Positions 1-64,000 of a stretch of 64,000 nucleotides of DNA are shown piece after piece. Under the pieces are notes generated by a model. That model did not search any database. It was given only the letters and a program-made list of their open reading frames with translations, and was not told where the DNA came from. The DNA is from Mycobacterium sp. ITM-2016-00317. GTDB taxonomy: Bacteria > Actinomycetota > Actinomycetes > Mycobacteriales > Mycobacteriaceae. The stretch covers positions 310,001 through 374,000 of the forward strand of contig NZ_CP134399.1 of NCBI RefSeq assembly GCF_002968295.1. The letters are read 5' to 3'. A program made the translations under genes and the position numbers. Numbering within the stretch: position 1 is the stretch's first letter; the number at the start of each line of letters is the position of its first letter.

Positions 1-666
1 CCCCGCCGGAGACCGCGGACGCGACCAGCCACGGCGCCGCGGCCATCACCGCGGCGCCCATGCTCAGCCCGGCACACCACCACCGCGGCCTGCGCCGGGC
101 GCCAGCGCGCACGCCAGCGCGGTCGTCGCACCCAGCATCAGCCCGGTCGGCGTCAGACCGGCCAGCGCCAGCCAGAACAGCAGCGCCCCGATTCCGCCGA
201 AATTGCGTTCCGCGCGGTCAGGATGCGCATTCTCGCGCGTGGAATGCAATTTCGGCGCGCCCCGCAGCGTCAGCACCGTCGCGGCGATCCACGGCAGGCA
301 GCCGTAGCCCACCAGCAGACTCCAATGCCCCTGCAGCAGCCGCTCGGCGACGTAGGGATTCCAGATCGCGATCGTGACGGCCACGCACTGGCCGGCCACG
401 CCCGCGGCGGGCAGCACCACCGCGGCCAGCCGCGCGGCACCCCAGCCCGCCAGCCACAGGCCGAGGATCGTCAGGCCCTTGACCACGACGCCGCCGTCGA
501 GCACGGCCGAGGCCAGCGCCACCGCGAAATCCTGCGGCAGCGCTCTCGGCGCGGCCTGCGTCAGCCCCAGCGCGGCGTCGGTCAGATAGGACCGCGGCGT
601 GGACACCGCGTCGCGCAGCAGCAGGTAGCCGGGCGCCAGCAGCGGCGCGGTCACGGCCAGCGTCAA
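1..666 (-). CDS. Polytopic membrane protein, Rv0226c-like, 3' end off the window and frame-broken
   Basis: N-terminal part of a multi-pass membrane protein. It lies immediately downstream of the DUF3068 gene, as Rv0226c does in M. tuberculosis. Hydrophobic stretches run throughout (for example LLAPGYLLLRDAV and IGALLFWLALAGL). The TTG at 666 is only the last usable start: the frame is open further upstream into the 3' end of the DUF3068 gene, and part of the first membrane helix is encoded there, so the true start may overlap that gene. The frame hits a stop at 64, but a good membrane-protein frame (CAGLSMGAAVMAAAPWLV) continues to base 1 in another phase, so a one-base indel is likely at about 70-105. 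A repeat element is inserted in frame at 196-256. Function unknown. Confidence 0.7.
196..256. repeat. Dispersed inverted-repeat element, copy 1 (inside a CDS)
   Basis: Left arm 196-216 and right arm 236-256 are reverse complements with two mismatches, sharing the core GCCGAAATTGCATTCCACGC with copies at 3316, 50941 and 55617. This copy is inside the membrane-protein gene above and is translated in frame, adding about 20 charged residues (APKLHSTRENAHPDRAERNF) between two hydrophobic segments. Confidence 0.8.
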
Positions 667-725
667 CGCCAGCGCATAGCCCGGTGCGACCAGGGAGCGC
701 CAGGACGGCGCGGAGACCGGCGGGA

Positions 726-1928
726 TCAGACCGGTCGGTCCGGCGGCAGATCGGTAGGTCGCTGCGCGGGCAGCTTCTCGGTCATGGCCTCGGCGCCGGG
801 TACCGGTTCACCGTCGTCGCCGCGCTTGCCGAAGAACCGGTTGCCGGTGTCGTCGAGGCCGGGATCGATCAGCGACTCGGAGCGCAGGCTGAACGAGCCG
901 AGCAGCGCCCCGCCCACCAGCGCGACCAGCCCGAGCGCGGTGAACGTGATCGGCAGGATGCGGCCCCACAGCGAGACCCGGTCCCGCTCGTCCTGGGCGA
1001 CGGCCACCTGGGCCTCGACGGTCTCCTCGTTGGAGGTCACCGTGTAGTCGACGAACGTCACCTCGGGCTTGGTCGCTTCGCGGGCGTAGTAGTGGAATCC
1101 GCGGTCGGATTCCTTGACGATCGTGCCCGAGACCGGATCCACCCAGAACGTGCGCTGGGCGGCGTAGTACCGCGTCATCGTGATCATCTCTTCGGGGTCG
1201 CCCTCGAAGCCCCACAGCTCCGCGCGGGCGGTCACCTGGCTGTCGGCGTCATCGTCGTAGAGCGACGCGTACTTGACCGGCTCGACCAGCTCGCCGTCGG
1301 AGTCGAACCCGACGTTCTGGGTGAACCTGTACGCGGTCAGGCCGTTGACGTCTTCCTCGCCGGCGTAGTTGGCGTCGTACGCCTTCTGCGCGATCGGGTC
1401 GAACACCGGGTAGGTCTTCTTCTCGGTGTCGAACGGGAACCGGTAGGCCAGCCCCTCGTGCGGCAGCGCGATGTTGGTCGGCGGGTTCTCCTCCTCGATG
1501 GCGCGCGGCTTCTGCACCGAGCCACCGGGATTGGTCTCGCTCGACACCGCAAGCGCGGTGGAGCGGTTCACGGTGACGGTGTCGACCATCGCCAGCAGCA
1601 ACCCGTTGTCCTGCTGCTGATCGGAACGCCGCACCGTGGTGCCGACCTGCAGCGTGACGACGTCGGCGTTCGACGGCGACTCCACGCTGATCTGCTGCTG
1701 CATCACCACCGGGATGTCCTCGTTGATGACGAAACGCTCCCCGAGCAGCGACGCCGGGTCGAACGCGGTGGCGGTGCCGTCGCTGACCAGAGTGGTGTCG
1801 ATGTCGAGCGGAATCTTGGAGATCTTGCCCTGGGTGTACGTGGACAAGAGCAGCGCAGCGATGAGCAGGGCAGCCCCGAGGCCCATGATTCCGCACGCAG
1901 CGATCCTCAGCGCAACTGCGCGGTTCAA
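726..1928 (-). CDS. DUF3068 (PorA-family) membrane-anchored protein, Rv0227c-like
   Basis: About 400 residues with an N-terminal membrane helix (residues about 7-28), a long extracytoplasmic region rich in Asp, Thr and Val, a second helix near the C terminus (ITFTALGLVALVGGALLG) and a short charged tail. This is the layout of DUF3068 proteins, a mycobacterial/corynebacterial envelope family of unknown role. The TTG at 1928 is chosen because GGGAG lies 8 nt upstream and the product starts directly before the first helix; an ATG at 1958 would add 10 residues. It is followed by, and probably co-transcribed with, the Rv0226c-like gene. Confidence 0.82.
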   Translation of the reverse strand: MNRAVALRIAACGIMGLGAALLIAALLLSTYTQGKISKIPLDIDTTLVSDGTATAFDPASLLGERFVINEDIPVVMQQQISVESPSNADVVTLQVGTTVRRSDQQQDNGLLLAMVDTVTVNRSTALAVSSETNPGGSVQKPRAIEEENPPTNIALPHEGLAYRFPFDTEKKTYPVFDPIAQKAYDANYAGEEDVNGLTAYRFTQNVGFDSDGELVEPVKYASLYDDDADSQVTARAELWGFEGDPEEMITMTRYYAAQRTFWVDPVSGTIVKESDRGFHYYAREATKPEVTFVDYTVTSNEETVEAQVAVAQDERDRVSLWGRILPITFTALGLVALVGGALLGSFSLRSESLIDPGLDDTGNRFFGKRGDDGEPVPGAEAMTEKLPAQRPTDLPPDRPV

Positions 1929-1949
1929 TACCGTGTCTCCCTTCGCGCA

Positions 1950-1971
1950 CGCCGCCACGGGCGTGGCGGCG
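1950..1971. promoter_or_regulatory. Perfect 22-bp palindrome upstream of the DUF3068 gene
   Basis: CGCCGCCACG and CGTGGCGGCG are separated by GG, about 21 nt upstream of the TTG start, in the 194-bp divergent gap between the DUF3068 and acyltransferase genes. It could be a 5'-leader hairpin or a protein site; only the symmetry is seen. Confidence 0.3.
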
Positions 1972-2122
1972 GCGGCGCCCAGCCAGACGCCCAGAAATCC
2001 GGTTCGACCCTAACAGCACAGGTTGAGGTCGTCGCTTAGCCGAGCGTTCACCGGTAGCGCCTGACTACCCGTTCGCAGTGCGGATTCACCCCCGGCCCGC
2101 CGGTGCGGGCAGACTGTTCGAC

Positions 2123-3307
2123 GTGAGCGACGCCAGAGCCACGGGCGATTCGAGCGCCGTCGGCGGCACGCGCGGATTCCTGCCCGCCGTCGAGGGCATG
2201 CGCGCCTGCGCGGCGATCGGGGTCGTCGTTACGCACGTCGCATTCCAGACCGGCCAGAGCGGCGGCGTGACCGGACGCGTGCTGGGCCGCTTCGACCTGG
2301 CCGTCGCGGTGTTCTTCGCGCTGTCGGGGTTCCTGTTGTGGCGCGGCCACGCGGCCGCGGCGCGCGGATTGCGGGCCCGCCCGTCGACCGGGCACTACCT
2401 GCGGTCACGCATCGTGCGCATCATGCCGGGCTATCTGGTCGCGGTGGTGGTGATCATGACGCTGCTGCCCGACGTCAACGCCGACTTCACCGTGTGGCTG
2501 GCCAACCTGACGCTGACCCAGATCTATGTGCCGCTGACGCTGACCGCGGGCCTCACGCAGATGTGGAGCCTGTCGGTGGAGATGAGCTTCTATCTGGTGC
2601 TGCCGCTGCTGGCCCTGCTCGCCCGCCGGATCCCGGTGAGCGCCCGCATCCCGGTGATCATCGCGGTGGCCTTCGCCAGCCTGTTCTGGGTGCGCATCCC
2701 GTTCGACCCGGACTCCGGGCACAACCTGTGGAACTGGCCGCCGGCGTTCTTCTCCTGGTTCGCCGCGGGCATGGTGCTGGCGGAGCTGACCGTCAGCCCG
2801 CTCGGCTGGGCGCACCGGCTGGCCCGGCAGCGGGTGCTGATGGCGCTGCTGGCGGTCACGGCGTTCGCGATCGCCGCGTCCCCGCTGGCCGGCCGAGAGG
2901 GCCTGCACCCGGGCTCGGTGAGCCAGGTGACGCTGAAGACCGCGATGGGTGCGGTGGTCGCGGGCGCGCTGCTGGCACCGCTGGTGCTCGATCGGATCGA
3001 CACCCCGCACCGCATCCTGGGCAGCCCGACGATGGTCACGCTGGGCCGCTGGTCCTACGGCCTGTTCGTCTGGCACCTGGCCGCGCTGGCCATGGTGTTC
3101 CCGGTGATCGGCGCGTTCCCGTTCAGCGGCCACTTCACCGTGGTGTTGGTGCTGACCCTGGTGTTCGGTTTCGCGATCGCCGCGGTCAGCTACGGGCTGG
3201 TGGAGTCGCCGTGCCGTAACGCGCTGCGCCGCTGGGAGCGGCGCCACCGCCCGACGCCGCTGGACTCCTCGGTCAGCGACGAGGTCGAACCCGCCGTCGC
3301 GCGTTAA
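2123..3307 (+). CDS. Acyltransferase 3 family membrane protein, Rv0228-like
   Basis: About 394 residues with roughly ten membrane helices. Family motifs visible: a conserved His early (VVVTHVAF), FFALSGFLLWR, and WSLSVEMSFYLVLP. Acyltransferase-3 proteins transfer acyl groups, often acetyl or succinyl, onto glycans or lipids at the membrane; the substrate here is not evident. The GTG at 2123 gives the product that begins just before the first conserved segment (FLPAVEGMRACAA); a GTG at 2078 in the same frame is the alternative. It is divergent from the DUF3068 gene and convergent with the acyl-CoA ligase, with an inverted-repeat element between the stops. Confidence 0.85.
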   Translation: MSDARATGDSSAVGGTRGFLPAVEGMRACAAIGVVVTHVAFQTGQSGGVTGRVLGRFDLAVAVFFALSGFLLWRGHAAAARGLRARPSTGHYLRSRIVRIMPGYLVAVVVIMTLLPDVNADFTVWLANLTLTQIYVPLTLTAGLTQMWSLSVEMSFYLVLPLLALLARRIPVSARIPVIIAVAFASLFWVRIPFDPDSGHNLWNWPPAFFSWFAAGMVLAELTVSPLGWAHRLARQRVLMALLAVTAFAIAASPLAGREGLHPGSVSQVTLKTAMGAVVAGALLAPLVLDRIDTPHRILGSPTMVTLGRWSYGLFVWHLAALAMVFPVIGAFPFSGHFTVVLVLTLVFGFAIAAVSYGLVESPCRNALRRWERRHRPTPLDSSVSDEVEPAVAR

Positions 3308-3315
3308 CCCTCTTG

Positions 3316-3378
3316 CGCCGAAATTGCATTCCACGCGGCTCGTAGGCCGATTCTGCCGCGTGGAATGCAATTTCGGCG
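3316..3378. repeat. Dispersed inverted-repeat element, copy 2 (perfect 23-bp arms)
   Basis: Arms 3316-3338 and 3356-3378 are perfectly complementary over 23 bp around a 17-nt loop, core GCCGAAATTGCATTCCACGC. It lies between the convergent stops at 3307 and 3395, so it could also act as a bidirectional terminator. There is no T-run. Confidence 0.88.
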
Positions 3379-3394
3379 GGGGTCCGGCGAGGGG

Positions 3395-4866
3395 TCAGGG
3401 CTGCGCCCGCCGGGCGATCACGTCGTCGCGGACCGCCGACCGGCGCGCCTTGCCCGCGTCGTCGCGCAGCGGCCGGTCGGTGAACTCCACCGACCGCGGC
3501 ACCTTGTACGACGCGATCCGCCCGGCCAGGAACGCCGTCACCGCGGCCGCGTCCAGATCGGAGTCCGGCGCGGTCTGCACGAGCGCGTGCGGCACCTGCC
3601 CGAGGTCGTCGTCGGGCACGCCGACGGCCAGGCTCGACAGCACGTGCGGATGCTCGGCGAGCGCGGACTCGATCTCGGCCGGGTACACGTTGCGGCCGCC
3701 GACGGTGAACATGTCGACCCGGCGGTCGTTGAGGTACAGGAAGCCGTCCTCGTCGAAGTAGCCCAGATCGCCCAGCGAATCCCAGCCGTCGCGGGACTTC
3801 GCGGTGCTGCCGACGTAGCGGTAGGTGGGCCGCCGGGCGCCGGGCGCATGTAGATCTCACCGGTCACCCCGGGCGGGCATTCGTTGCCGTCGTCGTCGAG
3901 GACCTTCATCTCCCCGGCCACCACGACGCCGACCGACCCGGGATGGGTCAGCCACTGCTCACCGGAGATGAACGTCAGCGCCTGCAACTCGGTGCCGCCG
4001 TACAGTTCCCACAGCACGTCGGGGCCGAGCAACTCGATCCATGCCTGTTTGACCGCGGGCGGGCACGTCGACGCGACGTGCCAGAACCGCCGCAGCGACG
4101 ACAGGTCGTAGGCGCCGGGATCGGCGCGGTACACCGGCAGCAGGCGCTGCATGATCGTCGGCACCGTAGTCAGGAACGTGACCCGGTGCTCGGTGACCAG
4201 CCGCAGGAACTCGTGCGGGTCGAACCGCGGCATCACCACCATGTGGTGTCCCTGCAGCAGGCCGATCGCGAAGCTGGTGAACCCGGTGTTGTGGCTCAGC
4301 GGCACCGAGAGCAGGCTGACGTCGCCTTCCTGCGCGCCCAGCGGATAGCCGATCGCGGGCGGCACCCGGCTGTCGTTGCCCGCCTCGATCAGCTTCGGCC
4401 TGCCGGTGCTGCCGCCGGAGGCCATCGACTTCCACACCGGCGAAACCGCTTCGGGCAGTGGATGATCCGGGAAGTCCGCGGCGGCGGACACGGTGATGGT
4501 GGGGGTGACGCCGGTCGGGTCGGGCAGGCCGACCAGCAGGGCCGGCCGGCGCAACTGCAGCAGGGCGGCCAACTCGGCGTCGGGCAGCCGCGCCGACAGT
4601 GGTTGCGGCACCGCGCCGAGCTTCCAGCAGGCCAGCACCGAGTACACCCAGTCCAGGGAGTTGGGCAGCACGATCGTCACGTAGTCGCCGACCCCCACTC
4701 CGAGCGACGCGAACGCGCGGGCCAGCCGGTTGGTGGTGGCGTCCAGCGCGCCGCGGGTGACCGTGACGCCGTCGCAGGTCACCGCCGCGGCCTCCGGGGC
4801 CTGCGCGGCCAGCGCCGAGACCTGGGTGCCGATCGGTGGGACGAGGGGCGCTGCCATGTCAGCCAT
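3395..4866 (-). CDS. Acyl-CoA ligase (ANL superfamily), broken by one frameshift
   Basis: About 490 residues when the two frames are joined. Frame one (from ATG 4866) carries the AMP-binding core with SMASGGSTGRPKLIEAG, then GEIYMRPAPG. Near 3838-3842 one base appears missing, and the product continues in another phase with LGDLGYFDEDGFLYLNDR, GGRNVYPAEIE and the C-terminal Lys motif GKARRS. Adenylates a carboxylic acid and forms its CoA thioester; the substrate is unknown. The start overlaps the aftD stop (ATGGCTGA), so the ligase is probably translated by coupling to aftD. M. tuberculosis has no ligase at this position in my recollection. Confidence 0.8.
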
Positions 4867-7800
4867 CCTCGCGGGTGCGCCCCGATCCGGGGAACGACAC
4901 CAGCGAAACTCCCACCGCGACCACCGAGAGCAGCGCGAGGAACTGCACCCCGGCCGAATGGCCCACGTAGCCGTCCACCGAGCGCCACGGGTTTTGGCTG
5001 AGCACCGCCCCGGCCAGGATCAGCCCGAACGCCGCGGTACCGACCGTCAGCGCGTCGCGCAGCCGCTCCCGACGGCGCAACAGATACCGGAGGCCGACCG
5101 CGGCGCCGGCCACCAGCACCCCGGGTAGCCCGGACACGACGGCGGCGACCGCCGCCACCGCGACGCCGACGACGGGTGCGGACGGTTGCCACGGCGCGGC
5201 GGCCGGTGTCGGCACCCCCGGCCGGCGCATCGGCAGGAACGCCAGCGCGAACAGCAGCGGCAGCAGCGCCAGACCGCCGATCAGCCCGGCCCGGTAGGTG
5301 TCGTTGTAGGCGAAGTTCAGCGTCACGGCGCCGCCGCTGCCCGCGGGCAGCACCCAGCCCTGCTGCCACCCGTTGACCGTGACCGAGTCCAGCGTGGCAC
5401 CGTCGGCGGTGTGCGCGGTCCACCCGGGGTTGGCGCTCTCGGGCACGACGAGGACGCGCGCGGTTTCCGACGGTTCCACCGTCACCTCACGGTCGACGCT
5501 GGTCCACCGGTCGACGGTGACCGCAGTGGCGCGCGCCGTGCCGATCCGGTCGGCCAGCGGGGTGTCGAGCTGCACGCCGTCGACGATCAGCGGGGAACCA
5601 GGGCTGACCACGAGCTCCTGCTGCCCGGCGGGCAACGGGATCGGCGCGGTGCGGCACGGGCGGGCCGGGATCGGGTCGCCGTCGAGCAGCGCGCCGACGG
5701 TGGCGGTCACCGAGGTCTGCACGAACTCACCCGCGACGCCGATCACCGGGCCGCGCCCGCACGGCAGGGTCACCGTCCGCGCGCGGTTGGCCGCCGCGTC
5801 GGCCGGCCCGATCGGGGCGCCGCGTCCGTCGAGCAGCACCACCTCCGCCAGGCCAGGCGGCTTCAACTGATCGAAACCCAGTGAGGTGCGGTCGATCACG
5901 TCGTCCCAGTCCATCAACCACATCGTCACGGTGTCGGTGACCCGCGGGTGCAGCCGGAAGGTCTCGGTGCCGTCGGTCATCCGGCGCACCTGCGGCCCGT
6001 CCCCGAGGTCCACCGCGATCAGGGTCGGGTCGGCCGGCAGCGGGGACGCGCCCGGCGTCACTCGGATGGCCGAAACCTCTTGCGGGGAAGGGAGTTTGAT
6101 CTCCAGTGACGGCGGTGCGTGCGGCTGCACGCTGCGCTGCGGCGCTGTCCACGCGGTCCCGGGGTCACCGTCGGTGGCCGCATACGCCGAGCCGAGGACG
6201 TCGATCGGGTCGGAGTCGCCGTAGGCCCGGGTGGTGTCGGGCTGGGCGATCAGCTCGGCCAGGTTGGGTCCCTGGCGGCCACGCACCCACACCGTCGGGG
6301 TCACCTCGGTCGGCTCGGGCACGTTCAGCGTCCGGCTCAGGTTCACCGGTTCCTCGGCGGCCAGCGCCATCGCCGCGGCGCAGCGGGCCCCGGTCGGGCT
6401 CTGCGCGCAGCCGGCCCGGCCCAGCAGTTCGGACCCCAGATCCCATTGCGCGACAGCAGAACCCGATGGCGGAGCAGGAACCTCGACGGTGTGCCGGAGG
6501 TTCACCGGGTGGGCGAACCCGTTCGCGTCGTACTGGGTGACGTGGATGTCGGTGATACCGAACTGCACCCCGGGCGATCCGTCGTCGGTGCCCGTCGCGG
6601 TGATCCGCACCCATGGCGACTCGCCGTAGGGCAGCGCCACGGTCATCGGCTTGCCCGCCTCGTCGAAGCGCACGGTGCTGGTGCCGTTGACCGTCGACAC
6701 CTCCAGACGCCGCACCTGCGCGCCGACCGCGGTGGCGCTCGGGGTGAGGGTGAGGGTGGCGTTGGTGACCGGCCGGTCGAAATCGACCTGCAGCCACTGG
6801 CCCAGCGCGGTCTGCAGCGAGTTGGACACCCAGCTGGTCGAGGCGTCCCCGTCGATCGCCGACGCCGGGCCCGAGGACGGCGACACGTTGGGCAGCGCGG
6901 TGGAGTCCGACGCCGCGCTGGACACCGAGACCCGGCCGCCGTGCCACTGCCCGTACACCAGGTCGGCTCCGGTGGCCGGATAGTCGGGCACCCGGTTGAA
7001 CGTGTTGCGCGCGTCGTCGGATCCGCGGATGGCCGACGAGTGGTCGTCGACGCGCCCGTAGTCGGTCTCCCGTGCGGTGGGGGTGTCGGTGACCGTCACC
7101 AGCGGCACGGGCAGCCCGGCGCGTTCGGCGTCCTGGGTCAGCAGCGCGGGACCCGTCGGCTCCTGCCCCGCGAGCCTGCGGCGCTCGTCCAGCCGCAGCA
7201 GCACCTCGGGTCCGCCGTCCACCCTGGGCATCGAGTCGATGTCGGCCACATACGGGTCCAGCGAGCCGGGACGGTCCACGCGGTAGATCTCGACCGCCGG
7301 GTAGCGCGGCCGCAGCCCGCTGTCGGTGACGAAGCCGGCCAGGGTGCCGGGGCCGACGGGGTCGCCGAACTCGGCGACCTTGGTCAGGCCCGGGGACCCG
7401 TCGATCGCGCGGTGCACCAGGATGGGCCGCGCCGACCGCGACGTGTCGGGGTCCAGGTCGTTGCGCACCACCACATACGAGATGCCCTGCCGGGCCAGGG
7501 TGTCGGCCAGGCCCGCCGACGGCAGGCCCGCGGCGAACAGGCGCTGCACCGAGTCCAGCGCGCGGATCGTCTCCGGCGGGGTGAGCGGGATGGAGTCGCG
7601 CACGCCCCACGCGCTGTCGCCGAGCACCTGGAGCGGTTCGTCGTGGCTGTTGCCCCAGACCTGGGTGGCGAACGGGGCGCCGGGCGCGACGAGCACCCGG
7701 CCCCCGGTGTCGTTGTCGTCCAGCCACGCCGCGGTCTCGTGCCAGTACTGCGGGATGTCGTCGAACGCGCCGGGTGGCGTGAGCCGGCCGGTCCACGCCA

Positions 7801-9019
7801 GCGACGTGGCCGCGGTCAGCGCGCACAGCAGCACGATGCCGACCGCGACCCGCTTGTCCTGCTCGGGGTGGGCGAACGCGTTGCGCCACACCGGCCGCGG
7901 TGCGCTGCCCGGCAGCGGGATCCGGCCGAGCAGGTGGGCCAGGCCGAGGGCGAGCGGCAACCGCAGCAGCGGATCCAGCTTGTGCAGGTTGCGCAGCGGG
8001 GTGCCCTCGGCGTCGAGGAAGGTCTGGACGTAGTGCGCGATCGGCGACCCGAGTCCGCCCGAGTAGCCCGCCGCCAGCAGTGCGACGCCGACCAGCAGTA
8101 TCGTCACCAGCCGGCCGCGGGCAGGCATGCTGGCCATTGCGAGACCGGCCAGCCCGCCCGCGGCCACCAGCGTCGTCGCCAGCACCGACACCGAGCCGGT
8201 GACCAGCGGCGCGCCCGCCGTGGCGGTCGGCGCGACGTACGGCGTCCACGCGCCGGTGCCGCGCAGCATCTCGGTCAGCGACATCCACTGCGTGGTCACC
8301 CCGGAGGACTCGATGAAGTCCAGGAACGGCGGGCTGATCCGGCCCAGGTGCAGCAGCGCGATCACCCACCAGGTCACCGCGAGCGCCACGCACGGCAGCC
8401 ACCACGCCACGAACCGGCGCCACGTCCGGTTCGGCCGGTGGCACAGCAGCCACACGACCGCGCACAGGCACGCGGTCAGCGTCGCGACGGCGTTGACCGC
8501 GCCCATCAGCGCGACCGCCACCGCCGACCGCGCCGCCAGCACCCGCACCCGGGACCCGCCCTGGAGCGCGAGCACGATCGGCAGCAGCACCCACGGCGCC
8601 AGCATCATCGGCAGCGTCTCCGACGAGATGGCCCCGATGGTGGTCAGCACCCGCGGCGACAGCGCGTAGGCCACCGCGCCGAGCACCCGCGAGGTGGTGG
8701 TGCCGATCCCGAGGGCCTCGGCGAGCCGCAGCATCCCCCAGAACCCTGCGACCAGCAGCAGCGCCCACCACAGCCGCTGGGTCACCCAGTCCGGGACGCC
8801 GAGCAGATCACCGGCCAGGAAGAACGTGCCGTGCGGGAACAGGTAGCCGTAGGCCTGGTTCTGCGCCTGCCCGAACGGCAGCTCGCTGTTCCACAGGTCG
8901 AATGCGCGCGCCAGGAAGCGCAGCGGGTTGGCGGTGAGGTCGAGCTTGGTGTCGGGTGAGATCTGGCCGGGCGACTGGGCGAAAGTCAGGACCAGTGCCG
9001 CCGCGGCGGACACCCACAA
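4859..9019 (-). CDS. aftD: Arabinofuranosyltransferase AftD (alpha-(1->3) branching)
   Basis: About 1390 residues, the usual size for AftD. It begins with LTFAQSPGQISPDTKLDLTANP and FGQAQNQAYGYLFPHGTFF, strongly conserved in this GT-C glycosyltransferase. N-terminal membrane helices carry the catalytic domain (DUF3367); the long periplasmic region contains discoidin/CBM-like beta-sandwich segments; helices return at the C terminus. AftD adds arabinofuranose from decaprenylphosphoarabinose to arabinogalactan and lipoarabinomannan and is essential in mycobacteria. The TTG at 9019 is the latest start; the frame is open upstream (LIQPLSRRWLWVS), and part of the first helix lies there. The DUF2613 gene stops just upstream. 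Confidence 0.93.
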   Translation of the reverse strand: MWVSAAAALVLTFAQSPGQISPDTKLDLTANPLRFLARAFDLWNSELPFGQAQNQAYGYLFPHGTFFLAGDLLGVPDWVTQRLWWALLLVAGFWGMLRLAEALGIGTTTSRVLGAVAYALSPRVLTTIGAISSETLPMMLAPWVLLPIVLALQGGSRVRVLAARSAVAVALMGAVNAVATLTACLCAVVWLLCHRPNRTWRRFVAWWLPCVALAVTWWVIALLHLGRISPPFLDFIESSGVTTQWMSLTEMLRGTGAWTPYVAPTATAGAPLVTGSVSVLATTLVAAGGLAGLAMASMPARGRLVTILLVGVALLAAGYSGGLGSPIAHYVQTFLDAEGTPLRNLHKLDPLLRLPLALGLAHLLGRIPLPGSAPRPVWRNAFAHPEQDKRVAVGIVLLCALTAATSLAWTGRLTPPGAFDDIPQYWHETAAWLDDNDTGGRVLVAPGAPFATQVWGNSHDEPLQVLGDSAWGVRDSIPLTPPETIRALDSVQRLFAAGLPSAGLADTLARQGISYVVVRNDLDPDTSRSARPILVHRAIDGSPGLTKVAEFGDPVGPGTLAGFVTDSGLRPRYPAVEIYRVDRPGSLDPYVADIDSMPRVDGGPEVLLRLDERRRLAGQEPTGPALLTQDAERAGLPVPLVTVTDTPTARETDYGRVDDHSSAIRGSDDARNTFNRVPDYPATGADLVYGQWHGGRVSVSSAASDSTALPNVSPSSGPASAIDGDASTSWVSNSLQTALGQWLQVDFDRPVTNATLTLTPSATAVGAQVRRLEVSTVNGTSTVRFDEAGKPMTVALPYGESPWVRITATGTDDGSPGVQFGITDIHVTQYDANGFAHPVNLRHTVEVPAPPSGSAVAQWDLGSELLGRAGCAQSPTGARCAAAMALAAEEPVNLSRTLNVPEPTEVTPTVWVRGRQGPNLAELIAQPDTTRAYGDSDPIDVLGSAYAATDGDPGTAWTAPQRSVQPHAPPSLEIKLPSPQEVSAIRVTPGASPLPADPTLIAVDLGDGPQVRRMTDGTETFRLHPRVTDTVTMWLMDWDDVIDRTSLGFDQLKPPGLAEVVLLDGRGAPIGPADAAANRARTVTLPCGRGPVIGVAGEFVQTSVTATVGALLDGDPIPARPCRTAPIPLPAGQQELVVSPGSPLIVDGVQLDTPLADRIGTARATAVTVDRWTSVDREVTVEPSETARVLVVPESANPGWTAHTADGATLDSVTVNGWQQGWVLPAGSGGAVTLNFAYNDTYRAGLIGGLALLPLLFALAFLPMRRPGVPTPAAAPWQPSAPVVGVAVAAVAAVVSGLPGVLVAGAAVGLRYLLRRRERLRDALTVGTAAFGLILAGAVLSQNPWRSVDGYVGHSAGVQFLALLSVVAVGVSLVSFPGSGRTREDG

Positions 9020-9047
9020 CCAACGCCGCGACAGCGGCTGGATCAGG

Positions 9048-9221
9048 TCAGGTCCGGTCGCCGTACTCGACCCTGTTGAGCACCGATGACGCCGGATCGC
9101 CCGCCTGCAGAGGAGGCTTCGTGTCCTGCTGCACCATCAACGTCACACCGAACACGGCCGCCGCGCCGAGCAGCAGGCCGACGACGATGCTGGCTGCAGC
9201 GGGCACGAGAAACCGATCCAT
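9048..9221 (-). CDS. DUF2613 small membrane protein, Rv0236A-like (57 aa)
   Basis: A 57-residue protein from ATG 9221: MDRFLVPAAASIVVGLLLG... ending VLNRVEYGDRT. One membrane helix (residues about 5-28) precedes a short outside tail. Length and position directly upstream of aftD match Rv0236A. It probably begins the aftD operon; role unknown. Confidence 0.85.
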   Translation of the reverse strand: MDRFLVPAAASIVVGLLLGAAAVFGVTLMVQQDTKPPLQAGDPASSVLNRVEYGDRT

Positions 9222-9266
9222 GCGGCCAACCTAGCACGGCGCTGGTCAGCGGCCGGAGCGCCGCAA

Positions 9267-9755
9267 TCAGGGCTGCGGCGGCACGATGAGCACCGGGCGG
9301 TGCCCGCGGCGCAGCACGTGGTCGGCCACGCTGGACTGGATCAGTGACCGAAAACCCGTGGTCGCGCGGGTTCCGGTGACGATCAGGTCGGCGTCGAGGT
9401 CGTCGGCGGCCTCGATGATCGTCTGCCACACGGTGAAGTTGGCCGCCAGCCGCAGCGGTTCTGCGGCCAGACCGGCGGCCAGGGCCAGATCCAGGCCCTC
9501 GTCGTTGATCCGCTGCGCCTCGGCCAGCGCGATGTCGATCTCGTCGTCGTTGCCCGGATCGGGCGGTCCGTCCAGGTCGTAGCGGTAACCGGACGGTTCG
9601 GAACCGCGGTCCAGCGGCGACCACACCGTCAGCACCACGAACCGGTCGGCGGTCAGGAAACGGGCCGCGTAGTGCACGGCGGAGCGCGCGGTGGGTGAGC
9701 CGTCGAAGGCGATGAGCATCACGCTCTTCTGGTCGCGGGGTAGCGAACCCGTCAT
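9267..9755 (-). CDS. Universal stress protein (single domain, altered nucleotide loop)
   Basis: 162 residues from ATG 9755, which has AGGAG 6-8 nt upstream; the frame is open further but without a ribosome site. The start VMLIAFDGSPTARSAVHYAA is the classic USP first strand and helix. The usual ATP-loop G-x2-G-x9-G-[ST] is degenerate: it reads GTRATTGFRSLIQSSVADHV, so the second and third glycines are Ala and Ser. The protein may therefore bind nucleotide poorly. Divergent from lpqI. Confidence 0.85.
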   Translation of the reverse strand: MTGSLPRDQKSVMLIAFDGSPTARSAVHYAARFLTADRFVVLTVWSPLDRGSEPSGYRYDLDGPPDPGNDDEIDIALAEAQRINDEGLDLALAAGLAAEPLRLAANFTVWQTIIEAADDLDADLIVTGTRATTGFRSLIQSSVADHVLRRGHRPVLIVPPQP

Positions 9756-9888
9756 CGCCTCTCCTATCCGTCGGCCGTCATCACCGAACAGAATATTTGG
9801 TCGCGGCCTCAGATCAGGACGCCTTTTCTCGAACCGCCGCCGACCAGGACGTGGCCTGACGCGTCCTGTGCCGTTATCGTCGGACCAT

Positions 9889-11104
9889 ATGTCTGCGCCA
9901 AGAACCGTCCCGAATGCCCTCATCGGAGTGCTCGCGGCTTCGGCGCTCCTGATCGGATGCACGTCGTCCGCCGAGCCCGACCCGGCCGGCCCGTCGGTGA
10001 CCCATGCGACGCCGTCGATGGCGGCCGGTCCCGCACCGGCCCCGCCCGCGGCCCCCGCGCCTGCCGCGCCGGGCCGCGCCGGCGTGCGGTGACCCGGCGG
10101 CCGTCGTCGCGGCGATGTCGACCCGCGACAAGCTCGCCCAGCGGCTGATGGTCGGGGTCACAGGCGCCGCGGACGCCCGCTCGGTGTCGGAGACCCACCG
10201 GGTCGGCGGCGTCATGGTGGGCAGCTGGTCGGACCTGTCGATGCTGACCGACGGCTCACTGGCCGGCCTCGCCGCCGACGCCACCCCGCTGCCGCTGGCC
10301 GTCAGTGTGGACGAGGAAGGCGGCCGGGTGTCGCGGCTGGCCGGACTGATCGGCGCGCAGCCCTCGCCGCGCCGGTTGGCCGCCACCAGCACCCCGGAGC
10401 AGGTACAGCAGATCGCGTTCGAGCGCGGCCGCAAGATGCGGGACATGGGGATCACGATCGACTTCGCGCCGGTCGTGGACATCACCGACGCCCCCGACGG
10501 CAGCGTCATCGGCGACCGGTCGTTCGGCGCGGATCCGGCCCAGGTCACCGACTATGCGGGCGCCTACGCCCGCGGCCTGCGCCAGGCCGGCCTGGTTCCG
10601 GTGCTCAAGCACTTTCCCGGGCACGGCAGCGGCAACGGCGATACGCACACCGGCGGCGTGGTCACCCCGCCGCTGGCCGATCTGCTCGACCACGACCTGA
10701 TCCCGTACCGCACGCTGACCACGCAGGCCCCGGTCGGGGTGATGGTCGGCCACATGGAGGTGCCCGGCCTGACCGGCAGCGAGCCCGCCAGCCTCAGCCC
10801 GCCCGCGTACGCGCTGCTGCGCTCGGGTGACTACGGCGGCCCGCCGTTCGGCGGCCCGGTGTTCACCGACGACCTGTCCGGCATGCAGGCCATCACCGAC
10901 CGCCTCGGCGTCGCCGACGCGGTGTTGCGCAGCCTGCAGGCCGGGGCCGACGTGGCGCTGTGGCTGAGCACGGCCGAGGTGCCCGCGGTGCTGGACCGGC
11001 TCGAGCAGGCGGTCGCGGCCGGGGAGCTGACCATGCCGCGCATCGACGAGTCCGTGATGCGGATCATCGCGATGAAGGGACTTTCGCCGCGCTGCGGCGG
11101 CTGA
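9889..11104 (+). CDS. lpqI: LpqI-like beta-N-acetylglucosaminidase lipoprotein, one frameshift
   Basis: Glycoside hydrolase family 3 enzyme that removes GlcNAc from muropeptides during peptidoglycan recycling; a surface lipoprotein in M. tuberculosis (Rv0237). ATG 9889 gives a lipoprotein signal with lipobox LIGC (Cys24) and an Ala/Pro linker. In the linker, near 10075-10090, the frame changes by one base; the catalytic part then runs CGDPAAVVAAMSTRDKLAQ to 11104 with VDEEGGRV, LKHFPGHGSGNGDTHTGG and the nucleophile region FTDDLSGMQAI. All catalytic motifs are intact. Total about 405 residues, close to the family size. Sequencing indel is the simplest reading. Confidence 0.88.
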
Positions 11105-11118
11105 ACCGTCGACTAGTG

Positions 11119-11134
11119 CTTACCCTGGAGTAGG
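11119..11134. promoter_or_regulatory. Putative operator upstream of the tetR-family gene
   Basis: CTTACCCTGGAGTAGG matches 12 of 16 bases of the perfect palindrome CTTACTCCAGAGTAAG at 14120 and sits 35 bp before the regulator start. It fits autoregulation by the adjacent TetR protein. Confidence 0.5.
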
Positions 11135-11169
11135 ACGCTCGTCGCTCGTCGGTCAGGAAGGCACGCTCA

Positions 11170-11799
11170 ATGGCAGGTGGAACCAAACGCTTGCCACGTG
11201 CCGTGCGGGAACAGCAGATGCTCGACGCCGCGGTGGAGATCTTCTCGGTGAACGGCTACCACGAGACGTCGATGGACGCGATCGCCGCCGAGGCGCAGAT
11301 CAGCAAGCCGATGCTGTACCTGTACTACGGCTCCAAGGAGGAGCTGTTCGGGGCGTGCCTGAACCGGGAGCTGGGCCGGTTCGTCGACGAGGTGAGCAGC
11401 AACATCGACTTCAGCGCCGCCCCCAAGGAATTGCTGCGCACCGCGGTGCTGGCGTTCCTGAAGTACATCGACGCCAACCGGGCCTCGTGGATGGTGCTGT
11501 ACACGCAGGCGACCAGTTCGCAGGCGTTCGCCCACACCGTGCGAGAGGGCCGCGAGCGCATCATCGAGCTCGTCGGCCGGCTGCTTCGGTCGGGCACCAA
11601 GTTCCCCGAACCCGACACCGACTTCGAGTTGATGGCGGTCGCGCTGGTCGGCGCCGGCGAGGCGATCGCGTCGCGGGTGAGCACCGGGGATGCCGGCGTC
11701 GATGAAGCCGCCGAGCTGATGATCAACCTGTTCTGGCGGGGCCTCAAGGGCGCGCCGACCGCGGTGGACGTCGACGCCACCGCGGTCCCCACCAGCTAG
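11170..11799 (+). CDS. TetR-family transcriptional regulator, Rv0238-like
   Basis: 209 residues. The N-terminal helix-turn-helix is clear: AAVEIFSVNGYHETSMDAIAAEAQISKPMLYLYYGSKEELF (residues about 20-60, shown in part). The C-terminal ligand domain is all-helical. ATG 11170 has GGAAGG about 8 nt upstream. Its own promoter, the fabG4/fadA2 divergent promoter and the fadE5 promoter carry related TTAC-type palindromes, so it is the best candidate repressor of these lipid genes; the ligand would then be an acyl-CoA. That last step is inference. Confidence 0.9.
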   Translation: MAGGTKRLPRAVREQQMLDAAVEIFSVNGYHETSMDAIAAEAQISKPMLYLYYGSKEELFGACLNRELGRFVDEVSSNIDFSAAPKELLRTAVLAFLKYIDANRASWMVLYTQATSSQAFAHTVREGRERIIELVGRLLRSGTKFPEPDTDFELMAVALVGAGEAIASRVSTGDAGVDEAAELMINLFWRGLKGAPTAVDVDATAVPTS

Positions 11800-11819
11800 C
11801 TCATCGCCGCCGGCGGTCG

Positions 11820-12674
11820 TCACAAGCCGGTGACGGTGCCCGTCAGATGCGGGTGGCCCTTGGTGAGGTGCCGCAGAGTCAGGTCCCAGCCCTCGGCCGT
11901 GCGGTCGACGTAGAGCCCGGCCCGCGCGGGCAGCACCACCGGTTTGGCGAACCGCACCGAGTACTTCACCGCGTCCGGCAGCTGGCCTTCGATGTTGCCC
12001 AATACTGCTGCCGCGCTGAACATCCCGTGCGCGATCACGGTCGGGAAGCCGAACAGCTTCGCCGCCGCGGCGTTGGTGTGGATCGGGTTGTGGTCGCCGC
12101 CGACGGAGGCGTAGTGCCGGATCTGCCCGGGGGTGATGTGAAGCACCGCGTTCGGCGGGGGCAGCTTGGGCTGCTTCTGCGGCGGCGCCTTCGGCTCGTC
12201 GGACAGGCTGGTGCGCTGCTGGTGCAGGAACGTCGTGACCTGGTGCCACGCGACATCATTGCCGACCTTCACGTCGGTCACGATGTCCACGAGCAGACCG
12301 CGGCGGTGCTCGCGCATGTTCTCGGCGCGCACGGTCGCCGATACCGTGTCGGTCACCGCGATCGGCCGGTACTGGGTGATGTGGTTCTCCAGGTGCACCG
12401 AACCCATTGCGGCGAACGGGAAGTCGAAGCCGGTGATCAGTGACATCACGGTGGGGAAGGTCAGCGCGAACGGATAGGTCAGCGGCACCGCGTTGTCGAA
12501 CCGCAGGCCGGTGACCTTCGCGTACTCGGCGACGTTGACCGGGTCGACGGACAGGTCCTCGACGGTCAGTGTCCGGGTGGGCAGGGTGTCGCCGCGGCGC
12601 ACCAGCGGGAGCGCGCCGACCGCGGCGCGCGCCAGATTCTTCAGCCCGGAGGGCTGCTGATCGCTCACCGTCAT
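11820..12674 (-). CDS. htdX: 3-hydroxyacyl-thioester dehydratase HtdX
   Basis: 284 residues; (R)-specific hydratase of double hot-dog fold acting on hydroxyacyl-CoA or -ACP. The hydratase-2 motif is present at about residues 190-205 ([16 protein letters not shown]), followed by [11 protein letters not shown], where the conserved His and Gly lie. Rv0241c is 280 residues. The ATG at 12674 overlaps the fabG4 stop (ATGA), so the two are coupled; upstream ATG 12698 is less likely. Confidence 0.93.
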
Positions 12675-14032
12675 GCCCCCAGCATCGCCTGGCCGCACAC
12701 CCGGATCGTGTTGCCGGTCACGGCATTCGACCCCGGGCTGGCGAAGTAGGCGATGGCCTCGGCGACGTCCACCGGCTTCCCGCCCTGGAACAGCGAGTTC
12801 AGCCGGCGGCCGACCTCGCGGGTGGCCAGCGGGATGGCCTCGGTCATCTTGGTCTCGATGAAACCGGGTGCGACGGCGTTGATGGTGATGTTCTTCTCGG
12901 CCAGGCGGGGCGCCAGCGCGTCGGTCAGCCCGATCATCCCCGCCTTGGTGGCGGCGTAGTTGGTCTGTCCGCGGTTGCCTGCGATGCCGGCCATCGACGA
13001 CAACCCGACGATGCGACCGCCGTCGCCGATCAGCCCGCTGTCCACGAGTCCCTCGGCAAGGCGAAGCGGCGCAATGAGATTGACCGCGATCACGGAATCC
13101 CAGCGGGACTCGTCCATGTTGGCGAGCAGTTTGTCGCGGGTGATGCCCGCGTTGTTGACCAGGACGTCGAGCTTGCCCCCGAAATCCGAGTAGTGCTCAC
13201 GGACATGCTCGGCGATCCGGTCGACGGCGTCGGCGGCGGTCACGTCCAGTGTCAGCGCGGTCCCGCCGATCCTGGTGGCCACCTCGGACAGCGGTTGCGC
13301 TGCGTCTTCGATGTCCACCGCGATCACCTTGGCGCCGTCGCGGGCGAACACCTCGGCGATCGTCGCGCCGATGCCCCGGGCCGCGCCGGTCACGATGGCG
13401 ACCTTGCCGTCGAGTGGGCGATCCCAGTCTGCAGGCGGGGTCGCGTCGGCCGCCCCGACCCGGAACACCTGCCCGTCGACGTAGGCCGATTTGCCCGACA
13501 GCACGAACCGCAGCGTCGACTCCAGGCCCGTCGCGGCGGGCTTGGCGTCGGCGGACAGGTACACCAGCGTCGCCGTCGACCCGTTGCGCAGCTCCTTGGC
13601 CAGCGAGCGCGTGAAGCCTTCGAGCGCACGCTGCACCGTGCGGGCGTGCACGCTCGCGGTCTCCTCGGGGGTGGTGCCGATGACGACGACGCGGCCCGAG
13701 TGGCCGAGGTTGCGCAGGAGCGGCGTGAAGAACTCGTAGAGACCCTTGAGGTCTTCGGGCTCGGACAGTGCGGTGGCGTCGTAGACCAGGCCGCCGAACG
13801 AGTCGGCCCAGCGTCCGCCGAGGTTGGCGGCGACCACGTCGTAGTCCTCGGCCAGCGCGGCCCGCAGCGGTTCCACCACCCGGCCCTCGCCGCCGATCAG
13901 CAGCGAGCCGGCCAGTGGTGCCTCGCCCTGCTTGTAGCGGCGCAGCGGCTCGGGCTGGGGCACTCCGAGCTGCTTGGCCAGGAAGGAACCCGGCCCGGAG
14001 TTGACGACTTGGGAGAGGAGATCGGAAGCCAC
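12671..14032 (-). CDS. fabG4: 3-ketoacyl reductase FabG4 (long, two-domain SDR)
   Basis: 453 residues, against 454 for Rv0242c. The N-terminal half is a flavodoxin-like, cofactor-lacking domain; the C-terminal half is the SDR reductase with TGAARGIG (about residue 220), NNAG, and YAATK (about 360). High-molecular-weight FabG reduces 3-ketoacyl-CoA with NADH. GTG 14032 follows AAAGGG. It is divergent from fadA2 and followed by htdX with a 4-bp overlap; ketoreductase, dehydratase and thiolase together form a near-complete lipid elongation or degradation cycle. Confidence 0.94.
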
Positions 14033-14119
14033 GGCGCTGCCCTTTCTGGTGACCTTGAAAGATCCGGGTGTTGTACGGCGACCGCCGACGGGTACCCGCC
14101 TGTCGCGTTCATCACCGAA

Positions 14120-14135
14120 CTTACTCCAGAGTAAG
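14120..14135. promoter_or_regulatory. Perfect palindromic operator between fabG4 and fadA2
   Basis: CTTACTCCAGAGTAAG: 7-bp arms around CA. A TAGTAT hexamer at 14145-14150 would serve as the fadA2 -10, which places this site over the -35 region, a typical repressor position. Related sites occur at 11119, 18982 and 19008. Confidence 0.6.
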
Positions 14136-14193
14136 AACGGTGGGTAGTATGACGCTCAACACCCAACCAACCTCGCGAGGCCGGGAGGCAGAC

Positions 14194-15495
14194 ATGGCCG
14201 AGACCAAGACAACCCGCCGGGTGGCCGTGCTCGGCGGCAACCGGATCCCGTTCGCCCGCTCCGACGGCGCGTACGCCATGGCATCCAACCAGGACATGTT
14301 CACCGCGGTGCTGGACGGGCTCGCCGACCGCTTCGGCCTCAAGGGCGAGAAGCTGGACGCCGTCATCGGCGGCGCCGTGCTCAAGCACAGCCGCGACTTC
14401 AACCTGATGCGCGAATGCGTGCTGGGCAGCTCGCTGTCGTCCTACACGCCCGCGTTCGACCTGCAGCAGGCGTGCGGCACCGGGCTGCAGTCCGCGATCG
14501 CCGCGGCTGACGGCATCGCCCGCGGGCGATATGACGTGGCGGCGGCAGGCGGTGTTGACACCGCCTCGGACGCACCGATCGCCTTCGGCAACGACCTGCG
14601 CCAGGTGCTGCTGGGCCTGCGGCGGGCGCGGTCCAACGTCGAGCGGCTCAAGCTCGTCGGCAAACTGCCCGCGTCGCTCGGCGTGGAGATCCCCGTCAAC
14701 AGCGAGCCGCGCACCGGCATGTCGATGGGGGAGCACGCCGCGGTGACCGCCAAGGAGATGGGCATCAAGCGGGTCGATCAGGACGAGCTGGCCGCGGCCA
14801 GCCACCGCAACATGGCCGCCGCCTACGATCGCGGATTCTTCGATGATCTGGTCAGCCCGTTCCTCGGGCTCTACCGCGACAACAACCTGCGGCCGGACTC
14901 GTCGCCGGAGAAGCTGGCCAAGCTCAAGCCGGTGTTCGGAGTGCGCAACGGGGACGCGACGATGACCGCGGGCAACTCCACCCCGCTGACCGACGGCGCG
15001 TCTGTGGCGCTGCTGTCCTCCGAGGAGTGGGCCGCCGAGCGGTCGATCCCGGTGCTGGCCTACTTCGTCGACGGCGAGACCGCGGCGGTCGACTACGTCA
15101 ACGGCCGCGACGGACTGCTGATGGCGCCGACGTACGCGGTGCCGCGGCTGCTGGCCCGCAACGGGCTGACGTTGCAGGACTTCGACTACTACGAGATCCA
15201 CGAGGCGTTCGCGTCGGTGGTGCTCGCGACGCTGGCCGCGTGGGAGTCCGACGAGTACTGCAAGGAGCGGCTCGGCCTGGACGGCGCGCTCGGCAGCATC
15301 GATCGCTCCAAGCTCAACGTCAACGGGTCGTCGCTGGCCGCCGGGCACCCGTTCGCCGCGACCGGCGGCCGGATCGTCGCTCAGCTGGCCAAGCAACTCG
15401 CCGAGAAAAAGGCCGAAACGGGCCAGCCGGTGCGTGGCCTCATCTCGGTCTGCGCCGCAGGCGGACAGGGTGTGACGGCGATCCTGGAGGCCTGA
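14194..15495 (+). CDS. fadA2: Acetyl-CoA acetyltransferase (thiolase) FadA2
   Basis: 433 residues from ATG 14194, preceded by GGGAGG; upstream starts in the frame lack a ribosome site. Thiolase signatures: QQACGTGLQSAI with the acyl-accepting Cys (about residue 94), YEIHEAFA with the conserved His, and the C-terminal proton-shuttle Cys in SVCAAGGQG. Catalyses thiolytic cleavage or condensation in fatty-acid metabolism. Divergent from fabG4 across the operator-bearing gap. Confidence 0.94.
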   Translation: MAETKTTRRVAVLGGNRIPFARSDGAYAMASNQDMFTAVLDGLADRFGLKGEKLDAVIGGAVLKHSRDFNLMRECVLGSSLSSYTPAFDLQQACGTGLQSAIAAADGIARGRYDVAAAGGVDTASDAPIAFGNDLRQVLLGLRRARSNVERLKLVGKLPASLGVEIPVNSEPRTGMSMGEHAAVTAKEMGIKRVDQDELAAASHRNMAAAYDRGFFDDLVSPFLGLYRDNNLRPDSSPEKLAKLKPVFGVRNGDATMTAGNSTPLTDGASVALLSSEEWAAERSIPVLAYFVDGETAAVDYVNGRDGLLMAPTYAVPRLLARNGLTLQDFDYYEIHEAFASVVLATLAAWESDEYCKERLGLDGALGSIDRSKLNVNGSSLAAGHPFAATGGRIVAQLAKQLAEKKAETGQPVRGLISVCAAGGQGVTAILEA

Positions 15496-15562
15496 GAACC
15501 TTCTGGAGAAAACTTTCTCCGGGCGCTGTAACGCCCTCGGAGAGGGCGCCGATACATGGGAT

Positions 15563-15610
15563 AGCTCCGTGTTGCCGTCTGACCCCCCGACCCGACGGCA
15601 ACACGGGGCT
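15563..15610 (+). terminator. Strong hairpin downstream of fadA2
   Basis: Arms 15563-15579 and 15594-15610 (17 bp, one mismatch) around a 14-nt C-rich loop, 68 nt past the fadA2 stop. No T-tract follows (CTTACTTTC), as is common for mycobacterial terminators. Confidence 0.65.
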
Positions 15611-15625
15611 CTTACTTTCAGCCCC

Positions 15626-15641
15626 TATTTTGAGGGCCATG
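15626..15641 (+). promoter_or_regulatory. Leaderless -10 element for the LLM oxidoreductase
   Basis: TATTTT at 15626-15631 is followed by exactly 7 nt and then the ATG at 15639, the spacing of a leaderless mycobacterial transcript. There is no ribosome-binding site in that gap beyond GAGGG. Confidence 0.5.
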
Positions 15642-16568
15642 CAGATCAGCATGTTCGGACAGCTCAGCGGTCTCCCCGGCAACCCGATCGACGCCACCAT
15701 CGCCTACCTCAGCGAGCTTCGTGACGAGGGCTTCGCCCGGGTGTGGATCAGCCAGCTGCCCTACGAGCCCGACCTTTTGACCGTGCTCGCGGTCGCGCTG
15801 CACGAGGTCGACACGATCGAGGTCGCCAGCGGTGTGGTGCCGATCCAGAACCAGCACCCGATGCAGATGGCGCAGCGTGCCCTGACCGTCAGCCTGGCCT
15901 CCGGTGGGCGGTTCATCCTCGGGCTGGGCATGACCCACGCCGCGGTCACCGAAGGCATGTGGGGCATCCCGTGGGACCGGCCGGTGCGCAGACTCAACGA
16001 GTACCTCGACGGGTTGCTGCCGCTGCTGGCCGGCGAACCCGCGAACGCCACCGGCGAGACCGTCACCACCCGCGGCGCACTCGTCATCCCCGGCGCGCCG
16101 AGGCCCGACGTCTACATCGCCGCGCTGGGCCCGCAGATGCTGCGGGTGGCGGGCCGTCGCACCCAGGGCACCTGCACCTGGATGACCGGACCCGCAACGC
16201 TGCGCGACCACGTCAACCCGACCTTGCGTCAGGCCGCCGCCGACGCCGGCCGCCCCGACGGCGCGGTGCGGGTCGTCGCGTCGCTGCCGGTGGCCGTCAC
16301 CGACGACGTCGACGGGGTACGCAGGCAGGCCGCCGAGCAGTTCGCCGTCTACGGCACGCTGCCGTCCTACCGCGCGATGCTGGACCGGGAGGGCTATGCG
16401 GGTCCGGAGGACGCCGCGATCATCGGTGACGAGGCGACCGTGCGCGACCGGCTGGCCGAGCTGCGGGAGGCGGGCGTCGACGAGTACGTCGCCGCGGTGT
16501 TCGACGGTTCGACCGATGGCCGGGACCGGACTCGCGCGCTGCTGCGCGACCTGCGGCAGGCGGGCTGA
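15639..16568 (+). CDS. LLM-class (luciferase-like) F420-dependent oxidoreductase
   Basis: 309 residues beginning MQISMFGQLSGLPGNPID. Features of the luciferase-like TIM barrel: ASGVVPIQNQHPMQMAQRAL, GGRFILGLGMTHA and DVYIAALGPQMLRVAGR. Such mycobacterial enzymes mostly use coenzyme F420; the substrate is unknown. The gene lies between fadA2 and fadE5, which are neighbours in M. tuberculosis, so it and the next gene are additions here. Confidence 0.85.
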   Translation: MQISMFGQLSGLPGNPIDATIAYLSELRDEGFARVWISQLPYEPDLLTVLAVALHEVDTIEVASGVVPIQNQHPMQMAQRALTVSLASGGRFILGLGMTHAAVTEGMWGIPWDRPVRRLNEYLDGLLPLLAGEPANATGETVTTRGALVIPGAPRPDVYIAALGPQMLRVAGRRTQGTCTWMTGPATLRDHVNPTLRQAAADAGRPDGAVRVVASLPVAVTDDVDGVRRQAAEQFAVYGTLPSYRAMLDREGYAGPEDAAIIGDEATVRDRLAELREAGVDEYVAAVFDGSTDGRDRTRALLRDLRQAG

Positions 16569-16627
16569 AAAAAACCTCTGGCAACCCTGTTACCCACGTC
16601 ACACCAGGGGTAGCATCGAAGGTACGA

Positions 16628-16720
16628 CGGGTTCGGGAGTGACTTGATCGAAGAGCCGGTGAGGGATGAAAGCCGGTCGCGCGACCCACATGAGACGCGC
16701 CCAAAGTCCTCCCGAACCCG
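16628..16720 (+). ncRNA. Candidate structured RNA or leader element
   Basis: A perfect 12-bp stem (16628-16639 CGGGTTCGGGAG with 16709-16720 CTCCCGAACCCG) encloses 69 nt that include an internal hairpin GGTCGCGCGACC at 16675-16686 and purine-rich single-stranded stretches (GAGGGATGAAAG). A TAGCAT hexamer about 18 nt upstream could be a -10. The element ends 33 nt before the start of the small membrane protein, the position of a cis-regulatory leader. It matches no riboswitch class I recognise. Confidence 0.4.
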
Positions 16721-16753
16721 CCCTTGTGCCCGGGCCGCGGTACAAAGTAGGCC

Positions 16754-17029
16754 ATGACGGTCCTCGGGATCCTGCAGCTCCTCACCTTCGTGGCGTTCCT
16801 CGGGCTGCTCGTCTACGCGGTCGTCGTGCCCCGCGAGGCGAACCCCGCCAAGCGCGCCCGCCAGACCCGGCAGTACTCCGGGGCGGCGATGGTCGCCGGC
16901 GCCGCATTCTTCGCCGCGCTGGCCGCCGACCGGTTCGGCTGGTCCCGCTACGCGCTGGGTGTCGTCGCGCTGGCTTTCCTGGCCGCCGGACTGGTCGCCG
17001 TCACCAGGAGCCGGCGCGCCGAGAAATAG
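16754..17029 (+). CDS. Small membrane protein, three helices (91 aa)
   Basis: 91 residues: helix 1 (ILQLLTFVAFLGLLVYAVVV), a basic loop (PAKRARQTRQ), then two further helices and a charged tail RSRRAEK. The ATG at 16754 has only a weak AGTAGG upstream. The structured RNA precedes it and a terminator follows. No function is recognised. Confidence 0.75.
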   Translation: MTVLGILQLLTFVAFLGLLVYAVVVPREANPAKRARQTRQYSGAAMVAGAAFFAALAADRFGWSRYALGVVALAFLAAGLVAVTRSRRAEK

Positions 17030-17045
17030 CCCAGGAACGCAAGAA

Positions 17046-17068
17046 GCCCCCGGGAAGAGTCCGGGGGC
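17046..17068. terminator. Bidirectional GC-rich terminator between convergent genes
   Basis: GCCCCCGG and CCGGGGGC, 8 bp perfect, around a 7-nt loop between the stops at 17029 (plus) and 17097 (minus, fadE5). Confidence 0.75.
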
Positions 17069-17096
17069 GTCTCGCGAACCGAAGCGGGAAAGGGGA

Positions 17097-18932
17097 TCAG
17101 AAAGCCGCTTCGTCCAGTTCCATGACCTCGTTGTCGAGGTTCTCGATGACCGACCGGGTGCTGGTCAGCAGCGGCAGGAAGTTCTTCGCGAAGAACGATG
17201 CCACCGCGACCTTGCCCTCGTAGAACGCGCGGTCCTCACCGGTGGCACCGGCGTCGAGCTTGTCGATCGCCACCGCGGCCTGCTTCTGCAGCAGCCAGCC
17301 GAGGACCAGGTCGCCGACGCTCATCAGGAAGCGCACCGAGCCCAGGCCGACCTTGTAGATGCTCTTGGGGTCTTCCTGCGAGGCCATCAGGTAGCCGGTC
17401 AGCGACGCGGCCATGCCCTGCACGTCCTCCAGCGCGGTGGCCAGCAGGGCGCGCTCGGCCTTGAGCCGGCCGTTGCCTGCCTCGGCCTTGACGAACTGCT
17501 CGATCTGGCCGGCCACGTGCGCCAGCGCCACACCCTTGTCGCGGACGATCTTGCGGAAGAAGAAGTCCTGCGCCTGGATGGCCGTGGTGCCCTCGTACAG
17601 CGAGTCGATCTTGGCGTCACGGATGTACTGCTCGATCGGGTAGTCCTGCAGGAAGCCGGAACCGCCCAGGGTCTGCAGGCTCTCGGTGAGCTTGGCGTAC
17701 GCCTGCTCCGAGCCCACGCCCTTGACGATCGGCAGCAGCAGGTCGTTGACCTTCACCGCCAGGTCCGGCTCGATGCCGTACAGCGCCTTGGCGACCTCGG
17801 CGTCCTGGTGCGAGGCGGTGTACAGGTACAGCGCACGCAGGCCCTCGGCGTAGGCCTTCTGGGTCATCAGCGAGCGACGGACGTCCGGGTGATGCGTGAT
17901 GCTCACGCGCGGCGCGGTCTTGTCGGTCATCTGCGTCATGTCGGCGCCCTGGACCCGCTCCTTGGCGTACTCCAGCGCGTTCAGGTAACCGGTGGACAGC
18001 GTCGCGATGGCCTTGGTGCCGACCATCATGCGGGCCTGCTCGATGACGTCGAACATCTGCGCGATGCCCTCGTGCACCTCGCCGACCAGCCAGCCCACGG
18101 CAGGCACACCGTGCTGGCCGAGCGACAGCTCGCAGGTGGCGGAGACCTTCAGGCCCATCTTGTGCTCGACGTTGGTGACGAACACGCCGTTGCGCTCGCC
18201 GGGCTCGCCGGTCTCCGGGTCGAAGTGGAACTTCGGCACGAAGAACAGCGACAGTCCCTTGGTGCCCGGGCCTGCGCCCTCGGGGCGGGCCAGCACCAGA
18301 TGCATGATGTTCTCGAACAGGTCATCGGAGTCGGCGGAGGTGATGAACCGCTTCACGCCGTCGATGTGCCACGTGCCGTCGGGCTGCTGGACGGCCTTGG
18401 TGCGGCCGGCGCCCACGTCGGAGCCGGCGTCCGGCTCGGTGAGCACCATGGTCGAGCCCCAGCCGCGGTCGGCGGCGAGCTTGGCCCACTTCTTCTGCTC
18501 TTCGGTGCCGAGGTGGTAGAAGATGTCGGCGAATCCGGCGCCCATCGCGTACATGTAGACGGCGGGGTTGGCGCCCAGGATGTGTTCCTGGATGGCCCAG
18601 AACAGCGCGCGCGGCATCGGCGTGCCGCCGAGCTCCTCGTCGACGCCGATCTTGTCCCAGCCGCCCTCGAGCACGGCGCGTACGGACTTCTTGAACGACT
18701 CCGGCAGCGTCACGGTGTGGGTCTTGGGATCGAAGACGGGCGGGTTGCGGTCGCCGTCCTCGAACGATGCGGCCACCGGGCCCTCGGCGAGGCGGGCCAT
18801 CTCGGCCAGCATCTCGGCGGCGGTGTCGGCGTCCAGATCGGAGTAGCTGCCCTGGCCGAGCGTCTTGTCGACACCCATCACCTCGAACAGGTTGAACACC
18901 TGGTCACGAACGTTGCTCTTGTAATGGCTCAC
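17097..18932 (-). CDS. fadE5: Acyl-CoA dehydrogenase FadE5
   Basis: 611 residues, the same as Rv0244c. Long-form acyl-CoA dehydrogenase with N-terminal helical domain, middle-domain motif [19 protein letters not shown], and C-terminal segment [19 protein letters not shown] typical of FAD- and substrate-contacting loops. Oxidises medium- to long-chain acyl-CoA to enoyl-CoA. GTG 18932 follows GAGGAGGAA. Two operator-like palindromes lie 50-93 bp upstream. Confidence 0.95.
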
Positions 18933-18981
18933 GGGTTCCTCCTCGTCGAGAACGCCACCTGCGGTTGGGTACTTGCGGCTA

Positions 18982-19025
18982 AGTTACCCACCAGTAACTG
19001 CGTGAAACTATACCGCCCGGTAACT
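18982..19025. promoter_or_regulatory. Two operator-like palindromes upstream of fadE5
   Basis: AGTTACCCACCAGTAACT (18982-18999) and CTATACCGCCCGGTAACT (19008-19025) match at 12 of 18 positions, centres 26 bp apart. Both share the TTAC...GTAA spacing of the sites at 11119 and 14120, suggesting the same TetR-type repressor. Confidence 0.5.
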
Positions 19026-19171
19026 TGAACGCAAGGCGACTCCGGGCAATTTCCGAACCGTAACCAACCCAGCGGTTGGCCGGGGTGCCACTAGGCCCCC
19101 GATCTCCTCTCTGAGCTGGGGTTTCTCCGATCTGTGATGCTGCTCACTATGCCCGCCGCTAGGGTGTCGAG

Positions 19172-19483
19172 ATGCGTGCGGCGACCGCGGTGGCGGTATG
19201 GGGGACGGGCAACACGGGGGCGACCGCGATCCGGTCCGCCCTGGCGTTTCCCGGGCTGGAACTGACCGGGGTGCTGACGTCCTCACCGGACAAGGCCGGC
19301 CGCGATGCCGCGTCCTTCGCCGGGCTGTCCACGCCGGCCGGGGTCGAGGCCACCACCGACGTCGACGCGGTGCTCGGCGCGATCAGCTGGCTGGCCGCGC
19401 AGAAGCCGGGTGTCTACGACGGGCTCGACGCCCCACTGCACCCGCCGCTGCCGCCGGAGGTGGAAGCCACCCGCTGGACCTAG
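19172..19483 (+). pseudogene. Internally deleted dihydrodipicolinate-reductase-like gene
   Basis: 103 residues. The first 65 are an NAD(P)-binding Rossmann start (VAVWGTGNTGATAIRSALAF) of the kind that opens mycobacterial proteins of about 350 residues related to DapB and amine dehydrogenases. The remainder (WLAAQKPGVYDGLD...) does not belong to a Rossmann fold and looks like a joined fragment. Its TAG overlaps the stop of the convergent SDR. Probably a deletion remnant. Confidence 0.5.
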
Positions 19484-20271
19484 CTTCCCGCCAGGCGCTT
19501 GTTCACCAGCCGGGTCAGCCAGGCAGGGGAGAAGCGCGCGCCGAGCGCCAGCGCTTTGGCCTGCGCGCCCACGGGGAAGTGCACCTGGGCCACCAGACGC
19601 CGCGGCCACGGCGCCTCCACGGCGGCGACGATGTCGGTCGCAATGTCCTGGGCGGTCAGCCGGATGCCGAGGGACTGCGTGGTGCCGGTCTTCACATCCT
19701 TGGTCATCGCGGTGTTCGCATACAGCGGCCACATGTCGAGGACGCGGATCCCGTCGCGGGCCCACTCCAGGTTCAGTGCCTCGGTGATCGCCCGGACGAA
19801 GAACTTGGTGGCGCTGTAGTCGGCCAGCTCGGCCTGCCCGTAGATCGCCGACGCCGACGACAGGTTCACCACGACCGCGCCCGGGGTTTTCTTCAGGTAC
19901 GGGAACGCCGAATGCAGGCAGTTCACCACGCCTTTGACATTGACGTCGATCTCCCGGTGGTGGGCCTGCAGCGGAATCTCCTCGAACCGCCCGGCGTGCA
20001 GCAGCCCCGCGTTGTTGATCAGCACGTCGAGTCGCCCGCCCGCGGTGTCGGCGAACTCGCCGAGTCGCTGCGCGACCTCAGCGGCCTCGGTGACGTCGAG
20101 ATGCCCGACGACCGACCTGCCGCCCACTGCAGCGATGTCGGCGGCCAGCACGCGCAGCCCGTCCTCGTCGATGTCGTAACCGCCCACCAGGTATCCGCGC
20201 TGGGCGAACAGCAGTGCCGTCGCCCGCCCGATCCCGGTGGCCGCACCGGTGATGAACACTGCCTTCGTCAT
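19480..20271 (-). CDS. Short-chain dehydrogenase/reductase
   Basis: 263 residues of classical SDR: TGAATGIG for the dinucleotide, NNAG (INNAGLLHAG), catalytic Ser in NLSSASAIYG and YSATK. C-terminal extension with a hydrophobic or basic tail (WLTRLVNKRL) may contact membrane. Substrate unknown. It lies directly downstream of the pks gene on the same strand with a 53-bp gap, so it may be co-transcribed with it. Confidence 0.88.
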   Translation of the reverse strand: MTKAVFITGAATGIGRATALLFAQRGYLVGGYDIDEDGLRVLAADIAAVGGRSVVGHLDVTEAAEVAQRLGEFADTAGGRLDVLINNAGLLHAGRFEEIPLQAHHREIDVNVKGVVNCLHSAFPYLKKTPGAVVVNLSSASAIYGQAELADYSATKFFVRAITEALNLEWARDGIRVLDMWPLYANTAMTKDVKTGTTQSLGIRLTAQDIATDIVAAVEAPWPRRLVAQVHFPVGAQAKALALGARFSPAWLTRLVNKRLAGS

Positions 20272-20324
20272 GCCTGCTCCTCGGTGGTCACCACGAGGCG
20301 CAGGCTACCCGGCGCAACCATCTC

Positions 20325-31268
<10,944 letters not shown>

Positions 31269-31336
31269 GCGGTGACCTCCTTGCCTCGACGGGGAATGCG
31301 ACCCCGCGGGACAACTGTCGCGCCTGATGATCTACT

Positions 31337-31395
31337 TCCCCTGTCGGACACTATGGCACGGGGGACCGCCGCGTGTGGGTGTTGCCGACAGGGGA
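31337..31395. promoter_or_regulatory. Split 11-bp inverted repeat in the pks/papE divergent promoter
   Basis: TCCCCTGTCGG at 31337-31347 and its exact complement CCGACAGGGGA at 31385-31395, centres 48 bp apart, within the 235-bp gap that drives both arms of the TPP locus. Could be two half-sites bridged by one regulator; nothing else in the gap is recognisable. Confidence 0.4.
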
Positions 31396-31503
31396 TATCG
31401 CCGACGCACGGCAACGGCGGCCCGTCCCGGAGTATGTTGTTGCGGCAATGGCCGATGCCGCTCCTGTGAGCGGTGGGGCGGGGAAGTTCGGGAGGGTCAG
31501 GTT

Positions 31504-32925
31504 TTGCGCATCGGCAAGATCACGGTTGGCGCACTTGACGAATGGTCGCTCAGCCCGGGCACGGTGACGTCGTGGCATCCCACCGCCGAGGCGGTGGACA
31601 AGGCGCGGCGGGCGCCGCGCAGCCCCGTTCCGGTGAGTTACATGCAGGGCCAGCATCTGCGCAATTTCTGCGAGCGGACGGCCGAGGGCCTGACGTTCTC
31701 CCGCCAGATCATCGCCAGCTGCGAGGTGGCCGGTCACTGCGACGTCGCGGCGATGGACCACGCGGTGAACGCGTACCTGCGCAGGCACGACACTTTCCGC
31801 AGCTGGTTCGCCCCCGGAGAGGACGGCGGCTTCGTCCGGCACGCCCTCGAGGACCCGGCCGACATCGAGTTCGTGCCGGTCGACCACGGCACCATGACGG
31901 TCGAGCAGATCCGCGGGCACGTGGTGGACATCCCGACCCCGCTGGAATGGGGCTGCTTCACGTTCGGCGTGATCCAGAATGACGGCCACTTCACGTTCTT
32001 CGCCGCGATGGACCACGTGCACGGCGACGCCACGCTGATCGGCACCACGATGCTGGAGGCCAACGGCATGTATTCGGCGCTCAGCGGGGGCGGGCAGGCG
32101 CTGACACTTCCCGACGCCGGCAGCTTCGACGACTTCTGCGTGCGCGAACGCGAGCACACCGCGGCGTTGACCGCGGATTCGCCGGAGGTGCAGGCCTGGA
32201 TCGATTTCGCCGAGAACAACAGCGGCGGCTTTCCCGAGTTCCCGCTCCCGCTGGGCAGCCCGCACGAAGCGACCCGCAGCAACATGACCTCCGAGATGCT
32301 GCTGGACACCGCCCAGACCGAACGCTTCGAAGCCGCCTGCGCCGCGGCGGGCACCCGGTTCGTCGGCGGCCTGTTCGCCTGCATGGCCCAGGTGGAACAC
32401 GAGCTGACGGGCGCGCTGACGTATTACGGCCTGACACCGCGGGATTCACGCACTGCGGGCGACAATTTCATGACCCAGGGCTGGTTCACCGGGCTGATCC
32501 CGATCACCATCCCGATCGGTGCGGCGTCGTTCGCCGACGCCGCGTGGTCGGCGCAGACCGCGTTCGACTCGAACCTGTTCATGGCCAAGGTGCCGTACTA
32601 CCGGGTGCTGGAACTCGCGCCGTGGCTGAAGTGGCCGCAGCCGAACTTTCCGGTGTCGAACTTCCTGCACGGCGGCGCCGCCCCGCTCAACGCCATCCTC
32701 GCCGCCGCCGACATGGGCCTGGCCAACAACATCGGCATCTATCCGGACGGCCGGTTCTCGTATCAGCTCACCGTGTACATCTTCCGCTACGGCGAAGGCA
32801 CGGCGATGGCGATCATGCATCCGGACAATGCGGTCGCCAGAAAGTCGGTGGTGCGCTACATGTCCGCGATGAGGACCGTGTGCGCACAGGTCGCCGACAC
32901 CGGGAACTGGGGCCGCGTCGCTTAA
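31504..32925 (+). CDS. papE: Polyketide-associated acyltransferase PapE
   Basis: 473 residues of the condensation-domain fold. It starts LRIGKITVGALDEWSLSPG, as mycobacterial Pap proteins do, and holds the catalytic H-x3-D in AAMDHVHGDATL (about residue 173). In the TPP pathway PapE loads acyl chains onto trehalose to give the diacyltrehalose precursor in the cytosol. The TTG at 31504 follows GGGAGG and gives the family N terminus; the frame is open upstream. Confidence 0.9.
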   Translation: MRIGKITVGALDEWSLSPGTVTSWHPTAEAVDKARRAPRSPVPVSYMQGQHLRNFCERTAEGLTFSRQIIASCEVAGHCDVAAMDHAVNAYLRRHDTFRSWFAPGEDGGFVRHALEDPADIEFVPVDHGTMTVEQIRGHVVDIPTPLEWGCFTFGVIQNDGHFTFFAAMDHVHGDATLIGTTMLEANGMYSALSGGGQALTLPDAGSFDDFCVREREHTAALTADSPEVQAWIDFAENNSGGFPEFPLPLGSPHEATRSNMTSEMLLDTAQTERFEAACAAAGTRFVGGLFACMAQVEHELTGALTYYGLTPRDSRTAGDNFMTQGWFTGLIPITIPIGAASFADAAWSAQTAFDSNLFMAKVPYYRVLELAPWLKWPQPNFPVSNFLHGGAAPLNAILAAADMGLANNIGIYPDGRFSYQLTVYIFRYGEGTAMAIMHPDNAVARKSVVRYMSAMRTVCAQVADTGNWGRVA

Positions 32926-32949
32926 CGTGGCGGCGGGGGTGAGGGCGAT

Positions 32950-35940
32950 ATGCGACGGCTAGCCGATGTTGTGGTGCGGTGGCCCTGGGCGGTGATCGGC
33001 GTCTGGGTGGCGCTGGCGCTCGCCCTTCCGCTGTCGTTCCCGTCCCTCGGCGAGATGGCCGAGAAGCATCCGCTGGTCATCCTGCCCGCCGACGCGCCGT
33101 CGAGCGTGACGGCGACCCGGATGGCCGACGCGTTCCAGGAACCGGGCTCGGACAACCTGCTCGTCGTCGCGTTCATCAACGAGGGCGGGCTGCGACCCGA
33201 CGACGAGGTCACCTACCGCGACGTGGTGGACGCGTTGCGCGACAACGTCACCGATGTGGTGTCGGTCCAGGACTTCGTCGGCACCCCGCAGCTGCGGCAG
33301 TTCCTGACCAGCGAGGACAAGACCACCTGGGTGCTGCCGGTCAGCCTGGAGGGCGAGCTGGGCACCCCGCGGGCCTTCGACTCCTTCAACCGGGTCGCCG
33401 ACGTCGTCAAGCACAACGTCGGCGACGGCCCGCTGGAGGTGTATCTGACCGGGCCGGCGGCCACCGTCGCCGACCTCACCGTCGCCGGTGAACAGGACCG
33501 CCTGCCCATCGAGATCGCGATCGCGGTGCTGGTGCTCGGCGTGCTGCTGCTGGTGTACCGCAGCGCGGTGACCATGCTGCTGCCGCTGGTCACCATCGGG
33601 TCGGGATTGCTGATCGCCCAGGGGGTGGTGGCCGCCTACTCGGAGCTGACCGGGGCGGGTGTCTCCAATCAGTCCATCGTGTTCCTCAGCGCGATCATGG
33701 CCGGTGCCGGAACCGATTACGCGGTGTTCATGATCAGCCGCTACCACGACTATCTGCGCGCGGGCGCGGACTTCGACCGGGCGGTGAAGTCGGCGATCAT
33801 CTCAATCGGCAAGGTCATCACCGCGTCCGCGGCGACCGTGGGCATCACGTTCCTCGTCATGAACTTCGCCGAGATGGGGGTGTTCAAGACGATCGGGGTG
33901 TCCGCGGCGATCGGCATCGGCGTCGCCTACCTGGCCGGGATGACGCTGCTGCCCGCGATCCTGGTGCTGGCCGGCCCGCGCGGCTGGGTCAAACCGCGCC
34001 GCGAACTGACCTCCCGGTTCTGGCGGCGGTCGGGTATCCGCATCGTGCGCAGGCCGGTGCCGCATCTGGTGGCCAGCGTGCTGGTGCTGCTGCTGCTGGC
34101 GAGCTGCGCGATCTTCGCGCAGTTCAACTACGACGACCGCAAGGCGGTGTCGGCGTCGGCGCCGAGTTCGGTCGGTTACGCCGCGCTGGAACGGCATTTC
34201 CCGATCAGCCAGTCGATCCCGCAGTACATCCTGGTGCAGTCGCCGCGCGACCTGCGCAGCCCACAGGCACTGGCCGATCTGGAGCAGATGGCCTCGCGCA
34301 TCGCGCAGCTGCCGGACATCGCACTGGTCAGCGGAGTGACGCGGCCGCTGGGCGAGGTGCCCGCGGAGTTCCGGGCCACCTTCCAGGCCGGCATCGTCGG
34401 TGACCGGCTGGCCGCCGGGTCCGCGCAGATCGGCGAGCGCACCGAGGATCTGGACACGCTCGCCGACGGCGCCACCACACTGGCCGACACCCTCGGCGAC
34501 GTGCGCGTCAAGGTCAACGAGATCGCGCCGAGCCTGCAGACCCTGCTGGACGCGGTCACCAGGGTGCGCGTCGAATACGGCGGGGACAGACTGGTGCGCG
34601 ACGTCGAGACCGCGGCCAAGCTGGTGCAGAGCGTCAACGAGCTCGGCCTGTCGATGGGCATCAATTTTCGCGCGGTGCGCGACATGTTCGGCTGGATCGG
34701 CCCGGTCCTGACGGCATTGCACGGCAACGCGGTCTGTGACGCGAACCCGTCCTGCGTGAACACCCGGATGCAGTTCGAGCGGCTGATGGACGCGCGCGAG
34801 GACGGACGGCTGGAGCGGATCAACACGCTGGCCGGCGATCTGGAGGGGGTCAACGACACGCAGTCGCTGAACCAGACGGTCAAGACGTTGAACGCGGCGA
34901 TGACCGACATCGTCAAGGCCGTCGACGACCTGGGCCTGGATTCCCCCGGCGGCGCGCAAGCCGGTCTGCGTGACGTCCGCCAAGGTGCCGACCGGCTGGC
35001 CGGCGGCAGCCGCCAGGTCGCGGGCGGGGTCGACGAACTCGTCGAGCAGATCAAGGTGATGGCCGCCGGGCTCGACCAGGCCTCGACGTTCCTGTTGACG
35101 ATGCGCAACGACGCGGCGGCGTCGTCGATGGCCGGGTTCAACATCCCGGCCGAGGTGCTGGGCGCGGTCGAGTTCCAGAAGGCCGCCGAGGCGTTCATCT
35201 CGCCGGACGGACACTCGGTGCGGTACCTGGTGCAGACCAAGCTGAACCCGTTCAGTCCCGAGGCGATGGACCAGGTCAACACGATCGCCGACATCGCCGA
35301 AGGGGCCCAGCCGAACACCACCCTGGCCGAGGCGACGATCTCGATGGGTGGGTTCCCGGCCTCGCTGCGCGACACCCGCGACTACTACGAACGCGACATC
35401 CGGTTCATCATCATCGTCACGCTCATCGTGGTACTGCTGACGCTGGCGCTGCTGCTGCGGTCGGTGATCGCCCCGCTGTACCTCGTCGGTTCGGTGGTGC
35501 TGTCCTACTTCGCCGCGATCGGCATCGGCGTGCTGGTGTTCCAGATGCTGCTCGGCCAGGAATTGCACTGGAGCGTGCCACCGTTGGCGTTCGTGGTGCT
35601 GGTCGCGGTCGGCGCCGACTACAACATGCTGTTCGTGTCCCGGCTGCGCGACGAGTCCCCGCACAGCGTGCGGTTCGGGGTGATCCGCACACTGGGTTCC
35701 ACCGGCGGGGTGATCACCGCCGCGGGGCTGATCTTCGCCGCGTCGATGGCCGGGCTGCTGTTCGCCAGCATCGGCATCGTGATCCAGGGCGGTTTCGTGA
35801 TCGGGGTCGGAATTCTGTTGGACACCTTCGTCGTCCGCACCATCACGGTGCCGGCGATCGCCGCGCTGGTGGGGCGCGCGAACTGGTGGCCGTCGACGGT
35901 GACCGAACCCCGCCCGGACCGGGTCGGCGCGCATGGGTGA
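32950..35940 (+). CDS. mmpL10: MmpL10 RND-family lipid transporter
   Basis: 996 residues with the MmpL layout: helix 1 near residue 15, a first periplasmic loop to about 185, helices 2-6, a large second loop (about 400-780, with paired Cys in VCDANPSCVNT), then helices 7-12. GTDYAVFMISRYHDYLRAG and ADYNMLFVSRLRDE carry the conserved Asp-Tyr proton-relay pairs. It exports the acylated-trehalose intermediate in TPP synthesis. ATG 32950 follows GAGGG; its stop overlaps the fadD23 start by 8 bp. Confidence 0.94.
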   Translation: MRRLADVVVRWPWAVIGVWVALALALPLSFPSLGEMAEKHPLVILPADAPSSVTATRMADAFQEPGSDNLLVVAFINEGGLRPDDEVTYRDVVDALRDNVTDVVSVQDFVGTPQLRQFLTSEDKTTWVLPVSLEGELGTPRAFDSFNRVADVVKHNVGDGPLEVYLTGPAATVADLTVAGEQDRLPIEIAIAVLVLGVLLLVYRSAVTMLLPLVTIGSGLLIAQGVVAAYSELTGAGVSNQSIVFLSAIMAGAGTDYAVFMISRYHDYLRAGADFDRAVKSAIISIGKVITASAATVGITFLVMNFAEMGVFKTIGVSAAIGIGVAYLAGMTLLPAILVLAGPRGWVKPRRELTSRFWRRSGIRIVRRPVPHLVASVLVLLLLASCAIFAQFNYDDRKAVSASAPSSVGYAALERHFPISQSIPQYILVQSPRDLRSPQALADLEQMASRIAQLPDIALVSGVTRPLGEVPAEFRATFQAGIVGDRLAAGSAQIGERTEDLDTLADGATTLADTLGDVRVKVNEIAPSLQTLLDAVTRVRVEYGGDRLVRDVETAAKLVQSVNELGLSMGINFRAVRDMFGWIGPVLTALHGNAVCDANPSCVNTRMQFERLMDAREDGRLERINTLAGDLEGVNDTQSLNQTVKTLNAAMTDIVKAVDDLGLDSPGGAQAGLRDVRQGADRLAGGSRQVAGGVDELVEQIKVMAAGLDQASTFLLTMRNDAAASSMAGFNIPAEVLGAVEFQKAAEAFISPDGHSVRYLVQTKLNPFSPEAMDQVNTIADIAEGAQPNTTLAEATISMGGFPASLRDTRDYYERDIRFIIIVTLIVVLLTLALLLRSVIAPLYLVGSVVLSYFAAIGIGVLVFQMLLGQELHWSVPPLAFVVLVAVGADYNMLFVSRLRDESPHSVRFGVIRTLGSTGGVITAAGLIFAASMAGLLFASIGIVIQGGFVIGVGILLDTFVVRTITVPAIAALVGRANWWPSTVTEPRPDRVGAHG

Positions 35941-37743
35941 GGTGTGTGAAACTACGACACGTGCCGGCCGCGGACCCGTCGTGACCTCGTCGTCCCCGTC
36001 GACCCCGTCGATCCTGTCGATGCTGCACGGCCGCGCCGGGATGCGTCCCGACGACACCGCGTTCACGTTCACCGACTACCTGCTCGACCCGGCCGGGGTC
36101 CCCGAGAGCCTGACGTGGTCGCAGCTGGCCCGTCGGACCATGGCCGTGGCCGCGCGGATCCGGCAGCACGGCAACGTCGGTGACCGCGCGGTGATCCTGG
36201 CCCCGCAGGGCCTGGAGTACATCCTGGCGTTCCTGGGCGCCATGCAGGCGGGGCTCGTGGCGGTGCCGTTGCCGTTGCCGCCCCGGGGTTCCGGATTGGA
36301 CCGGCTCGCCCCGATCCTCGCCGACACCGAACCGGCCGTCGTGCTCACCACGTCGGCGGTCGCCGGGGACGTCGAGGACCACCTGGCCCGGTCCCACCTG
36401 GACACCACGCCGCAGATGATCGCGATCGACACCCTCGACCTGGACGCGCCGGGCACGGAAACGCTTGCCCCGGTGGATATCCCGGAGATCGCCTACCTGC
36501 AGTACAGCTCCGGCTCGACCCGCAGGCCGACCGGCGTGATGATCTCGCACCGCAATCTCACGGTGAACTTCGAACAGCTGATGCGCAGCTTCTTCGCCGA
36601 GTCCCCGCTGCCGCCGGAGGCCACGCTGGTGTCGTGGCTGCCCTTCTACCACGACATGGGCCTGGTGCTCGGCGTGTGCGCGCCGATCCTGTGCGGCAGG
36701 CGCGCGCAGCTGACCAGCCCGGTCGCGTTCCTGGAGCGGCCCGCTGGGTGCGCGCGCTGGCGGAGAACCCGCACGCGTGGTCGTCGGCGCCGAACTTCGC
36801 GTTCGACCTGGCCGCCCGGAAGACCAGCGACGACGATCTGGCCGGACTGGACCTCGGCGAGGTGGTGGGCATCATCAGCGGCGCCGAGCGGGTCGCGCCG
36901 GCCACCCTGCATCGCTTCGTGGATCGCTTCGCGCACTTCAACTTCCGCGACCACATGATGCGGCCCGCCTACGGTCTGGCCGAGGCGACGGTGTTCGTCG
37001 CGACGAGCACCTGGAACGAGGCCGAGCCTGCGGCCTACTTCGACGCCGCCGAACTGGGGGAGGGCCGGGTCCGGCCCTGCGCACCCGGGCGTGGTGTGGC
37101 CGCCGGGACGGTCACCGCGCTGGTCAGGTACCGGGTGCCGGACGCTCCGTCGCTGCGGATCGTCGACACCGCGACCTGCCGGGAGTGCCCGCCCGACGCG
37201 ATCGGCGAGATCTGGGTGCACGGTGACAACGTCGCCGACGGCTACTGGCGGAAACCGCCTGCCGAGCAGCAGACCTTCGGCGCGACGCTGGCCGAGCCGT
37301 CACCCGGCACCGCGACCGGGCCTTGGCTGCGCACCGGGGATCTCGGTTTCGTGCACGACGGCGGGTTGTTCATCGTGGGCCGGATCAAGGACCTGCTGAT
37401 CATCCGTGGACGCAACCACTACCCCGAGGACATCGAGGCCACCGTGCAGGCGATCACCCGCGGCCGGGTGGCCGCGATCGCGGTCCCGGTGCGCAGCACC
37501 GAGGAACTGGTCACGGTGATCGAGCTGAAACCACCGGGCGCCCCGGACGAGCACGCGACGCGCCGGTTCGGCGAGGTCAAGACCGAGGTGACCGCGGCGA
37601 TATCGAACGCGCACGGCCTCAGCGTCGCCGATCTGGTGCTGGTGCCGTCAGGGTCGATCCCGACCACGACGAGCGGCAAGATCCGCCGCGCCGCCTGCGC
37701 AGAGCAGTACCGGCAGGACCAGTTCGTCCGGTTGGACGCCTGA
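35933..37743 (+). CDS. fadD23: Fatty acyl-AMP ligase FadD23, one frameshift
   Basis: About 600 residues when frames are joined. Activates a fatty acid as acyl-AMP for loading onto the Pks. Frame one runs to [10 protein letters not shown] with [16 protein letters not shown] (AMP-binding) and [13 protein letters not shown]. Near 36738-36745 the phase changes ([22 protein letters not shown]) and the protein continues with [48 protein letters not shown] and the catalytic-Lys motif [11 protein letters not shown]. One or four bases appear missing. ATG overlaps the mmpL10 stop, so translation is probably coupled. Confidence 0.9.
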
Positions 37744-37849
37744 GCCTTCCGGGCGCGGCCGCTACCGGTGCGCGGGTTCGGCTTTCACTCCGGCGGGCGG
37801 CCGAACGGGTAAGGTTCGCAGCAGTGCAGTCAAGCGGGCAGGGGAGAGC

Positions 37850-38977
37850 ATGAAGCGGCTGGTCGCATTCGGCACTGCGCTGACGACACTGGGCGCCGCA
37901 GGCTGTCTCGGGTTCGGCGTCGCCGCCGCCGACGAGATCTCGCCGCCCGCACCGCCCCCGGCCGACACCGACGGTCCACCGATCGGCACGCCGGGCCGGG
38001 CCTACGCCCTCGGCGGCGCGCACGTGCTCGGCATCCCGTACGACGAATACATCATGCGCACCGGCGCGGACTGGTTCCCGGGACTGGACCGGCAGATCGT
38101 CGACTACCCGGCCGGGCAGGTACAAGGCCACACCCTGGAGCGGCTGTTCCCGGGCATCGGCAGGCTCGACGACTCGTTCCCCGGGCTCGGCATCGACGGG
38201 CCCAGCGTCGGCGAGTCGGTCGACGTCGGCTCCCCCGACACCATCACGGCGATCCGGCAGGGCGGGCCCGGCACCGCGATCGGCCTGTCCGAGGGCGCGA
38301 TGGTGCTCAACGACGTCCAGGCCCGGCTGGCCTACGACCCGGCCGCCCCGCCGCCGGACCAGCTGAGCTTCGCGATGTACGGCGATCCGGTGGCCCGGCA
38401 CGCGTTCGGCGAGAGCTTTCTGACCCAGGTGTTCCCGGTCGGCAGCGTGGTCCCGTCGCTGGACTACCGGATCCCGGCGCCGGTCGAAAGCCAGTACGAC
38501 ACCTACCAGTTCGTCTCCGCCTACGACAGCATCGCCGACTGGCCGGACCGGCCGGACAACTGGATCTCGGTCGCCAACGCGATCGTGGGGCTGGCCACCG
38601 GCCACACCGCGGTGGCGTTCACCGAGCCGAGCATGGTGCCGCCGCAGAACATCCGGACCACCGTGAACTCCAAGGGCGCGAAGACGACGACGTACCTGAT
38701 CCCCGAGGAGCACCTTCCGCTGGTGCTGCCGTTCAAGTACCTCGGGGTGCCGCAGGAGACGCTGATCGAGCTCGACCGGGTGCTCAAACCGTATGTGGAC
38801 GCGGGCTACTCGCGCCACGACGACCCGTTGACCGCGCCGATCACCGTCGACCCGGTGAACGGCTACGACCCGGCCGAGGTCACTGCGCCTGCCACCCAGG
38901 CCGCGTTCGGCGGCGACGCGGACCCGGTGTCGCAGTTGCTGTCCGGTTTGCAGTACGTGCTGAACAACCCGCCGTAA
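37850..38977 (+). CDS. Secreted PE-PPE-domain acyltransferase of the TPP pathway
   Basis: 375 residues. Signal peptide (cleavage near residue 26, GVAAADE), then a Pro-rich linker and an alpha/beta-hydrolase PE-PPE domain with the nucleophile elbow GLSEG (Ser near 147) and a candidate His in YSRHDDP. Homologues in the TPP locus transfer acyl groups between diacyltrehalose molecules outside the membrane to make the polyacylated product. ATG follows GGGGAGA, 106 bp after fadD23. Despite the name it lacks an N-terminal PE domain. Confidence 0.88.
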
Positions 38978-38986
38978 CCCGATCCG

Positions 38987-39643
38987 TCACAGCCCGGCGA
39001 ACCCGACCGTGAGCAGCACGCAGCCCACCGCGGCCAGCAGCAGCGACGCCCCGCGGCGGCCCTGCGCCCGCATCCACTCGTACAGCCCCGACAGCGCCGC
39101 GCGGGTGCGGTCCGGGGCCATCAGGTAGCACAGCAGTGGGATCTCCACCAGCGCGAACGCCACCACGTTGAACAGGATCAGCGCGCCGAACTGCACCCCG
39201 GCGGCGGCACCGGACGCGACGATCAGCGCCAGCGCGGCCAGGTAGTCCAGCGACGGCAACGCCAGGCCCAGGCCAGCGACGCCCGCCGTCCACAGCGACC
39301 GGCCGTCGAGCAGCCGCCGCGCCCGGCCCATCAGCGGGGCGAAGCGCGAGCCGGACACGCCGCCGCCCCCGAACCGGCCCGCGGCGATCAGCGCGGCGTT
39401 GAGCAGCACCAGCGCGCCGACCACGATCTGCACCCGCGGCAGCGTGAAGTGCGCCGAACCCAGCGCCGGGCGCAGCACGAACAGCGTCACCAACCCCACC
39501 GCCGTGCCCATCGCGAAGCCACCGGTCAGCAGCGCGAGCAGTTGCAGCGCCGGCCGCGGCCGGTTGACCATCAGCACGGTCATCCCGAGGCGAAACGGCT
39601 CCAGGCTGACGGCGACGGCCATCGCCAGGAGCGGGATCCACAT
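38987..39643 (-). CDS. Gap-like (GPL-addressing protein family) membrane protein
   Basis: 218 residues, about six helices, starting MWIPLLAMAVAVSLEPFRLG, typical of the Sap/Gap family of mycobacterial integral membrane proteins that sit beside mmpL-linked lipid loci and assist surface delivery of glycolipids. Convergent with the PE-PPE gene, with a 9-bp gap. Assignment to TPP transport is by neighbourhood. Confidence 0.82.
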   Translation of the reverse strand: MWIPLLAMAVAVSLEPFRLGMTVLMVNRPRPALQLLALLTGGFAMGTAVGLVTLFVLRPALGSAHFTLPRVQIVVGALVLLNAALIAAGRFGGGGVSGSRFAPLMGRARRLLDGRSLWTAGVAGLGLALPSLDYLAALALIVASGAAAGVQFGALILFNVVAFALVEIPLLCYLMAPDRTRAALSGLYEWMRAQGRRGASLLLAAVGCVLLTVGFAGL

Positions 39644-39645
39644 GA

Positions 39646-40317
<672 letters not shown>

Positions 40318-40338
40318 CTCGAGACCGCGCGGGCGTCG

Positions 40339-40500
40339 TCAGGGACGTGCGGAGAGTTCGTCCCGGTAGCCCGTGACCCGCTGGTCGAGTTCGGCGGCGT
40401 CGGCGGACCGGCCCTCCTTGCGGGCCAACTCCGCGCGGACGCTGAGTTCACGGATCGCAGTGCGAATGTCGTTGATGCTGTACGGCTCGCGAAGCGACAT
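40339..40500 (-). CDS. Small charged protein, 53 aa
   Basis: 53 residues: MSLREPYSINDIRTAIREL... ending RVTGYRDELSARP, predicted as a two-helix hairpin rich in Arg, Glu and Asp. A good ribosome site (GAGGAAAGG) precedes the ATG. It lies 30 bp downstream of the rhodanese gene on the same strand and is probably co-transcribed. No family recognised. Confidence 0.7.
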   Translation of the reverse strand: MSLREPYSINDIRTAIRELSVRAELARKEGRSADAAELDQRVTGYRDELSARP

Positions 40501-40530
40501 CGGAGCTGCCTTTCCTCGTTGGTTGGCTGC

Positions 40531-41028
40531 TTATCCGAAGCGTACTCCCGGATTCTGGTTACGTACTGTGACTGCGGTGAGATCGTCTGTGCGGCGGCGG
40601 ATACGCCCGTGCGGGGTGACGACCGCGAGGCCCTCCCTGGCCCAGTACTCGAATCCGCCGAGCAGTTCCCGCACCCGCCGATAGCCCATGTCGCTGAGTG
40701 CGTGGGCCGCCTTGGTGGCGCCGTTGCAGCCCGGCCCCCAGCAGTAGACGACGATGTCGGCGTCGAGGTCGGGCAGTTCGGTGCGGGCGCGGTCGCGCAG
40801 TTCGGCGTTGGGCAGGTGCCGCGCGGCGGGCAGATGGCCCTGGTCCCAGGCGTCCCTGGACCGGGTGTCCACGACGATCGGCGGGGTCGCGGTGGCGCGC
40901 GCCAGCACCAGGTCGGCGGCGTCGATCTCGTAGGCGAGGCGGGCGGCGAAGAATGCGCGGGCGGCCGAGGTGTCCGGGATGGGTGAGGTCTCCGGTGTGG
41001 GTGAGGTCTCCGGTGTGGGTGAGGTCAT
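40531..41028 (-). CDS. Rhodanese-domain sulfurtransferase
   Basis: 166 residues. After an N-terminal SPTPET-repeat tail and a helix, a rhodanese domain contains IVVDTRSRDAWDQGHLPAA and the active-site loop VYCWGPGCNGATKAA (Cys nucleophile). It ends with GGFEYWAREGLAV. Divergent from the Lrp/AsnC regulator gene; such pairs are common in actinobacteria and suggest control by that regulator. ATG 41028 is the first Met after the divergent gap. Confidence 0.88.
   Translation of the reverse strand: MTSPTPETSPTPETSPIPDTSAARAFFAARLAYEIDAADLVLARATATPPIVVDTRSRDAWDQGHLPAARHLPNAELRDRARTELPDLDADIVVYCWGPGCNGATKAAHALSDMGYRRVRELLGGFEYWAREGLAVVTPHGRIRRRTDDLTAVTVRNQNPGVRFG
40979..41028. repeat. 18-bp tandem repeat at the 5' end of the rhodanese gene
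   Basis: The unit GGTGAGGTCTCCGGTGTG occurs twice with a partial third and fourth, encoding the SPTPET repeats of the rhodanese N terminus. The unit is a multiple of three, so copy-number change would keep the frame. Confidence 0.75.
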
Positions 41029-41121
41029 TGCTTCATCGAAGCGCGGCGGCGTCGCCGAGGGAACGGCACATCCACGGCGATTCCGCTGTGGCGCCGATGA
41101 TCCGATGGAAGTATCGGCGAT

Positions 41122-41583
41122 ATGCCTGACGATCAGCGGATCACCTTGGACCGCACCGACGAAGCCATTCTGCAGGCACTGCAGACCGACGGTCGGATCA
41201 GCACCGCGGACCTCGCGCGCACGGTGTCGCTGTCGCCGAGCGCGACCGCCGACCGGGTGCGCAGGCTGGTCGATCTCGGCGTGATCACCGGCTATACCGC
41301 GACGGTGTCGGCGGGAGCGCTGGGGTACTCGATCACGGCGTTCGTGCGGCTGGCCTATCCGTCGGGCAACTACAAGCCGCTGCACGACCTGCTCGAGGTC
41401 ACCCCCGAGGTGATCGAGGCACACCACGTGACGGGCAACGACTGCTTCATCCTCAAGGTGCTGGCGCGGTCGATGCCCGACCTGGAACGCATCACCGGCC
41501 GGATCGCGACGCTGGGCTCGATCACCACCAGCGTCGTCTACTCGAGCCCGCTCACCGGCCGCAGACTCAGCCCCGCCCAGTGA
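41122..41583 (+). CDS. Lrp/AsnC-family transcriptional regulator
   Basis: 153 residues: N-terminal winged HTH (LDRTDEAILQALQTDGRIST, then SPSATADRVRRLVDLGVI) and a C-terminal RAM domain (YTATVSAGALGYSITAFVRL, VTGNDCFILKV). Binds an amino acid as effector in this family. Divergent from the rhodanese gene, 93-bp shared promoter. Confidence 0.92.
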   Translation: MPDDQRITLDRTDEAILQALQTDGRISTADLARTVSLSPSATADRVRRLVDLGVITGYTATVSAGALGYSITAFVRLAYPSGNYKPLHDLLEVTPEVIEAHHVTGNDCFILKVLARSMPDLERITGRIATLGSITTSVVYSSPLTGRRLSPAQ

Positions 41584-41635
41584 ATCGGGCGCGCCCAGGC
41601 ACCCTGGGTGTCGCATTCCGCGCCGGATTCACCGG

Positions 41636-42118
41636 TCAGGCGGCGTGCACGTCGCGCAGACCGACCGCGCCGTGCAGCCCCGAGCAGTTGATGCACCCCA
41701 CGCAGGCGATGCAGTCCTCGCAGTCGACACATCCCACGCACGCCTTGCACCGCACGCACCCGATACACCCCAGGCACGCGAGGCATTTGGCGCACGCGAT
41801 CGACAACACCACCAGGATGCAGTTGGCGACGGCCGCGCTGCCCGCCGTTGCGATCGACTGTGCGACGGCCGCGCTGCCCGCCGTCGCGATCGAACCCGCC
41901 ACGGCGGCGCTACCCGCCGTCGCGATCGATCCTGCGACCGCGGCACTGCCCGCCGTCGCGATCGAACCCGCCACCGCGGCGCTGCCCTGCGTCGCCACCG
42001 ACCCCGCGACGACGTAACTGTCCTCGGTGCGCAGGGAACGCACCACCGCGCGCGACGGGTCGTCGTCAGGCCCGCTCATGCGGATCACGTCATCGCCGCT
42101 TGTTTCCTCTTCGCGCAA
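41636..42118 (-). CDS. Repeat protein: 12-residue Ser/Ala repeats plus (Cys-x-x)13 tail
   Basis: 160 residues from TTG 42118, or 147 from ATG 42079; start uncertain. After an acidic N terminus come five near-identical 12-residue units (GSIATAGSAAVA), which have hexapeptide periodicity and suggest a beta-solenoid. A hydrophobic step (CILVVLSIA) leads into 13 Cys spaced exactly every third residue (CAKCLACLGCIGCVRC... to CINC), then GLHGAVGLRDVHAA. It starts 36 bp after the sdhB stop on the same strand, so it is probably the last gene of the sdh1 operon. No family recognised; a metal- or FeS-binding, or a post-translationally modified, protein is possible. Confidence 0.72.
   Translation of the reverse strand: MREEETSGDDVIRMSGPDDDPSRAVVRSLRTEDSYVVAGSVATQGSAAVAGSIATAGSAAVAGSIATAGSAAVAGSIATAGSAAVAQSIATAGSAAVANCILVVLSIACAKCLACLGCIGCVRCKACVGCVDCEDCIACVGCINCSGLHGAVGLRDVHAA
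41826..42005. repeat. 36-bp tandem repeat, five units, coding
   Basis: Five 36-bp units (phase start 41826, GCGACGGCCGCGCTGCCCGC...) encode the GSIATAGSAAVA repeats of the Cys-rich protein. Units differ by a few bases, mostly at third codon positions, so the peptide is better conserved than the DNA. Confidence 0.85.
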
Positions 42119-42158
42119 GCGCTCATGCCGGTTATCTGCTCTTCGCGCAAGCGCTCAT
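42107..42158. repeat. Exact 20-bp direct repeat between sdhB and the Cys-rich gene
   Basis: CTCTTCGCGCAAGCGCTCAT occurs at 42107-42126 and 42139-42158, offset 32 bp. The second copy spans the sdhB stop; the first contains the TTG start of the Cys-rich protein. Either a local duplication or paired sites. Confidence 0.8.
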
Positions 42159-42907
42159 CGCCGGAACAGCTTGTCGCCCAGCCACACCAGCGGGTCGTAC
42201 TTGCGGTCGGCGGCACGTTCCTTCATCGGGATCAACGCGTTGTCGGTGATCTTGATGTGTTCGGGGCACACCTCGGTGCAGCACTTGTTGATATTGCAGA
42301 AGCCCAGGCCGTTGTCCTCCTGCGCCTCCTCGGCGCGGTGGCCGTGCGTGTCGAGCGGATGCATGTCCAACTCGGCCTGGCGCATCAGATAGCGCGGACC
42401 GGAGTACGCGGCCTTGTTCTCCTCATGATCGCGGATCACGTGGCACACGTTCTGGCACAGGAAGCACTCGATGCACTTGCGGAACTCCTGCGAGCGGTTC
42501 ACGTCCTCTTGGGCCATCCGGTACTCGCCCGGCTGCAGGTCCTTCGGCGGCATGAACGCCGGGATCTCCCTGGCCTTCTCGTAGTTGAACGACACGTCGG
42601 TCACCAGGTCGCGCATCACCGGGAAGGTGCGCAGAGGCGTGACGGTGACGACCTCGTCCTCGCCGAACGTCGACATCCGGGTCATGCACAGCAGCCGGGG
42701 CCTGCCGTTGATCTCCGCCGAACACGATCCGCACTTGCCGGCCTTGCAGTTCCACCGCACCGCCAGATCCGGCGTCTGAGTGGCCTGCAGCCGGTGGATG
42801 ATGTCCAGCACGACCTCGCCGTCGTTGACCTCGACGGTGAAATCCTGGAGTCCGCCACCGGTGTCGTCGCCGCGCCAGACCCGCAGCTTTCCCTGATAGG
42901 CAGCCAT
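42155..42907 (-). CDS. sdhB: Succinate dehydrogenase 1 iron-sulfur subunit
   Basis: 250 residues (Rv0247c 248). [2Fe-2S] ligands in WNCKAGKCGSCSAEI with a later Cys (LLCMTR); [4Fe-4S] and [3Fe-4S] ligands in CIECFLCQNVCH and NKCCTEVCPEH. Passes electrons from the FAD subunit to the membrane subunit. ATG 42907 starts 2 bp after the sdhA stop. Confidence 0.95.
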   Translation of the reverse strand: MAAYQGKLRVWRGDDTGGGLQDFTVEVNDGEVVLDIIHRLQATQTPDLAVRWNCKAGKCGSCSAEINGRPRLLCMTRMSTFGEDEVVTVTPLRTFPVMRDLVTDVSFNYEKAREIPAFMPPKDLQPGEYRMAQEDVNRSQEFRKCIECFLCQNVCHVIRDHEENKAAYSGPRYLMRQAELDMHPLDTHGHRAEEAQEDNGLGFCNINKCCTEVCPEHIKITDNALIPMKERAADRKYDPLVWLGDKLFRR

Positions 42908-42909
42908 TC

Positions 42910-44838
42910 TCAGCCCTTCCGTTGCGGGTGCTCGGCCAATTCCTCGGCCGTGTAGTACTTCTCCAGCTCGGACAGTTCGAACGTGGCGAGCAGATCGGGC
43001 CGCATCGGCGGCTGCGGCTCCACCTCGACCGAGATCTCCGGGATCACCGGGTCGCCCGGCTCGTCTCCACCGCCGACGGTCTTGCAGACCAGCAGCCTGT
43101 TGCGCCAGGTGTTGTCCATCTGCGGGTAGTCGTCGCGGGTGTGGCCGCCGCGGCTCTCGGTGCGCTGCAGCGCGGCCTTGGCCACGCACTCGCTGACCAG
43201 CAGCATGTTGCGCATGTCGATGGCCAGGTGCCAGCCCGGGTTGAAGATCCGACCGCCCTCGACGACGACGTTCTGGTAGCGCTTCTTCAGCTCGTCGATC
43301 TTGACCAGGACTTCCTGGAGTTCGTTCTCCTTGCGGATGATGCCGGCCAGCTCGTTCATCGACTCCTGAAGTTCGGAGTGCAGCGTGTACGGGTTCTCGG
43401 CGTTGTCCTTGACCTCGAACGGCGCCAGCGCCAGCTTCTCGGCCCGCTCCAGCGCCGCGTCCGACACCGCGGGGCGCTGCGGCAGCGAGCGCACGTAGTC
43501 GGCGGCGCCGAGCCCGGCGCGGCGGCCGAACACCAGCAGGTCGGACAGTGAGTTCCCGCCGAGCCGGTTGGAGCCGTGCATGCCGCCGGAGCACTCACCG
43601 GCGGCGAACAGGCCGGGAGTGGCCGCGCCGCCGCTGTCGGGGTCGACCTCGATACCGCCCATCACGTAATGGCAGGTCGGGCCGACCTCCATCTCGTCCT
43701 TGGTGATGTCGACCTCGGCCAGCTCGATGAACTGGTGGTACATCGAGGGCAGCCGGCGCTTGATCTCGTCGGCCGGCATCCGGGACGCGATGTCGAGATA
43801 CACCCCGCCGTGCGGGGTGCCGCGACCGTTCTTCACCTCTTCGTTGATGGCGCGGGCCACCTCGTCGCGGGGCAGCAGGTCGGGGGTGCGGCGCGCGGAG
43901 TCGTTGTCCGCCAGCCACTTGTCTGCCTCTTCCTCGGTCTCGGCGTACTGGCCCTTGAAGACGTCGGGGATGTAGTCGAACATGAAGCGCTTGCCCTCGG
44001 AGTTCTTCAGCACCCCGCCGTCGCCGCGCACACCCTCGGTGACCAGGATGCCCTTCACCGACAGCGGCCAGACCATGCCGGTCGGGTGGAACTGGATGAA
44101 CTCCATGTTGATCAGGCCTGAGCCGGCGCGCAGCGCGAGCGCATGCCCGTCGCCGGTGTACTCCCACGAGTTGGACGACACCTTGAACGACTTGCCGATG
44201 CCGCCGGTGGCCAGCACGATCGCGGGCGCCTCGAACAGCACGAATTTGCCGGTCTCGCGGTAGTACCCGAACGCACCGGCGACCCGCTCGCCGTCCTTGA
44301 TGATCTCGGTGATCGAGCACTCGTGGAACACCCGGATCCGGGCGTCGTAGTCGCCGAGTTCCCTCTTGTCCTCCTGCTGCAGCGACACGATCTTCTGCTG
44401 CAGGGTGCGGATGATCTCCAGGCCGGTGCGGTCACCGACGTGGGCCAACCGCGGGTAGGTGTGCCCGCCGAAGTTGCGCTGGCTGATGCGGCCGTCCTTG
44501 GTGCGGTCGAACAGCGCGCCGTAGGTCTCCAGCTCCCAGACCCGGTCCGGGGCCTCCTGGGCGTGCAGTTCGGCCATCCGCCAGTTGTTGAGGAACTTGC
44601 CGCCGCGCATGGTGTCACCGAAGTGCACCTGCCACGAGTCCTTGGTGTTGACGTTGCGCATCGCCGCGGCGCAGCCGCCCTCGGCCATCACGGTGTGCGC
44701 CTTGCCGAACAGCGACTTGGTCACCACCGCGACCCGCAGACCCTGTTCCCGCGCCTCGATCACCGCACGCAGTCCTGCGCCACCGGCACCGATCACGACG
44801 ACGTCGTAGGAATGCCGTTCCACGTCCTGGTCAGACAT
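42910..44838 (-). CDS. sdhA: Succinate dehydrogenase 1 flavoprotein subunit
   Basis: 642 residues from ATG 44838 (GAGG upstream); a TTG one codon earlier is possible. FAD-binding start VVVIGAGGAGLRAVIEA, covalent-flavin His in GKAHTVMAEGGCAAAM, substrate-site HPTGM and C-terminal catalytic segments (SRGGHTRDDYP). Oxidises succinate to fumarate. Operon order sdhC-sdhA-sdhB matches Rv0249c-Rv0247c. Confidence 0.95.
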   Translation of the reverse strand: MSDQDVERHSYDVVVIGAGGAGLRAVIEAREQGLRVAVVTKSLFGKAHTVMAEGGCAAAMRNVNTKDSWQVHFGDTMRGGKFLNNWRMAELHAQEAPDRVWELETYGALFDRTKDGRISQRNFGGHTYPRLAHVGDRTGLEIIRTLQQKIVSLQQEDKRELGDYDARIRVFHECSITEIIKDGERVAGAFGYYRETGKFVLFEAPAIVLATGGIGKSFKVSSNSWEYTGDGHALALRAGSGLINMEFIQFHPTGMVWPLSVKGILVTEGVRGDGGVLKNSEGKRFMFDYIPDVFKGQYAETEEEADKWLADNDSARRTPDLLPRDEVARAINEEVKNGRGTPHGGVYLDIASRMPADEIKRRLPSMYHQFIELAEVDITKDEMEVGPTCHYVMGGIEVDPDSGGAATPGLFAAGECSGGMHGSNRLGGNSLSDLLVFGRRAGLGAADYVRSLPQRPAVSDAALERAEKLALAPFEVKDNAENPYTLHSELQESMNELAGIIRKENELQEVLVKIDELKKRYQNVVVEGGRIFNPGWHLAIDMRNMLLVSECVAKAALQRTESRGGHTRDDYPQMDNTWRNRLLVCKTVGGGDEPGDPVIPEISVEVEPQPPMRPDLLATFELSELEKYYTAEELAEHPQRKG

Positions 44839-44867
44839 CAAACCTCGCTTGTCTCTTGATTAAGTTG

Positions 44868-45689
44868 TCAGCCAATGAATCTGAGGTCAGGGAACCATCC
44901 GGCCGACACGGCCATGACGTAGAAGTCCGTGAACATCAGCGTGCCCAGGGTGATCCAGGCATACGTCTTGTGCCGAACGTTGAGCCGGCTGATCTGGGTC
45001 CACAGCCAGTACCGCACAGGGTGTTTGGAGAAATGCCGGAGACGGCCGCCGGCGACGTGCCTGCAGGAGTGGCACGACACCGTGTAGGTCCACAACAGGA
45101 TGACGTTGATCAGCAGCACGAGGTTGCCCAGGCCGAATCCGAATCCGCCGTCGGGCTTGTGGAACGCGATGATCGCGTCGTAGGTGTTGATCACCGAGAT
45201 GATCGCGGCGATGTAGAAGAAGTAGCGGTGGGTGTTCTGGATGACCAGCGGGAGACGGGTCTCGCCGGTGTACTTGGCGTGCGGCTCGGCCACCGCGCAG
45301 GCGGTCGGCGACTGCCACACCGACCGGTAGTAGGCGCCGCGGTAGTAGTAACAGGTCAACCGGAACAGCAACAGGAACGGCAGCGACAGCGCCGCGTACG
45401 GCAGGATCGGCCAGTCCGGCAGGAACTGGCCGAAGTGGCTGGCCTCCGGGATGCACCCGGTCGACACGCACGGCGAGTAGAAGGGCGTCAGGTACCCGTA
45501 TTCCTCGACGTAGTACCACTTCTGCATGAACGCCCGGACGGTCGCGTAGATGATGAACGCGGCGAAGCCCAGGTTGACGATCAGCGGTGACAGCCACCAC
45601 CGGTCGGTCCGCAGCGTGCGCTGCGCGATCTGGGCACGGCCGGCCGAGAAGACGCCGGTCGCTTTGCGGTCGGCGGTGGGTGCGCTCAC
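44868..45689 (-). CDS. sdhC: Succinate dehydrogenase 1 membrane subunit, Rv0249c-like
   Basis: 273 residues, the same as Rv0249c, about five helices. Two Cys/His clusters stand out: SPCVSTGCIPEASHFG and TVSCHSCRHVAGG. Mycobacterial Sdh1 has been reported to hold a membrane-embedded Rieske-type cluster, for which these are obvious ligand candidates. GTG 45689 follows AAAGG. There is no separate SdhD. Confidence 0.9.
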   Translation of the reverse strand: MSAPTADRKATGVFSAGRAQIAQRTLRTDRWWLSPLIVNLGFAAFIIYATVRAFMQKWYYVEEYGYLTPFYSPCVSTGCIPEASHFGQFLPDWPILPYAALSLPFLLLFRLTCYYYRGAYYRSVWQSPTACAVAEPHAKYTGETRLPLVIQNTHRYFFYIAAIISVINTYDAIIAFHKPDGGFGFGLGNLVLLINVILLWTYTVSCHSCRHVAGGRLRHFSKHPVRYWLWTQISRLNVRHKTYAWITLGTLMFTDFYVMAVSAGWFPDLRFIG

Positions 45690-45750
45690 GGTTACCTTTC
45701 GATGAAGTTGTGCCCCGACGCGCGTGCCGCCCGGAGGCGGCACGCGTGGC

Positions 45751-46053
45751 TCAGTGGGTTCCGCCGAGGCCTTCGTCGTCGACGCCGCGCCAGAAATCGG
45801 TGTCGTACTGGGTGTCTGGGATGGGGATCCGCTCGGCGACGTGATGGTGCCGGCTGACCCCGCGGGCCAGTTCGAGCTCCTCGGCGTCGATGTCCAGGCG
45901 GTCGATGTCGTTGAGGATGCGTTCGGCGTCGTTGACGATCCGGCGGGTGGCCGGGCTGTCCCCGTAGCGTGAGGCCAGCGACGTGACGCAACGCCGCAGG
46001 CTTCCGATGAGTTCGTGGAGTTGGACCAGTTCGGTGGTGCTTGTGGTGGACAA
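45751..46053 (-). CDS. Rv0250c-like small protein of the sdh1 operon
   Basis: 100 residues, helical and acidic, starting at TTG 46053 behind a strong AAAGGAGG. Contains ERILNDIDRLDIDAEEL and RHHHVAERIPIPDTQYDTDFW. First gene of the sdh1 operon, 61 bp before sdhC; possibly an assembly or accessory subunit. Confidence 0.82.
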   Translation of the reverse strand: MSTTSTTELVQLHELIGSLRRCVTSLASRYGDSPATRRIVNDAERILNDIDRLDIDAEELELARGVSRHHHVAERIPIPDTQYDTDFWRGVDDEGLGGTH

Positions 46054-46156
46054 ACGACCTCCTTTGGCTGAAGGGTGTCATGGATCACAGTACGCAACCG
46101 ATGCTAGCTAAATCACGGATGCTGGGCGTGAGACAAATCACTAATGAGGAGAAGTC

Positions 46157-46914
46157 GTGACCGATGAGGTGTTGAAAGGGCGGGCCGAGACGCTCCTGGC
46201 GCTGCACCGGCCGGGCCACCCGGTGGTGTTGCCGACGGTGTGGGACGCGTGGTCTGCGCGGCTGGCCACCGGCGCCGGCTTCGCGGCGCTGACCGTGGGC
46301 AGCCACCCCGTGGCCGACTCGGTCGGCAAGGCCGACAACGAGGGCATGAGCTTCGACGACCTGCTGACGCGCGTCGCCCAGATCACCGCCGCGGTGGACG
46401 TGCCGGTGTCGGTCGACATCGAATCCGGCTACGGCGAGCAGCGGCCCGGCTGATCGACGGGCTGCTGTCGGTCGGTGCGGTCGGGCTGAACATCGAGGAC
46501 ACCGTGCACGGCGACGGAGGCCGGCTGCGGTCGTCCGGCGAACACGCCGCACTGGTCGGCGCGCTGCGGGCGGCCGCGGACGACGCCGGGGTGCACGTGG
46601 TGGTCAATGCCAGGACCGATCTGTTCCTGCGCCAGGACGGCGACGAGTCCAACCGGGTGGACCGCGCGATCGCCCGGCTGCGGGAGGCCGCCGACGCGGG
46701 CGCCGACGTGCTGTACCCGGTGGGGGTCCATCCGCCGGAGGTGATGAAGAAGCTGACGTCGGAGTTGCCGTTGCCGGTGAACGCGATCGCCCGGCCGGAG
46801 GCCTCCGATCCGGCGTCGTACGGACCGCTCGGGGTGGCCCGGATCAGCTTCGGCCCGTTCTGGCAGGCGGCGCTGGCCGAGCGGTCCCGGGAGATCCTGG
46901 GCCGCTGGACGTAA
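46157..46914 (+). CDS. Isocitrate lyase/PEP mutase superfamily protein, one frameshift
   Basis: About 252 residues when joined. GTG 46157 (GAGGAG upstream) gives PTVWDAWSARLATGAGFAAL and VPVSVDIESGYGEQ; near 46443 one base (a C) seems missing, and the protein continues ARLIDGLLSVGAVGLNIEDT, VVNARTDLFL and ARISFGPFW. These are the metal- and substrate-binding loops of the carboxyvinyl-carboxyphosphonate phosphorylmutase/2-methylisocitrate-lyase-like group. Substrate unknown. Divergent from the sdh1 operon. Confidence 0.85.
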
Positions 46915-46918
46915 AGGC

Positions 46919-47350
46919 CTAGAAGAACTGCCCGGCGACGAACCCGGCGACCAGCACGGCGGTGCCGCCGATCTCGCCGACGATCAGCGCTGCCATCGCG
47001 ACCCGCAGCGTGCCGTCGATCTGTTCGAACTGGTTGGTGGTGTCGCGCCGAATCCCGTGGACCACATAGGCGGCGATGGCCAGTACGAAGAACGCGACCA
47101 CCACGGCCGCCGCGGTCAGGTTCACCCACGTCGGCCAGGCGCTGAGTTCGACGAACACCGCCAGCAACATCGTCGCGAACGCGTACAGCAGCGCGGCGCG
47201 GTGGGCGATGTCGACGTAGGGATGGGCAAGGTGATCGGCGCTGGTCGCCATCTGCCGGTACTTCCAGACGCCCAGCGCCAGCGCCCACAGGAAGATCAGG
47301 CCGGCGGCGAGCACGGTCAGCGCGGTGTCCACGGGCAACGGTGTGCTCAT
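46919..47350 (-). CDS. Four-helix membrane protein
   Basis: 143 residues from ATG 47350: helices near residues 8-26, 48-70, 75-100 and 115-140, with a His-bearing loop (SADHLAHPYVDIAHRAAL). Convergent with the lyase gene (4-bp gap). No function recognised. Confidence 0.75.
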   Translation of the reverse strand: MSTPLPVDTALTVLAAGLIFLWALALGVWKYRQMATSADHLAHPYVDIAHRAALLYAFATMLLAVFVELSAWPTWVNLTAAAVVVAFFVLAIAAYVVHGIRRDTTNQFEQIDGTLRVAMAALIVGEIGGTAVLVAGFVAGQFF

Positions 47351-47411
47351 GGAGAAAGCACAGTAGCGGTGGGAACCTGTGGTCCCCACCGCTACCGGTA
47401 GTTGTTGTCGT

Positions 47412-47855
47412 TCAGTTGCTCGCGATGGCGATGCGGTGCGGCTCGGCGCCCTTGTGGGCTCCGGCGACCCGGACCGTCAGCACGCCTGCGTCGTACGCGG
47501 CCGACACGGCCTCGCTGGTGACGTGGGCGGGCAGAGCGAACGAACGGCGAAACGATCCGTACCGGACCTCGCTGAACGTGCGCACCACGCCGTCGTCCTC
47601 GTGCTCCTCGGTCTTCTGGTCGCGGCGCTCACCGTGGATCACCAGCCGGCCCTTGTGGATCTCGACGTTGACGTCCTTCTCGACGTCGACACCGGGCAGG
47701 TCCACGCGGATCACCGCGTCGTCGCCGTCCTTGGTGACCTCGACGGCGGGGTTGACGCCCTTGGCCCACTCACCGGTGGTGACCGGGGCGAAGAACTCCC
47801 GGACGAGACGATCGGTGTTCCACGCCGGCCGCCTGCACATAGCTACGCTGCTCAT
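47412..47855 (-). CDS. Hsp20 / alpha-crystallin chaperone (Acr2-like)
   Basis: 147 residues with an alpha-crystallin domain (VNPAVEVTKDGDDAVIRVDLPGV..., shown in part) and the A-x-x-x-G-V-L-T-V signature (AAYDAGVLTVRVA). Corresponds to Rv0251c, the most heat-inducible gene of M. tuberculosis. ATG follows AAGGAG. Control sites for HspR and SigH are visible upstream. Confidence 0.93.
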   Translation of the reverse strand: MSSVAMCRRPAWNTDRLVREFFAPVTTGEWAKGVNPAVEVTKDGDDAVIRVDLPGVDVEKDVNVEIHKGRLVIHGERRDQKTEEHEDDGVVRTFSEVRYGSFRRSFALPAHVTSEAVSAAYDAGVLTVRVAGAHKGAEPHRIAIASN

Positions 47856-47906
47856 CCTTCATCTCTCCTTGCTCGGGAACCGGTCGATTCCGGTTTCACA
47901 TGAATA

Positions 47907-47933
47907 AACTTGAGTGGACCACGCTCATGTTCC
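47907..47933 (-). promoter_or_regulatory. SigH promoter overlapping an HspR (HAIR) operator
   Basis: On the minus strand GGAACA (47933-47928) and GTT (47909-47907) are 18 nt apart, the SigH layout. On the plus strand CTTGAGT-N7-GCTCATG at 47909-47929 matches HAIR (CTTGAGT-N7-ACTCAAG) with a perfect left half and 5 of 7 in the right half. The operator fills the promoter spacer. Confidence 0.72.
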
Positions 47934-48044
47934 CGGCCGGCGTTCGCGGTCGGCGAACGATTGCTCACAGCCGCGAGGCCGTTGCCGTGAGCACTCCGTG
48001 ATGGCTGCTTCACACGGCGCGACACGACGGCAATATCGGCTTCC

Positions 48045-48060
48045 TAACGTTGCCGTCATG
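48045..48060 (+). promoter_or_regulatory. Leaderless -10 element for nirB
   Basis: TAACGT at 48045-48050, 7 nt, then ATG 48058. The ferredoxin gene has the same arrangement (TTCCTAAC context). No ribosome site precedes the nirB ATG. Confidence 0.5.
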
Positions 48061-50573
48061 TCCCCCACCTCGCACGCCGTGGTCGTCGGCCACGGCATGG
48101 TCGGCCACCGCTTCGTCGAGGCCCTGCGGTCCCGCGACACCGCGAACACCTGGCGGGTGACTGTGCTGGCCGAGGAACGCGACCCGGCCTACGACCGGGT
48201 CGGGCTGACCGGCTACACCGACCATTGGGAGCGGGCCCGGTTGGCGCTGCCGGGCAATGACTACGCCGGCGATCCGCTGGTCGAGGTCCGGCTGGGCTGC
48301 CGGGTGACGGCGATCGACCCGGCGGCGCGGGCGGTGTCGACGGCCGACGGCGCCCGGATCTCCTACGACGCGCTGGTCCTGGCGACCGGCTCGTCCGCGT
48401 TCGTGCCGCCCGTGCCTGGCCACGAACTGCCCGTCTGCCACGTGTACCGCACCCTCGACGACCTGGACGCGATCCGCGCCGACGCGGGCCGCGCGCTGGC
48501 CGCCGCGGGCGCGGACGCCACGGGCGTGGTGATCGGCGGCGGGCTGCTCGGGCTCGAGGCCGCGAATGCGCTGCGCGGGTTCGGGGTGCGCGCGCACGTG
48601 GTCGAGATGGCGCCGCGGCTGATGGCCCAGCAACTCGACGAGGCGGGCGGTGCGCTGCTGGAACGGATGATCACCGAGCTGGGCATCGCCGTGCACACCG
48701 GGGTGGGCACCGAGCGGATCGACCCGACGCCCAGCGGTGCGCAGGTGACCCTCGGCGACGGCCGGACCATCGAGGCCGGGGTGGTGATCTTCGCCGCCGG
48801 TGTGCGCCCGCGCGACGAGCTGGCCCGTGACGCCGGCCTCGCGTTGGCCCCCCGCGGTGGGGTGCTCACCGACACCGCCTGCGCCACAGCCGAACCCGGA
48901 ATCTATGCGATCGGCGAGGTGGCCGCGATCGAGGGTCGCTGCTACGGGCTGGTCGGGCCGGGCTATACCAGCGCCGAGGTGGTGGCCGACCGTCTGCTGG
49001 GCGGGGCCGCTGAGTTCGGCACGGCCGACATGTCGACCAAGCTCAAACTGCTCGGCGTCGACGTCGCCAGCTTCGGCGACGCGATGGGCGCCACGCCGGA
49101 CTGCCTCGAGGTCGTGGTCAACGACGCGGTGAACCGGACCTACGCCAAGCTCGTCCTGTCCGACGACGCCACGACACTGCTCGGCGGCATCCTGGTCGGC
49201 GACGCCTCGGCCTACGGCCTGCTGCGCCCGATGGTCGGCGAACAGCTGCCAGGGGATCCGCTGGCGCTGCTGGCGCCCGCCGGATCAGCCAGCGGCACAG
49301 TGCAACTGGGCGTCGGGGCGCTGCCCGCAGGCGCGCAGATCTGCTCCTGCAACAACGTCACCAAGGGCGAGCTCACCGGCGCGATCGCGGGCGGGTGCCG
49401 CGACGTGCCCGCGCTGAAGGCCTGCACGCAGGCCGGACCTCGTGCGGCTCCTGCGTACCGCTGCTCAAGCAGCTGCTCGAGGCCGAGGGCGTCGAACAGT
49501 CGAAGGCGTTGTGCGAGCACTTCTCCCAGTCGCGCGCCGAACTGTTCGAGATCGTCGGCGCCACCGAGATCCGGACGTTCTCCGGGCTCGTCGCTCGGTT
49601 CGGCTCCGGAAAGGGTTGCGACATCTGCAAACCCGTGGTGGCCTCGATCCTGGCGTCGACGGGCTCGACGCACATCCTCGACGGCGAACAGGCCTCCCTG
49701 CAGGACACCAACGACCACTTCCTGGCCAACATCCAGCGCAACGGCAGCTACTCGGTGGTGCCGCGGGTGCCGGGTGGCGACATCACCCCCGAGCACCTGA
49801 TCCTGATCGGCGAGATCGCACGGGATTTCGGCCTCTACACCAAGATCACCGGAGGCCAGCGCATCGACATGTTCGGTGCCCGGGTCGATCAGCTTCCCGA
49901 CATCTGGCGCCGCCTCGTCGAGGGCGGCATGGAGTCCGGACACGCCTACGGCAAGTCGCTGCGCACGGTGAAGAGCTGCGTGGGCAGCGACTGGTGCCGG
50001 TACGGGCAGCAGGACTCGGTGCAGATGGCGATCGACCTGGAGCTGCGATACCGCGGGTTACGCGCCCCGCAGAAGATCAAGATGGGGGTGTCGGGCTGCG
50101 CTCGGGAATGCGCGGAGGCCCGCGGCAAGGACGTCGGCGTCATCGCTACCGAGACCGGTTGGAACCTCTACGTCGGCGGCAACGGCGGGATGACCCCGCG
50201 GCACGCCGAGCTGCTCGCCGGCGACCTCGACGACGAGACCCTGGTCCGCTACATCGACCGGTTCCTGATGTTCTACCTCCGCACCGCGGATCGGTTGCAG
50301 CGCACCGCGCCCTGGGTGGAGCAGGTCGGCCTGGAGCACCTGCGTGAGGTCGTCTGCGACGACTCGCTGGGTCTGGCCGAGGAGTTCGAGGCGGCGATGG
50401 CCCGCCACGTCGAGGGCTACGCATGTGAGTGGAAGGGCGTGCTGGAGGATCCGGACAAGCTGTCGCGGTTCGTGTCGTTCGTCAACGCCCCCGACGTGCC
50501 CGACCCGACGGTCACGTTCGAGCAGCGTGCCGGGCGGAAGGTGCCGATCGGCATGCCGAAGGTGGGAAGGTAG
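48058..50573 (+). CDS. nirB: Assimilatory nitrite reductase NirB, one frameshift
   Basis: About 839 residues joined. NADH-FAD domain (VVVGHGMVGHRFVEAL, GGGLLGLEAANALRGFG), BFD-like [2Fe-2S] domain (ICSCNNVTKGEL ... SCGSCVPLLKQL), then the siroheme/[4Fe-4S] reductase repeats with CVGSDWCRYGQQDS and GVSGCARECAEA. Reduces nitrite to ammonium with NADH. Near 49437 one base is missing inside CTQAG|TSCGSC, which splits the [2Fe-2S] domain between two frames. Confidence 0.93.
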
Positions 50574-50575
50574 AG

Positions 50576-50935
50576 ATGACGCTGCTCGATGACGCGCCCG
50601 GGCGAACCACGGTCTGGACCACGGCCTGCCGGTATGACTTCCTGATCCCCAACCGCGGCGTCGGCGTGCTGCTGCCAGGGGGCGAGCAGGCCGCGCTGTT
50701 CCGCCTCGACGACGGCAGCCTGCACGCGGTCGGCAACATCGACCCGTTCTCCGGCGCCGCGGTGATGTCGCGCGGCATCGTCGGCGACCGCGCCGGGCGC
50801 GCCACCGTGCAGTCGCCGATCAAGAAGCAGGCGTTCGCACTCGACGACGGCACCTGCCTCGATGATCCTGACCGCGCGCTGCCCGTCTACGAGACGCGGA
50901 TCACCCCGGCCGGCGACGTCCAGATCGCCTGCTGA
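50576..50935 (+). CDS. nirD: Nitrite reductase small subunit NirD
   Basis: 119 residues, Rieske-fold without the cluster ligands, as in NirD (NRGVGVLLPGGEQAALFRL, VGNIDPFSGAAVMSRGIVGD, SPIKKQAFAL). Two bp after nirB, so co-translated. Rv0253 is 118 residues. Confidence 0.93.
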   Translation: MTLLDDAPGRTTVWTTACRYDFLIPNRGVGVLLPGGEQAALFRLDDGSLHAVGNIDPFSGAAVMSRGIVGDRAGRATVQSPIKKQAFALDDGTCLDDPDRALPVYETRITPAGDVQIAC

Positions 50936-50940
50936 ATCCC

Positions 50941-51000
50941 GCCGAAATTGCATTCCACGCGGCCTTTTCGGGATTCGGCCGCGCAGACCGCAATCTCGGC
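50941..51000. repeat. Dispersed inverted-repeat element, copy 3 (right arm degenerate)
   Basis: The left arm GCCGAAATTGCATTCCACGC is identical to copy 2; the right arm (50977-51000) has five mismatches. It sits between the nirD stop and the DosR-like box of the ferredoxin gene. Confidence 0.78.
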
Positions 51001-51008
51001 GTGACCCA

Positions 51009-51055
51009 ACTAGGGACTTTCGGCCCCTGTCCTGCGGGCGCGGGTTTCCTAACCT
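51009..51055 (+). promoter_or_regulatory. DosR-like box and -10 element of the ferredoxin gene
   Basis: ACTAGGGACTTTCGGCCCCT at 51009-51028 keeps the left half (GGGACTTT) of the DosR palindrome TTSGGGACTWWAGTCCCSAA; the right half is weak. TAACCT at 51050-51055 lies 7 nt before ATG 51063, implying a leaderless transcript with the box at about -54 to -35. Confidence 0.6.
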
Positions 51056-51062
51056 CGACGGC

Positions 51063-51416
51063 ATGACCTACGTGATCGGCAGCGCGTGTGTGGACATCGT
51101 CGACAAGTCCTGTGTGCAGGAGTGCCCGGCGGACTGCATCTACGAGGGCGATCGTGCGATGTACATCAACCCGAACGAGTGCGTGGACTGCGGCGCCTGC
51201 CGCATCGCGTGCCGGGTGGACGCCATCTACTACGAGACCGACCTGCCCGACGAGGAGATGGCCTTCCTCGAGGACAACGCCGCGTTCTTCGCGCTGACGC
51301 TGCCGGGGCGTGACGCGCCGCTGGGCGATCCCGGCGGCGCGTCCAAGCTCGGCCGGGTCGGCGCCGACACCCCGCTGGTCGCGGCGCTGCCGCCGTCGAC
51401 CACGCCGCACCCCTGA
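51063..51416 (+). CDS. fdxA: 7Fe ferredoxin, FdxA-like
   Basis: 117 residues. MTYVIGSACVDIVDKSCVQECPADCIYEG supplies the [3Fe-4S] set and NECVDCGACRIACRVDAIYYE the [4Fe-4S] set (shown in part), with the long C-terminal tail of actinobacterial FdxA (NAAFFALTLPGR, ADTPLVAALP). FdxA belongs to the DosR dormancy regulon in M. tuberculosis, which fits the box upstream. Its last 187 bp overlap the convergent sirohydrochlorin-chelatase frame. Confidence 0.9.
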   Translation: MTYVIGSACVDIVDKSCVQECPADCIYEGDRAMYINPNECVDCGACRIACRVDAIYYETDLPDEEMAFLEDNAAFFALTLPGRDAPLGDPGGASKLGRVGADTPLVAALPPSTTPHP

Positions 51417-52087
51417 GTGTCGAACCCGGCCCGCTGGAACCGGTTGGCGATCAACCGCGTCACCCCGGGGTGAGTGCCCAGCGGTTCGGTCACCACGTCG
51501 GCGCCGGCGGCGCGCAGCCGGTCCTGGAAAAGCCCGTCCGACAACAGGTATGACGCAACCACCACCCGCCTGCCGGTGTGGCGCGCCGCGGCGACCGCGT
51601 CGGTGATGCGGGGTCCCCCGGTCGCGGCGAACGCCAGTTCCACCCGGGTGCCCAGCGTCGCCGACAGCCACGTCGCGGTGGTGTGCAGATCGCGCATCGC
51701 CCCCGGATCGGACGTGCCCGCCGCCGCCAGGATCACAGAATCATCAGGGTGCCAACCGGATTCGACGAGCCGGTCCACCACCACCCGGATCAGCGCCGGA
51801 TCGGGTCCCAACGCCCGGGTGACGACGACGTCGTCGTGACCGCCGGCCGCGACGTGGGCGGGGATGTCGACGCGGACGTGGTAGCCGCACGCCAGGAACG
51901 CCGGCACCAGCACGGTCGGCTGCCCGGGCGTGGCGGCGAGCACCTCGGCCGGGGTCGGGCCGAGGACGTCGACGAACGCGACCCGCACCGGCCGCTGCAG
52001 CGTCGCCGCCACCTGTGCGGCCAGGTCGGCGATCAGCGCCACCCCGCTCTGCTTGCGGGTGCCGTGGGCGACCAGCACCAGGTTCAC
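51230..52087 (-). CDS. CbiX/SirB-like sirohydrochlorin ferrochelatase, Rv0259c-like
   Basis: 285 residues from GTG 52087. The N-terminal half has VLVAHGTRKQSG with the metal-ligand His and PAFLACGYHVRVDIP with the second His; the C-terminal half repeats the fold (VILAAAGTSDPGA, ASYLLSDGLF). Inserts Fe2+ into sirohydrochlorin to make siroheme, the cofactor of NirB. Homologues end near GVTRLIANRFQRAG; here about 60 low-complexity residues follow, read antisense through the ferredoxin gene, so the native stop may have been lost. Start overlaps the previous gene's stop by 4 bp. Confidence 0.85.
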   Translation of the reverse strand: MNLVLVAHGTRKQSGVALIADLAAQVAATLQRPVRVAFVDVLGPTPAEVLAATPGQPTVLVPAFLACGYHVRVDIPAHVAAGGHDDVVVTRALGPDPALIRVVVDRLVESGWHPDDSVILAAAGTSDPGAMRDLHTTATWLSATLGTRVELAFAATGGPRITDAVAAARHTGRRVVVASYLLSDGLFQDRLRAAGADVVTEPLGTHPGVTRLIANRFQRAGFDTQGCGVVDGGSAATSGVSAPTRPSLDAPPGSPSGASRPGSVSAKNAALSSRKAISSSGRSVS

Positions 52088-53241
52088 GACGCGAACGCCT
52101 CGTCGACGGGAAGCCGGTAGCCGCGCTTGACCACGGTGGACACCATCTTCTTGTCGCCCAGCGCGGTACGCAGCCGCAGCACGGCCGTCTCGACGGCGTG
52201 GGTGTCGGTGCCGCTGCCCGGCAGTGCCCGCAGCAGGTCGGTGCGCGAGACCACCGCACCCGGCCGCAGCGACAGCGCGCGGATGGTGGCCATCGCCGCC
52301 GGCGACAGTGCCCTGACCGTGCCGTCGACCAGCACGCAGGTGCCGCGGATCTCCAGCAGGTGCCCGGCCACCCGCACGGTGCGCGCCTGCAGCAGCGGAA
52401 GTTCGTCGGTGATGTGACGGGCCAACGCGCCCAACCGCATCCGCTCCGGCGCCGACGTCGGCACCCCGAGCCGCACCAGCGGTCGCGCGGTGACGGGGCC
52501 GACGCACATCGCGTGCACGCCGGTGCGCAGCGCCGAGAGCACCTCGGCCTCCAGGCCCATCTCGGTGGCGCGCAACAACACCGACGCCACCGCCGGGGCC
52601 GAGGTGAAGCTGACCGCGTCGAACTTCTGCTCGGCGATGCCGGCCACCAGCTGGTCGAAGTCGCCGTCGCGCGGCGCCGGATGCCAGCGGTACACCCGGA
52701 TCGGCACCACTTCGGCGCCTGCGGCGCGCAGCTCGTCGAGGAACTCCGGGAACGGGTCCCATTCGGCGGTGGCGCCGTGCAGCTGCACCGCGATCCGGGT
52801 GCCGGCGATACCGCCCTCGACCAGGTAGTGCAGCAGCTCGCGGGAGGACTCCGATTCCGGTGACCACTCCTCGGGCAGCCCGGCGGCGCGCAGTGCGCCG
52901 GTGGCCTTGGGGCCGCGGGACACGATCCGGGCCTTGCTCAGCGCTGTCGTCAGCTCGGTGGCCATGCCCCAGCCGTCGGCGGCGGCGATCCAGCCGCGCA
53001 GGCCGATGCCGGTGGTGGCGATCACGATGTCGGGCGGTGTCTCGATCAGCGCGCGGGTGTGCTGACGCAGTTCGTCGTCGTCGGGCAGCGGCACCATGTC
53101 GATCGCGGCGGCGCTGGTGACCGTCGCCCCGCGGCGCCGCAGTAGCGCACTCAACTCGTCGGCGCGCCGTGCGGAGGTGACCGCAACGCGGAAGCCGGTG
53201 AGCGGCGCCCAGTCCGGCTGACTCATGCCCGGCTCACTCAT
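52084..53241 (-). CDS. Uroporphyrinogen-III synthase fused to a winged-helix DNA-binding domain, Rv0260c-like
   Basis: 385 residues from ATG 53241 (TTG 53247 and ATG 53226 are alternatives). Residues about 15-265 form a HemD fold (FRVAVTSARRADELSALL, VSFTSAPAVASVL). Residues about 300-380 form an OmpR-type winged helix (LSPAAMATIRALSLRPGAVV, HAVETAVLRLRTALG, VVKRGYRLPV). This fusion is known for Rv0260c. It would make the tetrapyrrole precursor and may regulate transcription, possibly of nirBD; it is coupled to the chelatase gene. Confidence 0.88.
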   Translation of the reverse strand: MSEPGMSQPDWAPLTGFRVAVTSARRADELSALLRRRGATVTSAAAIDMVPLPDDDELRQHTRALIETPPDIVIATTGIGLRGWIAAADGWGMATELTTALSKARIVSRGPKATGALRAAGLPEEWSPESESSRELLHYLVEGGIAGTRIAVQLHGATAEWDPFPEFLDELRAAGAEVVPIRVYRWHPAPRDGDFDQLVAGIAEQKFDAVSFTSAPAVASVLLRATEMGLEAEVLSALRTGVHAMCVGPVTARPLVRLGVPTSAPERMRLGALARHITDELPLLQARTVRVAGHLLEIRGTCVLVDGTVRALSPAAMATIRALSLRPGAVVSRTDLLRALPGSGTDTHAVETAVLRLRTALGDKKMVSTVVKRGYRLPVDEAFAS

Positions 53242-53367
53242 GTCCAATGTCTATGCAGGTGGTGTTTCGGCCGGATTAACCGGCTGTTGCGCAATGGTGT
53301 CGCGCCCGCTCGTGGGATGAAATTCCGTTCACCGCCGGTCGGGTGCCGCTGTGAGGTCGGCCGGACG

Positions 53368-53943
<576 letters not shown>

Positions 53944-54840
53944 TCAGTCCCGCGACGGGCGCCGGGGCCGGGACCAGTGCAGTCGCACGGTCTGCCCGGG
54001 GCGCGCCTGGGCGATCTTGTCGATGTCGGTGTCGGTGACGACACCGATCACCGGGTAGCCGCCGGTGACGGGGTGGTCGGGGCCGAGGATCACCGGGAAG
54101 CCGTTGGGCGGGACCTGGATGGCGCCGCGGGTGGCGCCCTCGCTGGGCAGCTGACGGTCCGGCCACCGGTACTCCAGCGGCATGCCGACCAGCCGGATGC
54201 CGACCCGGTCGCTGCGGTTGGTCACCTGCCAGTTGGTGCGGACCAGCACGTCGGGGTCGACGAACCAGTCGTCGCGCGGGCCCGGCACCACCCGCAGCTC
54301 GAGGACGTCGCCGGCGATCGCCGCGACGGGGGCCTGCTCGAGTTCGGGGAAGTCGTCGGTGTGCGCCCCGACCTTCAGCGTGTCGCCGCGGCGCAGCGGC
54401 ACCGGGCCGATCGTCGACATCACGTCGTAGCTGCGGGAGCCGAGCACGGGTTCGACGTCGATGCCGCCGCGGACCGCCAGATAGGAGCGCAGGCCGGTGC
54501 GCGGGGCGGCCAGCGAGATCACCTCGCCGTCGTGGACGTAGTGAATGCTGTTGGAGCCGAACGGGACTCCGTTGGCGGCCGGGTCGGTGTCGGCTCCGGT
54601 GACCGCGATCGCGACGCCTTCGCCGTTGCCGCCGTGCACTCGGGCGGTGAACCCGCCCATCGTCACCTCGACCGTCGCGCGGTCGTCGGGGTTGGCCACC
54701 AGCCGGTTGGCCAGCGTGTGCGCGCGCCGGTCCGCCGCGCCCGAGCGGGTGACGCCCAGGTGGGACATGCCGGGCCTGCCGAGGTCCTCGACGAGCGCGA
54801 GCGGGCCCGGCTGCAGGATCTCCAGGGTCACCGCGCTCAT
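53944..54840 (-). CDS. pxpC: 5-oxoprolinase subunit PxpC (KipA-like)
   Basis: 298 residues. Biotin-dependent-carboxylase-like domain family: [52 protein letters not shown]. Works with PxpB (and PxpA) to hydrolyse 5-oxoproline to glutamate. ATG overlaps the pxpB stop (ATGA). PxpA is not in the window. Confidence 0.9.
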
Positions 54841-55508
54841 GAAACCGCCTCGAACCGCACCCACATCCCCGGCGTGAGCAGCGCGGGGTTCTCCCGGTCG
54901 ACGTCCCACAGCACCGCGGAGGTGCGGCCGATCAGCTGCCAGCCGCCGGGGGATTCCCGGGGGTAGACGCCGCTGAACTCGCCGGCGAGCCCGACCGAGC
55001 CGACCGGCACCTTGGTGCGCGGTTCCGCCCGGCGGGGCACCGCGAGCCGTTCGTCGCCGCCCACCAGGTAGGCGAAACCGGGGGCGAAGCCGCTGAAGCC
55101 GACCCGCCACAGCCGCCCGGTGTGCGCCGCGACGACCTCGTCGCGGCTCAGCCCGGTCAGCCGGGCCACTTCGTCGAGATCTTCACCGTCGTAGACGACG
55201 TCGACGACGACGTCGGGGGTGTCCGGTGGCTCCGCCTCGGCCAGCGCCTGGTCGCTGGGCTGCACCGCGGCCAGCCGTTGCCGGGTGGGCGCCTGGTACC
55301 GGCCGCCTGCCAGCTTCACCAGCACTGTCCGCGCGGCGGGGACGACGTCCTCCACCCCCGGCAGCTCGGCCGCCCGGATGGCGTCGGTCCATGCCAGAAC
55401 CTCTGCGCTGCCGTCGAACTCAAGTAGCAGTGCCCGGTCGCCGTAGTCCAGAATTCGGTGTGCGCCGTCGCTGCGCACGGTGTCTGTCGCATCCGCAGTC
55501 ACGCTCAT
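54837..55508 (-). CDS. pxpB: 5-oxoprolinase subunit PxpB (KipI-like)
   Basis: 223 residues. Motifs: [30 protein letters not shown], and VPAGSVGLAG-like [17 protein letters not shown]. Partner of PxpC, immediately upstream of it with a 4-bp overlap. Rv0264c equivalent. Confidence 0.9.
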
Positions 55509-55616
55509 ACGCCAACGTTACCGTCGAGTAGGTTCTGCGAAACCCGCTCGGCGAAGCTCTCTGAACCTTGCCAGAGCGTCCTTACCGAAGACTCAAGATC
55601 GGCGACCAAGATCGTC

Positions 55617-55677
55617 GGCGAAATTGCATTCCACGCGCTCCCTACTCGGACTTTCGCGCGTGGAACGCAATTTCGGC
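55617..55677. repeat. Dispersed inverted-repeat element, copy 4
   Basis: Arms 55617-55637 and 55657-55677 are complementary with two mismatches and share the core of copies 1-3. It lies in the 181-bp gap between pxpB and the queuosine-precursor transporter. Confidence 0.82.
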
Positions 55678-55689
55678 AACGGAACCGGG

Positions 55690-56373
55690 TCAGGCGCTCA
55701 GCGGTTGGTAGGTCGGCTCGCGGCGTTTGATGAACGCGATCGCCCGGTAGGTCACCGGCAGGAGCGCGACCTCGACCAGGGTTTTGTACAGCCAGCCCTG
55801 CGCGGTGTAGGTCAGGAAGTCGCTGAACGACGTGATGCCGATGACGCTCGCGGCGATCGCGCAGAACACCACGGTGTCGCCGAGCTGCCCGACGAACGTC
55901 GACCCGACCAGCCGCGCCCACAGGTGCTTCTCCTTGGTGCGCTCCTTGATCTGCACCAGGGACCACGCGTTCAGGGTCTGGCCGACCAGGAAGCCGGCCA
56001 GCCCGGCGACGATCAGGCCGGTGTAGGCGTGCACGACGTTCTCGAAGTGCTCCTGATTGGGATAGAAGTCGGCGGCGGGAAGATAGATGGTGGCCCAGAA
56101 CGCCAGGGCAGCAAGGGCGTTCATCGCAAAGCCGGTGTAGATGGCACGCCGCGCGGCCTTGAACCCGTACACCTCGGACAGCACGTCGCCGATCACGTAG
56201 GTCAGCGGGAACACGATGAAGCCGCCGTCGGTGATGATCGGGCCGAACTCCACACCCTTGGTGGCCGTGACGTTGGAGATGATCACCAGCGCGGTGAACA
56301 CCGCGACCAGCACCGGGTAGTAGGCGGACCCGACGCGGGCGAACGAGGCGTGCTGGTCGGCGGGGTCTGTCAC
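55690..56373 (-). CDS. Queuosine precursor transporter, YhhQ/VUT family
   Basis: 227 residues, about six helices: VLVAVFTALVIISNVTATKG, FPLTYVIGDVLSEVYGF, GLAGFLVGQTLN, GSTFVGQLGDTVVFCAIA. The ISN and GD-x-x-SEVYG motifs are those of the energy-independent preQ0/preQ1 importers. GTG 56373 start. Its stop is 13 bp after the repeat element. Confidence 0.9.
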   Translation of the reverse strand: MTDPADQHASFARVGSAYYPVLVAVFTALVIISNVTATKGVEFGPIITDGGFIVFPLTYVIGDVLSEVYGFKAARRAIYTGFAMNALAALAFWATIYLPAADFYPNQEHFENVVHAYTGLIVAGLAGFLVGQTLNAWSLVQIKERTKEKHLWARLVGSTFVGQLGDTVVFCAIAASVIGITSFSDFLTYTAQGWLYKTLVEVALLPVTYRAIAFIKRREPTYQPLSA

Positions 56374-56385
56374 AGGCCAATTAGA

Positions 56386-57333
56386 TCAGCCGAGCGCGCC
56401 CGCCAGCATCGGCGGCAATCGGTCGGCAAGGACCGGATACGACAGTGTGGACGCGTAGGCGACCGCACCCGCGAGCTCCTTGCCGGTGAACACGTGGCGT
56501 CTGGCAGGCAGCGCGGCGATCGCCGGGTCGGCCAGCAGCGCGGCCTGCTCCTGGTCGCTCTCGGTGGTCCAGATCAGCACGTCGGCCGCGCCGAGCACGT
56601 CGGCGATCTGATCCCGCGGGATCGACGCGTCGGTCTCCACCACCGTCAGCCCCATCCGGGTCAGGAACTCGCTGCGCCACGCGGGGCGGCTGACCGGCAC
56701 GCCGTCGCGGACCAGCGCACCGCCGAGCAGCAGCGCCTTCTTGCCGGAGAACTGCGGGTGGCTGTCCTTGACGGCGTCGAACGCGGCGTCCACGCCGGCG
56801 ATCAGGTTGCTCATGTCGTCGTGCCGGAACACCGCCTGCCCGATGGCGCCCGCGCGGTCGCGCCACGGCTCGAAGAACGCCTGGCTACCGGACTGGGGGA
56901 TGGTCGGTGCGATCGCCGAGAGCTGGTTGTAGGTCTCCTGGTCCAGGCCGGCGTCGGTGGCGACGATCAGGTCGGGGGTCAGCCCCGCGATCTGCTCGAT
57001 CTGCACGCCGTCGGCCAGCGACAGCACCACAGGCTGCGCGTCGCCCAGTTGCTGCCGGGCCCACGGCCACACGCCGAACGGTTCGGCGCCGAACCAGTCG
57101 GTCACCGCGATCGGCACGACGCCCAGCGCCAGCAGGTCGTCGGCGTCGGTCAGGCCGGCGCTGACCACCCGGGTCGGTGGGGCGGGGATCCGGGTCTCGC
57201 CGAACGCGTGCCGGACGGTCACCGAGCCGTCGGAGGCGACCGTGCCGGGTTTCTCGGAGCCGCAGGCGGTCAGCAGCGCCGCAGCGCCGGCTGTCATCGT
57301 CAGGAACCGGCGGCGGGACGCCAACGTGGGCAC
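56386..57333 (-). CDS. fecB2: FecB2-like iron-siderophore substrate-binding lipoprotein
   Basis: 315 residues. N terminus SRRRFLTMTAGAAALLTACGS combines a twin-Arg signal and lipobox LTAC (shown in part). The mature part is a type III periplasmic binding fold (VVSAGLTDADDLLALGVVPIAV, GLTPDLIVATDAGL, LGAADVLIWTTES). Rv0265c equivalent; binds a ferric siderophore or heme. No permease or ATPase genes adjoin. Confidence 0.88.
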   Translation of the reverse strand: MPTLASRRRFLTMTAGAAALLTACGSEKPGTVASDGSVTVRHAFGETRIPAPPTRVVSAGLTDADDLLALGVVPIAVTDWFGAEPFGVWPWARQQLGDAQPVVLSLADGVQIEQIAGLTPDLIVATDAGLDQETYNQLSAIAPTIPQSGSQAFFEPWRDRAGAIGQAVFRHDDMSNLIAGVDAAFDAVKDSHPQFSGKKALLLGGALVRDGVPVSRPAWRSEFLTRMGLTVVETDASIPRDQIADVLGAADVLIWTTESDQEQAALLADPAIAALPARRHVFTGKELAGAVAYASTLSYPVLADRLPPMLAGALG

Positions 57334-57346
57334 CCGGTCACCTTAA

Positions 57347-58468
57347 CTAGCCGAGCTGGAAGTTCCCGAACAACACGAGCGCCAGGCCGAGCGCGACCAC
57401 GATGTTGACCACGGTGGCCGAGGCGAACAGCGCGACCGGCCGCCAGCCGGCCTCACGCAGGCCCTTCAGGGAGAACTCCAGGCCGATCGCGACGAACGCG
57501 AAGATCAGGAACCAGGTGCGCAGGTCGTTGACGGTGGTGATGGTCGACTTGTCGCCGCCGTTGGCCAGGTACAGGGTGCCGATGATCGATGCGGCGATGA
57601 AGCCGAGCACGAACTTCGGGAACCGCTGCCAGAACTCGCCCAGCGACGGCCGGGCCTGGGCGCCGGGTTTCCGTTCCACCTTCAGCGCGAAGTACGCGGT
57701 CAGCGCGATCGCGACGATGCCGATCAGCGCGTTCTGGGTGGTCTTGACGATGGTGGCGATCTGCAGAGCGTCCTCACCGGCCAGCGCGCCTGCCGCCGCG
57801 ACCGCGGCGGTGGTGTCGATGTTGCCGCCGATCCACGCGCCTGCGACCGCGTCGGGCAGCCCGAACAGCCGGGCCAGCCACGGCAGCAGGAAGATCGACG
57901 GCAGCGCGAACACGATGACCAGCGATGCCGCGTAGGCCAGTTGCTCGCGTTTGGCCTGCACGGCTCCGGCCGCCGCGATCGCCGCGCTGACCCCGCAGAT
58001 CGACACCGCCGAGGCCAGCAGCGCACGCAGCTTGTCGTCGAGGCCGAGCCGTCCGCCCAGCCACCAGGTGAACCCGAACACGACGGTGATCAGCAGCAGC
58101 GCCTGGACGATCGCGGGTGCGGCAGCGGTGACCAGCAGTTTGAGGTTGATCGACGCGCCGAGTAGCACCAGGCCGGTCTTGATGAAGAACTCGGTGCGGA
58201 AGCCCGCCGACAGCGCGTCGCGCAACGCCAGCCGCGACAGCACGGCGTTGCCGATCAGGCCCAGCGCGATGGCGTAGACCGGGAACTCGATCGATTTGGC
58301 GAGGCCTTCGAACGCGGTCCCGTCGGCCCACTGCGGTACCTGCTGCTCCAGGAACCGGGTCGCGCCGCCCAGGATCAGGACGGCGAGCACACCGGCCACG
58401 GCGTACCAGATGCCGGCCGACCGGACGTCGCGTTCCTGGTCGGGCGCCTGGGTGGTGTCCTCGGTCAC
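57347..58468 (-). CDS. YeiH/UPF0324 family putative sulfate-type exporter
   Basis: 373 residues, about ten helices. Motifs: FFIKTGLVLLGASINLKLL, SAVSICGVSAAIAAAGAV, GAWIGGNIDTTAAVAAAG and LIFAFVAIGLEFSLKGLREAGWRP. Family members are called sulfate exporters, with weak experimental support. GTG 58468 overlaps the stop of the 40-residue gene upstream (GTGA). Confidence 0.88.
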   Translation of the reverse strand: MTEDTTQAPDQERDVRSAGIWYAVAGVLAVLILGGATRFLEQQVPQWADGTAFEGLAKSIEFPVYAIALGLIGNAVLSRLALRDALSAGFRTEFFIKTGLVLLGASINLKLLVTAAAPAIVQALLLITVVFGFTWWLGGRLGLDDKLRALLASAVSICGVSAAIAAAGAVQAKREQLAYAASLVIVFALPSIFLLPWLARLFGLPDAVAGAWIGGNIDTTAAVAAAGALAGEDALQIATIVKTTQNALIGIVAIALTAYFALKVERKPGAQARPSLGEFWQRFPKFVLGFIAASIIGTLYLANGGDKSTITTVNDLRTWFLIFAFVAIGLEFSLKGLREAGWRPVALFASATVVNIVVALGLALVLFGNFQLG

Positions 58469-58587
58469 GGGATCAGGCTCCCGGGGATGACACCGACGAG
58501 CACGAGCGCGAGCAGGGTCAGGCCGACGATGACGGCCAGCCAGTCCTCGTTGAGGCGTCGCGGGGTGGAGTCCTGCGTTTCGGGCAT
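58465..58587 (-). CDS. 40-residue single-helix membrane protein coupled to the YeiH gene
   Basis: MPETQDSTPRRLNEDWLAVI then a hydrophobic helix (VGLTLLALVLVGVIP) and GSLIP. The TGA overlaps the GTG of the YeiH-like gene by 4 bp, so translation is coupled. Probably a small subunit or stabiliser of the transporter, by analogy with other mini-subunits. Confidence 0.7.
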   Translation of the reverse strand: MPETQDSTPRRLNEDWLAVIVGLTLLALVLVGVIPGSLIP

Positions 58588-58659
58588 GAGACCGGACCGT
58601 AGGGGCGAGCGCCCCGCCGGTCGCGGGTTGTGCTCAGCGAGAGTGAAAAGGGGGGGGCG

Positions 58660-59170
58660 CTACGGGACCTGTGCCGGCACGGGAATGGGCGGCCACACCG
58701 GTGGCGGCGCGGAGGCCGGCGGCGGGGGCGAGCCGGGCGCGATCACGGGCGCGGGCGGCGGGGTGCCATACGGGGTGGGCGGCTGCCAGGTGGCGGGATC
58801 CAGCGAGCCGGGGCCCATCGACTGGAAGAACTCGGTCGAGTTGCGCATGTTCCACAGGTCGCGCAGGAAGTCGAACTGTCCGGTGTTGCCGAAGTTCGCG
58901 TTCGGCACCGGCGGGATGGCCGGTGGGCCAGGCCGGAGGCGGCGCCGGCGGCGGGACGTCGCCGGGGGTGCCCGGCGTGTACGCGAACACGGGCGCAGGA
59001 GCCGGAGCCCCCGCATCGGGCATCGGCGCGGCGGCGGCGATGGGCGGGGCGGGCGGCAGCGCGGGGTCCACCGGAAGGGGCTGAGCGCCGACCTGGGTGG
59101 CGGCAGCCAGCGCGGCGCCGCCCAGAAGCGCGTTCACAGCCGCGAATTTGACTACCTGCACAACGGTCAC
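58660..59170 (-). CDS. Secreted Pro-rich protein, one frameshift
   Basis: About 170 residues joined. GTG 59170 gives a signal peptide (FAAVNALLGGAALAAATQVGA) and an Ala/Pro-rich segment to PGDVPPPAPPPA. Near 58920-58940 the frame shifts, then a conserved-looking stretch follows: NANFGNTGQFDFLRDLWNMR and STEFFQSMGPGSLDPATW, closing with a Pro-rich tail. No function recognised; mycobacterial exported protein. Confidence 0.7.
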
Positions 59171-59219
59171 ATCGACGAGGCTAGTGCCTGGCGTTACAGC
59201 GCGATACTTTTCGGCCGGC

Positions 59220-59828
59220 TCAGCGCACCACCAGCGACACGGCCAGCACGAGCATCGTCGCGGCGATCGCCCCGTCGAGCAGTCGCCAGGTCTTCGGTGA
59301 CGCGAACAGGTGGCGCAGGCGGCGGGCGCCGAACCCCAGGCCGCTGAACCAGACGGCGCTGGCGGCCACCGCTCCGGCCCCGAACAACCATTTGCCGTCC
59401 TGGTGTTCGTTGGCCAGCGCGCCGAGCAGGATCACCGTGTCCAGATAGACGTGCGGGTTGAGGAACGTCATCGCCAGGCAGGTGGCCAGCACCGCGGCAA
59501 GCCGCGCCGGGGCGGCGTCGGCGGGGGTGAGCGCGCCCGGGGTGAGGGCGCGGCGGGCCGCGAACAGCGCGTACCCGATCAGGAACGCGGCGCCGCCGAA
59601 CTTCGTGACGGTGACGACGTCGGGATGCGCGGCGATCAGTGCGCCGAAGCCCGCGATGCCCGCGCCGATCAGCAGCAGGTCCGACAGCGTGCACACCGCG
59701 ACGACGGGGAGCACGTGTTCGCCGCGGATGCCTTGGCGCAACACGAACGCGTTCTGCGCGCCGATCGCGGCGATCAGCGCCATGGTGGTGGCGAAGCCGC
59801 TGAGGACGACGACGTAGGCAGGGTTCAC
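59220..59828 (-). CDS. LysE/ArgO-type amino-acid exporter
   Basis: 202 residues, about six helices: [20 protein letters not shown] (family signature), [39 protein letters not shown]. Exports lysine or arginine. LysE genes are normally divergent from a LysR-type regulator (lysG); here none follows. Confidence 0.9.
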
Positions 59829-60049
59829 GCGTTTGACGCTAGGACTCCCGACCAGTGCAGTACAGCTAAAGATTCTTCACTGTGATTAGCAATGCTTAAT
59901 CAACTTCAGCACCATGCGCGGTCCGATACGACAACTTTGGTGGCTGGCCGCCTGAAGTCTGGTGCTGCGCTCGTTGGGTTGTCTAGGCAGAGACCGACAA
60001 AGTGTGCAGACATTTTGCGGCGCAATGCGGCTCGCCGTTGCGGATAGCA
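59829..60049. other. LysE upstream region and boundary of the accessory patch
   Basis: 221 bp without a gene. The first 70 bp look like a lysE promoter/operator (GATTAGCAATGCTTAATCAA, containing ATGCTTAATCAACTTCAG, which could be the first codons of a lost lysG). Beyond about 59870 the sequence becomes less GC-rich and no regulator follows. Confidence 0.4.
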
Positions 60050-60853
60050 TCACTTTGCTTCGATTTGTGCGAACCGTCGACGTAGTGGGCGTTCCGCCAT
60101 GCGGGTTGAGAGGGCTGGTTTGAGCCAGCGCGCGGCAGCGACCCATCTCGGGACGCTGACATTGCGTTGGCGGTGTTCGATTGCGTTCACCAGCCACGCT
60201 GCACACTTATCGGCAGTAACGGGGCGACGTAACGGACCTGGCAATGCTGCCAGCACCGCGCTGAAACCTGTTGAAAACGATTGTGTTTGACGCAGCATCG
60301 GGGTGTCGATGAGAGACATGTTTGCCAATCCGACGTCGACGTGGTGGTGGGCTAGTTCGATTCGCAATATGGTTGCGAAGTGGTCAACACCGGCCTTGCT
60401 CGCGCCGTACGCGGCCATGCCGGGCACTGCCGTGTAGGACGACACCGATCCCACCACCAGGACGTAACCCTTGGAGTCGATGAGCGACGGCAGAGCTGTG
60501 CGGACAGTGTTGAAGACTCCAATTAGGTTGGTTTTCGATGACCTCTCGAAAGGCAGCCGGCTCGACGGTGCTCACTGGCGCCCAGTGCTCGATGCCGGCA
60601 TTGGCGACGACAACGTCGATTGACCGAATTGTGCCTGTGCGGTCTTGGCGGCTGCCTGCATTGCGTTGAAGTCGGTGACGTCACCGCCCCAGGCAAGGAC
60701 CTCGGTGCCAAGTTCGCCTGCCAGGGTATGAAGGCCGGACTCGTCGATGTCGACCAGCACTAGCCGTGCGCCGCGCTGGTGCAGGAGTCGCGCCACGCTG
60801 GCGCCGATTCCGCTCGCGGCGCCGGTGATCATGACAACCTTCCCGTTCAGCAT
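60050..60853 (-). pseudogene. Short-chain dehydrogenase, two frame breaks
   Basis: SDR of about 265 residues spread over three phases. N part MLNGKVVMITGAASGIGASVARL to AQAQFG; then (one base missing near 60626) IDVVVANAGIEHWAPVSTVEPAAFREVIE; then (one extra A in an A4 run near 60535) TNLIGVFNTVRTALPSLIDS and VGSVSSYTAVPGMAAYGASKAG to the stop at 60050. The two indels cancel, so the C-terminal part is back in the first frame, and every SDR motif is present once rejoined. Either recent decay or sequencing error. Confidence 0.7.
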
Positions 60854-60898
60854 CGACTCATCATCCAGGCTCGTCCTACGGGATCGAGGCGGCAGCGC

Positions 60899-61657
60899 TT
60901 ACGTAGCGGTGCGTCCGCCATCTGCGGGCAGGATCGCGCCGTGGATGAAGCTGGCTTGATCGCTCGCCAAGTAGGCGATCGATTCGGCGATTTCATCGGG
61001 AGTGGCCACGCGCCGTGCGGGGGCTTGGCGCATCATTTTGTTGAGTCCGTCTTCACCGAACACGGCTTTGGCGTTGTCGGTCAATGTCGGGCCCGGCGCG
61101 ACTGCGTTGACCCGAATGCCTTGGGGCCCATATTCGGCGGCCCAACATTTGGTCAAGTGATTGAGCGCGGCCTTACTCGATGCGTAAACCGCTGAGCCGG
61201 CGGTACCGAAGGACGCCACCATCGTGGTGACATTCACGATGACACCGTGGCCACGCGAAACCATGGCTGGTGCGAGCGCACCGACCAAGTAGAACGGTGC
61301 TTTGACGTTAAGCGCGTAGCAGTCGTCGAAGTCGGCCTCCGGGATGGCTGCGGTGGCACCGAAGGTGGCGATAGCAGCGTTATTGATCAGAATGTCGACG
61401 TGGCCGGTGAGATCCAGCGCTTTTGCTGCCAGGGCTTGGCAGCTCTCAGCGTCGAGCAACGAGGCCGCCATGAAGTCAGCAGTACCCCCGGCTGTGCGGA
61501 TGTCTTCGACGACGCGATTCCCGCGCTCCTCGTCGCGGCCGCTGACAAGCACGCGGGCCCCGCGCTGGGCCAACAGCATTGCCGTGGCCTCGCCGATCCC
61601 TCTCGTAGCACCGGTGACCAAAGCGACCTCGCCCACGAAAGACACGCCATTGAGCAT
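60899..61657 (-). CDS. Short-chain dehydrogenase/reductase (intact)
   Basis: 252 residues: ALVTGATRGIGEATAMLLAQ, INNAAIATFG, catalytic Ser/Tyr/Lys in VNVTTMVASFGTAGSAVYASSKAALN, and the FabG-like end SYL-type ESIAYLASDQASFIHGAILPADGG. Upstream of and same strand as the broken SDR (45-bp gap), likely an operon. Substrate unknown. Confidence 0.88.
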   Translation of the reverse strand: MLNGVSFVGEVALVTGATRGIGEATAMLLAQRGARVLVSGRDEERGNRVVEDIRTAGGTADFMAASLLDAESCQALAAKALDLTGHVDILINNAAIATFGATAAIPEADFDDCYALNVKAPFYLVGALAPAMVSRGHGVIVNVTTMVASFGTAGSAVYASSKAALNHLTKCWAAEYGPQGIRVNAVAPGPTLTDNAKAVFGEDGLNKMMRQAPARRVATPDEIAESIAYLASDQASFIHGAILPADGGRTAT

Positions 61658-61736
61658 AAGCGATGAGCAAATCCTTGTGCTGTCTCGTTTTTGGACACCA
61701 CGAGACAGCGGTCAGGGGGCATCGGCTCAATCTTGC

Positions 61737-62084
61737 TCATATACCGGGGTACTCGGCGTGGAGGTCGCCGTCGAACAGTCTCCAGTAGAAGGCGTTCATC
61801 GCCGCGGCGGCGGGTGCGTGCCGGGCCAAGATCGCGGCGACCGCCGGTGGCACGTCATCGGGTATGCGACCAGCGGCGCACTGTTGCACGTACCTGTTGC
61901 GGGCGACGGGGCCGCCACCGGGCGGGTCCGGCACCTCGCCGGCACTGGTCACCAGCCAGTTCACCAGTCGCATCGCGGCGTAGCCGGCGTCATGCGTGAC
62001 GTGTTGCTCAGTGAAGTCACGTTCGTCGGCGGACAGGTCGACTACGTGTAGCCGAGCTTCGGCAGCGCGGGGTGGCGTGGTCAC
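61737..62084 (-). CDS. Hypothetical protein, 115 aa
   Basis: Codons favour G/C at third positions, as in real genes of this genome, and the antisense frames do not. Ends AMNAFYWRLFDGDLHAEYPG; contains HVTHDAGYAAMRLVNWLVTS. No family recognised. Its 5' end overlaps an opposite-strand helix-turn-helix fragment. Confidence 0.45.
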   Translation of the reverse strand: MTTPPRAAEARLHVVDLSADERDFTEQHVTHDAGYAAMRLVNWLVTSAGEVPDPPGGGPVARNRYVQQCAAGRIPDDVPPAVAAILARHAPAAAAMNAFYWRLFDGDLHAEYPGI

Positions 62085-62158
62085 GGATCGCCGCGGCGCT
62101 CGGCATCACACGGCAGCCGACGTGGGAGCGCTTCACTCGCTCCGGCCCGCCCAGGTGA
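62015..62158 (+). pseudogene. Helix-turn-helix fragment
   Basis: An open stretch of 47 codons without a clear start translates to RVAELRQRGVAWSRIAAALG then ITRQPTWERFTRSGPPR and a stop. This is the C-terminal HTH seen in several small actinobacterial DNA-binding proteins. The upstream part is missing, so it is likely a remnant. Confidence 0.4.
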
Positions 62159-62313
62159 CTGGATTTTCTTGACCTCAGATCTCTAGAAAGCGAGACACCA
62201 GGGGCGCATCGCTACGATGGTGTCGACGCGACTGGCGCAGGTGGGACACCACCAGGAAGCAAAACGCGGAAGCATCGAACGCCTGGGTGCTCCTCTCAAC
62301 TGAGGAGAACTTC

Positions 62314-63158
62314 GTGAGCGCCGACGTTATCGACGGCATCGCCGTTGCACACCGAATCCTGGCCGACACTGCTGTCCGTGCCACACAGTTCGCCGATATC
62401 ACGGGCCGAAAGCCGCGCCTCGCGACCGTCCTGGTGGGCGATGACCCCGCCTCGCACACCTACGTGCGGATGAAGACAAACCGATGCCGAACCGTCGGCC
62501 TGGACTCCCAAGCACATCGGCTCCCCGAGGCCGCCGCCACTGCGGATGTAGTTGCACTTGTGGCGCAGCTCGCAACCGACAACACCGTGGACGGCATCTT
62601 GGTTCAGCACCCTATGCCGCCCCAGATCGACGAACGGCAGGTATGCGAAGCCATCCCCCCACCAAGGACGTCGACGGCGTGACTGGCGCATCGTTCGCAG
62701 CAATGGCACTGGGAGACAGGGGATTCGCTTCCTGCACTCCCGCAGGGATCATGCACCTACTCGACGCCTATGACGTCGATCCCGCCGGGCAACGCGCCGT
62801 CGTAGTGGCCGCAGCCCCATCCTTGGCAAACCGGTCGGGATGCTGCTCCTGGCACGCCACGCCGGTGACCTACTGCCACTCCAAAACCATCGATCTCGCC
62901 AGCGTGGTCAGTGAAGCCGACATTGTCGTCGCCGCAGTCGGCCGGCCCGAACTCATCAAGGGCAACTGGATCAAGTGCGGCGCCGTCGTCATCGACGCCG
63001 GCTACAACCCCGGGAACGTCGGCGACGTCGAGTACACCGCGGCCACCCAACGTGCCCGACTCATCACCCCCGTTCCCGGCGGCGTAGGGCCGACCACTAT
63101 CGCGGTCCTGCTCGCCCAAACCGTCGAGGCTGCAGAGTCCGCTCACAGCGTCGAGTAG
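62314..63158 (+). pseudogene. folD: Second folD (methylene-THF dehydrogenase/cyclohydrolase), about three frame breaks
   Basis: GTG 62314 (TGAGGAGAAC upstream). Catalytic Lys motif YVRMKTNRC, then VDGILVQHPMPPQ. A base is missing in a C6 run near 62655; the next phase gives TKDVDGVTGASF and FASCTPAGIMHLL. Near 62808 it shifts to GRSPILGKPVGMLLLARHA, and near 62862 back to VTYCHSKTIDLASVV, AVGRPELIKGNW and PGGVGPTTIAVLLAQT. All FolD motifs survive once reassembled. Mycobacteria already carry a housekeeping folD elsewhere, so this would be an extra copy. Confidence 0.75.
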
Positions 63159-63336
63159 AAGCCCGGGACTGCCCCCAGTTTGGTTGACTCCTGACCTGTG
63201 AGGGGTCGTCCTTGCTGGGTGGGTCTTGCGCTTGTCGACGCTCAACAAAAAGAACACTGGCTCATTTGCTCGCAGTTATCGTGCTGCGCAGCCCGCGCCT
63301 CGCCGTTGCGGCTGAGCATCGGAATGCGGCTAGGAG
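63159..63336. other. Gene-free end of the accessory patch
   Basis: No coding frame with convincing codon use or family motif. CTCGCCGTTGCGG...AGCATC at 63299-63320 nearly repeats 60031-60052. Confidence 0.4.
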
Positions 63337-63679
63337 TCACCAGTCGCCGCCAGTCCCGAGCTGAACAACCGTACGGTAACAGGATTCGACATTTGAATGG
63401 CAAGTATCCTTCTGACATCGCTGTGGCACAACGGGAAACCCGCAGCTAGAGCCATAGCAATATGACACGGAGTTTGGCAATCTACATTTTGGCTGTAGGT
63501 CGCCATTCTCCGTGTCGTTTTGCCAACTGGAGTGTCGCACGATGTCGTGAACGACATCTTGGATGGCAAAAGGGTGTGACCATTCCGCAGGAGTGTCGGT
63601 AGCCGGCTGAGAGACGGCGGTATGGCGCGGCACCGAGCGACAGGACGATGGCGGCGGCCGCAACGAGACGTCTGAGCAC
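63337..63679 (-). pseudogene. Possible secreted Cys-rich protein, frame broken after the signal peptide
   Basis: ATG 63679 gives a signal peptide MLRRLVAAAAIVLSLGAA; after a one-base shift near 63620 the other phase reads AVSQPATDTPAEWSHPFAIQ and ends with six Cys (KCRLPNSVSYCYGSSCGFP, QRCQKDTCHSNVESCYRTVV). Base composition is lower in GC than the core genes. The two halves make sense only together; function unknown. Confidence 0.4.
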
Positions 63680-63800
63680 TTCTCGAGCGTCGCTGCCTCA
63701 CCGGTCTGTCGACATCGGCCCGCAGGCGAGTCCGCGGGTCTGAGGGCGGACTCCACTCCGACCTCGGTCGCAGTCGCGGCCTTCTACGGCATGGCGAAAT

Positions 63801-64000
<200 letters not shown>

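What the first reader, a model, noticed from the sequence alone, without database searches (positions are those of the whole stretch)
41636..42118. Sdh1-operon protein made of a Ser/Ala solenoid and 13 Cys at every third residue
Seen: five 12-residue repeats (GSIATAGSAAVA) with six-residue periodicity, then Cys at strict period three for 13 positions, the gaps being small or hydrophobic residues. Period three and period six fit one continuous beta-solenoid in which one face becomes all Cys. Known: metallothioneins cluster CxxC but not with this regularity; thiazole/oxazole peptide precursors are rich in Cys/Ser/Thr with Gly. Inference: a metal or FeS store, a redox wire, or a modified peptide. 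Location 36 bp after sdhB suggests co-expression with a dehydrogenase rich in iron-sulfur clusters. I recognise no described family.
Basis: partly seen in the sequence, partly recalled or inferred. Interest (0 to 1): 0.8.

Follow-up and report, generated by a model that had tools for sequence, protein, structure and literature searches.

The report
Cysteine-cored solenoid protein of mycobacteria
A small, largely overlooked protein of environmental mycobacteria and some other actinobacteria is predicted to coil into a rod whose last turns carry only cysteines inside; its conservation shows that it is real and used, perhaps to hold metal ions, but its function is untested.

Summary
The minus-strand ORF (160 codons from TTG 42118, 147 from ATG 42079) holds five 12-residue Ser/Ala repeats, then 13 cysteines at strict period three. 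It is a real gene: pooled pN/pS is 0.16 (Cys part) and 0.22 (repeats), and 89 of 198 Mycobacterium genomes match, a few only as fragments. Relatives occur in other actinobacterial genera and families. In 125 distinct proteins, 1566 of 1569 cysteines (last 110 residues) share one phase; 84 have an uninterrupted run of exactly 12. Two AlphaFold2 models show a beta-solenoid, with moderate confidence. The 12-residue unit with one constrained residue in three fits the coil of Tenebrio antifreeze protein, here with an all-Cys core for about three coils. The sdhB link does not carry the function: it marks one (weakly supported) group; elsewhere the gene sits beside an SDR gene or alone. No YcaO in this genome. 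Pfam and NCBIfam have no match above cut-off; PHROG 15341 (function unknown) matches the Cys array. Best guess, unproven: a prefolded thiolate rod that binds soft metal ions.

The parts
   Evidence: selection in this frame
42005..42079 (-). charged, variable N-terminus (residues 1-25 from the ATG)
   Evidence: coordinates reckoned by hand from the ATG
41825..42004 (-). five 12-residue solenoid coils with Ser/Thr/Ser/Val at every third residue (residues 26-85)
41795..41824 (-). hydrophobic join NCILVVLSIA (residues 86-95), with an in-phase Cys at 87
41684..41794 (-). Cys array, 13 Cys at strict period three (residues 96-132)
   Evidence: (18-bp period, 41684-41776)
41639..41683 (-). conserved tail SGLHGAVGLRDVHAA (residues 133-147)
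42155..42907 (-). sdhB (250 aa, Sdh1 locus), the upstream neighbour here; gene name recalled from the sequence
41122..41583 (+). Lrp/AsnC-type regulator gene (name recalled), convergent neighbour downstream

Best explanation
A conserved, largely unannotated actinobacterial protein that folds as one continuous beta-solenoid of 12-residue coils with one residue in three pointing inward. Coils with Ser/Thr/Val cores come first; then about three coils have Cys at every inward position; a conserved tail (GLRxAVGLRxVH) caps the rod. Shown: the gene, its selection, the periodicity, the distribution. Predicted: the fold. Inferred: the protein stays in the cytosol, its thiols are reduced, and the prefolded column of four inward thiols per coil binds soft metal ions (Cu(I) or Zn-like) as a buffer or store. 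It would work like, without being related to, the copper storage proteins, which line a preformed core with Cys.
For: Selection on this frame. 1566 of 1569 Cys in one phase and a modal uninterrupted run of 12 Cys, 84 of 125. Ten of the columns from C82 to C115 in A1 are Cys in all or at least 90% of 30 rows, with no gap in the array. Two models with strands of three residues every six residues. Repeat unit and indel peak of 12 residues. Described inward positions 2, 5, 8, 11 of the 12-residue beetle coil (PMC8038014, passages): four inward thiols per coil here, where the beetle uses one cross-core disulfide. Csp1 holds 13 Cu(I) in a preformed Cys-lined core (PMC7558416, passages).
Against: No metal gene stands out beside it; no RicR/CsoR, IdeR or Zur-like box enriched upstream of 50 first-gene loci; presence is independent of DUF326 copper storage domains (12 of 29, 13 expected, Fisher p 0.69). 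Four of five AlphaFold2 models per run have pLDDT of only 48-57. Tenebrio antifreeze protein is one of many tied shapes for model 1 and is not listed for model 2. Cytosolic place judged by eye only.
Confidence: 0.42

Rival explanations
1. Same fold, but the Cys column is structural or a thiol switch: cross-core disulfides stiffen the rod or form under oxidative stress.
For: The beetle 12-residue coil is held by one disulfide per coil (PMC8038014, passages); period-three Cys in 125 proteins.
Against: Only one of two opposite Cys pairs per coil could cross a core of that size (inference); no signal peptide seen by eye, so probably a reducing place; SigE/H-like boxes not enriched upstream.
Confidence: 0.2
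2. A scaffold: the almost uncharged solenoid packs against membrane, DNA or itself, and the Cys are a tight core filler without metal.
For: Between residues 21 and 97 the window protein has no charged residue; on average 1.2 charged residues in the 60 before the array over 125 proteins, none in 47. Pentapeptide-repeat proteins such as MfpA appear among the shape matches.
Against: Does not say why Cys rather than Val or Ala is kept at every inward position of the array.
Confidence: 0.2
3. An Fe-S or electron-transfer accessory of Sdh1.
For: Directly after sdhB in the window and in 20 of 125 distinct genes, with ATGA overlap in L034 and L039.
Against: 105 of 125 distinct genes are not after sdhB; sdhB adjacency fits one change on the tree, weakly supported.
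Confidence: 0.06
4. Precursor of a ribosomally made, modified peptide.
For: Cys- and Ser/Thr-rich sequence with a conserved tail.
Against: No YcaO in the own genome, while the same search rang in 5 of 14 control genomes; no constant neighbour that could be a maker. Other makers were not searched for.
Confidence: 0.05
5. A cysteine-responsive translation attenuator like the polycysteine leaderless short ORFs of mycobacteria.
For: Cys-rich reading frames with that role are cited for mycobacteria (Canestrari et al. 2020, seen as a citation in PMC9094748, passages).
Against: Non-Cys columns and the tail are conserved; roughly 110-150 residues long; in many loci it follows the operon gene rather than preceding it.
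Confidence: 0.04
6. A repeat-rich DNA stretch with an accidental open frame.
For: Tandem 36-bp and 18-bp DNA repeats; almost absent from predicted protein sets.
Against: pN/pS 0.16 and 0.22; ATGA overlap with the stop of sdhB or the SDR gene in eight loci.
Confidence: 0.01

Closest known systems
PHROG 15341 (phage proteins, function unknown)
   Same: Long (Cxx)n arrays; the window protein matches it at E 4.5e-8 over residues 81-134
   Different: The phage proteins matched here have another N-terminus (W..D.N.N..W type) and arrays of up to 53 Cys, with polar residues between the Cys; common descent is not shown, the periodicity alone may give the match
Tenebrio-type beetle antifreeze protein (12-residue beta-helix)
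   Different: No TxT face, no Cys/Ser/Cys/Ala core but Ser/Thr/Ser/Val and then all Cys; tied with unrelated helices and not listed; no sequence match in PDB below E 0.068
Copper storage proteins Csp1/Csp3 (DUF326; this equation recalled)
   Same: About a dozen Cys pointing into a preformed core (PMC7558416, passages): a work-alike only
   Different: Four-helix bundle against a predicted beta-solenoid; no DUF326 match in the window protein or the own genome
Metallothioneins (MymT, SmtA)
   Same: Small Cys-rich protein
   Different: No match in Pfam or NCBIfam; strict period three and a predicted fold of its own; metal binding unknown
Pentapeptide-repeat proteins (MfpA, Qnr)
   Different: Period five (recalled), not three and twelve; no Pfam match

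Membership tests
Tenebrio-type antifreeze proteins | 12-residue tandem coil with inward residue every third position | tested here: met
   sequence level only, the inward direction is predicted
Tenebrio-type antifreeze proteins | TCTxSxNCxxAx consensus with TxT ice-binding face | tested here: not met
   repeats are GSxATxGSAAVA; consensus from PMC8038014 passages
Tenebrio-type antifreeze proteins | same fold | tested here: inconclusive
   rank 2, tied; not listed
Copper storage proteins (DUF326) | DUF326 domain | tested here: not met
   no such match; own genome 0
Copper storage proteins (DUF326) | binds many Cu(I) in a preformed Cys core | not testable with these tools
   needs purified protein
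Metallothioneins | match to a curated metallothionein model | tested here: not met
Thiazole/oxazole-modified peptides | YcaO cyclodehydratase in the genome | tested here: not met
   0 in the own genome; controls 5 of 14
PHROG 15341 | (Cxx)n array matching the profile | tested here: met
   E 4.5e-8, residues 81-134 of the window protein
PHROG 15341 | N-terminal W..D.N.N..W segment of the phage members seen here | tested here: not met
   the match starts at profile position 30; the window protein begins MSGPDDD and has no Trp
Polycysteine attenuator ORFs | short ORF with runs of Cys codons ahead of the regulated gene (partly recalled) | tested here: not met
   Cys spaced by two residues; the window gene lies after sdhB
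Pentapeptide-repeat proteins | five-residue repeat | tested here: not met

The most novel reading that the evidence does not exclude
A genetically encoded tube in which every inward position for about three solenoid coils is a thiol, holding a continuous metal-thiolate (or cluster) column: a prefolded inorganic rod, a new architecture for storing or conducting, present in actinobacteria and, longer, in phage proteins of PHROG 15341.
Probability: 0.3. Interest if true: 0.9.

Novelty: new variant of a known kind. Interest (0 to 1): 0.7.

Why it matters
A gene of roughly 110-150 codons under strong selection matches in 89 of 198 Mycobacterium genomes, yet three word-based searches of 5.8 billion predicted proteins returned 17 distinct proteins in all, several of them fragments or low-complexity matches (one search scored a capped list): gene callers seem to pass it over. 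If the all-Cys core is right, it is a new way to place a dozen thiols in a preformed rod, and simple to express and test.

Tried and rejected
Sdh1 partner: rejected as the general function. SDR partner: rejected as obligate; close SDR relatives (E<=1e-80, not proven orthologues) are in 152 of 198 genomes against 89 of 198 for the family, and in the own genome the SDR match is at 3.66 Mb, the family gene at 0.35 Mb. YcaO-made peptide. Replacement of copper storage proteins: 12 of 29 DUF326 genomes have the family, 13 expected. Upstream boxes (patterns recalled) in 50 first-gene loci: none enriched; the controls were simple two-base shuffles and no de novo motif stood out. Plasmids: 3 records, partial matches under 60% identity, none Mycobacterium. 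Phage records: 16, all under 60% identity. Viral contigs with the family profile: 34 pattern matches, none confirmed. PDB sequences: best E 0.068. Defence library: none for the three proteins scanned. Foldseek in PDB: 0 matches at E<=0.001. Left-handed hexapeptide helices were not noticed among the listed fold matches, which proves nothing.

Literature: searches aimed at such proteins gave one unrelated paper or none. Searches were seen as listings; from them only passages of PMC9094748, PMC7558416 and PMC8038014 were read.

Rows dropped: of 165 family genes 127 were unique for the substitution test; pairs outside 75-98% DNA identity and genes without the tail anchor or with fewer than 90 codons before it were left out, giving 56 and 53 disjoint pairs. 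One search, an earlier run with duplicate genes, is replaced (it gave lower ratios). Cys counts use the last 110 residues of 125 distinct proteins. Of the matches, 80 places were fetched with wide flanks; about a dozen short, weak or second matches were not. The indel count also has many lengths of 1-11, taken as alignment noise near the N-terminus; 12 is the highest single count (151 against 90 for length 1), but slippage of the 36-bp DNA repeat would give the same peak. Neighbour genes come from my own codon-score caller, which misses the family gene itself in many loci.

Full report
What is there. The ORF lies on the minus strand at 41636-42118, 36 bp after the end of sdhB if it starts at the TTG; the ATG at 42079 is the other likely start, and neither has a clear ribosome-binding site. 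The 147-aa version has a charged N-terminus of 25 residues, five 12-residue coils (26-85), a hydrophobic join (86-95), 13 Cys at strict period three (96-132) plus one in-phase Cys at 87, and a tail SGLHGAVGLRDVHAA.

It is a gene. The window protein matches in 89 of 198 genomes of the genus at E<=1e-3, in most of them once; some matches are short fragments and one has an internal stop. Profile searches in wider samples gave 20 of 301 in the family at E<=1e-6, 13 of them of the same genus; 34 of 397 in the order at E<=1e-4, 21 of them of the same genus, 4 strong ones elsewhere (G331, G366, G415, G427) and 9 weak ones; and 10 of 396 in the phylum at E<=1e-6, 6 of them of the same genus. Of the four distant phylum hits, two are relatives by eye (L347, L348), one is low-complexity (L350) and one showed no array (L349). 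The samples overlap. The scan of named genomes confirmed 121 stretches, of which 80 were kept; hosts include Mycolicibacterium chubuense, M. rhodesiae and M. sphagni, Mycobacterium gordonae, M. szulgai and M. gastri, three Pseudonocardia species and a Williamsia. In disjoint pairs pooled pN/pS is 0.16 for the Cys region (56 pairs) and 0.22 for the repeats (53 pairs); other frames give 0.31 to 2.99, the lowest being the antisense frame that shares the wobble position. The start codon overlaps the upstream stop (ATGA) after sdhB in L034 and L039, and after an SDR gene in L079, L089, L100, L102, L104 and L108.

It is one period-three structure. In the 70-row alignment A2, over residues 31-147, mean column entropy in the S/T/V/C phase is 0.50 bits against 1.56 and 1.09 in the other two, and none of 100,000 permutations reached this. 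Within the last 15 residues alone the phase is not the most conserved (1.24 against 0.49 and 0.81), so the tail is conserved for other reasons, although its in-phase residues are hydrophobic (L, A, L, V). Across 125 distinct proteins 1566 of 1569 Cys (last 110 residues) are in the dominant phase; uninterrupted runs have 12 Cys in 84, 13 in 11, 14 in 11, and 7 to 11 in the other 19. Indels between relatives have their highest count at 12 residues.

Context. Among 125 distinct genes 20 follow sdhB, 26 follow the SDR gene, 27 precede it and 52 have neither. On a tree of these proteins (136 columns, many unresolved forks) the sdhB label needs one change (branch support 28), SDR downstream 4, SDR upstream 6, and all labels together 11 against a shuffled mean of 63.4. 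The gene keeps its place within groups, but its operon partner differs between them, so no partner explains it. Close relatives of the SDR are more widespread than the family (152 of 198).

Function. Best guess: a cytosolic, prefolded thiol rod that binds soft metals. Csp1 is the work-alike: the apo-protein is rigid and 13 Cu(I) sit in its core (PMC7558416, passages). No neighbour, upstream box or co-occurrence tried here supports copper in particular. The cytosolic place rests on the eye; no signal predictor was run. I give 0.42 to metal binding and 0.2 each to a thiol switch and to a metal-free scaffold.

Known families. Pfam and NCBIfam: nothing above cut-off. PHROG 15341, function unknown, matches residues 81-134 at E 4.5e-8, and also all nine other proteins scanned with it, eight phage-contig (Cxx)n proteins and P0019. 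These may share only the periodicity. The kind (beta-solenoid) is known; a core made of Cys alone is, as far as these searches go, a new variant of it.

Noticed in passing
L228, L233, L239, L240, L259, L285, L288, L290 (viral contigs): Phage-contig proteins with 17 to 53 Cys at period three after a W..D.N.N..W-type N-terminus; L240 carries four such ORFs.
   Followed up: partly
P0019 (242 aa, unnamed source): A protein with a very long (Cxx)n array behind a different N-terminus, ending GKGLRDVHL like the mycobacterial tail.
   Followed up: partly
window 42107-42161: Short imperfect tandem repeat between the end of sdhB and the ORF; the TTG start lies inside it.
   Followed up: no
G172, G194, G060 (genomes of the same genus): Short or broken matches of the family (55 and 31 residues; an internal stop in G060), in G172 and G194 beside the SDR gene: the gene seems to be decaying there.
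   Followed up: no
L192, L194: MAG contigs titled Bifidobacterium breve carry the family gene with mycobacterial-type neighbours; probably wrongly binned.
   Followed up: no
window 40534-41028, minus strand: A rhodanese-like gene (name recalled from its sequence) beyond the Lrp-type gene, about 600 bp downstream of the Cys protein.
   Followed up: no
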